From: a virus
IMG/VR virus record: IMGVR_UViG_3300025128_000055
Span: 1-52,037 of that record
DNA length: 52,037 nucleotides
Reading direction: 5' to 3' (one strand)
Shown: in pieces, positions 1 through 52,037 of the stretch
How the letters are laid out: every line of letters begins with the position of its first letter
How positions within the stretch are numbered: the stretch's first letter is position 1
Program-made: the position numbers and the translations under genes
Notes under the pieces: model-generated
Databases searched by the model: none
What the model was told of the DNA's origin: nothing
The model's input: the letters and a program-made list of their open reading frames with translations, nothing else

Positions 1-133
1 TATCTCTTTGACGAACCCAATTCAATACGGATTTTGTGTGAGCGGGATACCACTCATTATCTATCCAACTCGGCCCAGCTTGTTTAGAGGGTGCATAAGT
101 GGATTCCATTAATAAATCTTTAAGTTTAATCAT
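1..133 (-). CDS. Partial gene, hypothetical protein (N-terminal part)
   Basis: An open frame begins with an ATG at 133 on the minus strand and runs off the left edge of the window. The visible 44 residues start MIKLKDLLMESTYAPSKQAG and are hydrophilic. The ATG overlaps the TGA of the upstream gene (ATGA junction), so it is probably the next cistron of the same operon. The fragment is too short to assign a family. No signal peptide is visible, unlike its upstream neighbours. Confidence 0.55.
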   Translation of the reverse strand, partial: MIKLKDLLMESTYAPSKQAGPSWIDNEWYPAHTKSVLNWVRQRD

Positions 134-738
134 TTTAAATCTTCCGTAGCCTTATCAATTGCCTTTCTTAATGCACCGCCAATTTCACTCTGATTAAATG
201 GTAATTCTTCTTCTATTTGTAATCCTGCTGCAGATGCAGATGTGGTGATAACACCTATACCTCTACCTGTCATGACTCTATTTGTTACTGTCTCACGTAT
301 CAAAACATTTATACGAATTTCAGTATCGGTCTTTCTGTTATTAAAAAACCCAAGAATACTATATGCCTGATTTGGTCTACCATACCAAACTATTTCTGCA
401 GATGCTACAAAATTTGCATTGTCATCATCTACTAATTTATATTTACTATCTAAAAATGCCTCTTCAAGTAATTGACGAACCCCCATTGTGGTTTTGGCAT
501 TATCCTCAATACCAATGTTTTCTGCAACTCTAACAAACTCACTAATCTTTAATGTGGGTACAACCAAGTCCTCACCCAAGATAGCAGGTTGTGGTAGTAC
601 ATTTTGTTTTTGTTCTTGTCTTTTTTTCTCACGTTCTTTTTCACGTTCCATTCTTGAACGCATAATCTCACCTTGACCTGATGCTATTTCCATCATAGCG
701 AACCCAAGTAGTAAGAAAATTAAAAATCTACGTTTCAT
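130..738 (-). CDS. Secreted CsgG-related protein
   Basis: This 202-aa protein has a clear N-terminal signal peptide (residues 1-21, ending near IASGQ) with no lipobox cysteine, then a highly charged Arg/Lys/Glu/Gln helix at about 25-48. The C-terminal half (about 60-200) has the alternating pattern of CsgG/FlgT-like periplasmic domains: a strand on inheritance of activity (ASAEIVWYG), a strand RINVLIRE, a glycine-rich turn (GRGIGV) and a terminal amphipathic helix (GALRKAIDKATEDL). CsgG forms the outer-membrane channel for curli subunits; this copy is shorter and not lipidated, so it may be an accessory factor. AGGAGA precedes the ATG. It is the second CsgG-like protein in the operon. The family call is by pattern only. 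Confidence 0.5.
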   Translation of the reverse strand: MKRRFLIFLLLGFAMMEIASGQGEIMRSRMEREKEREKKRQEQKQNVLPQPAILGEDLVVPTLKISEFVRVAENIGIEDNAKTTMGVRQLLEEAFLDSKYKLVDDDNANFVASAEIVWYGRPNQAYSILGFFNNRKTDTEIRINVLIRETVTNRVMTGRGIGVITTSASAAGLQIEEELPFNQSEIGGALRKAIDKATEDLK

Positions 739-747
739 TTTTGTCTC

Positions 748-1764
748 CTAAAAATAAGTTCCAACCAATATAGAGAAAGTTTTATTTCTATCTCCATAAT
801 CATTTACAACTGTATTATATCCCATTGATAATCCTATATTAAATGTAAATGCAGTTCCTACTTTCCAATCAAAAGAAACTGTTGGAAGAAATATTATGGG
901 ACTTCTCAATAATAAATATCGACCACCCTCAATATTCCCTTCATAATATCTCAATAGTGTGTATGCTATATAATTAGAGAATGTCACCTCACCAAAGTTA
1001 AATTTAGCTGGATATCTTGTTGCATATAAAGCGGTTACATTACCAAAAGCAACTTCACTTACTCTACCATAACTCATTGTTAATACTGCAGCCTTTGGAT
1101 TGGTTTGAAATATCGATTTTGCTACGGAACCACTAATTAACCAATCCCATCCCTCAAATGTCCTATATGTCAATCCACTTGTAGACAATTGAAGATTTTG
1201 TTTTTTTGCTGTATATTTGATTCCTCTACCATACGTCAAAGAACCCTTTTTAAAATCAGTAGTAAAGTTAAAGTTACCATCATGAGTACTATTACCATCA
1301 AATGCAGTAGCAGTATAAACATTATTTATTTGAGTAATCCATTGGTCACTACTTTTTGTAGAACGTAACGCATAGTTAACTTGTGTTGGTTCATTACTAA
1401 CATCACTTTTACTAAATTGTCCAGTAATGTTGTCAGCTATGACTGAGGATAAGACTTCCTCAGCAACCCTAACTGCACATGGAAACAAAGCTTGAAAATC
1501 TTGATAAACTTGTTCAGTCCAATCACTTATAGCATATATCGGTTCACCCGTTACAGGATCATAACGAACAATCTTTAATGCTTCATCTAATGTAAAAAAT
1601 TTACTACGATTATAATATGTGACCTGAAACCCTTCTACTCCATTATTTAAAACTATAGTAGATTGTACCGTACCCTTTTGACAAGGATCTACATATGAAT
1701 AAAAAAATGATTGGGCAGAAACACTACTCCCTAATAGTAAAAATAGTATTAGTTTCTGCCACAT
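748..1764 (-). CDS. Probable outer-membrane beta-barrel protein
   Basis: About 338 aa, read from the ATG at 1764; a TTG four codons earlier would overlap the preceding gene. A signal peptide (MWQKLILFLLLGSSVSAQ) is followed by a mature domain rich in alternating aromatic and polar residues. The chain ends in aromatic TYF, as outer-membrane barrels do. Two cysteines near residues 30 and 97 could form a disulfide. It lies between two CsgG-like genes, with 5 nt separating it from the upstream stop codon. I do not recognise the family. Its position suggests a partner of the CsgG-like proteins in outer-membrane export or surface anchoring, which is inference. Confidence 0.55.
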   Translation of the reverse strand: MWQKLILFLLLGSSVSAQSFFYSYVDPCQKGTVQSTIVLNNGVEGFQVTYYNRSKFFTLDEALKIVRYDPVTGEPIYAISDWTEQVYQDFQALFPCAVRVAEEVLSSVIADNITGQFSKSDVSNEPTQVNYALRSTKSSDQWITQINNVYTATAFDGNSTHDGNFNFTTDFKKGSLTYGRGIKYTAKKQNLQLSTSGLTYRTFEGWDWLISGSVAKSIFQTNPKAAVLTMSYGRVSEVAFGNVTALYATRYPAKFNFGEVTFSNYIAYTLLRYYEGNIEGGRYLLLRSPIIFLPTVSFDWKVGTAFTFNIGLSMGYNTVVNDYGDRNKTFSILVGTYF

Positions 1765-1769
1765 CCATA

Positions 1770-2402
1770 TTACCAACCTCGTCTGTCAATTGCTTTTATA
1801 ACATTGACTACGGCTGTCTCCATAGCTTTATTTGATGCGGAACTCAATGAACTTTGATTCCAATCCATATTAGGATTAATCAAGAATCCTTTACCTATGG
1901 TTGAAGCAGTTCCTCTTCCACTACCTACAACATATTGTGTATTTTCATTGTTGATAAGTTTTACTTGTATACCAACAAATGTTTCATTAATTGTTTCAAC
2001 TTTACCTGCCTTGATTTCTTCTTTTAGGTTTACACCAAAATCATAAATCGTTACAGAAGCCGAATACTTAGCTTTCTCAATTTTTGCGTTGTTAGCTTTC
2101 AAATCATTTAGAATCAAAAGTTGCATATCTCTTTCAGCTTCAATCAAGTTGAACCTACCAATGTAAGATATTACGTTTTGAAGTTCTTGAACTAAACCCA
2201 TAGAAACTCGTTTCTCTGCAAGTTCAGGATATCTTTCTTCTAACTCTTTGTTGAACTTCAAGTCATAGAGTTTCAATCCATCTACTTTAGTTACTTCAAC
2301 TTCATCTAATGATTTTTGTTTTTCATATTCACCAACATATTGTTCAGTTGATACTGATGCAGCACAACCAAGAAATACTAATAAAGGTAAGAATTTTATC
2401 AT
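1770..2402 (-). CDS. CsgG-like outer-membrane lipoprotein (curli-type secretion)
   Basis: This 210-aa protein starts MIKFLPLLVFLGCAAS, a lipoprotein signal whose lipobox (FLGC) puts the acylated cysteine at residue 13. The rest matches the CsgG layout: an N-terminal strand and helix, a central segment on a degraded or self-regulated metabolite-like loop (LIEAERDMQLLILNDL), a strand ASVTIYDFGV, the strand VGIQVKLINNENTQYVVGSG, and a C-terminal helix (NKAMETAVVNVIKAIDRR). CsgG assembles as a nonameric outer-membrane pore that secretes curli fibres in bacteria. I recall CsgG-like genes being reported in some marine T4-like phages. The SD is AGGAGA. Confidence is fair for the family and low for the substrate. 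Confidence 0.65.
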   Translation of the reverse strand: MIKFLPLLVFLGCAASVSTEQYVGEYEKQKSLDEVEVTKVDGLKLYDLKFNKELEERYPELAEKRVSMGLVQELQNVISYIGRFNLIEAERDMQLLILNDLKANNAKIEKAKYSASVTIYDFGVNLKEEIKAGKVETINETFVGIQVKLINNENTQYVVGSGRGTASTIGKGFLINPNMDWNQSSLSSASNKAMETAVVNVIKAIDRRGW

Positions 2403-2411
2403 TACATTCTC

Positions 2412-2804
2412 CTATCTCAAATCTGATAAAGGATCTTTAAGGAGTTTTTCTAACTTCTTAATTTCTCTTTTCAGATTTTTGATTTCATTGTTTAAATTAG
2501 CAACTTCTTTATCATATGATTTTACTTTAGGTGTTTTCATACCATCGACTTTTTCACGAAGATACTTGAAATCTTCATCATACTTATCAAGTTTAGTTGT
2601 CACTAATTCTATATCACTCGCTTCAGCAAACCCTTCAACGATTTCTTCTAACCCATCGATACGACCTGTAAAACTATACCAACCTGCGATACCTGTTGAT
2701 AGAACCGTTACAAGTGCTATTATGTTTTGTATAGATAAACCGAACTTTTTATTCTTCAGTTCTTCTACAGCTGCTTCTGCATCTACTACTTGTTTCTTTG
2801 CCAT
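2412..2804 (-). CDS. Membrane-anchored coiled-coil protein
   Basis: A 130-aa protein with a charged N-terminus, one transmembrane helix at about residues 24-46 (SIQNIIALVTVLSTGIAGWY) and a C-terminal coiled coil at about 85-125, seen as heptads of Leu, Ile and Asn between Lys and Glu. A strong SD, AAGGAGA, lies just upstream. The layout resembles small phage envelope proteins such as spanin-like or fusion-promoting factors, but no family motif is visible. It sits between the Cys-rich peptide and the CsgG-like lipoprotein, so a role in the same envelope operon is likely. Function unknown. Confidence 0.6.
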   Translation of the reverse strand: MAKKQVVDAEAAVEELKNKKFGLSIQNIIALVTVLSTGIAGWYSFTGRIDGLEEIVEGFAEASDIELVTTKLDKYDEDFKYLREKVDGMKTPKVKSYDKEVANLNNEIKNLKREIKKLEKLLKDPLSDLR

Positions 2805-2815
2805 AACTTATCTCC

Positions 2816-2863
2816 TTAATTACAACAACCACATTCGCAGTGGTCGCATTGACAATCTTTCAT
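2816..2863 (-). CDS. 15-aa cysteine-rich peptide (short ORF)
   Basis: A tiny open frame encodes MKDCQCDHCECGCCN, with six cysteines and one histidine in 15 residues. A GGAG Shine-Dalgarno lies 7 nt before its ATG, inside the last codons of the PorV-like gene. Its stop is followed at once by the SD of the next gene, so it fits the operon spacing exactly. The residue pattern could bind a metal ion or form disulfides in the periplasm, but no signal peptide is present. Whether it is translated cannot be seen from sequence alone. Confidence 0.5.
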   Translation of the reverse strand: MKDCQCDHCECGCCN

Positions 2864-2864
2864 A

Positions 2865-3725
2865 TTAAATCTCCAAATTTATTGTTAATCTAATTGTATT
2901 AGTAAGAGGATTATCCTCTTTACCATAAATATAACTCATATTCAGTAAATACTTATCATATTTCATTCCAGCACCAAAAGTTAGATACTGTAATTCGTGT
3001 GTTTTATCTACATAATATCCACCTCTACCAAACAAAGTGTTATTGTAGTTATACATTACTCCACCACCCATAGTGTAAAACTTTTTAAATACATTGTATT
3101 GTTCGTAAAATGTCCATTGTTTATACGGATAACTCATACCAATATTTAAACTTGTGGGTAATTCAGTTTTATAATCATTAAATGTTGGTGCAAATCCAAA
3201 GTTACTTAACTGAACATCAATATCCAAGTCTTTATACACCTTTGGTAAATATGTTGCAATATCAAATGATGTACCAAGTGTCTTCTGACTAAATAAATGA
3301 TGAGAAATTAATTTACCAGTAACTCCAATATTATAATTTTTAACTTTACCTCCCCAATTCATACTCCATACCGAACTTGTAGGTGTAAAATCACCAACCA
3401 CAATACCACTCTCATTAGTTTCTAATTGTGAACCATAGTTAAAAGCTAACATACTAAATCTAAATTGTTGTTTCTTTATTGATACGTGGGTATAATACAT
3501 ACCATCAGTAATATTTTGCATCCAATTAACTCTACTAAAACCTACATTATCTTTCAGTAAGGAATTACGAGCAGGATTCATAAATGGTAAAAATACATCA
3601 CCAACAGAACTTACTTGTGCAGTCGGTGGTAGTGTGAGTATTCGATTAGCCTGTGCTAATAATTGACTACCCAACGATAATAATATCATTAAACCAAATA
3701 ATATCCAAAATTTATTTTTTTTCAT
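2865..3725 (-). CDS. PorV/PorQ-like outer-membrane protein (type IX secretion)
   Basis: A 286-aa protein with a signal peptide (residues 1-25, ending LLAQA). It continues with the hallmark N-terminal layout of the PorV/PorQ (UPF0164-like) barrel family: a Leu-rich start, AQVSSVGDVFLPFMNPARN (the NPA motif), then repeated short beta strands with Gly and aromatic residues, and a terminal strand NTIRLTINLEI. In T9SS bacteria PorV is an outer-membrane shuttle that carries cargo with a C-terminal sorting domain to the attachment complex. The gene lies two cistrons downstream of a gene with such a sorting domain. Its start overlaps the 35-aa gene (ATGA). A phage-borne PorV-like gene is unusual. Confidence 0.7.
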   Translation of the reverse strand: MKKNKFWILFGLMILLSLGSQLLAQANRILTLPPTAQVSSVGDVFLPFMNPARNSLLKDNVGFSRVNWMQNITDGMYYTHVSIKKQQFRFSMLAFNYGSQLETNESGIVVGDFTPTSSVWSMNWGGKVKNYNIGVTGKLISHHLFSQKTLGTSFDIATYLPKVYKDLDIDVQLSNFGFAPTFNDYKTELPTSLNIGMSYPYKQWTFYEQYNVFKKFYTMGGGVMYNYNNTLFGRGGYYVDKTHELQYLTFGAGMKYDKYLLNMSYIYGKEDNPLTNTIRLTINLEI

Positions 3726-3829
3726 TTTTTTCTTTCTACTCTTTCAGAAAACCACACGATAAATTTCATCGTATAATATAATGCTGGTAACATCAATGCT
3801 ATTACTAAAAAGAATTGCCATTCATCCAT
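3722..3829 (-). CDS. 35-aa single-pass membrane peptide
   Basis: A short frame encodes 35 residues: an acidic start (MDEW), a hydrophobic helix at about 5-27 and a basic tail (SERVERKK). Its ATG overlaps the upstream stop codon (TAATG) and its TGA overlaps the next ATG (ATGA). Coupling on both sides strongly supports it as a real gene, translated between the T9SS cargo and the PorV-like protein. The inside-positive C-terminus predicts N-out, C-in topology. Function unknown. Confidence 0.6.
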   Translation of the reverse strand: MDEWQFFLVIALMLPALYYTMKFIVWFSERVERKK

Positions 3830-6636
3830 TATTTTACCACCGTAAATTTAGATGTTTTGATTCTTTTATCTGTTTGTAAAACAAATATATAAACACCTGG
3901 TTCTAATTTTTGATGTGATTCATATACACTTTGTTCAGGTATCCAAATGCTTGGTTCGTTTGTAAAATCAAAATAATGTATTCCTGACAACACGTGTTCA
4001 TTTAATAGTGTTCCAACTCTCTGACCGATAGAATTTAAAATATAAAGTTTAACATTTTGTGGTTCAGAAAGATAAAACTGAAACTTTGTATTCTCTGTAA
4101 ATGGGTTTGGAAAGTTATAAGTTATTTCCTCGTTCTCAGGTTTTTTACCACCGAACAACCAATACTTGTTCCATACACGAACCAAACCATCATCACGTTT
4201 CATTGTCAAGTCTCTACCAGCTGGTGATGCTGCAGCATATTTACCGACAAATCTTATCGGTGCATCTGTCCACTCACCAGGTGGGAAATCAGCAGAAAAT
4301 AATAATTTCAACCCAACTACCTCTTTGTTAATTAAATATCTTTCTGGTGCGTTACTTGGTGAGTAATCCATACCACCAAAAGAAACTCTTTGCCACCCAT
4401 CAACAACTTCACCTACATTTACATATGTCATCCACGGCCCTGGTAACACATCAGTTTTTACATCTATAAATGTCAAATCTTCAGGTTTAAATTCTATTTC
4501 AAATTCAAAAGCTGCTATAGTAACACCCTCATTAGGTGTAACAGTTAGAGGAACTTCTATCTGATTACCAGACTGAACTCTAACAGTAGAATCACTTGGT
4601 AATGAAAGTTTAACATTATACTCACCTATGTCAGATGTTAATTTCGATAAACTACCTGGTACATTAGGATCATAAATTTTATTAGAATGTTCACCTGGTG
4701 CACTACCACCTGCCCAACGATAAAATGTCGAACCATTTAATGTTTGATAACCAGAACTATTAGCGTTAGCAATACCTGAACCTGGATCAGATGTATTTGC
4801 ATTAGACATAGTAGCCTTAACTTTTGTACCCGTAGTGTTTATATCACCAGTGAAAAAGTAAGCTATACTGTCAAGTGTGAAATCTACAGGATCATCATAC
4901 AGATAACGTGAGGAATCCGCATCCCCATCAGGATTATTACCCACTAAACTAATATATAAAGTGTCTTGGCCAGTTACGATATCATTCATAAGTGGGTTTA
5001 TTGTTTCAATCTCACCATATGTAAGAGCCTGTGACTGATTAAAATTCTTATCCCAAAATACCGTGAACTCATATTTTTGTTTTCTTGTATCACCAGCCAT
5101 CAAAGTCTGATAGTAATTATATGTTGTATTAGTGCCATTAAAATTGTCAATCGAAGACCAATCTTGTAGTGAGTCTGCAACAACATCATAACTATGGTGT
5201 GCGTATTGACTCATAATACCCGATACATAACTCCATAAAATATATGTGTCATTTAAAAAGAACTTGTCATCACCATCAACATCACCGATAAAGTATTCAA
5301 TAGAATTTAACGTATCAATTCTTCCAGCACCACTATTATAATTGTGATGTTTACCTGATTGGAAATTAAATGACATAACTGCATCATTTATATTAGTAAT
5401 GGCCTCTCTATCAAATTTAGTTTGGTTATGATTCTCTATATCGTCATCATCATCAGGTGGCCAGAATGATATACGATAATCATTGTTTCTTGGTAACTGA
5501 ATATTGAAGTAACCCTTGTCATCAGTATAAGTTGAATCGTAATAACTTATACCTAAGAATCCATTACCCGTAGTTGTCTGAAGTGCAGTGGTTGACTTTT
5601 TATCATAATAATATGTACCAGCACCACCTATAACATCATCACTCAAGTCTTCGTCAGTTTTACTTGCGTCATTTGCAATACTTTGTATGTTATACCAATT
5701 AGATTTACCAGCTGCTCTTTCCCATAATTCAAACTTGACTTTCCAATATGGATATGTATTCTCGGTTGCGGTTGTAAAGGCCGAACCAACGGCTCTACCT
5801 TTACCTTGTACGTATCTAAAGTAACCCTCAACATCTAAAAGTTTTGGATGTAATGTAATATCACCACGAGCATTACCAACACCATCTGTTTGTGTACCAA
5901 CATTTCCATCTATATAAACTTTATAATTAGAAGCATAATTACCATTAGTTAAATAAGTATAATATCCTGTACTACCCTCATAGTTAGTAGCCACTCTAAA
6001 TGATTGTGGTGAAAAATTATCAACAACATCATTTATTTTAAAATGTAATTTTAACAATTCTGTTTGGGTATTATTTCCATTACCAAATGTCTTAACGTTT
6101 CCGTTATGTGATACCATTGTAATTCTTAACCAATCGTATCTAGCTGCACTTACAGATTTCTCACTACCAGCTGCAGCTAGTGAATCAGTATACCCAACAT
6201 CTGCATAACGAACTACTTCATACGAATAATGTGCACCAGCTGCACTATCTCCCTCAGTCCATCCATTAATATATGCACCTTTCTCTACACGTGTTGAGTC
6301 GTGTCCCCAAGTTATTAAATCATTATCAAACACTAAATCTAAACGAAATGCAGTAACACTTGCTCCTTTATCATCAAGTGTAACGGCAATAGTCATTACT
6401 GAATCTCTCCAAGCATCAAAGTTATTATTTTTATAAGCAACACCAGAGGCAGCATTAGCAGTTGACATACCAGTAGTATCGTCAGCTAAATATCCTCTTA
6501 ACTTATGAGTTAAGGTATCTCTCCACCAAAACATTGGTGTATCATATGTTCTTGATTGTAAAAGTCTAATGATTGGTGTTTGAGCATATGATAAACTCAT
6601 CACCATTATCATGAGACTTAATAGAAACTTGCGCAT
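3829..6636 (-). CDS. Large secreted protein with T9SS C-terminal sorting domain
   Basis: About 935 aa. I chose the ATG at 6636, because the frame extends upstream only through a TTG. A signal peptide (MRKFLLSLMIMVMSLSYAQ) is followed by a cohesin-like sandwich (about 80-205), a segment with Ca-loop residues GDVDGDD like a type I dockerin (about 450-475), a second cohesin-like region (about 680-800) and a C-terminal domain from about 838. That last domain holds NFPNPFTENTKF, VKLYILNSIGQ and GVYIFVLQTDKRIKTSKFTV, the Por secretion tail pattern that directs proteins through the type IX system to the cell surface. It heads the left-hand operon, 90 bp from the tail-fibre genes. No enzyme motif is visible; surface binding or display is inferred. 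Confidence 0.75.
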   Translation of the reverse strand: MRKFLLSLMIMVMSLSYAQTPIIRLLQSRTYDTPMFWWRDTLTHKLRGYLADDTTGMSTANAASGVAYKNNNFDAWRDSVMTIAVTLDDKGASVTAFRLDLVFDNDLITWGHDSTRVEKGAYINGWTEGDSAAGAHYSYEVVRYADVGYTDSLAAAGSEKSVSAARYDWLRITMVSHNGNVKTFGNGNNTQTELLKLHFKINDVVDNFSPQSFRVATNYEGSTGYYTYLTNGNYASNYKVYIDGNVGTQTDGVGNARGDITLHPKLLDVEGYFRYVQGKGRAVGSAFTTATENTYPYWKVKFELWERAAGKSNWYNIQSIANDASKTDEDLSDDVIGGAGTYYYDKKSTTALQTTTGNGFLGISYYDSTYTDDKGYFNIQLPRNNDYRISFWPPDDDDDIENHNQTKFDREAITNINDAVMSFNFQSGKHHNYNSGAGRIDTLNSIEYFIGDVDGDDKFFLNDTYILWSYVSGIMSQYAHHSYDVVADSLQDWSSIDNFNGTNTTYNYYQTLMAGDTRKQKYEFTVFWDKNFNQSQALTYGEIETINPLMNDIVTGQDTLYISLVGNNPDGDADSSRYLYDDPVDFTLDSIAYFFTGDINTTGTKVKATMSNANTSDPGSGIANANSSGYQTLNGSTFYRWAGGSAPGEHSNKIYDPNVPGSLSKLTSDIGEYNVKLSLPSDSTVRVQSGNQIEVPLTVTPNEGVTIAAFEFEIEFKPEDLTFIDVKTDVLPGPWMTYVNVGEVVDGWQRVSFGGMDYSPSNAPERYLINKEVVGLKLLFSADFPPGEWTDAPIRFVGKYAAASPAGRDLTMKRDDGLVRVWNKYWLFGGKKPENEEITYNFPNPFTENTKFQFYLSEPQNVKLYILNSIGQRVGTLLNEHVLSGIHYFDFTNEPSIWIPEQSVYESHQKLEPGVYIFVLQTDKRIKTSKFTVVK

Positions 6637-6725
6637 CCATTTCCCCAAATATTTACTAATTAATGTAACCTTTAGATTAAAAGGTATAGACTTTATTTAC
6701 ATACTATAAATATAATATATATTTG
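6637..6725. promoter_or_regulatory. AT-rich intergenic region before the T9SS operon, possible promoter
   Basis: Ninety bases separate the tail-fibre gene from the secretion operon. The region is almost pure A/T. It contains TATAAATA on the plus strand (near 6705) and, on the coding minus strand, a related TGTAAATA. A 6-bp hairpin (ACCTTT/AAAGGT, loop TAATCT) lies nearer the start codon. The T4 late promoter consensus is TATAAATA; here the exact match faces away from the operon, so a late promoter is only a guess. Confidence 0.3.
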
Positions 6726-8252
6726 TTAAACATCAAACCTAACGACAAAAGATGTATCGTATTGGTCATCAAGTTTAATTGGCTTGCCGAGTTTGGCATG
6801 TGCGAGTAACCTGTTTTGTTCATCATATAACCCTACTTGTGTAACATATGGTCTGAACTCCGAGTGTGTTACAAAATTTTCATATGTATCGGTGGCCTGA
6901 TATGATGATTGATAATCACCAATTCCACTTTCAAATCCGTGCCACTCTTTTAATGAAACAGAATCCCATATAACATCATCGTGTTGTGCATTCCTAAACA
7001 TAGAAAGTAAAACATAATGAGTATCAGAAGTTGCACGAAATGGAAGTTGCCAAGAACTTGTAAGTTCTGAAGTAGTAGTTCTCAATTGACTACTTATGGC
7101 CCTATAGTTACCTGAAAAATATTCATCATCTCCTATATAGACTTGTCCATAACCACCATTTGCTAAGCTTGTTCCTGGTCTATATTTACCAGTTATTAAA
7201 TAATCTTTTCCTTTTTTAACACTTATTTCTTGTGATGCTCGAGCAACATGAGCTGGCCAATTACCAGCACTTGCCGATAATATTAGTTCAGCATTAGAAG
7301 AAGTAAAGAGTGTCGCTGTACCATCAGTACTCCAATCTCCTAAAACTGAAGTACCATTAGTAGAAACAACTTGGTCAAATCCACCATTAGAAATTATTTC
7401 TCCTTTTGGTGCAGAACCAGGAGGTAACTTACTATAAGGTGATGTACTATATATTACTTGTTTTCTACCATCATCTAAAATGGGTTTTCCTGTTATATCA
7501 GTAATTACAGTTTCAGGCCCAGCAGTAATAGAAATACTACCACTTCTATCTTTAGTTGCACTTATGTTCATTGTGGAATTAAATTCATATTGGCCAACAG
7601 AACAAACATATTCATATTCATAATGTTTTTGAGTTGCCTGAAAGTCTAATGTATAAGCTGAACCGAACCCAACATCTCTATAAGAACCAGTATCGGTTAT
7701 GGTCATTATACCATGTTCGTAAAACACGTTACCAATTTGACTACCACTACCACTAACGTTTATTCCTTGAGACCTATCAAATGAACTTGATTTATATGCC
7801 GCATAACTACCAGAAAAATTTCCATAGTCATATAAATTGCCGTCTTCATCATCTCTAATGTCAAAAGTTTGTCCTAATGAAGTATCAGATAATTTAACAC
7901 TACCTGGTTTTATTCTCTCTCCTATTAGATTTCTTGGTATACTAAATACATTAGCAGTAGTAGATAATTCAGTTTTTTGGAGTTTCTTAGTATTAAATCT
8001 TCTGTGAATATCCTCATAGTATAATTTTCTAATAACACTATAAGTTGGAAGTGCGTAATAACTACTCGAAATTGAACCAGATACAATGTGAGTAACCGTA
8101 TCCGATGAGGTTGCATAATTATGATGTGAGCTACTTATAGCCCTAATAGCAAAATTACCAAAACTGGCACTATCGTTGTTAGTGACAGTAAACTTTTTAT
8201 TAGTTGTAAAAGACCTCTTGGATATATTTTGGGGGTCTATCAATTTATACAT
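6726..8252 (-). CDS. Tail fibre/baseplate-associated structural protein
   Basis: A 508-aa protein rich in Ser, Thr, Gly and Tyr with no signal peptide, as expected for virion fibres. Its last about 45 residues (VTQVGLYDEQNRLLAHAKLGKP) are clearly related to the end of the next upstream gene product (340 aa), which shows a shared C-terminal module. A carbohydrate-binding-like jelly-roll segment may lie near 290-430 (ISNGGFD, DYLITGKYRPG, WDSVSLKEW), a pattern seen in CBM domains of fibres. It ends the baseplate block. SD GGGG precedes the ATG. Confidence 0.6.
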   Translation of the reverse strand: MYKLIDPQNISKRSFTTNKKFTVTNNDSASFGNFAIRAISSSHHNYATSSDTVTHIVSGSISSSYYALPTYSVIRKLYYEDIHRRFNTKKLQKTELSTTANVFSIPRNLIGERIKPGSVKLSDTSLGQTFDIRDDEDGNLYDYGNFSGSYAAYKSSSFDRSQGINVSGSGSQIGNVFYEHGIMTITDTGSYRDVGFGSAYTLDFQATQKHYEYEYVCSVGQYEFNSTMNISATKDRSGSISITAGPETVITDITGKPILDDGRKQVIYSTSPYSKLPPGSAPKGEIISNGGFDQVVSTNGTSVLGDWSTDGTATLFTSSNAELILSASAGNWPAHVARASQEISVKKGKDYLITGKYRPGTSLANGGYGQVYIGDDEYFSGNYRAISSQLRTTTSELTSSWQLPFRATSDTHYVLLSMFRNAQHDDVIWDSVSLKEWHGFESGIGDYQSSYQATDTYENFVTHSEFRPYVTQVGLYDEQNRLLAHAKLGKPIKLDDQYDTSFVVRFDV

Positions 8253-8264
8253 TAGTATCCCCTA

Positions 8265-9287
8265 TTAGAAATCAAGCTTGACCTTAATTACAGCCTCCCT
8301 TGAGAATGATTTTAGAACAGGTTTACTTAACTTAGCAATTGCCAATAATTCACTATTATCATTGTATAATCCAACTTGAGTTACAAAAGTTTTAGGATCT
8401 CCCTCAAATGTAGTTTGTGTAAACACACCCTCAGTATCACCAGATTTAGTTGCGAATGTTGGATTGTTACTAAAGTTAAATTCTTTGTTATTCGCTCTAC
8501 AGAAATACATCGTTGAAGTTACTTCTTCTTCTCTACGTGCTGCAAAATATCCACCAGCACCATTCATTTGTTTAAAGAATTCAGATGGAGTATCATCAAA
8601 AGTATTTGTACTCTTTGTAGTAGTAACTAAAGCTTTTGATTGTATATAAGATGCATCCATAATTATAATTCCTAAATCAGGATAGAAATTACCAACGGAA
8701 CCTCCAGCGGCTGCTGTAAGAAATGTATCTGCCGTTCCACTTTGGATTGAACCACTCACAATATTAAAAACACGTCCTGCTTGATTCACCGTAGGTGTTG
8801 TGGTTGCTCCACTATCATCAATTAGTTTAACGAGAGGGAAAGTACTTCCGAGATGAAGTTCCCAATTACCTGGATCCATCTTCTCTCTCATACGAGCCCT
8901 ATTCATGACTACAAAAAATATATCATCAGAAGCAGAAGTGTAACTTGTAAATTGAAATTTATCTTGGTTTGGAGGTAAAAGAACATTAACAAATTGTCTA
9001 TACATTCCAGCAGTTTCTCTGTTACCAGCATTTGTTTTAGTTGTGTTTCCTATTGAACCACTTCCACCATGATGTGCGTATCCTACTGCAAATTGTACCT
9101 CTCTTGTCGAATCTGTCTGTGCCTTATCAAATACATTTAAGTAAGATGCTGAACTTGCACCTTGAGTAGATGCGGAATAGAAAGTTGTAAGACTTCCAGC
9201 TCCACCACTAAATAATCCACTTGATACCGTAGTTCTATCTGAGACTACATCCGTGTCTATAGTAAAATCTTTATATGCGTCTGCCAT
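8265..9287 (-). CDS. Tail/baseplate structural protein, paralogous C-terminus
   Basis: A 340-aa virion-type protein, Ser/Thr/Gly rich and without signal peptide. The C-terminal module FVTQVGLYNDNSELLAIAKL recurs in the neighbouring 508-aa protein. The segment RQFVNVLLPPNQDKFQF and the repeated short strands suggest an assembled fibre or wedge component. It sits between a 207-aa conserved structural protein and the 508-aa fibre in one operon. I cannot match it to a named T4 gene product. Confidence 0.55.
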   Translation of the reverse strand: MADAYKDFTIDTDVVSDRTTVSSGLFSGGAGSLTTFYSASTQGASSASYLNVFDKAQTDSTREVQFAVGYAHHGGSGSIGNTTKTNAGNRETAGMYRQFVNVLLPPNQDKFQFTSYTSASDDIFFVVMNRARMREKMDPGNWELHLGSTFPLVKLIDDSGATTTPTVNQAGRVFNIVSGSIQSGTADTFLTAAAGGSVGNFYPDLGIIIMDASYIQSKALVTTTKSTNTFDDTPSEFFKQMNGAGGYFAARREEEVTSTMYFCRANNKEFNFSNNPTFATKSGDTEGVFTQTTFEGDPKTFVTQVGLYNDNSELLAIAKLSKPVLKSFSREAVIKVKLDF

Positions 9288-9303
9288 TTTTTAATTCCTT
9301 ATA

Positions 9304-9927
9304 TTATGCGTTGGGGTCTGCTAAAGTTGTTATAGTTATAGACTTAGTTACACCAGTTTGATTACCAGTAACAGTCAATCTTGCTGATTTAGCCGTACGT
9401 AATTGTCGTGCTTCTAAACGAACTTCACCACTTGTTGAAACAACTGCAGTTCTTTCATTTTCCTGTTTTGATTGCTCAGTAGAACTGAATGATACTTCCC
9501 CATTCACAACATTCTTCATGAATGCAACATCTGTATCATTCAACTCAAAAGTATAAGTATCGTCATTGGAGTTAGTACTTTGAGCAATGATAGGAATTTC
9601 AGGCCCTCCGAAAGTTAAATCTGTATTTTGTGCGGAGAGATTCAATATTGGCATCCTCTTGGTGTTTTTATTCAACGTTATTAATTTGTATCTCATAACT
9701 TGATTTTGGTCAGTAAATGCCTCTAATATTGGAGTATTTTCAATAACTGCCCCATAGTAATTTGAACCATTAGGATGTGCAGTGTCCCATAGATTGTAAT
9801 CTACTTCGTCATCTGAAAGTGCAAATTTAGTGATGTTAAATGAACCATCACCTCGTGCAAGTAACTCACGACCTTTTTTTGTCAAAATAGCATCTACTGT
9901 GATGCTCGTGTTGTCTAAAAATCCCAT
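9304..9927 (-). CDS. Conserved phage structural protein
   Basis: A 207-aa protein that opens MGFLDNTSITVDAILTKKGR and continues with ELLARGDGSFNITKFALSDDEVDY. I recognise this N-terminal signature as recurrent in baseplate/tail regions of large marine phages, though no T4 equivalent name comes to mind. The C-terminal part (about 150-207) looks like an immunoglobulin-like strand domain (GEVRLEARQLRTAKSARLTVTGN). A strong SD, AGGAGA, precedes the ATG. It is the first gene after a 100-bp intergenic gap, so it may head its own transcript. Confidence 0.55.
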   Translation of the reverse strand: MGFLDNTSITVDAILTKKGRELLARGDGSFNITKFALSDDEVDYNLWDTAHPNGSNYYGAVIENTPILEAFTDQNQVMRYKLITLNKNTKRMPILNLSAQNTDLTFGGPEIPIIAQSTNSNDDTYTFELNDTDVAFMKNVVNGEVSFSSTEQSKQENERTAVVSTSGEVRLEARQLRTAKSARLTVTGNQTGVTKSITITTLADPNA

Positions 9928-10027
9928 ATTTTATCTCCTATTGATAGATGAGAAACGATAATTTTCCTCATACATAAATATATGTTTTGTTAAATTTTAA
10001 TCTAAATTTTCTTTTAGGTTAATCTCA
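9928..10027. promoter_or_regulatory. AT-rich intergenic gap within the tail operon
   Basis: A 100-bp A/T-rich spacer upstream of the 207-aa structural gene. On the minus strand it contains TATATTTATGTATG, similar to TATATTTATAGTATG in the gap at 6637-6725, and a small palindrome ACATA/TATGT. The two matching strings in otherwise unrelated gaps hint at a phage late control element. No sigma70-type -35 and -10 pair is visible. Confidence 0.3.
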
Positions 10028-13000
10028 TTAACCATTTTCTCCTGTTTTACCGTCTTTATAAAAGTCAGTAGTTCTTGGATTTGCCTTGGTATCGTCTACC
10101 AAACGTGATTCACCTGGTTCTACCGTAACAAGTCTTGTTGGATTTGTAAGTGTTATCTCTACTGCAGGATAGTTAGGATCGTTTTTATCAGCACCATGTG
10201 ATGTGGCTTGATAGAATGACCTAAACAAAGTTGAATCATACGCTACTGATTGAATTTCAGAAGGTACAAGTGAGTGACTATAATGTCCTATAAATGCTCT
10301 ATGACCAAGCCTAAAGCGTTGATATGTAGATGCTGAACCACTCAGAGCACCAATGTGTATTGGATTTACTCCAAAGGTTGGATGTAAGCTGGCAGAAAAT
10401 GCACTATCAAAATAGTATCTATATTCAAAATTGTGTTCTGATAATCTTGATGCCGTAATAACAGGATTAACTACTTCTTCAAATTTAATATCACCATCAG
10501 TAATCGATGCGTCAACATAATTAGTTCCCCACTCATTACTTTGAGTAACGTTTAGACTATATCGTGAAGGCATTGCAAGTGTTCCAATAGAACCCGACTT
10601 AGGTATCCAACGTGCTATATTACTTTCTCCCTCATAATATGGAAACTCACCCACAATTGTAAGGAAGTTATCATCAGAACCACTTATGATTCTTGTTGCT
10701 AATACACCTTGATCATATTGTCCAGCATTTTCATAATAATTACTTTCAAAAGTAGGTATTTGACCAAGTACTTCTTTACTACGATTTAATATATTTGGTT
10801 CAACTAATACACCAAGAGTAGTTTTTGCTCTAGCTGGCAATAGTGATTTAATTTGCTTAAATATACCACTATCGTAATACTTCAATATTCTTAAATAATC
10901 CCAAAAGTTATTTGACTTAGGATACTTTTTCCAATATGATTCTTGTATATCTTTTAATCCACGATAATCTTGTTCAAATTGGTCTCTTGGATCACCAATG
11001 TAATCATCATAATTTACATCAGCCAAACTATAAATAATATCCTTATCTACAATATCGGTTGGTGAAAAATAAACACCAAGTTTATTACTATCTACTGGTG
11101 CAAAATCAAAAGACGACTCTTGTAAAGTAGTATTAGGTGATAATGAACCAGTTAAAAAACTATCTTCAATTCGTATTTTATTTGAGTTTCTTCTAATTGC
11201 TCCAATATTAGGAATTGTCATTTCTTCAACTTCACTAATACTACGATAAAAATTATCTGTAAATGAATTTTGTGAACCTGTTCTTGCTGGATAAGTTGTA
11301 TTATCCACACTATTACTTACAAACCTAACTCCTGCCGAACCACTTAAATCTACATTATCATCAAATGTAAGTCTGTAAACTAAATTATCTGCGTGAGAAG
11401 ATGTAGTGTTTCCATTATAAGCCTTTGATGTTTTAACATGATTATCAAACTTACTTTGTGATAGAGGTTCAGTCCACAATCTATATTCCATGATTGAACC
11501 ACTAAAGTTATTCCCATCAAATGTAGTTCCTTTTCCACCAATGTATACAGCTGTGCTAGAAGTAAACGCACCATTTAAATCTATAGAACTCGTTGAAAAA
11601 CTTGAACTTGTTTCATAATTTATTTTCAATCTTGTAGCATCATATTGTTTTGTAACTAATTCATAAGTAACATCACGTGATACATTATCATCAGATAAAT
11701 CAGCACCACTCGCACTTCGTCTTGTTAACATCACACTCCACATCTCATCATTATAGAATTGTTGTGTTGATGATGTTATAAAAAATTTATCACTCGAACC
11801 ACTTAATTGAAACTTCAACTTTCCTTTATTAGTAACACCACCATCGAGAAGTGATATTGCCCATTCATTTCCTTTTTGTATTATAGTTTGGTTCTGTCTT
11901 TTTGGTGTTCTAAATCTAAACTCAATTGTTTCTGGTACTTTTCCGCTTAAATTATCGGTAGTCCATTGATGTTCTATATACTGACTACCTTTGAAATCTA
12001 ATGCATATGTGAACCTTCGTTGTAAATCCGTACTGACTCTATCGTTGTAATCTGGCCCACCAAATTCCCTCACACGTAATATAGTGCTCGGAATACCATA
12101 ACAATTTAATAATCCCTTTAGAGCACGAGTCGTACCTTTTGTTCTTTGTAAGTAAGGTAAGTTAGCAAGTATTCGTTTCCATATTTCTTCTGTTACTTCT
12201 TCTTGTGCCTTTTCATAAGTTTGTGAACCATCATCTATGTTTTTACCTAACAAATATTCTGAAAGATTTAATAAATCATTTCCATTAACAACTTCTAAAC
12301 CAGATGCCTTTGCTACGTGTTTTACAATATCTTTAGAAATTCCTTCTGAAAACTTAGCCTGTCTATCATTGATGTCAGTAAAATGTTTTAAGTATAACCA
12401 CGTTTCATCAAATTGTTGACCTATCATATCAACAAACTCTATAAAGGTATTACCCTCTCCATCAAACTTTATATGACCTGGCAAATTATTTACTAACCTA
12501 TTATCATTCATCGTATCATACAAGGATGCACTTTCAATCATATTATCATACCACGTAACGGCTACAGAACCAGTTGATGGTACTAATGTATAAGGACTTG
12601 TACTATTTTCTTTTGGCCAACTTGTGTCATGGAATTGACCTGCAGAACTTGATACATATGATGAAGATTCATTATAAAGAAAACTTTCATAGTGGTCAAA
12701 ACTATTTTTTACTTGGTCAATTTTAGTTTCATAAAACTCTTGTTTTTCGGTTGAACTTGAAACATTAGTAAACTGACTTTGACTCATAGTGTAAAATTCT
12801 ATAAGTCCTAACTTATATTTAAAATTTTTCAATCTTTCTTTAGCAGAACTAAAGTTAATAAAATTACCAAATCCATTGTCATTGTAATCTTGTAATTCAG
12901 TAGTTCTCTTTTGATAATCGACATTTACCTTAACATCTAACAAACTACCAGAGACTAATTTATCTTCAATATCTTGTATTACATCAGTATTACTTCCGAC

Positions 13001-14377
13001 TAAAGTATTATAGTTTTTAAAATTAGTCCCTCTAAATTCTATAGGTGAATCAGTAGAACCCAAATTGGGTAATCGTAAAAATGTAGAATTTTCTAAATCT
13101 AAATTTCTATCGAACGGAACTAATTTTATATTATCTTCAACTGATTCTAAAACTTCATTTACAAAATAACCTAAAGAAGAATCTTCAATATTATCTGATA
13201 ATGGTTCATAGAGTTTTATTCCAATAAATCCTTGAGAATCTGTAAACTCATTTGTGATTAAGTATGCCTCATCCTCAACCATCAAATAGGTGGTTAAATC
13301 GTCAACTCTATTTTCTGAATATGTTATGTATCCATTTTTATATGAAACTTTTGAAGACCATGAGTTTGTTACTTTAGGAAATTCACCAGTAGATTCACTT
13401 TCAATTTCTTCTTTACCTTGTTGCCAATCTTTACTCAGTAGTAATTGAGTTTTACCCAATACCTTTCTTATAGTGGCAACAAAATCCCTTTTTGTACGTA
13501 TTGTCTTTGTTGAAGAAACATATGTTTCATCTTCTTTCCATCCATAAAATGGTGCTACAATATTAGGATTACTATACTCTGAAGTACCTTTTTCACTTGA
13601 CAATGGTTCATTAAATCTTGTCCAAATATATTTTTTTCCGTCACTATGTAGGTATGGAGATGCTGGTTGAGGTGGAGCTCCACCTTGCTCAACTGGTGGG
13701 ATATCTGTAGGGTTTTCCGAATATGAAATTAAGTCTTTATCAAAATTAGGATCTGCAGTTAATTCTGGTGGTAGAATAACTTCCTCTACTTCGTAAACTT
13801 TAGGAATGGTTATCGTTCCATTTGTCATATCTTTTGTAAATCCAGGTTCATTATCTGCGATTGCTAAAGATAAGATTTGACCTTCATTTTGATCTGGATT
13901 TGAAAACGTCCATTGAGCATTTACATTAGGAACATTTTGAAATAATTTAAATCCATTTACTGCACCTAATCCATTTTGATATCCAAATAAATTAATTGCT
14001 GAACTTGGTCTTATTTCTACTTCAGTTCTATCCTTAGATATACTTGAAAGAAAATATTTGTTTGGATATGTAATACCTCGTTCTGTAATAGTCCCATCAC
14101 TACCAGCCAATGCTCTGTAAAAATAATAAACCACACGATACTCACCGTCAGTAATACCATTACTTCGTAAATGTTGACCGATGTTTATATCTATAGAACT
14201 ACCTTCAAAACGAAACGCGGAAGAGGGTGCATCAAAAGTGGTTACTAATGATTCATCTTTGTAATCATATACGTATATTCTCGCATAATCAGCACCTTTA
14301 CCAAAATTACTTTTAGTTGTTTGTGATGATTTTAATAACGATTTATCTCCGTCTGATAATCCCTTTACGTCAGGCAT
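10028..14377 (-). CDS. Giant baseplate/tail-fibre protein with LamG-like domain
   Basis: A 1449-aa protein, the largest in the window. At about 700-770 it contains a P2 gpI/T4 wedge-like helical segment (EEIWKRILANLPYLQRTKGT, KGLLNCYGIPSTILRVREFGG). At about 790-990 lies a concanavalin A/LamG-like sandwich (YALDFKGSQYIEHQ, IEFRFRTPKR, VYIGGKG, GSIMEYRLWTEPLSQSKF), a fold used to bind glycans. The remainder is Ser/Tyr/Asn rich. Position next to gp6-like and gp25-like genes suggests a baseplate wedge-to-fibre connector that may also touch the host surface. Exact T4 counterpart uncertain (gp7 or gp10 are candidates by place only). Confidence 0.6.
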   Translation of the reverse strand: MPDVKGLSDGDKSLLKSSQTTKSNFGKGADYARIYVYDYKDESLVTTFDAPSSAFRFEGSSIDINIGQHLRSNGITDGEYRVVYYFYRALAGSDGTITERGITYPNKYFLSSISKDRTEVEIRPSSAINLFGYQNGLGAVNGFKLFQNVPNVNAQWTFSNPDQNEGQILSLAIADNEPGFTKDMTNGTITIPKVYEVEEVILPPELTADPNFDKDLISYSENPTDIPPVEQGGAPPQPASPYLHSDGKKYIWTRFNEPLSSEKGTSEYSNPNIVAPFYGWKEDETYVSSTKTIRTKRDFVATIRKVLGKTQLLLSKDWQQGKEEIESESTGEFPKVTNSWSSKVSYKNGYITYSENRVDDLTTYLMVEDEAYLITNEFTDSQGFIGIKLYEPLSDNIEDSSLGYFVNEVLESVEDNIKLVPFDRNLDLENSTFLRLPNLGSTDSPIEFRGTNFKNYNTLVGSNTDVIQDIEDKLVSGSLLDVKVNVDYQKRTTELQDYNDNGFGNFINFSSAKERLKNFKYKLGLIEFYTMSQSQFTNVSSSTEKQEFYETKIDQVKNSFDHYESFLYNESSSYVSSSAGQFHDTSWPKENSTSPYTLVPSTGSVAVTWYDNMIESASLYDTMNDNRLVNNLPGHIKFDGEGNTFIEFVDMIGQQFDETWLYLKHFTDINDRQAKFSEGISKDIVKHVAKASGLEVVNGNDLLNLSEYLLGKNIDDGSQTYEKAQEEVTEEIWKRILANLPYLQRTKGTTRALKGLLNCYGIPSTILRVREFGGPDYNDRVSTDLQRRFTYALDFKGSQYIEHQWTTDNLSGKVPETIEFRFRTPKRQNQTIIQKGNEWAISLLDGGVTNKGKLKFQLSGSSDKFFITSSTQQFYNDEMWSVMLTRRSASGADLSDDNVSRDVTYELVTKQYDATRLKINYETSSSFSTSSIDLNGAFTSSTAVYIGGKGTTFDGNNFSGSIMEYRLWTEPLSQSKFDNHVKTSKAYNGNTTSSHADNLVYRLTFDDNVDLSGSAGVRFVSNSVDNTTYPARTGSQNSFTDNFYRSISEVEEMTIPNIGAIRRNSNKIRIEDSFLTGSLSPNTTLQESSFDFAPVDSNKLGVYFSPTDIVDKDIIYSLADVNYDDYIGDPRDQFEQDYRGLKDIQESYWKKYPKSNNFWDYLRILKYYDSGIFKQIKSLLPARAKTTLGVLVEPNILNRSKEVLGQIPTFESNYYENAGQYDQGVLATRIISGSDDNFLTIVGEFPYYEGESNIARWIPKSGSIGTLAMPSRYSLNVTQSNEWGTNYVDASITDGDIKFEEVVNPVITASRLSEHNFEYRYYFDSAFSASLHPTFGVNPIHIGALSGSASTYQRFRLGHRAFIGHYSHSLVPSEIQSVAYDSTLFRSFYQATSHGADKNDPNYPAVEITLTNPTRLVTVEPGESRLVDDTKANPRTTDFYKDGKTGENG

Positions 14378-14378
14378 T

Positions 14379-14798
14379 TTAATCTTCCCCTTGTGCGTCT
14401 GCTATTAACTCTTCGTATAATTTTATTTTTTCTTGTAATGTTTTTTCTAAATCAGATAATGTTGATGGTTCAGGAGTTGGTTCACTTTTTTGAAATTCTG
14501 AAAATACCCTTTTTTCTTTTAGTATAGAATTAATATTTCCCGATACTATTTTTGGTTTTGTGTTAGGTATTCTTTTAAGTTGCCAGTAATATTCTGTTGC
14601 ATTGTTTTCCGAATCAGAAAAACTCAGTAGTAATCCATTATCATCTCGTAATAGATTTTCAGGAGTTATTTGTGAACCACTAACTCTTGCATTTTCAAAA
14701 GCATATAATATCTGTCGTTCGTTTTCTCTGTCGTCTGCTGTCAACATAGTCCCATATGTGTCAGACAAAAGTGATGCACTCAAATAATTAGTAGCCAT
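14379..14798 (-). CDS. Hypothetical protein in baseplate operon
   Basis: A 139-aa acidic protein with no transmembrane helix. It starts MATNYLSASLLSDTYGTMLT and has a predicted coiled coil near the C-terminus (about 110-135: LSDLEKTLQEKIKLYEELI). The ATG overlaps the stop of the upstream 398-aa gene, and only one base separates its stop from the giant wedge gene. The tight coupling suggests a small wedge or chaperone subunit. I do not recognise a family. Confidence 0.5.
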   Translation of the reverse strand: MATNYLSASLLSDTYGTMLTADDRENERQILYAFENARVSGSQITPENLLRDDNGLLLSFSDSENNATEYYWQLKRIPNTKPKIVSGNINSILKEKRVFSEFQKSEPTPEPSTLSDLEKTLQEKIKLYEELIADAQGED

Positions 14799-15994
14799 TA
14801 CGACCTCACAACTTTAAATTCATATCCATCATCATATATCAGTTTTTGTTGGTCAGCACCACTACCACTTATGACTTGAATTAAAAATCTATAGTGTCTT
14901 TCGGGTTGGAACCCATCAAACCAAACATTAAAATAATTACCAGAACCATCACAACTAACAAGTGAACCAGTACTAAATGGTATTACTGTTTCATTAGTGT
15001 GTGCATCTTTAACAGAGTAATAAGTTCCATGTCCCATAGCTCCACTACCACTTGGTAAATGTTTAACAGTAAGTGCTGCAGGTGTTGATGAAAATCCTCT
15101 TTCAGGATATAATTCACGTCCAACAAATCTAATTCTAGCCTTAGACTTCTCTCTATATTCATCTCTTAAATTTTTAAAATAAACTGTCAAGTTTTCTAAT
15201 TCTGATGATGAAATTGGTGCCAACCAACTTGATCCAGTCGAGAAACTTGAATCATCCCACTCTACTTCTAATTTTGGTGAATAGATTGTATTAGTTTCTC
15301 TTGAGAAAAACTTTAGATTACCATAAAAAGTTGTGTCCCCCTCTGCAGAACCACTTGATAATGAAGGATCAAATATACTTACTGCACCTCCAGATGTGGG
15401 TAAATTTTGTCTCTTAACAATGAATCCATTATTAGGATATGCAGAACTTGAATAGATATGAGACTTTACCAAATCAGTAATATCCATTCTAATATCTTGA
15501 GTCTCATAATATAAAGTTTGTGATGCACTCACATTGTATTCTGAATCAGTTCCACCTATACTTGAAGTAAACCAAGTACCACCTTGAGTCGTGCTACCAC
15601 TTACCCATTCAGATTTAGTGGTGTCATTATCACGATACTTCCAACTTGCACCATCACTTCTAATAGGATCTCTACTATAGTAACCAGTACCACCATCCCA
15701 ACTCTGACTGACAATGTAAGTGTATAATTCTTGTTCTACTGCCAACTCAGTAGATGCTGCGTCATATAGATTTAAATAATACTTTGCAGTACTTGGTATA
15801 GTACCATCTTGTACAGACGAAGAAATATAATTGTAACTAAATTTAATTAAAATTCTTGATACATCAATTTGAGTACCGCTATCATTCATATCTTTTCGTA
15901 CTTCTAATATTTCATCGAGACCTGTATTTATCGAAGAACTCGGTGTCGCCTCATATAGTGTTGCATCTACTAATGGATATTCAAAATAAAACAT
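14798..15994 (-). CDS. Structural protein with DNRLRE-like domain
   Basis: A 398-aa protein that begins MFYFEYPLVDATLYEATPSS and then has IDVSRILIKFSYN, AKYYLNLYDA, YYSRDPIRSDGASWKY and MDITDLVKSHI. This is the strand order of DNRLRE/CBM-like sandwich domains (TLYE, RILIKF, L.LY.A, W.W). The second half (about 250-398) looks like a separate beta domain with immunoglobulin-like strands. No signal peptide. It sits directly after gp6 in the operon, so it is likely a baseplate-attached component. The domain call is moderate. Confidence 0.55.
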   Translation of the reverse strand: MFYFEYPLVDATLYEATPSSSINTGLDEILEVRKDMNDSGTQIDVSRILIKFSYNYISSSVQDGTIPSTAKYYLNLYDAASTELAVEQELYTYIVSQSWDGGTGYYSRDPIRSDGASWKYRDNDTTKSEWVSGSTTQGGTWFTSSIGGTDSEYNVSASQTLYYETQDIRMDITDLVKSHIYSSSAYPNNGFIVKRQNLPTSGGAVSIFDPSLSSGSAEGDTTFYGNLKFFSRETNTIYSPKLEVEWDDSSFSTGSSWLAPISSSELENLTVYFKNLRDEYREKSKARIRFVGRELYPERGFSSTPAALTVKHLPSGSGAMGHGTYYSVKDAHTNETVIPFSTGSLVSCDGSGNYFNVWFDGFQPERHYRFLIQVISGSGADQQKLIYDDGYEFKVVRS

Positions 15995-17952
15995 TAAATG
16001 TCTCCTACTACTCTACCCTCAATATCTGAGTTTGGAAATTTAACTTCAAATATACTTGGATCTAATGATGGGTAAATAATACCATCTTTGGTTGCTGATT
16101 GTAAGTCATACACATAACCTGAATATCCTTCTGAATATTTATATTTATTTTCTATCAATACTAATTGTTTTTGTGGATTATCATTTATTGGTGGAACAAC
16201 ACTCGCAACACCATCCACTAATGAAATCTTATATGCAATATCACTCGTGATAATTGGTTGATTAAACTGCCACTTCTTAATGTCAAAGTGGTTTTTGATT
16301 GTCTCTACACAATTAAATAAAACTTCATTTTTATTAAAACCACGTTGTGTGATTATTGCAAACTTCACTCCAATATTAATCATATATCCATCACGGATGT
16401 TTATTGCGTCAGTCATCAATCTATATTGTGACAAATAAGTTTTTACATTTTCTTTTACTGCCTTATTAAGTCTAACTAAATTTTGATTTCTATCATAACC
16501 TAACATATATAAATTCATAGCTAACGGATTAGGTATTTTAGAAACTGCAGTTGTGGTACTCTGACCATCTTCCGATACAACTTGTCGATTTGAAATAGAT
16601 TCATCTTGAACTATATATGCCTTTGCTATATTTCCAAACTTCTGTGGTAGTGAGTACACTCTCGTAATATAATCTTCTTTTGTTACAGCCCTATTTTGTG
16701 AGTTAAAATATGCTAATGCATTCTCTTTAATCTCTGTATCGGTCTCACCATCAGAACCACCACTAGCAGGTTCTAAGTTAGTAATCGCTAAACTATTCTT
16801 CGTAGCGTTTACTTCAGATAAATCTAAACCAGTTTCATTAAGTGTAAAATTAACAACTCGTTTTGCATTTATTTCACCACTTAAAACATTTTCGTCAACT
16901 GAACCACCATGAGTATAAATCACAGTCAAAGTAGTATTACTTGGTGATAGACCAAATGCACGTGTCTTTAAAAAGTTACTTGGATCAAATGATTCATCAA
17001 GTTTAGATAAACCTGTTGCAAGTGAACTACCAACGTTATCTGGATTTGGAATAATTTCTTCATCTGGATTATTACTAATACCTGCACCAAATCTTAATTC
17101 TGTTTTTCCATCACTACGAACATATGTAGTAAATCTACGAGAAGACTTAATCAACTTTAACAAATACGGTGTGTCATTTGAAAAAGTTGATAACTCAGGA
17201 TCATTATCTGAAGAGTTTGATACTGATTCAAAAACAGTATCTTGTGCCAAGAAAGGAACTTCGTACCACTTATTTCCATCTGAATCTGTAACAGATATAA
17301 TTTCAACAGTTTTAGAATTACTTAAAACTATGGTATTAAATTTTTCTGCACTTCCAAATGTAAAAGTTTCGGAAGTTCTTTTACCAGACTCTACAAGTCC
17401 TGATTTTGTAAGAATGTAATAAGTTGGTACGTTATCAGCCAGTTTAGAAATTTGAACAGCTGTTCTATCAAGGGAAGAGGATGCTGCAAAATTTACATCG
17501 TCCATTAATCTGAATTCAGAACCATTAGATGCACCAAATAAACTATTACCATCTATGATTGGAGCATAATTTAAATCTGGTTTGTAATTAATATTATCAT
17601 CGGTGGTTGCTGGAACCTCTACTCGGAATTCACAAACAGCAGTTGATGGATGAGATACTTTTGGTTTATATCCAAGTGATTGTGCGATTTTATAAATATT
17701 TTTCTTTTCTTCTGCCGCATGTAATAGAGATTCTCTAAATTGATTGTCCACATAATAATTCAACACATCACCCACATAAGCTGCCATTTCAATAAACATC
17801 ATACCTGGTGATGCTTCATTAAAGTCATTGTATGAGTTTGGAAAATATGATTTAGCGAACTCAATAAGATTCTGTCTTATTGCAGTAAAGTCTCTACCAA
17901 CGTATCGTACTTCTTTAGAAATTGATTTTTTATTTGTCCCATAATCTGGCAT
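15994..17952 (-). CDS. 6: Baseplate wedge protein, T4 gp6-like (baseplate J family)
   Basis: A 652-aa protein with the gp6/baseplate-J layout: RYVGRDFTAIRQNLIEFAKS and SPGMMFIEMAAYVGDVLNYY near the N-terminus (about 15-70), a middle beta domain, and the J-like C-terminal part (AYFNSQNRAVTKEDYITRVYSLPQKFG at about 420-450). In T4, gp6 dimers form the continuous ring of the baseplate that drives the hexagon-to-star change at infection. Its stop overlaps the next start (ATG at 15994) and gp25-like lies directly upstream, the classic pair. This is one of the firmest calls in the window. Confidence 0.85.
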   Translation of the reverse strand: MPDYGTNKKSISKEVRYVGRDFTAIRQNLIEFAKSYFPNSYNDFNEASPGMMFIEMAAYVGDVLNYYVDNQFRESLLHAAEEKKNIYKIAQSLGYKPKVSHPSTAVCEFRVEVPATTDDNINYKPDLNYAPIIDGNSLFGASNGSEFRLMDDVNFAASSSLDRTAVQISKLADNVPTYYILTKSGLVESGKRTSETFTFGSAEKFNTIVLSNSKTVEIISVTDSDGNKWYEVPFLAQDTVFESVSNSSDNDPELSTFSNDTPYLLKLIKSSRRFTTYVRSDGKTELRFGAGISNNPDEEIIPNPDNVGSSLATGLSKLDESFDPSNFLKTRAFGLSPSNTTLTVIYTHGGSVDENVLSGEINAKRVVNFTLNETGLDLSEVNATKNSLAITNLEPASGGSDGETDTEIKENALAYFNSQNRAVTKEDYITRVYSLPQKFGNIAKAYIVQDESISNRQVVSEDGQSTTTAVSKIPNPLAMNLYMLGYDRNQNLVRLNKAVKENVKTYLSQYRLMTDAINIRDGYMINIGVKFAIITQRGFNKNEVLFNCVETIKNHFDIKKWQFNQPIITSDIAYKISLVDGVASVVPPINDNPQKQLVLIENKYKYSEGYSGYVYDLQSATKDGIIYPSLDPSIFEVKFPNSDIEGRVVGDI

Positions 17953-17953
17953 C

Positions 17954-18373
17954 TTATATTCCTACATTAAAATTAAATGTTATTGTGTCGAGTGAATCTG
18001 GTTCATCGATGGTTACCGAATACTCAATTTGTAATCTTATTCTGTTATTATCTTGACCTTCAAAAGTAACAAACACATTTTGAATTGTTATGTATGGTAA
18101 CCAATTACTTACCGCATCTCTAACTGACTCCTCAATAGTATCAGCCGAAGTTTCTATGATAGGTTCAAAAATTAGAGTTTGAATATCACAACCAAAAGTT
18201 GGTTGTCCTAAACGTTCACCTTTGGCAGTCAATATAAGATTTTTTAAATTACTATATGCCTGTTCTCTTAGAGTTTTAGATTGTTGAAAATGACCAGTTC
18301 TTCCAGGTTTAAGTGGAAGTGTAATTCCAACAAATACATCATCGTTTTCATTTAATTCTCGTATTGACGCCAT
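17954..18373 (-). CDS. 25: Baseplate wedge protein, T4 gp25-like
   Basis: A 139-aa protein of the GPW/gp25 family. Visible hallmarks are the N-terminal LREQAYSNLKNLILTAKGER, the motif LGQPTFGCDIQTLIFEP (position of the conserved EPR-type corner), a helix with IEESVRDAVSNWLPYI, and the last strand RLQIEYSVTI. gp25 binds gp6 and helps start sheath polymerisation. Length is typical. It lies one base upstream of the gp6-like gene and has SD AGGAATAA. Confidence 0.85.
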   Translation of the reverse strand: MASIRELNENDDVFVGITLPLKPGRTGHFQQSKTLREQAYSNLKNLILTAKGERLGQPTFGCDIQTLIFEPIIETSADTIEESVRDAVSNWLPYITIQNVFVTFEGQDNNRIRLQIEYSVTIDEPDSLDTITFNFNVGI

Positions 18374-18382
18374 TATTTATTC

Positions 18383-18883
18383 CTATGGACGAAATGATTC
18401 GCCATTTTTTCCTTTTTTCTGGTCTATTGCCTTCATAACAGCTGAATAATCTTTTGTTAAAGCATTTATTACAGTTTCAGGAACTTGATCTGTAGTTACA
18501 CCAGCATCTTTCATAGTTTGAACTGCACCAACTTGTCGTTGTAGTTCTTTATCATTACCAGCTCCCGTAGTATCTCCGTATCCTAACAATTCAGCTGCTC
18601 GTGTTGAATCGAATGCTCCACCACCCATTGTTGGATACTCATCAAATTCAGAAGTTCTATTACCCTCAATACCACCAACGGTTTCATTTAAAATGTCGTT
18701 TAGTGCTGTGTTAGATGTATACTGTACTTCTTTCTTTACAGGTTTTTTTCTAACAATAGGTTTAGATTTTTTTGAAGATACCGCTGAAGTGCGTTGTTCA
18801 CTAATAAGTATCTTACTTACTTCTTTTTTTACTTCTAGTTTAACTACTTCTCGTATTATTTTTACGAGTCCCTTTTTAGTCAT
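18383..18883 (-). CDS. Hypothetical virion-region protein
   Basis: A 166-aa protein with a long basic helical N-terminus (KIIREVVKLEVKKEVSKIL, then SSKKSKPIVRKKPVKKEV), a low-complexity middle (MGGGAFDSTRAAELLGYGDT) and a helical C-terminal third. A strong SD, AGGAGT, precedes it. It is placed between the spike-like gene and gp25, so it may be a small baseplate or tape-associated protein. No family recognised. Confidence 0.5.
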   Translation of the reverse strand: MTKKGLVKIIREVVKLEVKKEVSKILISEQRTSAVSSKKSKPIVRKKPVKKEVQYTSNTALNDILNETVGGIEGNRTSEFDEYPTMGGGAFDSTRAAELLGYGDTTGAGNDKELQRQVGAVQTMKDAGVTTDQVPETVINALTKDYSAVMKAIDQKKGKNGESFRP

Positions 18884-18894
18884 AATAACTCCTA

Positions 18895-20154
18895 TTATTT
18901 TACTTTTACAATTTTACTTAAATATGGGCCACTAGCTATCATTCCAGTCATTTCCGTATTTAGTTCTTGTAACTTTATGTTCTCTTTAGTTAATTTAGTT
19001 GCTCCTGGTATATCTCCAGCATTTGATTTAACTAAAATCTCTGCTGTATTTTTACCAATGGTTGCAGTATTCTTTTGAATCTCAGCCTTTAAAAGTATAT
19101 CAAGTACCTTTTTTAATTCTTTACCAAGTACACCTGGTTCTGAAGCGTCATCTCCACCAACTTTTATAGCTCCGTTTGCAGGTGATTCTATTACGGTTTG
19201 ACCAAGAGAGCCGATTGAAATATTACCACTACTTAATAGTCCAATATTTCCAGCTCCTTTTGTATTTAACATAATTTGATTACTGTTAATAAATATTTCA
19301 GACATAGGAAATTTAACAAAATTATCTACTTGAGGTGTAAATGCTAAAGAAATATTTTGTTTATTCATAGTCCCAATAGATATCGTGGAAGATGTATCTC
19401 TTAAAAAGTTTTCTTTTTGTGGACGTACTTTACCACCTTTATTTACAAAGTCTTGTTTTAAACCTGTATGTAAAGTTATTTTAGATGATTCGGTAATTCC
19501 TTCTTCTTCCATTTCCTTATCACCACCCAATCTTATGGTGTTTCCAAATCTTCCCTCAATGATTACATCACCCTCTTCAGGTCTTAATCTTGGATATGAT
19601 TTTGGTTGATGATAATAACCAGTAAGAAAGTCATCACCACTATCGGTATTGACAACTACTTTATGTTCGTCTTCTGATTTATATCTTCGATAAACCCTTT
19701 CAGGATTTCTTTTATTTAGAATACTAATGTTTGGTTTTAAATTTCGAGAAGGACTTCCAGTAATATTAAATGGACTAAAGTAAAATCTACTTTTATTACC
19801 TATCGTGCCTGGAAGTTGTGTAAGATAAACAATTTCACCAACAAGAGGATAGGTCATAATATTAGGATTTAATGGTTTACAATCTTCTAAGTAATCAACT
19901 GGCTTTCCATGTTCACTTGTTATAAATCTTGCTAAGATTCCACCCATATAAGCATAGTTTGGGTTTCCTTCAGACGTTTTTGGAAATGAAGATTTATTTT
20001 CATCCAAATGAACCTCAACAACTTCAGCCATTTCTAACTCGTAAAACTTAATATCTTGTTCTACTTGTTTTAAATAATCTCTAAGCTGTGACGCAGTAAA
20101 AATAATTTTTTTGGAAGGAAGTATATTGTCATCTTTCCTATTAATAAACGCCAT
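18895..20154 (-). CDS. Baseplate hub/spike OB-fold protein (gp5-like)
   Basis: A 419-aa protein. Residues about 40-145 look like the OB-fold hub domain (MAEVVEVHLDENKSSFPKTS, GEIVYLTQLPG), followed by GDVIIEGRFGNTIRLGG at about 195-215. The C-terminal part (about 265-350) has regular Ile/Gly/Ser strands (ISIGTMNKQNISLAF, NIGLLSSGNISIGSLGQTVI), like a beta-helical spike stem. T4 gp5 and its relatives puncture the outer membrane. No lysozyme domain is visible, so cell-wall digestion would need another protein. Start ATG overlaps the stop of the upstream 126-aa gene by one base. Confidence 0.65.
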   Translation of the reverse strand: MAFINRKDDNILPSKKIIFTASQLRDYLKQVEQDIKFYELEMAEVVEVHLDENKSSFPKTSEGNPNYAYMGGILARFITSEHGKPVDYLEDCKPLNPNIMTYPLVGEIVYLTQLPGTIGNKSRFYFSPFNITGSPSRNLKPNISILNKRNPERVYRRYKSEDEHKVVVNTDSGDDFLTGYYHQPKSYPRLRPEEGDVIIEGRFGNTIRLGGDKEMEEEGITESSKITLHTGLKQDFVNKGGKVRPQKENFLRDTSSTISIGTMNKQNISLAFTPQVDNFVKFPMSEIFINSNQIMLNTKGAGNIGLLSSGNISIGSLGQTVIESPANGAIKVGGDDASEPGVLGKELKKVLDILLKAEIQKNTATIGKNTAEILVKSNAGDIPGATKLTKENIKLQELNTEMTGMIASGPYLSKIVKVK

Positions 20155-20535
20155 TTAATTTTCTTTCGGTATTGTGATATTATCTGTTATGTCTTGTGTT
20201 CCCTTGGCAACGTCTTCTATATCTCTTAATAACTGTTCTTTTTCTTTATCAGATAATCCGAACTCTTCTGCAGAATCACCCTTACTATTTGCAGTTGCAA
20301 TTCTTTGAACAACTGTAGCCAACTTAACAAGTTGTTCATCATTCTTTACATTGATTTCTAAATACTCTTTCAACATAGGAATGATTTGCACAGCTGTATC
20401 ACCATCTTTAATAAACTGAACTACTTCTTTCATCAAGACTTCTAATTGTTCTTTATTTCGTTTGGAATTATCGTAGATGTCCTTGAATACATCTGAAAGG
20501 GTTTTTCCCTCGAATACTTCGAAATCTATTGCCAT
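20155..20535 (-). CDS. Hypothetical helical protein, first gene of baseplate operon
   Basis: A 126-aa acidic, mostly helical protein (YDNSKRNKEQLEVLMKEVVQ, LSDKEKEQLLRDIEDVAKG). No membrane helix or zinc motif. It is the first gene of the long leftward baseplate operon and is preceded by a hairpin (20543-20580) and AGGTAA as a weak SD. Probably a structural or assembly factor; unassigned. Confidence 0.5.
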   Translation of the reverse strand: MAIDFEVFEGKTLSDVFKDIYDNSKRNKEQLEVLMKEVVQFIKDGDTAVQIIPMLKEYLEINVKNDEQLVKLATVVQRIATANSKGDSAEEFGLSDKEKEQLLRDIEDVAKGTQDITDNITIPKEN

Positions 20536-20542
20536 AAGATTA

Positions 20543-20580
20543 CCTATATTATTACATTAATAAATATAGGCAACCCAAAA
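20543..20580. repeat. Inverted repeat upstream of the baseplate operon
   Basis: CCTATATT (20543-20550) and AATATAGG (20573-20580) form a perfect 8-bp inverted repeat with a 22-nt loop just before the start of the 126-aa gene on the minus strand. It would sit in the leader of the baseplate transcript, or act as a protein-binding site. No T-run follows, so it is not a classic terminator. Confidence 0.4.
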
Positions 20581-20586
20581 AATAGT

Positions 20587-20604
20587 AGTATATAAATATA
20601 TACT
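20587..20604 (+). promoter_or_regulatory. Late-type promoter TATAAATA within a palindrome
   Basis: An exact TATAAATA, the T4 late promoter -10 element, lies at 20591-20598 on the plus strand, about 90 nt before the only convincing plus-strand gene. It is embedded in an 18-bp palindrome (AGTATATA-AA-TATATACT). A gp55-like late sigma factor is encoded 360 bp away. The palindrome could let the same element be read in both directions, serving the baseplate operon as well. Confidence 0.5.
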
Positions 20605-20635
20605 GAAATCGTTTAAGAAATATATACAATAGTTA

Positions 20636-20670
20636 TTATTGTCGGAAAAATAACCGACATATGACAATAA
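20636..20670 (+). promoter_or_regulatory. Structured leader with competing hairpins
   Basis: In the leader of the plus-strand gene, TTATTGTC (20636-20643) can pair with GACAATAA (20663-20670). Alternatively GTCGG (20641-20645) can pair with CCGAC (20654-20658). The two share the bases GTC at 20641-20643, so they are mutually exclusive. The SD (GGGAG, 20676-20680) follows directly. This arrangement looks like mRNA stabilisation or translational control; no known riboswitch is recognised. Confidence 0.45.
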
Positions 20671-20688
20671 CTAACGGGAGATTAACCA

Positions 20689-20910
20689 ATGAAGGAAGTC
20701 ATAACACTCGTCAAGGGTTGGGTAGATGATGTAGCTCATCTTCTACTTTCCTTTGTTACCATCGGTGCTGTTTCTGAAGTAATCTTTGGAAGTGGAATCT
20801 TTGGTGTAAATGTTATCGGTAACCTGACATCTATCATAAACAAGTTCGGCGATTCTGGGTTCGCAGGGCTCGTCGCATTGTTGGTGTTGGTGGGTTTATT
20901 CCGTAAGTAG
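20689..20910 (+). CDS. Small hydrophobic membrane protein, only clear plus-strand gene
   Basis: A 73-aa protein with an amphipathic N-terminus (MKEVITLVKGWVDDVAHLLL), a hydrophobic glycine-rich centre (about 20-45) and a C-terminal transmembrane helix (GFAGLVALLVLVGLFRK). The glycines and small size resemble holins or small abundant membrane or virion peptides. It has its own promoter, a structured leader, SD CGGGAG and an excellent terminator, so it is a stand-alone transcript, probably strongly expressed. G/C content is visibly higher than in its neighbours. No family name can be given. Confidence 0.7.
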   Translation: MKEVITLVKGWVDDVAHLLLSFVTIGAVSEVIFGSGIFGVNVIGNLTSIINKFGDSGFAGLVALLVLVGLFRK

Positions 20911-20930
20911 TACTAATCGGATAAAAGATA

Positions 20931-20962
20931 AAAAGGGGAAGTCTTAATTGATTTCCCCTTTT
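20931..20962. terminator. Bidirectional intrinsic terminator
   Basis: AAAAGGGGAA (20931-20940) pairs with TTCCCCTTTT (20953-20962); the stem can extend inward over GTC/GAT to a 6-nt loop TTAATT. A T-run follows on the plus strand and the matching run is present on the minus strand. It ends the plus-strand gene and the convergent late-sigma transcript at 20966. Confidence 0.85.
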
Positions 20963-20965
20963 TTG

Positions 20966-21676
20966 TTATAGAAAACTTCCTGTAAATTTAGTGTCTATTG
21001 AACCACTAAATTCAAAGTTTTTCTTGAGAGACGTGTGATGTTTTTTCATCACATTAATAACACGAGTAATGTGTTGTGTATTGGAGCCCGTCATTTCACG
21101 AATTAAAATATACAAGGCCTTTTTATTAAAATTATCAATCCTATCTTTCATATCAATCAACTCAATAACTGCATTCGCAACATCTAAATCTTTCTTTCGT
21201 TTAAATACGGTTGTTAAATTATTTTTCCAATAGTCTGCCAAAACTTCAATGTATTCAACATTCATTTCATTCCTATCTTTTGATTTCATCTCAGTTATCG
21301 GATTTCTTTTATAATCAGTAACAGAATAGTCATCATGTTGTTTCATTCGTTTGTAGTTATTATTGTTATGTAGGATTAAGTAATTCTTTGCAACAATACT
21401 AAAATAAGAAAACGCCTTACCCTTACCCTCAGCGAACTTATGCATGTTCATATAAAGGAAGCTAACCACCTCATGCTTCACATCCTCACTTGGAACATCA
21501 AAGTAATAAAACTTAAATGTATGAATAATGTTTTCAGCAAGTTTTTCAAATGCAAATCGAATATGGTCATTGTAAATTCTCTCCCTCATATGTGGACGAG
21601 TTTCTTTATTATGACGAATAATAGCGTTCTCTGTGATTTGAGTAAAGTATTGTTTCTTTTTTGCTTTACGAGGCAT
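20966..21676 (-). CDS. 55: Late-transcription sigma factor, T4 gp55-like
   Basis: A 236-aa protein with the layout of T4 gp55 and other far-T4 late sigma factors. The core is about residues 35-115 (RERIYNDHIRFAFEKLAENI, VKHEVVSFLYMNMHKF, GKAFSYFSIVAKNYLILHN), corresponding to a region-2-like helix set that binds core RNA polymerase and recognises TATAAATA. The C-terminal helices are basic. It would direct transcription of the virion genes. SD AAAGGA. It ends against the two-way terminator at 20931-20962. Confidence 0.75.
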   Translation of the reverse strand: MPRKAKKKQYFTQITENAIIRHNKETRPHMRERIYNDHIRFAFEKLAENIIHTFKFYYFDVPSEDVKHEVVSFLYMNMHKFAEGKGKAFSYFSIVAKNYLILHNNNNYKRMKQHDDYSVTDYKRNPITEMKSKDRNEMNVEYIEVLADYWKNNLTTVFKRKKDLDVANAVIELIDMKDRIDNFNKKALYILIREMTGSNTQHITRVINVMKKHHTSLKKNFEFSGSIDTKFTGSFL

Positions 21677-21937
21677 TTATATTTCCTTTTCTGTTATTGT
21701 TGTTAAATCATTTATCGCTTCTTGTATTCCTTGAAATACAACTCCGATTTCATCATCGGATTCGAACTTACCCTCTGAATCTAATTCATCAAGTACATTT
21801 TTTGTTTGTACTATTCTTGCAGAATAATTCTCAATCCAAGATTCTAATCGTTCTACTTTTTGGAATTGATTCCAAGTTGTATAACCAAGTGTTAACGTTG
21901 ATATTATTGCGATTCCAAATAATATATCTAAAACCAT
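21677..21937 (-). CDS. Small membrane-anchored protein
   Basis: I read this as 86 aa from the ATG at 21937, because a strong SD (AAAGGAGT) lies 5 nt before it; the frame is open for 13 more codons upstream. It has an N-terminal transmembrane helix (MVLDILFGIAIISTLTLGY), then an aromatic and charged helical segment (VERLESWIENYSARIVQ) and an acidic tail. Topology would be N-in with the bulk outside or vice versa. It overlaps the end of the methyltransferase gene by 10 nt. Unknown function. Confidence 0.55.
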   Translation of the reverse strand: MVLDILFGIAIISTLTLGYTTWNQFQKVERLESWIENYSARIVQTKNVLDELDSEGKFESDDEIGVVFQGIQEAINDLTTITEKEI

Positions 21938-22581
21938 TTTGTACTCCTTTGTTCTTGTTCTATTCGATTCATACAAAGTTCATAAACTTCCGAATCAATC
22001 TCAGAACCTAAATAATTTCTTTCGGTATCTAAACATGCTAATGCAGTAGTACCAACACCAATGAAAGGATCGTAAACTACATCACCTACTTCTGTATAAT
22101 TTTCTATACATCGTGATACCATATCTTTAGAAAAATTATAACTATACCCTCTATACGATTCAAATGGATGAAACCAAATATCGTATTTAAATTGTTTTGT
22201 ATTTTTTGATTTAAAATTCTTTTTACCATAACACAAAACAAATGCGTAATTATAACGATACATATTTATTTCTTTTGACTTCTCCCAAATCTTTTCATTC
22301 AATAAATCATAACCTAAATCTTTCATTATTGAAGTTACATATTCATGTTTTGGAATAGTTCTTCTATTATATCTACGATTACTAACGACAATTGTCACAA
22401 CATTTTTACGTGGATTTAAATTAGAATATATGTCTCTCATCCATCCAAAATATTTTTCATCATCCTTTATAGGTGTAATTCCTAATTCATCATAATCGGG
22501 TGGTGAGAAAAAACAATAGTCATATTGTAAATCTCTTTTTATTGTGTCTAAACAATCCTCGTTAAAGATTTTATTTTTCAC
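21928..22581 (-). CDS. DNA methyltransferase (N4-cytosine/N6-adenine, beta type)
   Basis: About 217 aa from the GTG at 22581, which overlaps the HD gene's stop; the longer frame upstream lies inside that gene. Motif IV appears as FFSPPDYDE near the N-terminus (about 20-28), and the SAM-binding motif I as DPFIGVGTTALACLD near residue 175. The order IV before I is typical of beta-class amino-methyltransferases. No restriction enzyme lies nearby, so the likely role is to protect or mark phage DNA. SPPDY in place of SPPY is slightly unusual. Confidence 0.75.
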   Translation of the reverse strand: MKNKIFNEDCLDTIKRDLQYDYCFFSPPDYDELGITPIKDDEKYFGWMRDIYSNLNPRKNVVTIVVSNRRYNRRTIPKHEYVTSIMKDLGYDLLNEKIWEKSKEINMYRYNYAFVLCYGKKNFKSKNTKQFKYDIWFHPFESYRGYSYNFSKDMVSRCIENYTEVGDVVYDPFIGVGTTALACLDTERNYLGSEIDSEVYELCMNRIEQEQRSTKWF

Positions 22582-23359
22582 CAAATAACTCGTCAAATAA
22601 ATCCTTTGCGTTTTCTTTTTTCTCAGCAGGTGTTGTTTCAATCTTCTTTACTTCTTTAGATACAGCATCTTTAATATTACTCACAGCCTTCTGAACATTT
22701 TCTTTTGATTTAGTTTCACCATATTTCCACTCGGTATATTCTGCTCTCGTGGCCATGTGGTCAGCCCAATGTATCAAGTATGGTAGACTTGAATGAAAAC
22801 TATTTTCTGGTTTAAATGTTTTTAAATACTGAACATTTGCATCATCATACATACCATCAGAAACTTTAATAGATAAGAATTCTAATTGTGAAATCTTTAC
22901 ATCAAAATGTTGTAGTAACCATATAGCCCTATCTGTAACACCCATGTATTGCATCTCAGGATTATGAGTGAACCATTCATTTAATTTCTTTCGTCTCCAA
23001 TCATCTTCTTGTGGTAAATAATATTCATTCTCTAAATCACCAACTTTACCTAAGTCGTGATGTAAAGCACAAAACACCAATTCCTCTTCAGTAAAATCTA
23101 TTACTGCTCCGATTGATTCATACACCTTCATCAACTTTTTTGCCGTGTCCACAATATGTAATACGTGTTCTACATAACCACCTGCAAAACAATAATGATA
23201 ATTTGGTTTACCACTTGCTGGTGCTACTATGATTCTATCTTCAAAGAACTTGTACATCTTTAAAAGATTTTCTTTTCGTTCACCCTCAAACGTATCTTCA
23301 ACAATATCAATCAATTTTTGATAATTGTCTATTAGTTGTTGTTCAGTTAGATTTTTCAT
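22571..23359 (-). CDS. HD-domain phosphohydrolase
   Basis: A 262-aa protein with the HD metal-binding pattern: H65 in GGYVEHVLHIVDT, HHDLGK with H101/D102, and a downstream aspartate in IHWADHMATRAEY. HD enzymes hydrolyse phosphate esters of nucleotides or nucleic acids. The acidic-basic C-terminal tail (about 225-262) looks disordered. ATGA overlap with the 62-aa gene upstream and 11-nt overlap with the methyltransferase downstream imply coupled expression. The substrate cannot be told from sequence; dNTP-related or cyclic nucleotide hydrolysis are options. Confidence 0.7.
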   Translation of the reverse strand: MKNLTEQQLIDNYQKLIDIVEDTFEGERKENLLKMYKFFEDRIIVAPASGKPNYHYCFAGGYVEHVLHIVDTAKKLMKVYESIGAVIDFTEEELVFCALHHDLGKVGDLENEYYLPQEDDWRRKKLNEWFTHNPEMQYMGVTDRAIWLLQHFDVKISQLEFLSIKVSDGMYDDANVQYLKTFKPENSFHSSLPYLIHWADHMATRAEYTEWKYGETKSKENVQKAVSNIKDAVSKEVKKIETTPAEKKENAKDLFDELFGEK

Positions 23360-23544
23360 AACCTATTTAATTTCTCCTTTGGTAATTCTAATTGATGTTT
23401 GTAAGTACCAATCGTCTGTACTATAATATACTTACCCTCATCAGTAATTTCTTTAACTTGATATGGTGGATCTCCTCGTTCTACAAGACCACTTATTCTT
23501 GGTAGAGCCCAATCTCCAACTTTTATCTCTTTATCTTTTGACAT
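23356..23544 (-). CDS. Small beta-rich hypothetical protein
   Basis: A 62-aa protein (MSKDKEIKVGDWALPRISGL) whose strand and turn pattern (VGDWALPRI, YIIVQTIG) resembles a small SH3-like barrel. It has SD AAGGAT and an ATGA junction with the HD gene. It lies between two DNA-modification genes. Function unknown. Confidence 0.5.
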   Translation of the reverse strand: MSKDKEIKVGDWALPRISGLVERGDPPYQVKEITDEGKYIIVQTIGTYKHQLELPKEKLNRL

Positions 23545-23546
23545 AT

Positions 23547-25085
23547 TTATCCTTTCTTGAATATTAATATTGGTTCAAATTTAAAATAACTACCATCATG
23601 TTTCACAGAATTCTTTCCTTGTGTTGGTTTAAGTCCAACCATTCGTGTCATTAACATTTTGTAAGTTGTGATGTACTTACCACCTAATGATTCAATAACA
23701 TCAATACTATCTTGTTCTAATGGAATTAGAGGTTTATTAGAACCTACCTTGATGTCGGCAATGTTCCAAGCGATATATCGGTCATCCTTTAACATCTTGT
23801 ACGCCGTTGTCAAGGTCGGTCTAAGAAAGTTATCACGCCAATCTTCGTACGCCGAAAATTTCTTAAACGATTGGTTATCATCTTGAGAGTATTGTTCTCG
23901 GTTAAAGTAAGGTGGTGAAGTAAAGACGAAATCGACTTGACCTTCGTATTTACGAAATTCGGAATTGTTATATATCTCTTCACTACCGTTCGTAAATACG
24001 CTATACGTGTTCTTTTCTCTATCACCCCAAAATCGATTATCTTGGTTACAATGAGTATTATAGAACTCAGCTACATTCTCATATCTCCCAACATTATCAG
24101 GATTGGGATCAGTACCTATATAGTGTAATGTTCTATTAGTACACATGGCTCCTAATATTCTTCCACCCCAACCAGCTGACGGGTCATACACTATTACATC
24201 ACCCTTGATATGTTCTGTAAAATGTTCATATAGAAATCTTGCAGTTAATGCTGGAAAGTTAACCGCCGGCTGTCCCAAACCCAATCTAAAGATTTGTAAT
24301 GCCGTTGGAAAGATTCTTTGATTACGATTGTATTGTCTACAATGATAGTGATAATATCTTGTTTGACCATTCTTTAAAACTATAGTATCATCTAACTCTA
24401 CACCATCTAATGTTCTGATATTATCTTTAGTTAATATATTTTTATCTAATAATTCTTGTACTTGAGTACCAGTAAAACTTAACCACGTTCCATTTTCACT
24501 TACTTGATGTTTATTTTTCTGTTGAATAATAGTGAGACCGAAATCTTTATCGTTGTTTATTTTATTAATGTAATCCTCTACATCACCCACATCTTTTCGT
24601 TTCAATGTCTTACCAAAACTATACATACTATCTTTGTATAACCCACGTTTCATGGCCTTGGAAAACTTATCTCTAAGATTATCATCACTAAACATATCAT
24701 ATATGGAATGAGCGTTATCACTACTAACGCCCGTAGAAATCTTTGTCTTTAACATCGTGGGAAAGAATTGATTCACACCACTAGCCAACTTGTTAAAGTT
24801 TCGTATAACACCAGTCTTCTTTGTGTAGAAATCATTTACGTTCACTTCGTGAAGTTTATTCCACTTCTTAATAATGTCTTCTTCGTTTTGACCAATAACA
24901 GGTGGTTGTCCCTTGTCCCAATTGGTAATTACATAATCACGTAATTCATCAATCCACGTATCAACTTCATCAGAACTCTTTTGCAAAAGTTCTCCATATG
25001 TGATATTAATTGTATTCTTTGGATTTGTAATATCGGATTTTTCGTAAAACGGTTTGTTTTTACTCAATGTGTTGTAACCTATCAA
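23547..25085 (-). CDS. DNA methyltransferase with N-terminal extension
   Basis: A 512-aa protein. SAM motif I is DPSAGWGG (301-308), followed by HYIGTDPNP; catalytic motif IV is TSPPYFNRE (389-396). The order I then IV, plus SPPY, indicates an amino-methyltransferase for adenine-N6 or cytosine-N4. The first 290 residues are not the usual target-recognition shape and may bind DNA or a partner. The frame begins with TTG codons only (TTG at 25085, or at 25067), and a sigma70-type promoter lies at once upstream (25099-25127). Large phages often carry such orphan methylases. Confidence 0.7.
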   Translation of the reverse strand: MIGYNTLSKNKPFYEKSDITNPKNTINITYGELLQKSSDEVDTWIDELRDYVITNWDKGQPPVIGQNEEDIIKKWNKLHEVNVNDFYTKKTGVIRNFNKLASGVNQFFPTMLKTKISTGVSSDNAHSIYDMFSDDNLRDKFSKAMKRGLYKDSMYSFGKTLKRKDVGDVEDYINKINNDKDFGLTIIQQKNKHQVSENGTWLSFTGTQVQELLDKNILTKDNIRTLDGVELDDTIVLKNGQTRYYHYHCRQYNRNQRIFPTALQIFRLGLGQPAVNFPALTARFLYEHFTEHIKGDVIVYDPSAGWGGRILGAMCTNRTLHYIGTDPNPDNVGRYENVAEFYNTHCNQDNRFWGDREKNTYSVFTNGSEEIYNNSEFRKYEGQVDFVFTSPPYFNREQYSQDDNQSFKKFSAYEDWRDNFLRPTLTTAYKMLKDDRYIAWNIADIKVGSNKPLIPLEQDSIDVIESLGGKYITTYKMLMTRMVGLKPTQGKNSVKHDGSYFKFEPILIFKKG

Positions 25086-25098
25086 TTTATTATACTAT

Positions 25099-25127
25099 AA
25101 TATACGACATTTTTTGAGGATTGTCAA
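25099..25127 (-). promoter_or_regulatory. Sigma70-type promoter P1
   Basis: Minus strand: -35 TTGACA (25127-25122), 17-bp spacer, -10 TATATT (25104-25099), with A-rich DNA upstream (AAAAAAGTGC). It fires into the 512-aa methyltransferase gene, whose start lies only about 14 nt beyond the -10 box. Confidence 0.75.
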
Positions 25128-25135
25128 GCACTTTT

Positions 25136-25678
25136 TTAATTATTTTCAATTCCAGCAACAAAGTTAGTTGTCTTTACGATTTGAGCGCTAGTAAACTTGT
25201 ATGGTTTAGTACCGGGAGATTCCAATATATCAATACGATTTACAAATCTCGCATTCATAGAATCCCTAACTTGATACATACCATCTTTATCATCTGTGCC
25301 TCTTAGGTATATGAAGTCACCGTAATCTAACCATCCACCCCATCTCTTCAAAAGATTTCTACTCACCGCTATAAATCGGTACTCACTAGCCTTATGTACT
25401 CTGATACGCGTTCCATCCGCGAGAATGTTCGGTGTAGAATCAGTCTGACGAGCTACTGGATGATACATTGTTACAGTTACATCCATTCCTTCAAGCTTAT
25501 GTTCTGAAATGAGAGATTCTAATTTCTCATTTCTAAGAGTAAGTTCTTTTGTTCTTTTCAAAGACTCACTCATTATTTTGTCTTTATATGAACGAAACAT
25601 TTCTTTCCAAATAAATCCGTTCGCTATAACTATCATTGCAAAACCTAATACTAATAACTCTCTTAGGTTCTTCATCAT
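25136..25678 (-). CDS. Membrane-anchored 3D/double-psi barrel protein, possible cell-wall enzyme
   Basis: About 180 aa from the ATG at 25678 (GAGG lies 8 nt upstream; codons further upstream are open). An N-terminal membrane helix (NLRELLVLGFAMIVIANGFIW) and a short coiled linker are followed by a C-terminal domain at about 65-180 (VTVTMYHPVAR, YRFIAVSRNLLKRWG, LDYGDFIYLRG, DGMYQVRDSMNARFVNRIDI). This matches the 3D/MltA-C-type double-psi barrel, with its conserved aspartates, found in cell-wall lytic enzymes. It could act in lysis. It lies just downstream of the tmRNA. Confidence 0.6.
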   Translation of the reverse strand: MMKNLRELLVLGFAMIVIANGFIWKEMFRSYKDKIMSESLKRTKELTLRNEKLESLISEHKLEGMDVTVTMYHPVARQTDSTPNILADGTRIRVHKASEYRFIAVSRNLLKRWGGWLDYGDFIYLRGTDDKDGMYQVRDSMNARFVNRIDILESPGTKPYKFTSAQIVKTTNFVAGIENN

Positions 25679-25744
25679 AATCATATCCTCGTTATTTTTC
25701 TTATTAATAAATATCATATTGTTTACTTAAAACCTCATTTTTTG

Positions 25745-26165
25745 TGGAGCTGGCGGGAATCGAACCCGCGTCCAAATGTTTTCTCGATAAAGTCATTCAC
25801 AACTTAGTTGGATTCCAAATTTTAGTCATCCACAACCTTTGTCAAGTTATATACAGGTCTTGAAAACTGGTAGTTTCTTTAATGTCTAACTTCCCTCTAA
25901 CTAAAGACTTGATCATCTTGGTTTATTTTATGACCGAGTACCAAGTAACTCAGTATCTTATGCGTTTGCGTAAGATGGTTGAGAATCAGAAACAGGTTCA
26001 ACGAAATTGTCAAATCCCATTTCAGAATTGGCTAAGTGCCAATCGATTTCCAACCCTTGTAGCGAAGTATCGCCATTTGAGTTTGGTGAGTCTTATTTAA
26101 GAGTCTACTCATACTCTGTTGCACTTTATTGTCAAATAACATCTGTCGAAACCAATGTCAGCCCC
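25745..26165 (-). ncRNA. ssrA: tmRNA (transfer-messenger RNA)
   Basis: A complete tmRNA of about 421 nt. The 5' end reads GGGGCTGACATTGG, then TTTCGACAG, the conserved tmRNA start. The 3' end has the T-arm GCGGGTTCGATTCCCGC and acceptor CAGCTCC with discriminator A; CCA is not encoded. The acceptor pair G3-U70, the alanine identity signal, is present. The tag frame runs 26032-25958: ANSEMGFDNFVE, then PVSDSQPSYANA and TAA, 24 residues. The tmRNA system frees stalled ribosomes and tags the product for proteolysis. A phage copy is uncommon, and a tag ending ANA rather than LAA or VAA is odd. The resume codon (GCC at 26032) is inferred. Confidence 0.9.
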
Positions 26166-26169
26166 ATAT

Positions 26170-26325
26170 TTATATCTCATCCTCTTCAGGATTTGCCCAT
26201 TCATCATCACCATAATCATTTATCTCTACGTGATAAGATAAAGAATCTATTACTTCCTCAACAATGTTCCAATCTTGTTCATTGTAGGATTGTTCCAACT
26301 TATTTTTAATCTCAGAAAGTTCCAT
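26170..26325 (-). CDS. Small acidic protein directly before tmRNA
   Basis: A 51-aa frame (MELSEIKNKLEQSYNEQDWN, ending ANPEEDEI) with a GGAGAA SD 6 nt before the ATG. It is strongly acidic with one amphipathic helix, and its stop codon lies only 4 nt before the 5' end of the tmRNA. It is likely co-transcribed with the tmRNA, which would then be cut from the shared transcript. No family recognised. Confidence 0.55.
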   Translation of the reverse strand: MELSEIKNKLEQSYNEQDWNIVEEVIDSLSYHVEINDYGDDEWANPEEDEI

Positions 26326-26352
26326 TAAGTTCTCCAGCTATTTACTAAATAA

Positions 26353-26928
26353 CTATAAAGAATACTCAAAACCGACCTTAAATTTATAAAATTGTTTTCC
26401 CTTAACATCATTGTAATCTACAATATTATTAAGTATTATTTTTTTAGTCAGTTTCCAATTCAATGAAACATTAGCCTCTTTATCAAACCTATCTACTTCA
26501 AGAACATCATCTCTGAAATAATATGCGTCAAGTTTGGTTATCAATTCAAAATGAGAATTGATTTGTTTCTTATTAGAAACACCAATAGAAGTTCCTTGTT
26601 CTAGTTTATCTTCAGAATAAAATCCCGTATAACCAATACTAAACCAATCCTTTTTATATCTAGCGTCTAGCTTGGTATATTTTAAATCACGAGAAGTTTT
26701 GTTTACATATTGAGGTTTGATATAAAAAATACTTGGTGTCCAAGTAAACCACATCTCATCATCAATATAGTTTTGTCCTAACTCACGTTCCCAATCTCGT
26801 TTGAGATAGATAGTCTTAGATTTAAAACCAAGTGATAATTCATAATCATCTTTCGTGATTGATTCATCATTTGGTGTTCTCATAGCAAAACTTGAGAACA
26901 ATATTAGTCCTGATAATAAACTATTCAT
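26353..26928 (-). CDS. Probable outer-membrane beta-barrel protein
   Basis: About 191 aa from the ATG at 26928, chosen because AAGGAGA lies just upstream and a signal peptide (MNSLLSGLILFSSFAM) follows. The mature chain shows regular 8-10 residue alternating strands (WFTWTPSIFYIKPQYV, LDARYKKDWFSIGYTGFY, ELITKLDAYYFR, VSLNWKLTKKIILNNIV) and ends FKVGFEYSL, fitting an 8-stranded barrel or porin-like protein. This is a third phage-encoded envelope protein outside the left operon. Possible roles are superinfection exclusion or envelope remodelling; these are guesses. Confidence 0.55.
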   Translation of the reverse strand: MNSLLSGLILFSSFAMRTPNDESITKDDYELSLGFKSKTIYLKRDWERELGQNYIDDEMWFTWTPSIFYIKPQYVNKTSRDLKYTKLDARYKKDWFSIGYTGFYSEDKLEQGTSIGVSNKKQINSHFELITKLDAYYFRDDVLEVDRFDKEANVSLNWKLTKKIILNNIVDYNDVKGKQFYKFKVGFEYSL

Positions 26929-27167
26929 TAATTTCTCCTTAGTGAATCTGGTAGTATCCAAGTTGAGTCAATCGGTTCTTCTTCTATCGGTGATATATAA
27001 TATGGTGGATCGTTCTCAGTTGAATCTTCAGGTAGTATAGTTCTTATACCGATACTCAATTCAAACTTATTCAAATCCTCTTCTAAAGTTCCATTGTAAT
27101 CTTTGACTACTATTACAAGTGCCAAAACACAATGAAAATAAAACCAAGTTAAATTTACTGGTTCCAT
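26928..27167 (-). CDS. Small hypothetical protein with N-terminal hydrophobic segment
   Basis: A 79-aa protein with a hydrophobic N-terminus (LTWFYFHCVLALVIVV, residues 6-21) that may be a membrane anchor or signal. A proline- and acid-rich remainder follows (PEDSTENDPPYYISPIEEEP). SD GAGAGGAT. Its stop is next to the start of the barrel gene. No family recognised. Confidence 0.45.
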   Translation of the reverse strand: MEPVNLTWFYFHCVLALVIVVKDYNGTLEEDLNKFELSIGIRTILPEDSTENDPPYYISPIEEEPIDSTWILPDSLRRN

Positions 27168-27168
27168 A

Positions 27169-27315
27169 TCAATATCCTCTCATCATTCTATCCAACTCAG
27201 CCCAAGCCTCCATACCATCCACGAATCCCATTAATACTTTTAATAGTAATACACCTGCTCCAAGTAACAATATGGTTTCAATGGTATCAAATACCATTTC
27301 TGCTTTTGTCTTCAT
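27169..27315 (-). CDS. 48-aa membrane protein
   Basis: A short frame encodes 48 residues with a transmembrane helix at about 11-31 (TIETILLLGAGVLLLKVLMG) and a short charged tail (WAELDRMMRGY). The ATG is coupled to the stop of the upstream DUF4494-like gene, and its stop lies 1 nt before the next ATG. Operon spacing supports it. Function unknown. Confidence 0.5.
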   Translation of the reverse strand: MKTKAEMVFDTIETILLLGAGVLLLKVLMGFVDGMEAWAELDRMMRGY

Positions 27316-27521
27316 TAGTCAATTACTCCAACAATCTTTGATTCCTTAACAACCTTTGTCTCAAACGTGTAAGGTGAATCTTTTAAATGTTCGTTTACTT
27401 TTGCTTCTGCTACACTTACTGAATCACACTCGACTAAAAAGTTTCTTCGTGTCCTTTTTTCTTTGATTCCATTTTTAGTTGGTATCTCTTCTGTAAATAT
27501 AACCTGTGCTTCAAAATACAT
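27315..27521 (-). CDS. DUF4494-like small protein
   Basis: About 68 aa from the ATG at 27521, preceded by AAGGAGT; the open frame upstream overlaps the next gene. The sequence MYFEAQVIFTEEIPTKNGIK, RRNFLVECDSVSVAEAKV resembles DUF4494 proteins, which have a W/YFE.KV start, an NG.KK turn, a LV.A.S.TEAEA strand and helix. I know that family mainly from Bacteroidetes and their phages. Role unknown. This is a supporting clue to the host group. Confidence 0.5.
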   Translation of the reverse strand: MYFEAQVIFTEEIPTKNGIKEKRTRRNFLVECDSVSVAEAKVNEHLKDSPYTFETKVVKESKIVGVID

Positions 27522-27537
27522 ATATAACTCCTTTTGT

Positions 27538-28008
27538 TTAAATGTACATTCGTTGGCCTGTGCCAACGTGTTGTTCATAGAACTTACCCTCTACATCGTG
27601 CCACACATATGGTGATTCAGGATTTTCATCCCAACCGAATTGTGAGTAATATTCTAAATCTTTTCTTAATAAATTTGCTCTATGTGATGAATGAATTTTT
27701 TCATTACCTAACCAATGTGGTAATACCATATCCTTTACTTCATAGAACTCCATATTATTATTGTACCCACGAGCAATCCACTCTCGTATAATAACATTGG
27801 TATAATGTTTAAGTGATGGTAAGTATGGTTTCCACATAATACTACATGGATGATTCAACCAACCCTTATAAGGTCTACCATCTTTTCTCGGTACACCACT
27901 TATCGCGTTGATTATTTGCATCCCCTCGACTCGCTGTTTACCCAATCGTCTCCAATCTAATACTGAAGCTGACTCTTCAAAAGATTCATATGGTAAGAAT
28001 GTTTGCAT
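27538..28008 (-). CDS. Pyrimidine-dimer DNA glycosylase-like protein
   Basis: A 156-aa protein opening MQTFLPYESFEESASVLDWR, then RLGKQRVEGMQI, WLNHPCSIMWKPY and YYSQFGW. This is the layout of the Pyr_excise (T4 endonuclease V-related) family often annotated in phages. These enzymes act on UV-induced pyrimidine dimers. Strong SD AAGGAGT, and promoter P2 lies just upstream (28034-28062). The catalytic N-terminal threonine of T4 DenV is not obvious here, so activity is uncertain. Confidence 0.6.
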   Translation of the reverse strand: MQTFLPYESFEESASVLDWRRLGKQRVEGMQIINAISGVPRKDGRPYKGWLNHPCSIMWKPYLPSLKHYTNVIIREWIARGYNNNMEFYEVKDMVLPHWLGNEKIHSSHRANLLRKDLEYYSQFGWDENPESPYVWHDVEGKFYEQHVGTGQRMYI

Positions 28009-28033
28009 AATACTCCTTGATATAATACTCTAT

Positions 28034-28062
28034 AATATACTATAATTTTTAAGACTTGTCAA
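28034..28062 (-). promoter_or_regulatory. Sigma70-type promoter P2, inside a coding end
   Basis: Minus strand: -35 TTGACA (28062-28057), 17-bp spacer, -10 TATATT (28039-28034). The -35 box lies inside the last codons of the 58-aa gene (Asp-Leu-Asp-Lys-Ser). It serves the pyrimidine-dimer glycosylase-like gene and those downstream. Confidence 0.7.
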
Positions 28063-28225
28063 GATCTTTTTTTTCTTTTTTACCAAAGATTTTTTCCCAA
28101 TTCTCTTCATACTTCTGTTGGTCGGACTCTCGACGCTTACTACCTTTACCAGCATCCCAATATCTATTTTGACCATTTGGTCTATCAACCATCGAACCCT
28201 TTGGTGCCTTTTTTGCTTTAGCCAT
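28049..28225 (-). CDS. Small basic hypothetical protein
   Basis: A 58-aa lysine-rich protein (MAKAKKAPKGSMVDRPNGQN, RYWDAGKGSKRRES) ending in KKEKKDLDKS. SD AAGGAA. No membrane helix or cysteine motif. The basic, flexible composition suggests nucleic acid binding. Its 3' end encodes the -35 element of promoter P2. Confidence 0.55.
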   Translation of the reverse strand: MAKAKKAPKGSMVDRPNGQNRYWDAGKGSKRRESDQQKYEENWEKIFGKKEKKDLDKS

Positions 28226-28851
28226 TATAATTTCCTTAAATAAACTTGCCAGTCTTTATAAAAAACTTCTATATGTTTATCAAAACAATCTAAAAATGCA
28301 TCAATCCCAATTTTACACTCACCCCAACCATAGTCATCAAAAATCATCAAACCATCTTCTGTTAATAAATCAAAAGATAATATAGCATCTGTAAGTACTA
28401 AATCTTTATCGTGAGATGCATCTACATATATAAAATCGTATTTCTTATCTTGATTACTTAGTAAGAATTCTTTAGTAGTCATTTGATTAAAAGTACATCT
28501 ACCCTCATCAATAAATGGTTTTAAATTTTCTGTACTAATAACAGAATATTTCTTTCCATCTTCCTCTACATTATTCACATCATTTACATCTACAGTATCA
28601 AGTTTACAATCATAATTATCAAGTAAAAAATTACTACACATTCCATTACCCGTTCCGAGTTCAAGAAAATTTAAATCTTTTCTACCATGAAAGAAATGAC
28701 CTAATACGGTTTTCCATTGTTGTGCGTGCATTGAAAAATTATCCCACTTTAAAACATTTGTATAATGTTCTTGTGGAATATAATTTTCAGTTTTAAAACG
28801 AGTAAGTTGTCTCGGATAACGTTGGTGAATCTTTCTCACAACATACCTCAT
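28225..28851 (-). CDS. SAM-dependent methyltransferase (class I)
   Basis: A 208-aa protein with the class I fold signature: motif I FLELGTGNGMCSNFLL (about 72-87), the acidic end of strand 2 (LDTVDVNDVNN), and YDFIYVDASHDKDLV, EDGLMIFDDYGW, which resemble the Methyltransf_24 family of small-molecule or sugar-modifying enzymes. The first codons overlap the upstream zinc-ribbon gene by 59 nt, so the true start may lie somewhat downstream; no better ATG is present before residue 42. The target is unknown; envelope glycans or small metabolites are plausible. Confidence 0.65.
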   Translation of the reverse strand: MRYVVRKIHQRYPRQLTRFKTENYIPQEHYTNVLKWDNFSMHAQQWKTVLGHFFHGRKDLNFLELGTGNGMCSNFLLDNYDCKLDTVDVNDVNNVEEDGKKYSVISTENLKPFIDEGRCTFNQMTTKEFLLSNQDKKYDFIYVDASHDKDLVLTDAILSFDLLTEDGLMIFDDYGWGECKIGIDAFLDCFDKHIEVFYKDWQVYLRKL

Positions 28852-29032
28852 TACAATAATGTTTAATTGTTACTTTCTTATCTCCCTTTAAGTCCTCACG
28901 ATTAGTCTTCTGTGCACCTTTAACGTAAGTGTCTGTAAATTGACCATACTTTCTGGAAGGAACTATTGTATACTTATATGGTGACGACGCCATCGTCCCA
29001 CAATAATTACATTTTTTTGATCCTGATTTCAT
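28793..29032 (-). CDS. Zinc-ribbon-like small protein
   Basis: A 79-aa protein with CNYCG near residue 8 and a second cysteine cluster, CNEVCC, near residue 60, so four to five cysteines could hold one zinc ion. The middle is basic. Its start overlaps the upstream stop (TAATG). Such small zinc ribbons recur in this region. Function unknown. Confidence 0.5.
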   Translation of the reverse strand: MKSGSKKCNYCGTMASSPYKYTIVPSRKYGQFTDTYVKGAQKTNREDLKGDKKVTIKHYCNEVCCEKDSPTLSETTYSF

Positions 29033-29241
29033 TATAATGAACCCTCTTTGTTTTCAATCATTACACCAGCCAAATAATCTTTCAGTAATGTTTTTTCTGC
29101 ACTTCTACGAATTTTATAGTCTTCTTGTGACTCTCCCTCAAGACGTTTAGGGCCTTGAAGCATTTCGCTTACTTTAATTCGTTCCTTGAACAAAGGTCTT
29201 TGTCTTGGATACTGACCATTAGCGAATATTGGATGTGCCAT
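29032..29241 (-). CDS. Small helical hypothetical protein
   Basis: A 69-aa protein with a proline/arginine-rich start (MAHPIFANGQYPRQRPLFKE) and a helical charged body (ESQEDYKIRRSAEKTLLKDY). SD AGGAGT. No recognisable family; coupling to the zinc-ribbon gene (TAATG) suggests a shared role. Confidence 0.5.
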   Translation of the reverse strand: MAHPIFANGQYPRQRPLFKERIKVSEMLQGPKRLEGESQEDYKIRRSAEKTLLKDYLAGVMIENKEGSL

Positions 29242-29258
29242 TTACTACTCCTGTTGTT

Positions 29259-30320
29259 TTAGTTTAAATTATAAGTTCCTTGACCGAAATTACCGGTCAC
29301 GAGTGGTGACTCTAAAAACATTTTATATACCAATGGGAATATCTGTTCGTTCTCTAACAAATATCTTGATACATCATACATCATAGACACATTATTTAAA
29401 TCTCTACCATGTAACTTAAAGTTTCTGAATCCCATATCATAAATTTCTTTTAATTCTTTTTCTGTTAATTGGTTTTGTCGAGTATCAGTTCTTTTAACTT
29501 CTACACCGGTATTTGGAAAATATCTTTCTACTGGACATATACCATAAGGTGTATTGTATTTAGAATCAATCGATTCAAAATCTCCAAAGTGAAAACCACC
29601 TTTCCAATTATTTAGATAATATCTAGCAACATCCGTGTAGTGTAAATCTCTGGCCTCACATCCAGTTGTACAACTCTCATTTACAAGTATTATATATTTC
29701 TGATAATTTTTGGACAATCCCTCTAATAAATCTTTATCTAAATTATCATCAGGATGAACCACAACTAAATCATATCTATTAGATAATTCAGTATAATATT
29801 CAACTGTTCTTTTCTTACCGTCTGCAGTTGGAAAGTCTAATTCGGGTTTTATACAATCTACAATCTGTTTTAAATTAGGATATTTTTTTCTAATATAATC
29901 AGACAACACATCACTCGCAACAATAACTCCATTGTGTGGATTATCTGTACCAGATAAAATCTCAAGTAAATAATTACATGCCTCATCGTTAAGATGTTCT
30001 TCTTCTATAAGTGGATTATTAAATGATACATCAATATCAATACGATTCATTCTATATAAATCGAAATTCATTTCAAAACTATCTCGTGTATTTCCAATTG
30101 TGGTAAATTTTCTTAAATTACTTTTTCCACCATTCCACATTACAGGATACGAACCATAAACAGAACGAATTGGTAAAGTAACTCCAAATGTTTTTTTAAT
30201 CTCTGATAATAATCCAATCAATGCTTGTTCATTATTAAACAAGGCTGGTACTGTCCAAGTTGCATCTGGCCAATTTTGATTTAATACATTTTTTAAATCG
30301 GGTATTTTATTTTTACTCAT
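29259..30320 (-). CDS. Hypothetical protein, possible TIM-barrel (U32-like) enzyme
   Basis: A 353-aa protein not firmly recognised. Strand-like segments at regular spacing (NRIDIDVSFNN, GVIVASDVL, YDLVVVHPDD, KYIILVNESC, GFRNFKLHGRD) suggest an alpha/beta barrel. The segment VNESCTTGCEARDLHY and a later CPVERYF carry cysteines that could form a metal or Fe-S site, reminiscent of U32-type proteins; this is a weak resemblance. SGS: SD GGAG lies inside the SGNH gene, whose end it overlaps by 8 nt, so the two enzymes are probably made together. Confidence 0.4.
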   Translation of the reverse strand: MSKNKIPDLKNVLNQNWPDATWTVPALFNNEQALIGLLSEIKKTFGVTLPIRSVYGSYPVMWNGGKSNLRKFTTIGNTRDSFEMNFDLYRMNRIDIDVSFNNPLIEEEHLNDEACNYLLEILSGTDNPHNGVIVASDVLSDYIRKKYPNLKQIVDCIKPELDFPTADGKKRTVEYYTELSNRYDLVVVHPDDNLDKDLLEGLSKNYQKYIILVNESCTTGCEARDLHYTDVARYYLNNWKGGFHFGDFESIDSKYNTPYGICPVERYFPNTGVEVKRTDTRQNQLTEKELKEIYDMGFRNFKLHGRDLNNVSMMYDVSRYLLENEQIFPLVYKMFLESPLVTGNFGQGTYNLN

Positions 30321-30915
30321 CTAATAACTCCATGATGTGTATTGACATATTTTCGTGGCCATTCCAACTCCAATGTCCATTTTGTATTTCACCATCGGTG
30401 TGTTCCCATATGGTTTGAAAAGGATTATTAGGTGGATACCATAAAGTATATGGCCAAAAAACCGTTTTAATATTTCTTAATTCAAGTTCATCCATCAAAC
30501 TTAAAAATTGTTTTATATAAAATCTTCCCCATTCTTTTTGGTTGGGTAATAATTGTTTAGTAATATAATTTAAAATAACTGAATCAACGTTTTCTTCATC
30601 TGAAAGAGTTTCTTCTACTATCGAGTGTCGTTGTTCTTTATTATCAAACCACATAGTTCTTGCAGGTATTGTATTTGACACAACGACAACATCACCCTCA
30701 TTCATCATAGGTAAATTACAAACTATATTACTTAATATAAATTGATTAGAACAACCACCTCGACTAATATTCTTTTCGTTCATATTTAAATTGTCTGAAA
30801 CGATTGTAGTCCATAACTTTCCATTAGGATATTTTTTATAATAAGGTTCATCAGGTTTACATCCATCACCATTTGTAAATGAATCACCGAAAAACCAACA
30901 AGTGTTTTTATTCAA
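30313..30915 (-). CDS. SGNH/GDSL-type hydrolase
   Basis: A 200-aa protein that opens with the block I nucleophile motif FFGDSFTNGDG (residues 8-18). ISRGGCSNQFIL gives the block II glycine, and GHWSWNGHENMSIHI near the end (about 181-195) gives the catalytic histidine block. SGNH enzymes hydrolyse ester bonds, often acetyl groups on polysaccharides. The only in-frame start near the motif is a TTG at 30915. A second SGNH gene occurs at 35760-36554. Role in envelope glycan modification is inferred. Confidence 0.6.
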   Translation of the reverse strand: MNKNTCWFFGDSFTNGDGCKPDEPYYKKYPNGKLWTTIVSDNLNMNEKNISRGGCSNQFILSNIVCNLPMMNEGDVVVVSNTIPARTMWFDNKEQRHSIVEETLSDEENVDSVILNYITKQLLPNQKEWGRFYIKQFLSLMDELELRNIKTVFWPYTLWYPPNNPFQTIWEHTDGEIQNGHWSWNGHENMSIHIMELLDE

Positions 30916-30922
30916 TAACTGC

Positions 30923-31306
30923 TCACTTTGATATATTGTGATTTAAAAAATCTTTTTGTTTTTGTACAGCCTTCTTTAAAGCTGCCTTTTTCTTTTTGTG
31001 TCGGTCAATAAGTATTTGTTCTTTAGTCCTACGTTTAGTTTTTACCTTAGCTTTAGTTACTTTAGTGGGTGGTAAAGTTCCTTTTAATTCAGGTTGTTCT
31101 TTACCCTTATGAAATACATTACCATCCTTGTCAACAAACTCATTCATAAAGTGCCATCCTGCTGGACGACCTGTTGGTGTATAACTTTTCTTTTCTTCAG
31201 GTAAACCTACCATACCTATAACACAATATGAACATACAGTTGAGATGGTATCATCACCAACGTTCTCAACCCAACGTCCACATTTTTTACATTCTATAGC
31301 TCCCAT
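30923..31306 (-). CDS. Zinc-ribbon protein with basic C-terminal tail
   Basis: About 127 aa from the ATG at 31306; an in-frame TTG lies 7 codons upstream. A zinc ribbon at the N-terminus (CKKCGRWVEN, CSYC) is followed by a segment GRPAGWHFMNEFVDKDGNVF and a long Lys/Arg-rich tail (TKAKVKTKRRTKEQILIDRH). The composition suggests RNA or DNA binding. It lies between the 69-aa gene and the SGNH gene in the operon. No named family. Confidence 0.5.
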   Translation of the reverse strand: MGAIECKKCGRWVENVGDDTISTVCSYCVIGMVGLPEEKKSYTPTGRPAGWHFMNEFVDKDGNVFHKGKEQPELKGTLPPTKVTKAKVKTKRRTKEQILIDRHKKKKAALKKAVQKQKDFLNHNISK

Positions 31307-31313
31307 AACTTTT

Positions 31314-31523
31314 TTATGCCTTTCCAATCAATCCGCTTTCGATTCCTTCTTTCATAAGAGTGTCCAGGATGTGTTCTTCAGCATTAACGTTCTTAAAAAA
31401 CTTATCCATCTTTAAATCGAACTGAATTAATTCATCAATTAAACTTGTGGTAAGTTCTAATGCCTCACCATCAGCACATTGTTCAATGTTTTCTAATTTT
31501 TCTACTATGTCTCTTATTCTCAT
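31314..31523 (-). CDS. Small helical hypothetical protein
   Basis: A 69-aa acidic all-helical protein (MRIRDIVEKLENIEQCADGE, ALELTTSLIDELIQFDLKMD). SD AAGG. It lies 16 nt downstream of the tRNA-Cys 3' end, so it probably shares its transcript. No family recognised. Confidence 0.5.
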   Translation of the reverse strand: MRIRDIVEKLENIEQCADGEALELTTSLIDELIQFDLKMDKFFKNVNAEEHILDTLMKEGIESGLIGKA

Positions 31524-31539
31524 AATACCTTTCTATTTG

Positions 31540-31613
31540 AGGGCTGGACAGGATTTGAACCTGCGAACAATGGATTTGCAATCCACCCCATTAGACCACT
31601 CTGGCACCAGCCC
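31540..31613 (-). tRNA. tRNA-Cys (anticodon GCA)
   Basis: Acceptor GGGCTGG pairs with CCAGCCC (discriminator T). The anticodon stem GTGGA/TCCAT encloses the loop TTGCAAA, giving anticodon GCA. T-arm GCAGG-TTCAAAT-CCTGT. CCA is not encoded. The 5' 23 nt also encode the last residues of the SWIM-like protein upstream, an unusual overlap. Confidence 0.9.
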
Positions 31614-31851
31614 GGCCTTCGACTCGTGCCTTAAATTTCATATCTTGAACTTCCAAGATATGTTTACAATATTTTTTCTTGAACTTGTATCTAAATTGAA
31701 AAGCCTTACAATCACAAGCCCATTCTAAACGACTCGGATCAAACCGAATATCGTAATCCTTCTCCTTTACCTTGTAGTGTTGCCACCCATACTCATCGAT
31801 GAGAACACCATCAAAGAGTTCGATAATCTTTTGAACTAAAGGATGTTCCAT
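31591..31851 (-). CDS. SWIM-type zinc-finger-like protein
   Basis: An 86-aa protein with WACDCKAFQFRYKFKKKYCKHI at about residues 44-65, the CxC...CxH pattern of SWIM zinc fingers, which bind DNA or proteins. N-terminal strands (YGWQHYKVKEKDYDIRFDP) match the usual lead-in of the domain. Its last eight codons (GRAGARVV) are the 5' end of tRNA-Cys. A genuine stop, TAA, occurs inside the tRNA D-arm region. Confidence 0.6.
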   Translation of the reverse strand: MEHPLVQKIIELFDGVLIDEYGWQHYKVKEKDYDIRFDPSRLEWACDCKAFQFRYKFKKKYCKHILEVQDMKFKARVEGRAGARVV

Positions 31852-31855
31852 AATA

Positions 31856-31984
31856 TTAAATAGTCCCTACTATCAATATTATTAACCAACAGAATACTAT
31901 CCAAGTAAAACCTAAACCTTCTGTAATAAACTTTTGACGAGCTTGTCTTTTTAATAATTGTTGTCTTGTTATTTGTTTTCTCAT
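31856..31984 (-). CDS. 42-aa membrane peptide
   Basis: A short frame encodes a basic, Gln-rich N-terminus (MRKQITRQQLLKRQARQKFI) and a C-terminal transmembrane helix (FTWIVFCWLIILIVG). The positive N-terminus predicts N-in topology. It fills the space between two convincing genes on the same strand. Function unknown. Confidence 0.5.
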   Translation of the reverse strand: MRKQITRQQLLKRQARQKFITEGLGFTWIVFCWLIILIVGTI

Positions 31985-31985
31985 T

Positions 31986-32228
31986 TTATATTCCGTGAGC
32001 TATATCTAATTTTTCTTCTAACCAAGTTGTCTCTTTTCCCTTATCAAGATAATCACGTTCTAATTCATCCATTAGATTTAATCGATTTTCATCAGACATA
32101 TAAGATGATTTAGTAGGTTGACCACCATATATCATATCTACAATCTTAATCTCATTAGTAACAGAACTCATTACATACTCCACCTCAAGAGGAGCTAGTT
32201 TCATTTCTTTTTTATAGACATAAGTCAT
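31986..32228 (-). CDS. Small hypothetical protein
   Basis: An 80-aa acidic protein (MTYVYKKEMKLAPLEVEYVM, ending TTWLEEKLDIAHGI), with SD AAAGGAAT and promoter P3 just upstream (32254-32282). It is mixed alpha/beta with no cysteine motif. It is the first gene of its transcript. No family recognised. Confidence 0.5.
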   Translation of the reverse strand: MTYVYKKEMKLAPLEVEYVMSSVTNEIKIVDMIYGGQPTKSSYMSDENRLNLMDELERDYLDKGKETTWLEEKLDIAHGI

Positions 32229-32253
32229 ATTTTATTCCTTTAATTAACACCCT

Positions 32254-32282
32254 AATATACGAAAAAAAGCAATACAAGTCAA
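32254..32282 (-). promoter_or_regulatory. Sigma70-type promoter P3
   Basis: Minus strand: -35 TTGACT (32282-32277), 17-bp spacer, -10 TATATT (32259-32254), preceded by a run of A. The -35 box contains the TGA stop codon of the 159-aa gene. Confidence 0.75.
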
Positions 32283-32758
32283 GCCTTTTTTTCATTTTTT
32301 TTCAAAAATCTTTTATACATCTTATTTAGAGCTAGTTTTTGTTTAGGACTTAGATTACCATATCTACGTATTTGTTCCTCTAATGAACTTAGAAAATTCT
32401 CTGAACGAGCGATATATATGTGGTGATAATTACAGTTAGATAATTCCATTCTAACTATATTAGTTTTACTAAGAAGTCTTTGAGTTTCTAATCGTTTCTT
32501 TTCAAGTTCTTCAAAACTGTTTCGTTTGATTATTTTATGAATTGATTCCAACATCTTTGGAGTTATCTTACGTCCAAGAACAAGAGCCTTGTACATCTCA
32601 GCAGTAAAGTTATCTGCTCGTTTACTATCAACAAGAAATTTTAACTCTTTAATTTCTTTAGAGTAAGTACTGATATTATATTTCATAGTTTTTAGGCGAT
32701 GTTTTTTATTTGCCTCATGTTTATAAAACTGAGTTGCTGTCATTTTGATTTTTTTCAT
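32279..32758 (-). CDS. Basic helical protein with promoter-encoded C-terminus
   Basis: A 159-aa Lys/Arg-rich coiled-coil-like protein (STYSKEIKELKFLVDSKRAD, SFEELEKKRLETQRLL). It ends KKNEKKA, as does the 79-aa gene at 42964. The ATG at 32758 follows the -10 box of promoter P4 by 5 nt and lacks an SD, so the mRNA may be leaderless; ATG at codon 6 is an alternative. Function unknown; nucleic acid binding is likely by composition. Confidence 0.55.
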   Translation of the reverse strand: MKKIKMTATQFYKHEANKKHRLKTMKYNISTYSKEIKELKFLVDSKRADNFTAEMYKALVLGRKITPKMLESIHKIIKRNSFEELEKKRLETQRLLSKTNIVRMELSNCNYHHIYIARSENFLSSLEEQIRRYGNLSPKQKLALNKMYKRFLKKNEKKA

Positions 32759-32763
32759 ATAGG

Positions 32764-32793
32764 AATATAAGAATAAAAACTAATACGAGTCAA
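32764..32793 (-). promoter_or_regulatory. Sigma70-type promoter P4
   Basis: Minus strand: -35 TTGACT (32793-32788), 18-bp spacer, -10 TATATT (32769-32764), A-tract upstream. The start codon at 32758 is exactly 29 nt past the -35 box. Confidence 0.75.
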
Positions 32794-32811
32794 GCCTTTT
32801 TTTGATTTTTT

Positions 32812-33762
32812 TTAAATAACGCCAGATTGTGTTTTGATTCCACCTTTTCCTAGTTTTCTCACGACACCCTTAACAACCTTATCACTATCATCATTTTTTT
32901 CTTTTATCACCTCAACCACCTCTTCTTCGGGTTCAACTATATCTTCACGTTTTAAAATAGAATCTTTCTTCTCACCATACACTTCCCACCAATTTTTTCT
33001 TTTGGTAATCAAATAATCATTTTTTTTAGATTTGATTTTTGGACTTCCGCCAAACTCTTCTTCTCTAAGTACTAGCGCCTGATTAAATGCCACAACTAAC
33101 ATAACGGCTAACGGATCAAATACAAAGATAAGAATAAAGATGAAAAATTTCACAACAGTATCCACATCAGTATTGAATGTTCTAGCAAGATAAATTGCTG
33201 GGCCAACATCAACACCCGTCTCGACTAACTCAACTTTCAAATCACCAATCTCACCTTTGAGTTCCATCATGTCAGTATTGATTTGATTTATCTTTGGTTG
33301 ATACTCTTCTCTTAATTGTCTTTTTGCTGTTCTATAATTTTCTGGTAGTTCTGCGACTGCAACTTCTAATTCTTCTTTTAAGAATTCTTTGTCTTCTGAT
33401 AATTGTTCTAATCTATCTTCCTTATATAATAAAGCAGTAGATTGCTTTTCAAAGTTTACGGTTGCACCTTGATAGGCATTTGATAAGTATCCAAAGATAC
33501 CAGCACTCGTTATCAATACTAATGTTAATACTGCTGTAATTAGATATGTTTTTTGAAATAGATTTACTCTATCCCAATATCGGTATAAGAATGCCGCCGT
33601 AACCAATTTACCAAGTTCCAAAGAACCTGCCATAATGATTACTGATAAAGCGGCTCCAGCAAATAATTTACTTAAACCAAATACTGAAAAGAATCCAGCA
33701 CTTCCAGCAATCAATAGAGCGGATATTCCCAACCATATGTGGAAATTTTTAGACCGTTCCAT
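32812..33762 (-). CDS. Multi-pass membrane protein with long coiled coil
   Basis: A 316-aa protein with three N-terminal transmembrane helices (about 8-28, 30-52 and 70-92), a long coiled coil (about 100-175: LYKEDRLEQLSEDKEFLKEE), a fourth helix (VKFFIFILIFVFDPLAVMLV, about 208-230) and a charged tail with KREDIVEPEEEVVEVIKEK. Proteins of this shape occur in many T4-like phages without assigned function. It may act in superinfection exclusion or as an inner-membrane scaffold. SD GGAGAAA. It shows no enzymatic motif. Confidence 0.6.
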   Translation of the reverse strand: MERSKNFHIWLGISALLIAGSAGFFSVFGLSKLFAGAALSVIIMAGSLELGKLVTAAFLYRYWDRVNLFQKTYLITAVLTLVLITSAGIFGYLSNAYQGATVNFEKQSTALLYKEDRLEQLSEDKEFLKEELEVAVAELPENYRTAKRQLREEYQPKINQINTDMMELKGEIGDLKVELVETGVDVGPAIYLARTFNTDVDTVVKFFIFILIFVFDPLAVMLVVAFNQALVLREEEFGGSPKIKSKKNDYLITKRKNWWEVYGEKKDSILKREDIVEPEEEVVEVIKEKNDDSDKVVKGVVRKLGKGGIKTQSGVI

Positions 33763-33775
33763 TTTTTTCTCCTAT

Positions 33776-33961
33776 TTATTCTTCGTCTTCTATCTCAACA
33801 AGATTATATAAATTCTCTATTTGAGTTTTTAATCCACGTACAATTCGAAGATATAAATCATTTTGAACATCACCTGTATCTTCAGGTATTCTGTCGTGTA
33901 ATCTATTTAACTCTTCTTCTATTGTACTTATCTTGTCAAGTACATCATTTTTTCTACGCAT
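33776..33961 (-). CDS. Small coiled-coil protein
   Basis: A 61-aa helical protein with clear heptads (VLDKISTIEEELNRLHDRIP, VRGLKTQIENLYNLVE). SD AAAAGG. Lies between the J-domain protein and the membrane coiled-coil protein. Possibly an oligomerisation partner of one of them; unassigned. Confidence 0.5.
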   Translation of the reverse strand: MRRKNDVLDKISTIEEELNRLHDRIPEDTGDVQNDLYLRIVRGLKTQIENLYNLVEIEDEE

Positions 33962-33995
33962 TGTATGACCTTTTGTTTGTTAATAATAAATATCG

Positions 33996-34526
33996 TTATA
34001 ACTTCATTTGTTCCAAAATATAACTCTTATATGCATCTTTTTGACTATCCTCCGAATGTACCCATTGCCAAGCCAAAGTAGTTTGTATCTCTGTAATGGA
34101 TTTCATAATACATCTAATTTGTTTTGTGTTGTTCAGATAACTTTCTTCGTTATCCTCAATTACAATTCCCAAATTTTCTGCCATGTCCAACATTTTCCCA
34201 TAATCATTATGATTGTTGGCATCATTTAATTCTTTAAATTTATCTTCATCACCGGTTTTTTTATCAGGATGAACTTTTATTGCAATTTTTTTGTAAATAT
34301 CGTTAAGTATTTTTTTATCAACAGAAGAATCTATTATTAAATGTGAATCATCTACTTCTGTTAAAGGTTCTTCAGAATCCCTTGAATCCATAAGCTCGTC
34401 TTTAAAATCTCTGTTAAATTTTTCAAGACAATCTTCGTAGACTAATTGAGTTTCTTCTAATTCAAGTTGTATATACTTTAATTGTTGCCGAGTTTTTTTG
34501 TAACGAAGTGTTTTTATTTTATCCAT
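33996..34526 (-). CDS. J-domain (DnaJ-like) co-chaperone
   Basis: A 176-aa protein with a J-domain core at about 70-125: KKILNDIYKKIAIKVHPDKK contains the HPD tripeptide (86-88) that stimulates Hsp70, followed by DKFKELNDANNHNDYGKML for helix III. The N-terminal 45 residues form a coiled helix. No Gly/Phe or zinc region, so it is a type III J protein that would redirect host DnaK to a phage target. It sits one gene from Hsp20. Confidence 0.7.
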   Translation of the reverse strand: MDKIKTLRYKKTRQQLKYIQLELEETQLVYEDCLEKFNRDFKDELMDSRDSEEPLTEVDDSHLIIDSSVDKKILNDIYKKIAIKVHPDKKTGDEDKFKELNDANNHNDYGKMLDMAENLGIVIEDNEESYLNNTKQIRCIMKSITEIQTTLAWQWVHSEDSQKDAYKSYILEQMKL

Positions 34527-34538
34527 AAAGATAAATAG

Positions 34539-34724
34539 TTATACATCCTCGTATTCAACATCAATTAATTTCATACACACAAAGTAGAGGTCTCCGTTCC
34601 GCAGAACGGTATCGGCCAAACTATACATTTTTTTCAAATCGTTAGTCGAGTATTTAGAATGAACCGATACCGTTCCAAGAACGTAATACCGAGAATCCTC
34701 AATTGTAATTAACTTATCAGCCAA
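34539..34724 (-). CDS. Small hypothetical protein downstream of Hsp20
   Basis: About 61 aa if started at the TTG at 34724, which overlaps the Hsp20 stop codon; a longer frame to 34820 lies inside the Hsp20 gene. Visible: DSRYYVLGTVSVHSKYSTND, DLYFVCMKLIDVEYEDV. A mixed alpha/beta protein. The start is uncertain. Function unknown. Confidence 0.45.
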   Translation of the reverse strand: MADKLITIEDSRYYVLGTVSVHSKYSTNDLKKMYSLADTVLRNGDLYFVCMKLIDVEYEDV

Positions 34725-35190
34725 TCTTAACTGAATGTTTCTTCGGTTTTTCGGGTTCAATCTTAGGAATAGATACTGATAAGATTCCGTCTTTGAAAAT
34801 AGCGGAAATATTCTCACCATCTAACATATCACCCAATTCGAATGAACGTTTGAATGAAGATTGTTTTAACTCTCTACGAATTACTTTAGCCCCATCATCT
34901 TCGAAAGCACTATGTTTATCGCCTGAGATAGTTAATACACCATCTTCAACTGCTACATCAAGTTGTTTCTTATCCAAACCAGGAATCTCAGCAACAACAC
35001 CAACTTTATCTTCGTATTCATATACGTTTACCTTTGGGTATGCACTGCCTTGATATGGTTTTACTCCAACTTGTTTTACTACATCTGGAAACTGAGTCTC
35101 CACCATAGCGTCAAACATTTTATCAAACGGTGTTAAAAAATCATCCCTATCGATATAAGGGATGCCTGTACGAAATGCAACTTTAGTCAT
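34717..35190 (-). CDS. Small heat-shock protein (Hsp20/IbpA family)
   Basis: A 157-aa protein with an alpha-crystallin domain at about 45-150: VNVYEYEDKVGVVAEIPGLD, LDVAVEDGVLTISGDKHS, FKRSFELGD, and the conserved end AIFKDGILSVSIPK. Hsp20 proteins hold unfolding proteins in a refoldable state. T4-like marine phages frequently carry one. A perfect 9-bp inverted repeat lies in its leader (35226-35256), and AGGAGA precedes the ATG. Confidence 0.88.
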   Translation of the reverse strand: MTKVAFRTGIPYIDRDDFLTPFDKMFDAMVETQFPDVVKQVGVKPYQGSAYPKVNVYEYEDKVGVVAEIPGLDKKQLDVAVEDGVLTISGDKHSAFEDDGAKVIRRELKQSSFKRSFELGDMLDGENISAIFKDGILSVSIPKIEPEKPKKHSVKIG

Positions 35191-35225
35191 TTTATTTCTC
35201 CTATTTAGTTACGTTAGTCAACTAT

Positions 35226-35256
35226 GAACATTAACTTCTTTTGAACCTTAATGTTC
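35226..35256. repeat. Inverted repeat in hsp20 leader
   Basis: GAACATTAA (35226-35234) and TTAATGTTC (35248-35256) form a perfect 9-bp inverted repeat with a 13-nt loop about 35 nt upstream of the Hsp20 start. It is not a CIRCE element and has no T-run after it. It could be a protein operator or an RNA hairpin that tunes expression. Confidence 0.5.
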
Positions 35257-35299
35257 GTTTATGTATCGACCTCATTTGAGCGTCGAATCCTTTATTCAT
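35231..35299 (-). CDS. Possible 22-aa leader peptide before hsp20
   Basis: A frame of 22 codons (MNKGFDAQMRSIHKRTLRFK, then RS) lies between the 58-aa gene and Hsp20. It is very basic and ends inside the inverted repeat. A weak promoter-like TTGATT/TATACT pair lies upstream. It may be a leader peptide or chance; there is no clear SD. Confidence 0.25.
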   Translation of the reverse strand: MNKGFDAQMRSIHKRTLRFKRS

Positions 35300-35328
35300 A
35301 TAATAAGTATAACCTATTGTTTGAAAAA

Positions 35329-35505
35329 TCAAATTTTTTGTAACAATTTTTTTGGTATCCAAACTATCTTTCCAGTATCCATCGTACCCTTAACTTTCTC
35401 ATCATGTTGTTTTGATTCAAACATTTTTGTTTCACACTTGATGACCGTATCTTTACGTATCATACCCTCAATGGTGGGATAGTCAAACAATACTATTGCC
35501 TTCAT
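35329..35505 (-). CDS. Small hypothetical protein
   Basis: A 58-aa protein (MKAIVLFDYPTIEGMIRKDT, VIKCETKMFESKQHDEKVKG, ending GKIVWIPKKLLQKI). The ATG overlaps the stop of the thioredoxin gene (ATGA). Mixed alpha/beta, one cysteine. The coupling with thioredoxin supports a real gene; function unknown. Confidence 0.55.
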   Translation of the reverse strand: MKAIVLFDYPTIEGMIRKDTVIKCETKMFESKQHDEKVKGTMDTGKIVWIPKKLLQKI

Positions 35506-35747
35506 CCGAGTACTTCTACCATTCTACGTTTGGTTTGTGCTCCAATCAAACGTTCAACCTCTTGACCATTTTCCATAATTACGGTTGTTGGTACAGAACG
35601 AATATTGAACTCTGTAGCTAAATCACCTTGTTCATCAACATCTACAAACTCAATATTATATCCTTCTGATACCAGTTCTTTCATCGTGGGTTTAAAAGTT
35701 TGACATGGCCCACACCACGTCGCTGAAAAGTATTTTACTGTTTTCAT
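35502..35747 (-). CDS. Thioredoxin-like protein
   Basis: An 81-aa protein, shorter than cellular thioredoxins (about 105), with active-site WCGPC (11-15), the acidic strand IEFVDVDEQGDLATEF and the cis-proline turn RSVPTTVIM. It has the compact phage glutaredoxin/thioredoxin (T4 NrdC-like) size. It can reduce disulfides, usually for ribonucleotide reductase. SD GGAGTAA. Confidence 0.8.
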   Translation of the reverse strand: MKTVKYFSATWCGPCQTFKPTMKELVSEGYNIEFVDVDEQGDLATEFNIRSVPTTVIMENGQEVERLIGAQTKRRMVEVLG

Positions 35748-35759
35748 AATTTACTCCGA

Positions 35760-36554
35760 TTAATATTGTTTTAATTTTTTTATAATTGATTTTGCCACTA
35801 CCTTACATCCTTCAGAATTCAAATGAGTATCTTTTACTCCCGGTATAGTATCACATATCCTCAAACCTGGTTTATCAAGTGAATCATATTCATTAAAACC
35901 AGGTGGAGTAATTGGTTCAAATGAATTATATGTGTTTCCTTCAAAATGTATTGGTATAAAATTTTTAGGATAGTATTCTTTTAACACACTCCCCAAATCT
36001 TCTTGCCAAGATAAACCAAACCAAGATGGAAACTTATCTCTATTATCCATATGACCATACTCTAAATCCTCATGAGACTGTATGTCTTTACAACATTTTT
36101 CTATCTGTTTTATTTGTGATAGTATTTGTTCATTCATAAAGTCTTGTTGTGTAGAATCTAAATTTTTTCTACTTCCATTAAATGGAAATTTTAATTTAAA
36201 ATTATCGTCATCCTCTACGTCTCTTACCCAAGAAGTAAATTGAACAACAATAGTTGTAATAGAATACGCCCTTGAAATGTGATTAAGACAGTCAAGTACT
36301 GGAAGTGTAGTGGTTAAATTTGAACCACCATTTGTATATGTTCCAATTACAAAAGGTTTATTTAATTCTTTTGCAACTAAATTAGGCCAATTATGTTTTT
36401 TTCTATACTCGTCTGCGTCGTAACTCAATTGTTCTAAATGATAATTAAATGGTAGAACTTTATTTATCTCATCAACACTCCAACCATTTTCATATAGATA
36501 TTCATATTGTAGGCCTGAACCCCAAGTGTAACTACACCCAACAAATACTATCAT
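35760..36554 (-). CDS. SGNH hydrolase-like protein (second copy)
   Basis: A 264-aa protein opening MIVFVGCSYTWGSGL, the block I motif with Ser in GCSYT. TNGGSNLTTTL (about 93-103) gives block II, and DTHLNSEGCKVVAKSI near the end (about 241-256) the Asp-x-x-His catalytic pair. It is longer than the copy at 30313 and differs in sequence, so it is not a recent duplicate. Role probably de-esterification of a glycan; substrate unknown. Confidence 0.6.
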   Translation of the reverse strand: MIVFVGCSYTWGSGLQYEYLYENGWSVDEINKVLPFNYHLEQLSYDADEYRKKHNWPNLVAKELNKPFVIGTYTNGGSNLTTTLPVLDCLNHISRAYSITTIVVQFTSWVRDVEDDDNFKLKFPFNGSRKNLDSTQQDFMNEQILSQIKQIEKCCKDIQSHEDLEYGHMDNRDKFPSWFGLSWQEDLGSVLKEYYPKNFIPIHFEGNTYNSFEPITPPGFNEYDSLDKPGLRICDTIPGVKDTHLNSEGCKVVAKSIIKKLKQY

Positions 36555-36595
36555 AACTCACATTAGTATTTTTAGTTGCGTAAGGAACTACAATC

Positions 36596-37090
36596 TTATA
36601 TCTCTTTAACTGATTCCTTTGCTGCTTCTTTTTCTTCTTTGATTTCACTTTTAAAATCCTTTTTAGTTCCGCCGTGATAATCGTATGCGTGACCTTCTTC
36701 AATTAGAATGTCATTAATACTTACCCAACCATCAGACGATAAATCAATTGGACTATCAGAACTAGCAATACACTCGTTGATATGATCCCCAACGTATTCA
36801 GGTGATACAAAGATTTCTCCAAGTACTCTACCAAACTTACCAGTACCGAATGACTTGAGTTTAAACCTACCCGATTCAAGTAGTTCTTTATTTCTTGCCT
36901 TTGCTGCGAGTCCTTTTTTCTTTTCATCTAAATCTCTTGTTCTTGATTCCCACGTATCAATACCCATATATCTAATACGTTTTTTTATTTTTAAATCGAA
37001 ACCTAAATCGATATAACAATCGATTGTGTCTCCATCTAAAACTTTAATTAACTCAGCCTCGTATTCACGAGCGTCTAATTTTTTTCCCAT
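36596..37090 (-). CDS. Staphylococcal-nuclease-like (SNase) endonuclease
   Basis: About 164 aa from the ATG at 37090, supported by GGAGAAATAC. Motifs of the thermonuclease fold: YEAELIKVLDGDTIDCYIDL, RIRYMGIDTWESR (catalytic Asp and Arg region), KGLAAKARNKELL, and GKFGRVLGEIF, followed by NDILIEEGHAYDYHGG. No signal peptide, so it acts inside the cell, perhaps on host DNA. Lies downstream of the 97-aa gene. Confidence 0.72.
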   Translation of the reverse strand: MGKKLDAREYEAELIKVLDGDTIDCYIDLGFDLKIKKRIRYMGIDTWESRTRDLDEKKKGLAAKARNKELLESGRFKLKSFGTGKFGRVLGEIFVSPEYVGDHINECIASSDSPIDLSSDGWVSINDILIEEGHAYDYHGGTKKDFKSEIKEEKEAAKESVKEI

Positions 37091-37131
37091 TGTATTTCTC
37101 CATGTTAAGTAACCATAGAGAAACACATTCT

Positions 37132-37425
37132 CTAAATTATTTTAAAGTTAAGTTTGTTAGCGACTTTTCTCACAACATCAAAACTACGTCTATATTCGCC
37201 TTCATGCCAAGAATTATATAAAGATTCAATATCACCTTGTTTGATATCGAAAGTAAGTAACTCCCCATTATATAAATATGAGTTATTTCGTTTTGCGTGT
37301 AATTTATCGACTACATCCATTACATCTCTGAAATTTATATAACCATTATAATTACCTTTCAAAACATTTGTTTTGTCTGCAAATACTAAGTATTTATCGT
37401 AACCTGTCCATCTTACTTTTTTCAT
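37132..37425 (-). CDS. Small hypothetical protein
   Basis: About 97 aa from the ATG at 37425 (AGGAGG upstream; the ATG overlaps the deformylase stop). Sequence MKKVRWTGYDKYLVFADKTN, ESLYNSWHEGEYRRSFDVVR. Mixed alpha/beta, basic C-terminus. No family recognised. Coupled to peptide deformylase. Confidence 0.5.
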   Translation of the reverse strand: MKKVRWTGYDKYLVFADKTNVLKGNYNGYINFRDVMDVVDKLHAKRNNSYLYNGELLTFDIKQGDIESLYNSWHEGEYRRSFDVVRKVANKLNFKII

Positions 37426-38072
37426 GTTATTGGGCCTCCTATGTAAATTTCCCATTGACCACTATCGACAAGTGGTTTTGCTTTTTTCCATTTTAATTCT
37501 TTTGTTTCGTTACCATCAGTAATCATAACAATTTCATTACGACCAATCTTGTTATGATTTACAATTGGTTTTACTTTCACTTCTCTATCCATACATACAA
37601 TACCATTTAAATGGTCTATCTCATGTTGGATACAAACCGTCTCAAGTAATCTTAATTCAGTATCTTCCTTTTTCTTTGAATCTTCTTCCCAACTACCCTT
37701 ACCATCACTTGGATTTTCTTCACCACTAAAATACAAATTACTTTCTTCTTGTGCAGTTTTAATTACTACATTTTTGTATCTCTTTGTATGTACACCTTTT
37801 TTTGGATAAGATAAACAACCTTCATAAAAGTCTATCTCGTCCCACTTTTCTATTATAGTTGGATTTATTAATATAAGTGGCTTCCTAACGTTAACCACAG
37901 CAACATTAGCATCAATACCAATCTGATTAGCTGCCAAACCAATACCATCTTGCCGCTTGTTGAGGACATTGAATAAATCCTTCGCAATATCCAATCCTTC
38001 ATCTATACTTACCTCTCTTAATTTTTTATTTATATATGGATTATCTTCTTTAAGACAATTAATTACGTTCAT
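37422..38072 (-). CDS. def: Peptide deformylase, with acidic insertion
   Basis: A 216-aa protein with the three deformylase motifs: GIGLAANQ (43-50), EGCLS (84-88) and HEIDH (150-154), which bind the catalytic metal through Cys86, His150 and His154. An insertion rich in Glu, Asp, Lys and Ser at about 112-140 separates motifs two and three, making it longer than the usual 150-170 aa. Deformylases remove the N-formyl group of new proteins; marine phages carry them. It overlaps the zinc-motif gene upstream by 14 nt. Confidence 0.88.
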   Translation of the reverse strand: MNVINCLKEDNPYINKKLREVSIDEGLDIAKDLFNVLNKRQDGIGLAANQIGIDANVAVVNVRKPLILINPTIIEKWDEIDFYEGCLSYPKKGVHTKRYKNVVIKTAQEESNLYFSGEENPSDGKGSWEEDSKKKEDTELRLLETVCIQHEIDHLNGIVCMDREVKVKPIVNHNKIGRNEIVMITDGNETKELKWKKAKPLVDSGQWEIYIGGPIT

Positions 38073-38340
38073 GGTCTAACCTTACTTTGTACTCAATCAG
38101 AACGTGACACTCTTCACACCATATGGGAGTCATTGACCTATGATTATGATAAATTGTTAAATGGTCTTCAATATATTCACGAACCAACATCATATCATCA
38201 GTAGTATATCTAAACAAACCATCACGTACCATCGGGTCGTGGCCACAAGATTTACATGCCCCTTCTTTTGATTTTTTTGTCTTACTCTTTAAAGTATAAA
38301 AGCCATCTTTTTTATTTCGTTTTAAATTATCTATGGTCAT
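38059..38340 (-). CDS. Small zinc-binding-like protein
   Basis: A 93-aa protein with CKSCG near residue 29 and CEEC near residue 75, four cysteines that could hold one zinc ion. The N-terminus is Lys-rich and the middle helical (MMLVREYIEDHLTIYHNHRS). ATGA junction with the nucleotidase upstream. No family named. Confidence 0.5.
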   Translation of the reverse strand: MTIDNLKRNKKDGFYTLKSKTKKSKEGACKSCGHDPMVRDGLFRYTTDDMMLVREYIEDHLTIYHNHRSMTPIWCEECHVLIEYKVRLDHERN

Positions 38341-38909
38341 TTAGTATCCTTACTTATCATTTCCACAATATCATCTAATTCAAAAATTCTATTCTTAGTT
38401 TCAATATGTTGATTGTAAGGTCTGTCCATTAAAATAAATCCATCAGACATACCTCTTTTTTCAACCCAATAATTATAATTGTTAGGTGAGTCATCTACCA
38501 AGTAATCAATCTGAACATCTGGTTTTTCATAACCTTTTCTAAAATATATTGTATCAAAGTTTAGTTCGTGTCTTCCTAACCACGATAATGTGTGATGTCT
38601 TGCATGTGGTTTTTGAGAAGTAACACAAACAAAAGTAATACCAACTTCTTGTCCCCACTCAATCATATCTTTCATTTGTTTTACGTTCTCTTCGAAAGCT
38701 GGTGACTCCCCCATAATTTCTTTTGAGTATTCATCCCAATATATCTTTTGTATCTCAGGTTTATCTACAGTAAAGTTATCGGATAGTTTCCAATTATTAA
38801 TACCTGTATAATCTTCTGGTAGATAATCAGGATAATGTTCTGTAACTACCTTTTCTAAACCTTGACAGAAGTCTCTCAAGACTCCATCTACATCTATTCC
38901 TATTTTCAT
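38337..38909 (-). CDS. HAD-type 5'(3')-nucleotidase-like phosphatase
   Basis: A 190-aa protein with the HAD motif I DVDGVLRDF (6-14; Asp6 nucleophile, Asp8 acid/base), a cap helix region, FVCVTSQKP as motif II (Ser/Thr) and DYLVDDSPNN as motif IV. This is the layout of phage and bacterial deoxyribonucleotidases (NT5C family). It could dephosphorylate dNMPs and balance nucleotide pools during infection. Its start overlaps the 48-aa membrane gene's stop. Confidence 0.65.
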   Translation of the reverse strand: MKIGIDVDGVLRDFCQGLEKVVTEHYPDYLPEDYTGINNWKLSDNFTVDKPEIQKIYWDEYSKEIMGESPAFEENVKQMKDMIEWGQEVGITFVCVTSQKPHARHHTLSWLGRHELNFDTIYFRKGYEKPDVQIDYLVDDSPNNYNYWVEKRGMSDGFILMDRPYNQHIETKNRIFELDDIVEMISKDTK

Positions 38910-39055
38910 TAAAATAAATCCTTCATGTAATTTATAATTTTTGTCCAGTAAAGTCCTATGGTAGTGAGAAAAACACCACCACCTACTAAAATACTTGGAT
39001 GTGCCTCACCACATAATCCAAACAAATGTTTTACAAAATGAAAAATCTCACTCAT
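38909..39055 (-). CDS. 48-aa membrane peptide
   Basis: A short frame (MSEIFHFVKHLFGLCGEAHP, then SILVGGGVFLTTIGLYWTKI) with one transmembrane helix at about 21-39. Its ATG overlaps the stop of the 25-aa gene (TAATG) and its TAA overlaps the nucleotidase ATG. Coupling on both sides argues for translation. Function unknown. Confidence 0.5.
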   Translation of the reverse strand: MSEIFHFVKHLFGLCGEAHPSILVGGGVFLTTIGLYWTKIINYMKDLF

Positions 39056-39132
39056 TAAAATCTCGGAGTGTTATTATCATTCATTTTAGTTGCTATATAA
39101 AACAACAAACATACTACTAAAAATTCAAACAT
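39055..39132 (-). CDS. 25-aa membrane peptide
   Basis: A frame of 25 codons encodes MFEFLVVCLLFYIATKMNDN, NTPRF: a short hydrophobic helix and a polar tail. SD AAAGGAAA lies 7 nt before the ATG, and the stop overlaps the next ATG. Position just after a terminator hairpin makes it the first gene of a new transcript. Confidence 0.45.
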   Translation of the reverse strand: MFEFLVVCLLFYIATKMNDNNTPRF

Positions 39133-39167
39133 ATATAATTTCCTTTATCCTAACTTTGAAAATAAAA

Positions 39168-39225
39168 GGTGGATGGAAAAGAAAGGAATAAAACCACCCA
39201 CCTCGTTGTGCTTCCATACGGAAGC
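39168..39225 (-). terminator. Terminator hairpins after the MoxR-type gene
   Basis: Minus strand, in order of transcription: GCTTCC-GTAT-GGAAGC (39225-39210), then GGTGGGTGG (39202-39194) pairing with CCATCCACC (39176-39168) with one G-U pair, followed by TTTTATTTT. This ends the MoxR-type ATPase transcript at 39240. Confidence 0.75.
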
Positions 39226-39239
39226 CTATCCATAATTAT

Positions 39240-40397
39240 TTATGATACGTCACTCATCTCTTCTTCGTTGAACAAGTCTTCAGAAGAACCATCAGAAATA
39301 TACTTCTGTACTAACTGCTTCACATAAGTTCTCTCGGAATCCATACCACCATCATCAGAAAACTGAGGATAAACCGTGACCTCAGAAGCCTCATCCAATC
39401 CAAATCCATCATAAAGAAGTCCAGCCATCTCAACAGAAGTACGAGTAGAAATACCATTAGATAACTTACCACTTTCGGACTTACTATCCATACGAGTGGT
39501 GTGAGAAATCTCACTAACAGACTTCAATAACTCAGAATCAACTTGAGGAAACATATACTGAAGTAGTCCATGTTCTTCTTCATCAGTTAAAACATCCATC
39601 TCAACGATAATAAATCTGTCCATCAAAGCCTTATCCATAACTCTTGTAGAAGTGTATTCATTACCAATGTTAGCCGTGGCTACGAAAGTAACACCCTCAG
39701 CCACCTCGACAGTTTCAGAACCATCAGACTCATCAAGTCTTAAATATCTCTGACCACTATCTAAAACGGTCATCAGAATATTCCAAGCGTCTGGATGAGC
39801 CCTTGATAACTCATCAAGAAGAATCACAGCGTTTGGAGTTTGAATAGCCGTCACAAATAGTGAAGGTGAGAAGTAAGTACCCTTCTTCTTATCGAAGTGA
39901 GTATTACCAATTAGTGTGGAACGAGGATCTTGAGTCGCTCCTAAATTAAAGTAGAAGTCAGGTCTATCAAGTGAATTAACAAGTGACTTAGCTGCCATAG
40001 TCTTACCACAACCAGCTGGGCCAGTCATCAACATATTTTTACCACGAACAGCGGAACGAACCAAGTATTTCCACTTTAGTTCTTTCATCACAAGACCTTC
40101 AGGTTTAAGTTTGTAAGAACCATGAATAAAATTCAATACCTCAGCGTGGTCACTTGGAACCTCAACTGAAGATGTATCGAATACTGGTGCCATAGTGGAT
40201 TCAAATTCACTCATCGGAACTTTCCACCAATATATCCTACCACCTTTACCCTCTCTACGTTCAAGGGCCATACCCTTATCAAAAGCACCCTTACGAGTAC
40301 TTGTACCAATATGGGAAGTCCATTTTTTACCATCATTATCCCATGCGTTAAATCGGTTACCCGATTTCTCTATTTTTACAACAACACTATTGTTCAT
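39240..40397 (-). CDS. MoxR/CobS-type AAA+ ATPase
   Basis: A 385-aa protein with an N-terminal WGR-like domain (about 1-62: WDNDGKKWTSHIGTS, RIYWWKVP) and an AAA+ core: Walker A GPAGCGKT (126-133), Walker B VILLDELSRAH (D195, E196), sensor 1 ATAN, arginine finger region DRFIIVEMD. MoxR/CobS-type ATPases work with vWA proteins to remodel complexes. A vWA partner lies next upstream in the gene order (40663-42798). T4-like marine phages carry related cobS genes. The gene is preceded by promoter P5 and a 10-codon frame that overlaps its ATG. Confidence 0.8.
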   Translation of the reverse strand: MNNSVVVKIEKSGNRFNAWDNDGKKWTSHIGTSTRKGAFDKGMALERREGKGGRIYWWKVPMSEFESTMAPVFDTSSVEVPSDHAEVLNFIHGSYKLKPEGLVMKELKWKYLVRSAVRGKNMLMTGPAGCGKTMAAKSLVNSLDRPDFYFNLGATQDPRSTLIGNTHFDKKKGTYFSPSLFVTAIQTPNAVILLDELSRAHPDAWNILMTVLDSGQRYLRLDESDGSETVEVAEGVTFVATANIGNEYTSTRVMDKALMDRFIIVEMDVLTDEEEHGLLQYMFPQVDSELLKSVSEISHTTRMDSKSESGKLSNGISTRTSVEMAGLLYDGFGLDEASEVTVYPQFSDDGGMDSERTYVKQLVQKYISDGSSEDLFNEEEMSDVS

Positions 40398-40426
40398 AAA
40401 ACATTCCTTTTTTTATTAATTTTCAT
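40394..40426 (-). CDS. Possible 10-aa leader peptide of the ATPase gene
   Basis: A frame MKINKKRNVL begins exactly 29 nt after the -35 box of promoter P5 and ends with TGA overlapping the ATPase ATG. The SD for the ATPase (AAAGGA) lies inside it. This suggests translation coupling from a leaderless start. Confidence 0.35.
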   Translation of the reverse strand: MKINKKRNVL

Positions 40427-40431
40427 ACCTA

Positions 40432-40461
40432 AATATACAACCAAAATACTATACGTGTCAA
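40432..40461 (-). promoter_or_regulatory. Sigma70-type promoter P5
   Basis: Minus strand: -35 TTGACA (40461-40456), 18-bp spacer, -10 TATATT (40437-40432), A-tract upstream. Drives the MoxR-type ATPase. Confidence 0.8.
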
Positions 40462-40479
40462 GCTTTTTTTTCACTTTTT

Positions 40480-40662
40480 TTAACTTTTTTTGAACCAATG
40501 TAAAGTACCATTTGTGGTCTGATATGCCTGTGTTCCACATTTATTTAAGAAGATGCATCTCCAACTATACTCATCTTTTCTAAAATTACTTGGTTTCATT
40601 TTATATCCACACGAACAAGTTGGACAATATTTATACAACTTATTTATAACCCACTTGAACAT
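40480..40662 (-). CDS. Small zinc-ribbon protein
   Basis: A 60-aa protein with CPTCSCG near residue 13 and further cysteines at about 36 and 42 (WRCIFLNKCG), enough for one zinc site. SD GGAAAA. The start overlaps the stop of the vWA gene region (TAAATG). It ends 20 nt before promoter P5. Function unknown. Confidence 0.5.
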   Translation of the reverse strand: MFKWVINKLYKYCPTCSCGYKMKPSNFRKDEYSWRCIFLNKCGTQAYQTTNGTLHWFKKS

Positions 40663-42798
40663 TTACTTTTCCAAAAATTTCTTGTTCATGGTTTTTGAAA
40701 TAGAAATGAGATTAGTAACATCAATAAATTCTGCGTCACTTCCATACATTGTTTTGAAATCTTTCATAGTATTTTCACGTTCATGATATGAATCACCAAC
40801 AAAGTAACTAAGAACTTTGATACCTTTACTACGAATTTCGTTAACCATTTTCTTAGTGTGATTAATTGCGTCTCCATAGTAATAACTAAGTGAACTATTA
40901 CTGAACATTGGCATTCCATCTGAGAAATTTAAAAAGAATGAATCTCTGTCACTCGATGTAGGAATGATTTCATTCATAATCGCCTCGAAACATAATCCCT
41001 CAGGTGTAGTTCCACCAGGATAAATTTCTGTCCACATTCTTGTAATCTTAGAAAACTTATCGACACGAGAATCATAACCAATTAATACCAACGGAAAAGT
41101 TTCTCCACCTCTACTTCTATAATGGTCACTTGTGTCGTGAGTACTTCTGAAACTTACAACCACATCAACATTAGAAATCATTGAAGCTGCTTTACACATT
41201 GCCACGGTAGAAGTCATAGTGTTTATCCACTTCTCTCCATTCATACTTCCACTAGCGTCGATTGAAATGTGAAGTATTGCGTCTGAATAACTTTCAACAA
41301 AAGTTGTTTCGAAAACTCTCTCATTACCAAAACCAAGTTCGGCTACCAATCTCTTGTCGATTTTACCCGTATCCTTACGAGACCATTTGGTATCACGAGA
41401 CTCACCACGAACTTGTAATTTTTTACCAAGTTTAATACCAAGTCTAACACCATTTTCAATAGGCTCTTGATTATCACGACCATAACCACGTAATATAGAA
41501 GGAAACATTCTTTCATCAATCATGGTCTGAGTAAGTTTCTTTACGAACACAACTTTTGTACCTTTACTTGGAATATATTTTCCGTTGGTGTAGTCATACT
41601 CATCAGAACCAACACCTTGACCAGCGTCTTTGTGAACAACACCAGCCTCTTCCATTGTCTTTACAATCAAATTATCTTTTTTAGATAAAGTACCAACCTT
41701 ACCAACGTCACCATTTATAAAATCTTTTTGTTTATCAATTAATCTTTGAAGTTGTTTCTGTTGATTCTCTGTTAGTTCTACTTTTTCTCCACCACCATCA
41801 GAACCACCACTCATAGTAACTTCGTTGTTCTCCATCTTCTCTTTTAATTCTTCAAACTCCTCATCAGAAAGTTCTGTACCATCGGTACTTTGTAATTCAG
41901 ATGCGGGTTTAGTAGATACCTCACCATTCTCATCAGTTTCTTCAACACCATCAAGTAGACAATTATAAACCGTTCCTACAATACCAACCGCCTTTTCCAA
42001 GGCGTCTCTTGTAGATTTTAAACCTTTAACTCCACCATTAACTTTAAAAATCTCATTATAAATTTCATCAAGTCTTGGGAGAACATCTAACCTACGATTC
42101 TTGTTAGTGAAGTTAATAATTCTAAACATATAGGAATCCCAATCAAGTGAAGTGTACTCATCGGTAAGAAGAGCTTTATCAATAACTTTAGAATGAAAAT
42201 ACTTTTCGTACATTGAATGATAATAACCTTTGTAACCAGGAGAAGTAGTAAAGACGTGATAATCAATTCGTCTATCTTCTACATAGTTCAACATATTCTT
42301 TACGTGAACTATTACGGTTCCTCTTCCAACTCCTTTATTCTTTCCTAACTCATATAGATATTCAGGAATCTCAAATTCAAGATTTCTTAATAATCTGAAA
42401 TCAGATAACTTAATGTGAGAACCTTCATGAAGAGCCAAACCAACAACAGGATCAAAGTTCTTCTCATCAATCTTACTACCAATAGTAACTTTCTTACCAT
42501 CAGTATAGGAATCACCTTTAGATTGGAACATAACAGGAATGGTAGAATCGTTAGTTACGATACTCACAAAGTTTGATATAGCTCTACGATAAGATGCCAA
42601 CGCTACATGGTCAACACCTTTCTTGACTGGTCGTTCTTCGTCAAGTATTTCACTTCTACGAGAAGTCCAATCGTTATCTGCCCAAAACGAAGAAAACGGA
42701 TTAGTTCTTTTTGTAGAACCAACACTATATTTCTCACGAAGAGCCATTGGGTTAAAGTGTTTGAAATTTGAATCTTTCATATTTTCCCTTTTTTTCAT
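40663..42798 (-). CDS. vWA-domain protein with HExxH motif, partner of the MoxR-type ATPase
   Basis: A 711-aa protein. A zincin-like HEGSH motif occurs at 124-128 (GLALHEGSHIKLSDF). The C-terminal von Willebrand A domain (about 505-690) has the MIDAS signature DASGSMNG (from D514), a later GGTTPEG threonine and NFSDGMP. The middle is acidic and disordered (290-370). This resembles CobT-like and DUF2201-type proteins, which pair with MoxR/CobS ATPases. The ATG at 42798 lies 29 nt after the -35 box of P6; an alternative ATG at 42780 has the SD AAAGGG. Together with the ATPase it could form a chaperone, or a conflict system. Confidence 0.75.
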   Translation of the reverse strand: MKKRENMKDSNFKHFNPMALREKYSVGSTKRTNPFSSFWADNDWTSRRSEILDEERPVKKGVDHVALASYRRAISNFVSIVTNDSTIPVMFQSKGDSYTDGKKVTIGSKIDEKNFDPVVGLALHEGSHIKLSDFRLLRNLEFEIPEYLYELGKNKGVGRGTVIVHVKNMLNYVEDRRIDYHVFTTSPGYKGYYHSMYEKYFHSKVIDKALLTDEYTSLDWDSYMFRIINFTNKNRRLDVLPRLDEIYNEIFKVNGGVKGLKSTRDALEKAVGIVGTVYNCLLDGVEETDENGEVSTKPASELQSTDGTELSDEEFEELKEKMENNEVTMSGGSDGGGEKVELTENQQKQLQRLIDKQKDFINGDVGKVGTLSKKDNLIVKTMEEAGVVHKDAGQGVGSDEYDYTNGKYIPSKGTKVVFVKKLTQTMIDERMFPSILRGYGRDNQEPIENGVRLGIKLGKKLQVRGESRDTKWSRKDTGKIDKRLVAELGFGNERVFETTFVESYSDAILHISIDASGSMNGEKWINTMTSTVAMCKAASMISNVDVVVSFRSTHDTSDHYRSRGGETFPLVLIGYDSRVDKFSKITRMWTEIYPGGTTPEGLCFEAIMNEIIPTSSDRDSFFLNFSDGMPMFSNSSLSYYYGDAINHTKKMVNEIRSKGIKVLSYFVGDSYHERENTMKDFKTMYGSDAEFIDVTNLISISKTMNKKFLEK

Positions 42799-42803
42799 AC
42801 CTT

Positions 42804-42833
42804 AATATACGATAAAAAACTAATACGTGTCAA
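42804..42833 (-). promoter_or_regulatory. Sigma70-type promoter P6
   Basis: Minus strand: -35 TTGACA (42833-42828), 18-bp spacer, -10 TATATT (42809-42804), long A-tract upstream. Drives the vWA gene. Confidence 0.8.
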
Positions 42834-42842
42834 GCTTTTTTT

Positions 42843-42932
42843 TTACTTTTTTTTCGCACAATACCAAGTACAATATTTACCATTTTTGTACTTAACTACG
42901 GCTTTTATCTTTTTACATTTATCACAATTCAT
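42843..42932 (-). CDS. 29-aa zinc-ribbon micropeptide
   Basis: A frame encodes MNCDKCKKIKAVVKYKNGKY, CTWYCAKKK with a CxxC...CxxxC pattern that could bind zinc. Its only ATG lies 5 nt after the -10 box of P7 and has no SD, so it would be a leaderless message. It ends at the A-tract of promoter P6. Confidence 0.5.
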   Translation of the reverse strand: MNCDKCKKIKAVVKYKNGKYCTWYCAKKK

Positions 42933-42937
42933 AACTG

Positions 42938-42967
42938 AATATACGGTAAAAAACTAATACAAGTCAA
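42938..42967 (-). promoter_or_regulatory. Sigma70-type promoter P7
   Basis: Minus strand: -35 TTGACT (42967-42962), 18-bp spacer, -10 TATATT (42943-42938). The -35 box contains the TGA stop of the 79-aa DUF5522-like gene. Confidence 0.78.
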
Positions 42968-43203
42968 GCTTTTTTTTCATTTTTTTTAAATAATTTTTCG
43001 ATTTCTTCAGTAGTCATATAATCCATATCCCAATGGGTTGACTTAGCACCTTTAGAATGAGAACCTAATCTGATTCTTTTTTTCATTGGTCTCACAGTCT
43101 TATTGCCTTTTTGATGTGGTGGATCATACGGGCAATTTTGACAACTCAATCCACAACAATAACCACGAGCTAACAACTTTTCTCTTGACATTGTGGTGTT
43201 CAT
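42964..43203 (-). CDS. DUF5522-like cysteine motif protein
   Basis: A 79-aa protein with MSREKLLARGYCCGLSCQNC, PYDPPHQKGN at the N-terminus, which matches the DUF5522 pattern (RGyCCG.gC.NCPY). I know that family from cellular genomes, often Bacteroidetes and their relatives. The C-terminal half is basic and ends KKNEKKA, encoded by promoter DNA. TAATG overlap with the upstream gene. Function unknown; probably metal-binding. Confidence 0.55.
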   Translation of the reverse strand: MNTTMSREKLLARGYCCGLSCQNCPYDPPHQKGNKTVRPMKKRIRLGSHSKGAKSTHWDMDYMTTEEIEKLFKKNEKKA

Positions 43204-43427
43204 TATATCATCTTCTTTACAGTATGAACTGGTACCGTATATAATCTTGATGTTTCTAAATCTTTAACCCTATACATTGTTGGGAAGTGTGATATCTCAA
43301 TCAAGATAACTATACTATCTTTTGGTAAATCACCATTAACTTCGTGATGGTCTTTTATAACCGTAAACTTATCACCTGTCTTAGCGCCCCAATGTTCAGT
43401 AGATACTTTATTAAATCGTTTTTTCAT
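43203..43427 (-). CDS. Small beta-rich hypothetical protein
   Basis: About 74 aa from the ATG at 43427; a GTG five codons earlier is possible. It starts MKKRFNKVSTEHWGAKTGDK and has strands FTVIKDHHEV, DSIVILIEISH, MYRVKDLETSRLYTVPVH, like a small SH3-type barrel. It overlaps the oxygenase gene's end. Function unknown. Confidence 0.5.
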   Translation of the reverse strand: MKKRFNKVSTEHWGAKTGDKFTVIKDHHEVNGDLPKDSIVILIEISHFPTMYRVKDLETSRLYTVPVHTVKKMI

Positions 43428-44034
43428 TCGGTTTCTTCTCACATATCCAACCAGTCATAATATACTTGTCATCACTTATTGGAATATTTCCTCTATGTAC
43501 AAACGGAAAGTGTGTAGGAAAATAAACAAGTGTTCCTTTAACTGGTTTAATTTTATTGTTTAAATACAAAAATTCAGTTTCACCACCCTCTTCAACATCA
43601 TTCAAATAAAACATATAAACATATTCTCTGTTATGAAATGGGTACTCATAATTCTTATCAATATGCCAAGCTGGATAGCCCCCAACTCCCGTATCATATT
43701 TTTGAATCTGTAATATATTATAATTTGTTCTTGGCCAGATATTAAAAATTTCTGTCAAACTAAAATTCTCACTATCAAACATATTACCATATTTAATAAA
43801 ATGTTTTTTAATTATAGAATTTAGTTCTTTAATTACATCAGGATCTCCATGATGTTCATATAAAACATCGGTACTTATTTTAATATCGATTCCCTTCTTA
43901 TCATCTTTTCTATCGATAGGAATACCTAATCCTCGATTACACATTTTAATATGATGATTTATCAAATGATTACACATATCATCTGATATTGCGTTGGGTA
44001 TAGTATAAACTAAATCTTTAAGGTTTACTTTCAT
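43411..44034 (-). CDS. 2OG-Fe(II) oxygenase (prolyl 4-hydroxylase-like)
   Basis: A 207-aa protein with the metal triad H124xD126 (PAWHIDKNYE) and H180 (FPFVHRGN), in a jelly-roll pattern (YVYMFYLNDVEEGGETEFLY, GTLVYFPTHFPF). A basic residue near 190 would bind 2-oxoglutarate. Such phage oxygenases hydroxylate proteins, nucleotides or small molecules; the target is unknown. A second, different one is at 50474-51127. No clear SD. Confidence 0.75.
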   Translation of the reverse strand: MKVNLKDLVYTIPNAISDDMCNHLINHHIKMCNRGLGIPIDRKDDKKGIDIKISTDVLYEHHGDPDVIKELNSIIKKHFIKYGNMFDSENFSLTEIFNIWPRTNYNILQIQKYDTGVGGYPAWHIDKNYEYPFHNREYVYMFYLNDVEEGGETEFLYLNNKIKPVKGTLVYFPTHFPFVHRGNIPISDDKYIMTGWICEKKPNEKTI

Positions 44035-44038
44035 ATTA

Positions 44039-44557
44039 TTAAATATTGTAAAGTTTTTTTCTTTGACTTCTCGTCATGAGTTGTAATCTGTTTATTTTGT
44101 CCATCAGATTAGATTTCATATTTAAGGAAATTTTATCTTCAAATAATAACTTACGAATATGATTGTGAGTACGCTCATAACCATATTTAGAATAGTGTTC
44201 TAACACTTCTTCATTTATCTCATTTGTAGAAATATGTTTGATTGTACATACATCCTTTACAACCTTACGTTTGGGTTTAGGATTATATAGATTGTGCCAG
44301 TATCGTTCTAACCACCTATCCCACGATTGGTCTGAATATATACCTTTAGCCTGACGAGTTGAACCAGTACTACGTCTATCAAGTTTTTTTAAGTTGTTAG
44401 ATGCAGTCTTACTTACAGGTTGTACATAACCACCCGTCTTGTGTGGATAAACTGTATGAGCTGAGTAAGCCTCTACCTCACTACAATCTAAACATTCAGT
44501 ATAACCTAATTGGTAACGTTGTTCACTTATGATATTTTCACACTTCTTACACTCCAC
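44039..44557 (-). CDS. Zinc-ribbon protein of phage type
   Basis: A 172-aa protein with CKKCENIISEQRYQLGYTEC, LDCSE at the N-terminus (four-cysteine ribbon), a basic middle (KKLDRRSTGSTRQAKG) and a helical C-terminus (SNLMDKINRLQLMTRSQRKK). It starts with GTG at 44557, whose first base overlaps the stop of the HAD gene (TAGTG). Proteins with this N-terminal ribbon are common in large phages and may bind nucleic acid. Function unknown. Confidence 0.55.
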   Translation of the reverse strand: MECKKCENIISEQRYQLGYTECLDCSEVEAYSAHTVYPHKTGGYVQPVSKTASNNLKKLDRRSTGSTRQAKGIYSDQSWDRWLERYWHNLYNPKPKRKVVKDVCTIKHISTNEINEEVLEHYSKYGYERTHNHIRKLLFEDKISLNMKSNLMDKINRLQLMTRSQRKKLYNI

Positions 44558-45012
44558 TAAAAATCACCATCAGCTACTTGGAATGTAGTAAGTCCTAGAG
44601 ACCTCCAAAGTTGTACAACTCTATCTCTATCATCAACCACAAGAAAGACATCATTGATATCTACGTGTTCATCTAACATATCTTTTTTCAATACCCAATC
44701 TGGTGTGAAGTGGTCAGTTTCAGAATCTCTCATAACTAATTTATGAAATGGGATATTGTGATTAGTCAACCAAGAACGTGTAGAACGTTCGGTCTTATTA
44801 GACCTACCTGAAAAGATAACGATGTTGAATCCTTGTTCAGCAAACAACTGAGCCATCTTAACTACAGGTGGGTTAGGTTTATCTAACTTAATATTAGATG
44901 GGTTAAAGAATTTACCCCAATCTAATTTACCATTAGGTTTAGTTGAAACTTCTCGTCTCTTATCAATTATAGCGAGAGTTCCGTCAAGGTCGAATATTAT
45001 TGTGTTTTTCAT
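44557..45012 (-). CDS. HAD phosphatase, polynucleotide kinase 3'-phosphatase-like
   Basis: A 151-aa protein with IIFDLDGTLA (D8, D10), FSGRSNKTERSTRSWL (motif II with Ser), a conserved KDMLDEHV lysine region and VVDDRDRVVQLWRSLGL (motif IV). This matches the phosphatase half of T4 PseT/PNK and free-standing relatives, which remove 3' phosphates from nucleic acid ends in RNA or DNA repair. No kinase half is attached. The ATG at 45012 has no SD and lies 29 nt from the P8 -35 box; motif I directly after the ATG makes this start certain. Confidence 0.68.
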   Translation of the reverse strand: MKNTIIFDLDGTLAIIDKRREVSTKPNGKLDWGKFFNPSNIKLDKPNPPVVKMAQLFAEQGFNIVIFSGRSNKTERSTRSWLTNHNIPFHKLVMRDSETDHFTPDWVLKKDMLDEHVDINDVFLVVDDRDRVVQLWRSLGLTTFQVADGDF

Positions 45013-45018
45013 ATTGTA

Positions 45019-45047
45019 AACTTACAAAAAAATATAATAAAAGTCAA
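45019..45047 (-). promoter_or_regulatory. Sigma70-type promoter P8
   Basis: Minus strand: -35 TTGACT (45047-45042), 17-bp spacer, weaker -10 TAAGTT (45024-45019), A-tract upstream. Drives the HAD phosphatase gene with a predicted leaderless start. Confidence 0.65.
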
Positions 45048-45104
45048 GCTTTTTTTTATTTTTTTTATATATATTATTGGTATATGTACCCTTTAGGGGG
45101 AAAG

Positions 45105-45665
45105 TTATATATAGTCATAATTAAATGTTTCAAAATCGTCTTGGAAAATATCCTTAATAACCTTTTTAGTATCTTCATTATAATAAGATGACCATTCATT
45201 ATGTTTTGATACATTGAATCTTGGTAACTCATATGGTTCAATACCTATCTCTTGACAAATTAATTTCCAATCATTTTCTAAATATTCAACATTACCAATG
45301 TAATCTAATTCCTCATCAAGATACCAAGTTTGATTCTTTTTCATATTACTATCTAAACCCTTGTATATCCAATCCTCGAAAGATAATGTATTTGCCTTAG
45401 CAGGAAATCTATATTGGGATGATTTATGAAAGTGATAATAACTAACCATTCTATCATATGGATTTCTAACTATAGCAAATTTAAAGAATGTATTCCATAC
45501 CTCTTCCCCACAATACTTTCTAATCTTACTACAAGGATCATGTGGGTATTGTTTATTAACTACCCTTTGATCATAACCTTCAGTTCTGAATGAACCACGA
45601 ATACTTGTTCCAGCATTCTTTGGAATATGAATGAATATGAATTTGTGTTTGTGATTTATAAACAT
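45105..45665 (-). CDS. Sulfotransferase-family protein
   Basis: A 186-aa protein with the PAPS-binding motifs: FIFIHIPKNAGTSIRGSF (5'-phosphosulfate loop, about 9-26) and FAIVRNPYDRMVSYYHFH (3'-phosphate site, about 63-80). It resembles carbohydrate sulfotransferases (Sulfotransfer_2 group). Its start overlaps the end of the heptosyltransferase-like gene by 10 nt, so both are translated together and could act on one glycan. It needs PAPS from the host. Confidence 0.68.
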   Translation of the reverse strand: MFINHKHKFIFIHIPKNAGTSIRGSFRTEGYDQRVVNKQYPHDPCSKIRKYCGEEVWNTFFKFAIVRNPYDRMVSYYHFHKSSQYRFPAKANTLSFEDWIYKGLDSNMKKNQTWYLDEELDYIGNVEYLENDWKLICQEIGIEPYELPRFNVSKHNEWSSYYNEDTKKVIKDIFQDDFETFNYDYI

Positions 45666-46684
45666 TTAATTACCTTATCTATTGCGTTAAATACCATTGG
45701 TGGATCTATTTCTTTTGAACACTCAAAGTGTCTATCAGTTCCTTTATGTTCAGGACACATTTCCCAATCCTCTCTTAAATTTAAAACATAATCAACATGC
45801 CAACAACCTGTACATACTTTGTCATTATGTACGTGAACACACTTATCTTGAAACTCATACCAGGGTTTAGTGAATCCGTGAATCATAACAACCCACTTAT
45901 TAAGTGCCCAACTTAACCAACTTAATCCACTACCTAATCCTATAAAGAACTCTGAATGTTTTATATTACTCATCGTCACATCTAAAGGATTATCGTGAGC
46001 CAATTCAGCATTATCAGGTGGTTCATTTACCCATTTAGGTTTTTCTGGTTCACCTGGTTTGTGTTGTATCCACTCACCTCTATTATTACTATATTGTAAA
46101 TCTATTGCTAATGCCTTGTAACCTTTATGATTTAAATACTTAACCACATATTCCCAACCTCTTGGATAATTCCAATACTTCATCTGAGGCCCGTTAGAAT
46201 GTACTCCAATGGCAACATACTTTTCTTTCATGGGTCTACCGTGATCTTTAAAAGATAGTCTTGGTTTTAATTCATCCTTACCTTCTCGAAACTCCATACC
46301 CAATACATCACTAATACTTTTTTGCATAGGTTGATGTTGTCTTCCATCCCAACCTATCCCTACTTTAAATGTCTGTATGTTATCTGCATCAAATGGTAAT
46401 CTGAAACATATTTGTTTTTCATCAAAGTGGTCTATATATTTCTCTTCACTAAGAAATTCAATCTCAGGATAAACTGGTTTAAAGTATTGAATCATTTCTT
46501 GTTTAGGTAGATATACTTTTACTCTACATTGATTTTCTATTCTGAATTGTTCTACGTATGGGAAAAATGCTAAAGTATCACCAAGAGCCTTGCCATGAAA
46601 TATTATATAAACGGACTTATCTTTTATAGGGTGAAACTCCTTTTTAGGTTTTCTCACGTAAACACCTTGCAAATCAGTCTTCAT
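45656..46684 (-). CDS. GT9-like glycosyltransferase, autotransporter heptosyltransferase type
   Basis: A 342-aa protein. SVYIIFHGKALGDTLAFFPY (about 24-43) is the GT9 donor-site start, FIGLGSGLSWLSWAL (about 250-264) the nucleotide-sugar side, and CTGCWHVDY, EMCPEHKGTDRHFECSK (about 292-326) a cysteine/histidine cluster like the iron-finger motif of BAHT enzymes, which add heptose to serines of autotransporters. I recall that family well, but the match is by eye. SD GGAGAAA. The gene is coupled to the sulfotransferase. Target could be a host surface adhesin or a phage surface protein. Confidence 0.68.
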   Translation of the reverse strand: MKTDLQGVYVRKPKKEFHPIKDKSVYIIFHGKALGDTLAFFPYVEQFRIENQCRVKVYLPKQEMIQYFKPVYPEIEFLSEEKYIDHFDEKQICFRLPFDADNIQTFKVGIGWDGRQHQPMQKSISDVLGMEFREGKDELKPRLSFKDHGRPMKEKYVAIGVHSNGPQMKYWNYPRGWEYVVKYLNHKGYKALAIDLQYSNNRGEWIQHKPGEPEKPKWVNEPPDNAELAHDNPLDVTMSNIKHSEFFIGLGSGLSWLSWALNKWVVMIHGFTKPWYEFQDKCVHVHNDKVCTGCWHVDYVLNLREDWEMCPEHKGTDRHFECSKEIDPPMVFNAIDKVIKCL

Positions 46685-46911
46685 TTTTCTCCATATCCCA
46701 TAACGTCCATAGCCTTTAGTATTCCCTCAATGACTTCTGGTACTGTATTGGGTGTGAGTGATATTCCCTTTTTAGTTGGATACCAATTACCATCTGATTT
46801 ATCTTGGTAATAAATTCTCATGTCTATAAACTTGTATCCTTCATATTCTTTCTCACTAATACGAATGACTTCTCTACTATTCTTTTTTACTTGTGCTATT
46901 ATATTTTCCAT
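46681..46911 (-). CDS. PC4-like single-stranded DNA-binding protein
   Basis: About 76 aa from the ATG at 46911, supported by GGAGTAG; the longer frame upstream overlaps the DUF2061 gene. It matches the PC4/Sub1 fold: REVIRISEKEYEGYKFIDMR, IYYQDKSDGNWYPTKKGISL (the conserved PTKKGI turn), then a C-terminal helix (VPEVIEGILKAMDVMG). PC4-like proteins bind ssDNA and affect transcription or replication. A few phages carry them. ATGA overlap with the next gene. Confidence 0.7.
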   Translation of the reverse strand: MENIIAQVKKNSREVIRISEKEYEGYKFIDMRIYYQDKSDGNWYPTKKGISLTPNTVPEVIEGILKAMDVMGYGEK

Positions 46912-46915
46912 AATA

Positions 46916-47122
46916 CTACTCCACGTATCTTCCACTTTGTGATTTGTTCCAAAGTCTTTCATATAAATAAAAATAAATTATACCTAATACATTCATAATG
47001 ATGGCATTATAAAGTGGTATATCAGTAAGTCCTAATGATAATATCATCCACGTGTTACTGAATGCTATCACTCTCCATCCAATAGATTTTCTTAATGAAC
47101 GTCTACGAGTTTCTCTAAACAT
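46916..47122 (-). CDS. DUF2061-like membrane protein
   Basis: A 68-aa protein matching DUF2061: RRSLRKSIGWRVIAFSNTWM, a transmembrane helix, IPLYNAIIMNVLGIIYFYLY (second helix) and ERLWNK at the end. Two transmembrane segments with the YER.W signature. The family occurs widely in bacteria; function unknown. TAATG overlap with the gene upstream. Confidence 0.65.
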   Translation of the reverse strand: MFRETRRRSLRKSIGWRVIAFSNTWMILSLGLTDIPLYNAIIMNVLGIIYFYLYERLWNKSQSGRYVE

Positions 47123-47358
47123 TAATTCAAATGAACCTTTTCACTTTCATCTCCATCATGGACTCTGAACGTAAGTATCACTTTTTCATCTTCCCAAACC
47201 TCATAGTCTTCTAACTTACAACTTTCAGTTGATAAGTATTTTACAACTGAATCTTGTTCTTCTTGTGATTTACAAATGACATAAATCAAATCACCATTAG
47301 TTCTGACCATAACCTTATTATCAGATTGATTATAAACTGTATTATCTTTCCAACTCAT
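47122..47358 (-). CDS. Small hypothetical protein
   Basis: A 78-aa acidic protein (MSWKDNTVYNQSDNKVMVRT, then NGDLIYVICKSQEEQDSVVK). The ATG at 47358 overlaps the end of the nucleosidase gene. Mixed alpha/beta with a VWEDEKVILTFRV strand. No family recognised. Confidence 0.45.
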   Translation of the reverse strand: MSWKDNTVYNQSDNKVMVRTNGDLIYVICKSQEEQDSVVKYLSTESCKLEDYEVWEDEKVILTFRVHDGDESEKVHLN

Positions 47359-47995
47359 CAATAACCCTTTCTTTAAATTTTACTATACCATCTGCCAAAT
47401 TACTTTCCCAATCTTTTCCAGAAGACTCGTTAGCTCCATCAGTAATATATTTAAAAGATATAAAATCCACATTACGTTTCCAACATACTTTTGCTAATGC
47501 GTAAGCTTCCATATCAATTACATAATCAGTATACGGTGAGTTTCTATTATTTACAAATGAATCACCACTTGCACACCACTCGTTTCTACCAATAGGATTA
47601 AACTCTACGTGACAGAAATCTAACGCAATTGGCACTAATGGTTCAAAAGGTGTTTGATGTATCATAAATCCAAGACCCGTAACATCCATATCTCGTTGTA
47701 TGAATTTAGTACAATCTATTAATTCTCCAATTGGAAGTTTACCACTACCAGCTGTTCCATAGTTAATCACCAAGTCATATGGAATATGAGAACCATATTT
47801 TCCAAAGTGAGTTGTTAATGCGTAAGTTGCATTTACTTTACCAACACCTGTATATAAAACATCGTAGTCCTCAAGTTGTCCTTGAGTTTCTTGTTCGAGT
47901 GCACAAACTATAAGTGGTTTCTTATCCAACTCACGTGCCTTTGTCTCCACCTCTTGAAACCCAAGTTTTTGTCCTCTCCATCCTATTTTATTCAT
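47342..47995 (-). CDS. MTA/SAH nucleosidase-like nucleoside phosphorylase
   Basis: A 217-aa protein of the PNP_UDP_1 fold: LIVCALEQETQG, VLYTGVGKVNATYALT, LVINYGTAGSGKLPIGEL, and YVIDMEAYALAKVC with the DMEA motif that binds the ribose. It lacks a classical phosphate site, favouring the nucleosidase group, which splits S-adenosylhomocysteine or methylthioadenosine to adenine. ATGA overlap with apt upstream. It would remove the by-product of the phage's methyltransferases. Confidence 0.68.
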   Translation of the reverse strand: MNKIGWRGQKLGFQEVETKARELDKKPLIVCALEQETQGQLEDYDVLYTGVGKVNATYALTTHFGKYGSHIPYDLVINYGTAGSGKLPIGELIDCTKFIQRDMDVTGLGFMIHQTPFEPLVPIALDFCHVEFNPIGRNEWCASGDSFVNNRNSPYTDYVIDMEAYALAKVCWKRNVDFISFKYITDGANESSGKDWESNLADGIVKFKERVIDELER

Positions 47996-48528
47996 CGTTC
48001 TCCCAACTCTTTATATTGTACAGCTGAATGAACTTTGTGGCCATCTATTGTGAAATCCTCTTCATGTAAATATTGTAAATCAATGAATACAGCAATACCG
48101 AGAACATTATATCCTGCTAGTTTCAGTACATCATATGAAGCCTTTAATGTTCCACCTGTAGCCAAAACATCATCTACCAATACAACTGATTTCCTTTCAC
48201 CAGCTGGTTTTACTTCAAGTGTATCAGTGCCATATTCTAAACTATATTCCTTACCGATTACTGGTGGGGGAAGTTTCCCTTTTTTTCTAATCATCAACAC
48301 ACCACCACCATTAACACCACTTAAACCTGCAGCAAATATAAATCCCCTACTCTCAACACCTGCCCATAATTCGTTATTGTGTCCTTGTAGCATATTCAAT
48401 AAAGCCAATCTAAACATATGTGGTATTGCAATTACTGGAGATATGTCTTTATAATTAATCCCATCTTTAGGAAAGTCAGGTACATCAGCTATATTATCTT
48501 TGAAAAAATGGCTAGATTCTTTAATCAT
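47992..48528 (-). CDS. apt: Adenine phosphoribosyltransferase
   Basis: A 178-aa protein with the APT layout: DNIADVPDFPKDGINYKDIS at the start, AGVESRGFIFAAGLS (purine and pyrophosphate side), LMIRKKGKLPPP, and the PRPP motif VVLVDDVLATGGTLKAS. It makes AMP from adenine and PRPP. Directly coupled to the nucleosidase. Phage genomes rarely carry apt; the pair suggests adenine salvage. Confidence 0.82.
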   Translation of the reverse strand: MIKESSHFFKDNIADVPDFPKDGINYKDISPVIAIPHMFRLALLNMLQGHNNELWAGVESRGFIFAAGLSGVNGGGVLMIRKKGKLPPPVIGKEYSLEYGTDTLEVKPAGERKSVVLVDDVLATGGTLKASYDVLKLAGYNVLGIAVFIDLQYLHEEDFTIDGHKVHSAVQYKELGER

Positions 48529-48530
48529 TT

Positions 48531-48614
48531 CTATTTATCCTCTTCATTTAAAAATTTTCTTATTTGATAAAACGTAAATCCAAGTATAAGAACGGCCAAT
48601 ATATAATCAATCAT
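48531..48614 (-). CDS. 27-aa membrane peptide
   Basis: A frame encodes MIDYILAVLILGFTFYQIRK, FLNEEDK: one transmembrane helix and a polar tail. The ATG overlaps the stop of the 72-aa gene (ATGA). The position between coupled genes supports it. Function unknown. Confidence 0.45.
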   Translation of the reverse strand: MIDYILAVLILGFTFYQIRKFLNEEDK

Positions 48615-48829
48615 TTCTTTATCATTCCTTCTTCAACTGATTTTAATAAATCCATAATCAATGGATACTCATGATACTCTTTTAGTTTCTCTATTAGGTT
48701 TGCAAAATATTCCATAGGCATAGTATCTAAATCATATTCCTCTATGATATTTGCCTGCTCGATAAACGTATTAATTGTATCTTGTAAATCTTGTGGTAGG
48801 TTTTCATCAGCTTTCTTATTTATCGGCAT
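48611..48829 (-). CDS. Small acidic helical protein
   Basis: A 72-aa protein (MPINKKADENLPQDLQDTIN, TFIEQANIIEEYDLDTMPME). The ATG at 48829 overlaps the stop of the 4-helix membrane gene. All-helical and acidic. No family recognised. Confidence 0.5.
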   Translation of the reverse strand: MPINKKADENLPQDLQDTINTFIEQANIIEEYDLDTMPMEYFANLIEKLKEYHEYPLIMDLLKSVEEGMIKK

Positions 48830-49188
48830 CACTCACCTATCACATTTGTTACCTGTATTAAGATTATTGATAACGCCAATAAAAGACAGATTGCAGTTTT
48901 TAGTGTAGGGATTTCTTTCAGAAATAAATACGACATCAATCCAAAGACTAATGTACCTAATCCAAATCCAATCATACGAATATTCCAAGTGAATCCAAAA
49001 TGTTCATAACTTAATTTTGATGCATGAAAAAATGCATAACCTACTGGTATACCAAAGATAGACATCCATTCTCCCGAACTCCAAAACCAATGACCTTTAA
49101 ATTTTTCGATGAATTGTGCATTCAACTGCCACCAAGCCATTATATTACTTATAACCAATATGACCATAGCCATTACTAATTTACTCAA
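48829..49188 (-). CDS. Four-helix membrane protein
   Basis: A 119-aa protein with four transmembrane helices (about 3-20, 40-57, 70-88 and 97-115; GFGLGTLVFGLMSYLFLKEI, ICLLLALSIILIQVTNV). It resembles small drug/metabolite transporter-like phage proteins, with a conserved WLSIFGIPVGYAFF-type loop. It starts with TTG at 49188, after GGGGAAG. Function unknown. Confidence 0.55.
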   Translation of the reverse strand: MSKLVMAMVILVISNIMAWWQLNAQFIEKFKGHWFWSSGEWMSIFGIPVGYAFFHASKLSYEHFGFTWNIRMIGFGLGTLVFGLMSYLFLKEIPTLKTAICLLLALSIILIQVTNVIGE

Positions 49189-49416
49189 TTAATATTCTTC
49201 CCCATAGAGTGAGTACTTCTTAATAGTAGGTGGTTTTTCTTTACCATCCTCTACATGAACTTCACCCTTTTGTGCATCAACATAAAAATCAGTCATCTGA
49301 GTTTCCATAAAGATTGCATTTAGTAATTCAGTAAGTGATGCATATATCTGGTCATCACCATCTACCATTGCCCACCTATCACCAGGTGGTACTCTATTTG
49401 CTTTTAGTTCTTTCAT
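49189..49416 (-). CDS. Small hypothetical protein
   Basis: A 75-aa protein (MKELKANRVPPGDRWAMVDG, FYVDAQKGEVHVEDGKEKPP). SD AAGGAGT. Mixed alpha/beta, acidic. No family recognised. Confidence 0.5.
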   Translation of the reverse strand: MKELKANRVPPGDRWAMVDGDDQIYASLTELLNAIFMETQMTDFYVDAQKGEVHVEDGKEKPPTIKKYSLYGEEY

Positions 49417-49648
49417 TTAATAACTCCTTAGTTCCTAACTGGTCTGTTAGTTGAAAATGTTTATTCAATACTTCTAACTTATCTTCATAACCTGATAATA
49501 ACTCAAGTTCATTTTCAATAGTAGATACTATATCTGAGTGTTCACCAATACCAACTGTTTGGTTCAGATACACTTCAACGTTGGCCTTATGTTTAGCTAT
49601 CCCACCCTTGAGATACTCAGTTATAGCTTTAAGTAATCTATCTCTCAT
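49394..49648 (-). CDS. Small helical protein
   Basis: An 84-aa all-helical protein (MRDRLLKAITEYLKGGIAKH, LNKHFQLTDQLGTKELLNER). SD GGAGAAG. Its start overlaps the HNH gene's stop (ATGA). Possibly a structural or regulatory adaptor. Confidence 0.5.
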   Translation of the reverse strand: MRDRLLKAITEYLKGGIAKHKANVEVYLNQTVGIGEHSDIVSTIENELELLSGYEDKLEVLNKHFQLTDQLGTKELLNERTKSK

Positions 49649-50151
49649 TTTTTTTCTTCTCCTATAAACTTATGTGTTTTATATTTTAAGGGTTTTTTCT
49701 TTCCCTTTAGATGGACTTCTGAATTAGTTTTTATTCTATGACACTTTTTACATAATGTCTGTAAGTTATCTAAACTATAATAACTCCAATCTAAATCTTC
49801 TTCCTTTACATGCTTCTGTTCCACTAAAGGTCTTATGTGGTCAACATCCCATTTACGAGAAACTTTACCACAATGATTACAAACATTCTTATCTCTTTTT
49901 CTAACGTGAGCTCTCTGTTCACGTGAATGATAAATTAACATATACTCTGTAGCACAATCTTTATGCCAACTCTTTCTTTCATTAATAGTACCATCTTCCT
50001 TTACAATCATGTTACCACACCACCTACATTGTCCTTTTACTTCCGTATAATAACTATCTGGTTTAGGTGGTAATCTAAAGTTACCATCCCACTTCTCTTT
50101 CTTTTTACCAAAGGTTCGTTTATGTCTTTTAGTATATCTACTTAACGGCAT
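49645..50151 (-). CDS. HNH endonuclease
   Basis: A 168-aa protein with an N-terminal zinc ribbon (CRWCG, about 42-46) and a C-terminal HNH domain: RDKNVCNHCGKVSRKWDVDH (D104-H105), SYYSLDNLQTLCKKCHRIKT (N129, H138, with zinc-binding Cys91, Cys94, Cys134 and Cys137). It cuts DNA. Such enzymes can be packaging-associated or selfish homing nucleases; no intron or intein is visible nearby. Confidence 0.8.
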   Translation of the reverse strand: MPLSRYTKRHKRTFGKKKEKWDGNFRLPPKPDSYYTEVKGQCRWCGNMIVKEDGTINERKSWHKDCATEYMLIYHSREQRAHVRKRDKNVCNHCGKVSRKWDVDHIRPLVEQKHVKEEDLDWSYYSLDNLQTLCKKCHRIKTNSEVHLKGKKKPLKYKTHKFIGEEKK

Positions 50152-50465
50152 CTATCATTTAAATCTTGTAATGCTTTGGGTACGTTTAATTGTATATAGT
50201 GTTGTATTACAAATGCCTCTACCACATGGGTAAAGAACCAAAAGAATACAAGTAAAGGTATGAATACTTTCATATCCAAACCTAAATAACCTACACCCAA
50301 CCAAGTTAAAAACATCATACCGAATGTTTTAGTTATGAAACTAATACCAGTAAATCCTAAACTCATAACACTACCACGTTGTGTTACCACAAAGATACCA
50401 AGAACTAAGTGCATCAAGTTTAGAAATATAGGTGATAATATACCTAATAAAATATATTCAATCAT
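50142..50465 (-). CDS. Membrane protein, three or four helices
   Basis: A 107-aa protein with helices at about 5-28, 34-60, 66-86 and possibly 88-100 (IFLNLMHLVLGIFVV, MKVFIPLLVFFWFFTHVVEA). SD AGAGGGA. No motif. Overlaps HNH by 10 nt. Function unknown. Confidence 0.5.
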   Translation of the reverse strand: MIEYILLGILSPIFLNLMHLVLGIFVVTQRGSVMSLGFTGISFITKTFGMMFLTWLGVGYLGLDMKVFIPLLVFFWFFTHVVEAFVIQHYIQLNVPKALQDLNDRCR

Positions 50466-50473
50466 ACTTCCCT

Positions 50474-51127
50474 CTATTTAAATGGTGGGCCACACGCCCA
50501 ACCTACTAATGAATATCTCATACCCTTTGTTACGGGTTTTACTCTATGTAATTGATAAGATGGAAAAACAATAACTGAACCTGTACCTTTCATTGGTGGT
50601 GTTAATGTATTTGTTTTTAATCCATGACCTACCTTATCTAAACCTTTCATCTTTTCATTTGCAAATTTAAATTGAAACTCACCACCCTCATAATCATCAT
50701 TTAATAAAATCGTTATACTTAATTTTCTAATCAATCCATTCAATAAATCATCTTTAGGTCTATCATACTTACCAAAGTTGTCACTTGGGCCGTCTGAATG
50801 CCATCCATAGAATCCCTCAGTTTCATATCTGGTTAATTGTAGATTCTCCATTGATTCTATATCATACTCCCAACCAGCCTGTTCATTGGCAGATTTAATA
50901 AAACTATAAGCTAATTCAAATACCCACTTATCACTAAAAAATATAACTTGACTATTACGAGTATTTATATCGTGTCCAATATCTCTATCAAAATCTCTTG
51001 ACCTTTCTATTCGGTCAGTATGTACTTTAGCATCTACCCATTTATCAGGATATAAATTAATTATTTTATCACACTCTTCTTTTGGTATTACACTATCCCA
51101 ATACCAAAAACTATTTGAATTGACCAT
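50474..51127 (-). CDS. 2OG-Fe(II) oxygenase (PKHD-type hydroxylase)
   Basis: A 217-aa protein with metal ligands H110, D112 (GWHSDGPSD) and H194 (YQLHRVKPVTKGMRYSLVGW), and R204 for 2-oxoglutarate. Strand pattern RKLSITILLNDDYEGGEFQF. This is the layout of the bacterial PKHD and phage hydroxylase group. Substrate unknown. SD AAGGAAA. It lies just downstream of tRNA-Thr. Confidence 0.78.
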   Translation of the reverse strand: MVNSNSFWYWDSVIPKEECDKIINLYPDKWVDAKVHTDRIERSRDFDRDIGHDINTRNSQVIFFSDKWVFELAYSFIKSANEQAGWEYDIESMENLQLTRYETEGFYGWHSDGPSDNFGKYDRPKDDLLNGLIRKLSITILLNDDYEGGEFQFKFANEKMKGLDKVGHGLKTNTLTPPMKGTGSVIVFPSYQLHRVKPVTKGMRYSLVGWACGPPFK

Positions 51128-51151
51128 TTGAATTTCCTTATCAAATTCTTG

Positions 51152-51224
51152 AGCCAGAGATAGGATTCGAACCTACGACCTAGTGATTACAAATCACTTG
51201 CTCTACCAACTGAGCTACTCTGGC
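51152..51224 (-). tRNA. tRNA-Thr (anticodon TGT)
   Basis: Acceptor GCCAGAG/CTCTGGC with discriminator T. The anticodon stem AGTGA/TCACT encloses the loop TTTGTAA, giving anticodon TGT, which reads ACA. T-arm GTAGG-TTCGAAT-CCTAT. CCA is not encoded. Five nt from the next tRNA. Confidence 0.9.
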
Positions 51225-51229
51225 GTTTG

Positions 51230-51302
51230 TGGAGCTGACTGGACTCGAACCAGCGACCTCCTCCGTGCAAGGGAGGCGTTCTCCCAACTGAACTACAGCC
51301 CC
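51230..51302 (-). tRNA. tRNA-Ala (anticodon TGC)
   Basis: Acceptor GGGGCTG/CAGCTCC with the G3-U70 alanine identity pair and discriminator A. The anticodon stem CCTCC/GGAGG encloses CTTGCAC, giving TGC. CCA is not encoded. The acceptor stem is identical to that of the tmRNA. Confidence 0.9.
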
Positions 51303-51339
51303 ATACTTCGTGTCAACCACGACACAAGTCTTTAAACAG

Positions 51340-51369
51340 AATATACTACATTTTATACATATGTGTCAA
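51340..51369 (-). promoter_or_regulatory. Sigma70-type promoter P9
   Basis: Minus strand: -35 TTGACA (51369-51364), 18-bp spacer, -10 TATATT (51345-51340), A-tract upstream. Drives tRNA-Ala, tRNA-Thr and genes beyond. A small inverted repeat (GTGTC/GACAC) lies between it and tRNA-Ala. Confidence 0.75.
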
Positions 51370-51381
51370 GCACTTTTTTTG

Positions 51382-51453
51382 TAGCCCGTAGGAGAATCGA
51401 ACTCCTGTTGCAGGAATGAAAATCCTGAGTCCTAACCACTAGACGAACGGGCC
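51382..51453 (-). tRNA. tRNA-Glu (anticodon TTC)
   Basis: Acceptor GGCCCGT/ACGGGCT with a G1-U72 pair and discriminator A. The anticodon stem CAGGA/TCCTG encloses TTTTCAT, giving TTC. T-arm AGGAG-TTCGATT-CTCCT. CCA is not encoded. Its 3' end lies next to promoter P9. Confidence 0.88.
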
Positions 51454-51470
51454 ATCAACATAGTCGCTGC

Positions 51471-51602
51471 TTAAGACTTTGGTGCTGGTGAGAAGATTTT
51501 TCTTCCACCCTTTACCACACGTTCAAAGAAACTAACTTCTTTGACTTGACGTGGTTTTCTTTTTGTTCTTACCTTTATAGGTTTTCTTTTTGTTCTTACC
51601 AT
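51471..51602 (-). CDS. 43-aa basic protein with internal repeat
   Basis: A frame encodes MVRTKRKPIKVRTKRKPRQV, KEVSFFERVVKGGRKIFSPA, PKS, with VRTKRKP twice. The repeat comes from a perfect 21-bp direct repeat (51553-51573 and 51580-51600). SD AAAGG lies 5 nt before the ATG. Lys/Arg-rich, probably nucleic-acid binding. Ends 17 nt before tRNA-Glu. Confidence 0.5.
   Translation of the reverse strand: MVRTKRKPIKVRTKRKPRQVKEVSFFERVVKGGRKIFSPAPKS
51553..51600. repeat. 21-bp direct repeat pair in a coding region
   Basis: Two identical 21-bp copies (51553-51573 and 51580-51600) separated by 6 bp. They lie within the 43-aa basic gene and encode a repeated VRTKRKP. Slippage or local duplication is the simple origin. 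Confidence 0.75.
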
Positions 51603-51618
51603 AATAACCTTTTCTCCT

Positions 51619-51918
51619 TTATAACTTTTTAAATGGTAGTGTAGTTAATCTAAACATACCTAATAACATTTCTTTCATAATAAATAAACATAATAAAACT
51701 AACAATGCTGTTAGTGGGACGACAGACAATATTGTTAATAATGGTAATAGTAATATCGATACTAATAATCTAAACGTGTCAAATATACGTTCTACTTCTT
51801 TCTTCAAAAGATGTTCCCTTTCGTTACGTACATATTCTTTATCTATAAGTTCTTTTGTGTTAACTTGTTGTAAAATTTCTTTTAATAATTGTTTCTGTTC
51901 TTTGTATGTTTTCTTCAT
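51619..51918 (-). CDS. Membrane protein with two C-terminal helices
   Basis: A 99-aa protein: a charged N-terminal half (KTYKEQKQLLKEILQQVNTK) and two hydrophobic helices (LLVSILLLPLLTILSVVPLT, ALLVLLCLFIMKEMLLGMF). The C-terminus is basic. No SD of full strength. Function unknown. Confidence 0.5.
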   Translation of the reverse strand: MKKTYKEQKQLLKEILQQVNTKELIDKEYVRNEREHLLKKEVERIFDTFRLLVSILLLPLLTILSVVPLTALLVLLCLFIMKEMLLGMFRLTTLPFKKL

Positions 51919-51927
51919 GATATCTGT

Positions 51928-52014
51928 CTAATGTTTGCGGACATATCTTAATAGCCATCTCCAATATAACACTACTAATATTGCCAATAACACTTCTAAT
52001 ATTTCTTCGCTCAT
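51928..52014 (-). CDS. 28-aa membrane peptide
   Basis: A frame encodes MSEEILEVLLAILVVLYWRW, LLRYVRKH: an acidic start, one helix and a basic tail (N-out, C-in). The ATG at 52014 lies 14 nt before the end of the visible sequence context, so the upstream gene is off the window; a stop codon just before it could be the end of that gene. Function unknown. Confidence 0.45.
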   Translation of the reverse strand: MSEEILEVLLAILVVLYWRWLLRYVRKH

Positions 52015-52037
52015 ACATTACATTAATCAATGAGACT

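Follow-up and report, generated by a model that had tools for sequence, protein, structure and literature searches.

Genes at the locus

The window analysed here is the whole virus record IMGVR_UViG_3300025128_000055 (52,037 bases), and its gene content, which includes a baseplate wedge protein, a 2OG-Fe(II) oxygenase, a peptide deformylase and Hsp20, fits a T4-like marine myophage. At one end of the window lie three genes in the minus-strand order A, barrel, B (Table 1). The original prediction had described a lipidated CsgG-like protein, a barrel-like protein ending in Phe and a shorter, non-lipidated CsgG-related protein following one another at this place, and we were able to confirm the open reading frames with their coordinates and order, the lipobox of A, the C-terminal Phe of the barrel and the shorter, non-lipidated nature of B. 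The barrel reading frame as listed (748-1776) begins at a TTG at 1776; translation more probably begins at the ATG at 1764, because this yields the N-terminus of most close relatives.

Table 1. The A-barrel-B trio and the genes upstream of it in the window
Gene	Position	Strand	Description	Basis
A	1770-2402	minus	CsgG-fold outer-membrane lipoprotein, 210 aa; lipobox FLGC, Cys13	ORF
Barrel	748-1764	minus	Outer-membrane beta-barrel candidate, 338 aa from ATG; ends ...VGTYF	ORF, family alignment
B	130-738	minus	Shorter paralogue of A, 202 aa; signal peptide without lipobox	ORF
Membrane protein	2412-2804	minus	Small inner-membrane protein; one hydrophobic segment and a C-terminal coiled coil	Family hydropathy
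PorV/PorQ	2865-3725	minus	PorV/PorQ family protein (type IX secretion)	NF033709, 104 bits
Cargo	3829-6648	minus	Putative type IX secretion system (T9SS) cargo, 939 aa; dockerin-like repeat, cohesin-like stretch, sorting tail	

Conservation of the trio

Our scans found relatives of A on 254 viral stretches and relatives of B on 120. Among non-identical loci with enough flanking DNA, and with A and B searched by separate queries, every A locus (81/81) also contained a barrel and had B no more than 5 kb away, and every B locus (84/84) had both A and a barrel; the median gaps from A to the barrel and from the barrel to B are 6 bp each. Because relatives are this numerous and the trio is intact wherever room allows, chance association can be ruled out. 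The three genes are thus one unit, as had been proposed, and this obligate unit is carried by many aquatic phages, including one cultured flavobacterial phage. The latter, Flavobacterium phage immuto, has the same order of cargo, membrane protein, A, barrel and B, and its module is annotated as hypothetical throughout, except for the cohesin-domain cargo. Just upstream of the immuto module (L047 9935-10513) is a gene annotated as DNA/RNA endonuclease G, whose product has an apparent signal peptide. We set aside a role of the trio as virion proteins because A, B and the barrel all carry signal peptides.

The barrel protein had no match in database searches. An alignment of its family (n=28) reveals a DPC...PC domain at the N-terminus, in which two cysteines are invariant, and among 102 distinct members, 98 of which have the DPC, the C-terminus displays alternating hydrophobic residues; this pattern, along with the C-terminal Phe, upholds the middle gene as an outer-membrane barrel candidate. 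Immuto-type barrels also contain a long hypervariable, low-complexity linker region.

Relation of A and B to CsgG

Searches of Pfam, NCBIfam and PDB sequences with the single sequences of window A and B returned no CsgG match, and CsgG searches with single sequences and shallow profiles of A and B gave nothing useful. At the level of the family, seven out of 45 A relatives matched Pfam CsgG (PF03783), with E values from 8.5e-5 up to 0.5, a cellular A from an Ignavibacteriales bin exceeds the Pfam cut-off (28.6 bits against 20.8), and a profile of A aligned over nearly its full length with E. coli and phage CsgG, with an E of 2e-4 and a probability of just 46.5. The direct profile link between B and CsgG is weak (E 0.041). 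The comparison of A with B by hhalign gave a probability of 98.5 and an E of 1.6e-15, or 2.2e-21 with cellular members added, and by this measure A and B are paralogues; their profiles merged on iteration and single-pass scores separated A from B. The description of both proteins as CsgG-related therefore holds at the level of family and fold only, being borne out by family profiles and predicted structure and not by single-sequence searches of window A and B. The sole match to LpoB (TIGR02722) in NCBIfam was a cellular A, at 27.7 bits against a cut-off of 110.55, and matches of B to ribosomal protein S1 were confined to one short stretch and were judged unrelated.

A lipobox was present in the scanned region of 58 of 101 distinct A proteins (absent in 43) and of 2 of 99 B proteins, and many B proteins are only 132-150 aa long.

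Predicted structures and the question of a CsgG pore

AlphaFold2 monomers were predicted for A with modest confidence (mean pLDDT 63) and for B with a mean pLDDT of 85. In Foldseek searches of the PDB, the best match of the A model was PelC (E 1.7e-8), and CsgG (6l7a, E 5.4e-7) matched along the whole length; the B model matched HpaA, LptE, the CsgG pre-pore (4uv2, E 3.6e-5), FlgT and PelC. A Foldseek search of a viral library gave no trustworthy match. We take the similarity to PelC, CsgG, LptE, HpaA and FlgT to be that of a shared superfold, and judged by these models it suggests periplasmic partners of a separate barrel, such as PelC and LptE, no less than it suggests CsgG.

CsgG forms its pore from two hairpins per subunit. 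The A model (mean pLDDT 63) has one long hairpin, 113-131/134-151, and no second, and the B model has loops at 121-135 and 168-184 in place of hairpins. The TM1-equivalent of A spans 18-19 residues, 33% of them charged, compared to 23 residues and 13% in CsgG, and its TM2 region is about 15 residues shorter than that of CsgG; the CsgG motif SGGVGARYFGIG was absent from A and B when they were compared with CsgG. The original prediction, which had offered a mixed-ring pore, was to be abandoned if the models came without CsgG hairpins, and this is largely what we see for B and partly what we see for A. With hairpin regions that are short and charged, the motif missing and no hairpins in the B model, a CsgG-style mixed barrel is unsupported and unlikely; the long first hairpin of A, at low confidence, leaves some room for one.

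If such a pore did exist, A, with or without B, would insert its hairpins to form an oligomeric channel of its own, and the barrel would be a separate protein. This would agree with the whole-length match of the A model to the CsgG fold, the matches of A relatives to Pfam CsgG and the length of the first hairpin. We nevertheless find it improbable, given the state of the hairpin regions, the fact that many B proteins are so short, and the lack of conservation of A lipidation. In addition, no CsgE, CsgF or curlin was detected by Pfam at an accepted score among the ten leftmost genes of the window; a line for PF17334 (Minor curli fiber component A) at 9304-9927 had an E of 0.069, under the cut-off.

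Upstream genes and type IX secretion

In 67 of 91 loci the gene immediately upstream of A encodes a small membrane protein, and BLASTP found no sequence similarity between the upstream membrane proteins of the window and of immuto. We considered a spanin for the window protein and rejected it, as its matches are coiled-coil background.

The next gene encodes a member of the PorV/PorQ family, with a score above the curated NF033709 cut-off of 90; it falls below the equivalog cut-offs for PorV and for PorQ themselves. It also matched the solved PorV structure 6h3i_F with an E of 1.6e-4 as a single sequence and 1.3e-10 as a profile. Without deduplication of loci, such a gene is found in 43 of 45 window-type loci and in none of 145 immuto-type loci.

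The long protein that follows has a dockerin-like repeat from residue 454, found by pattern, and a cohesin-like stretch at 688-733 (Pfam Cohesin E 0.0019, below cut-off). Its putative C-terminal sorting tail (846-937) scored 22.2 bits with TIGR04183, just under the cut-off of 23, and the immuto homologue scored 45.4 bits, well over it. Nearly all loci carry genes that we loosely label cargo-type, their profiles coh, lec and h14 having merged on iteration: 43 of the 45 loci of window type and 143 of the 145 of immuto type, again without deduplication. In the window the dockerin-like repeats, cohesin-like domains and T9SS tail make up a single protein, whereas in immuto (L047 10527-13422) the corresponding parts are spread over neighbouring genes. 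This fused versus split arrangement suggests that the parts may assemble through cohesin-dockerin contacts on the cell surface.

Cargo of this kind has been seen in phages before, and for the T9SS cargo of Cryophage a role in superinfection exclusion was suggested (PMC7468147). A, B and the barrel could themselves exclude superinfecting phages or mask receptors, while the T9SS cargo beside them acts independently, and the hypervariable region of immuto-type barrels would suit such a role. However, this would leave the near-universal cargo-type genes beside the trio unexplained, and we consider it to have only a slim chance, the smallest of the explanations weighed here.

Endolysins and a possible role in lysis

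The main rival to a platform for display or export is lysis, which the original prediction had also named. The trio and the membrane protein upstream of it would together reach across the envelope and, late in infection, open the outer membrane or make it unstable, in the manner of a spanin or gated pore. An endolysin with GH19 and peptidoglycan-binding domains lies about 7 kb or less from A in 21 of 36 non-identical immuto-type loci, and it is because an endolysin is so often close to the module that lysis has to be weighed; a membrane protein does adjoin the trio, and the CsgG/CsgF of phage Melnitz has been proposed to act in lysis (PMC9004378). Examples of GH19 endolysins are found at L212 3733-4560, at L213 9121-9954 and in many of the loci L062-L205, on varying sides. 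On the other hand, the side and distance of the endolysin vary while cargo-type genes are nearly constant, none was seen near A in window-type loci (few of which have long flanks), the spanin matches did not stand up, and the trio also occurs in bacterial bins. Taken together we regard lysis as unlikely, though less so than a CsgG pore.

Relatives in bacterial bins

A scan of genome contigs gave seven loci. Two (L209 and L210) are contigs with the window-type phage module and two (L212 and L213) carry the phage module with endolysins, and the other three (L211, L214 and L215) are apparently chromosomal. In L211, from a Bacteroidota bin, and L215, from a Deltaproteobacteria bin, a barrel-like gene, A and B are adjacent and cargo is absent. 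A caspase-domain (Peptidase_C14) gene stands beside the trio in both of these distant lineages (L211 7011-10899, L215 5345-9835). In L214, from the Ignavibacteriales bin, A and B are accompanied by a gene whose product weakly matches a transglutaminase and by an adjoining CHASE2-adenylate/guanylate cyclase gene (7956-13995); a cyclase gene is also near CsgG in phages HTVC008M and Melnitz. When 296 and 189 genomes (485) were sampled from the phyla of two of the cellular matches, only the query genomes themselves matched the A family. The trio is rarely found in bacterial bins.

Discussion

A phage-encoded protein of the CsgG fold is not new in marine phages, as CsgG and CsgF are known from pelagimyophages (PMC7029224), Melnitz (PMC9004378) and pelagipodophages (PMC9599517), and lysis or export has been proposed for them. 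The CsgG of those phages is 37-40% identical to that of E. coli, and A and B were not found by a search with E. coli CsgG. Those phages have a true CsgG with CsgF and curlin-type neighbours, whereas the trio consists of two diverged paralogues that flank a barrel and that, unlike the CsgG of those phages, have neither the CsgG motif nor full hairpins. We found no description of the trio in the open-access literature.

Two other systems offer a possible parallel in architecture. In the export of Pel polysaccharide, twelve copies of PelC make up a ring on PelB, a barrel protein (PMC12141448). The trio resembles that pair in that the best PDB fold match of A is PelC and in having a gene for a partner barrel, and differs in that we found no sequence relation, that it has two paralogues where PelC is one, and that no polysaccharide genes were seen beside it. 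The second parallel is LptE, which sits in LptD: B, a small, putatively periplasmic protein that matches LptE in fold, is likewise encoded with a candidate outer-membrane barrel. Here, too, no sequence relation was found, and LptD is much larger than the barrel of the trio.

With a barrel gene in every case, no pore made by A and B themselves is required, and a composite outer-membrane complex would be the simplest explanation. During infection, A, the barrel and B would assemble into one such complex, with the barrel embedded in the outer membrane. On the periplasmic side of the barrel, A, lipid-anchored in the window phage, and B would form a ring, a collar or a plug, placed like PelC on PelB or LptE in LptD and having no CsgG-type barrel of their own. 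The neighbouring genes for T9SS cargo and a PorV/PorQ protein hint that surface proteins are displayed or exported, and the export of upstream proteins raised in the original prediction is plausible because those proteins are putative T9SS-type cargo. The complex, with the membrane protein, the PorV-like protein and the tagged dockerin/cohesin-like cargo, may anchor or export a phage surface structure that passes through or beside the host type IX secretion system, and the surface of the infected cell would be altered, for example blocking further phages or holding cells together. The genes, the homology of A and B, the obligate trio, the fold matches, the PorV/PorQ family membership and the T9SS tail in the immuto homologue are established, whereas we infer where the proteins sit, their stoichiometry and contact with the barrel, that surface proteins are exported or displayed, and how the phage benefits. 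That A and B are periplasmic partners of the barrel in an outer-membrane platform exporting or displaying T9SS-type surface proteins is the explanation we favour, tentatively and at slightly less than an even chance. Against it count the long hairpin of A, which might yet insert into the membrane although its model is of modest confidence, the fact that the PelC and LptE matches are by fold and not by sequence, the nearby endolysin, which would fit lysis, and the variable lipidation of A.

In its fullest form, which is doubtful and clearly less probable than the platform itself, the proposal would describe a new outer-membrane machine of two CsgG-fold paralogues and a two-cysteine barrel, kept almost solely by phages and rare in bacteria, one branch of which couples a phage PorV/PorQ protein and would use type IX secretion to build the phage's own dockerin/cohesin structure on the infected cell. 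A sorting tail and a PorV/PorQ family protein encoded beside the trio recall type IX secretion and the Cryophage cargo (PMC7468147), and we found no report in the open-access literature of a phage PorV/PorQ protein or of phage T9SS cargo tied to a CsgG-fold pair.

Next to the curli pores carried by SAR11 and OM43 phages, the trio represents a separate, large and strictly conserved phage family with the same fold and a different architecture. As the trio is present in a cultured phage, immuto, a role in display, exclusion or lysis is directly testable. With the PorV/PorQ family protein beside the trio, the use that phages make of type IX secretion is extended beyond cargo.
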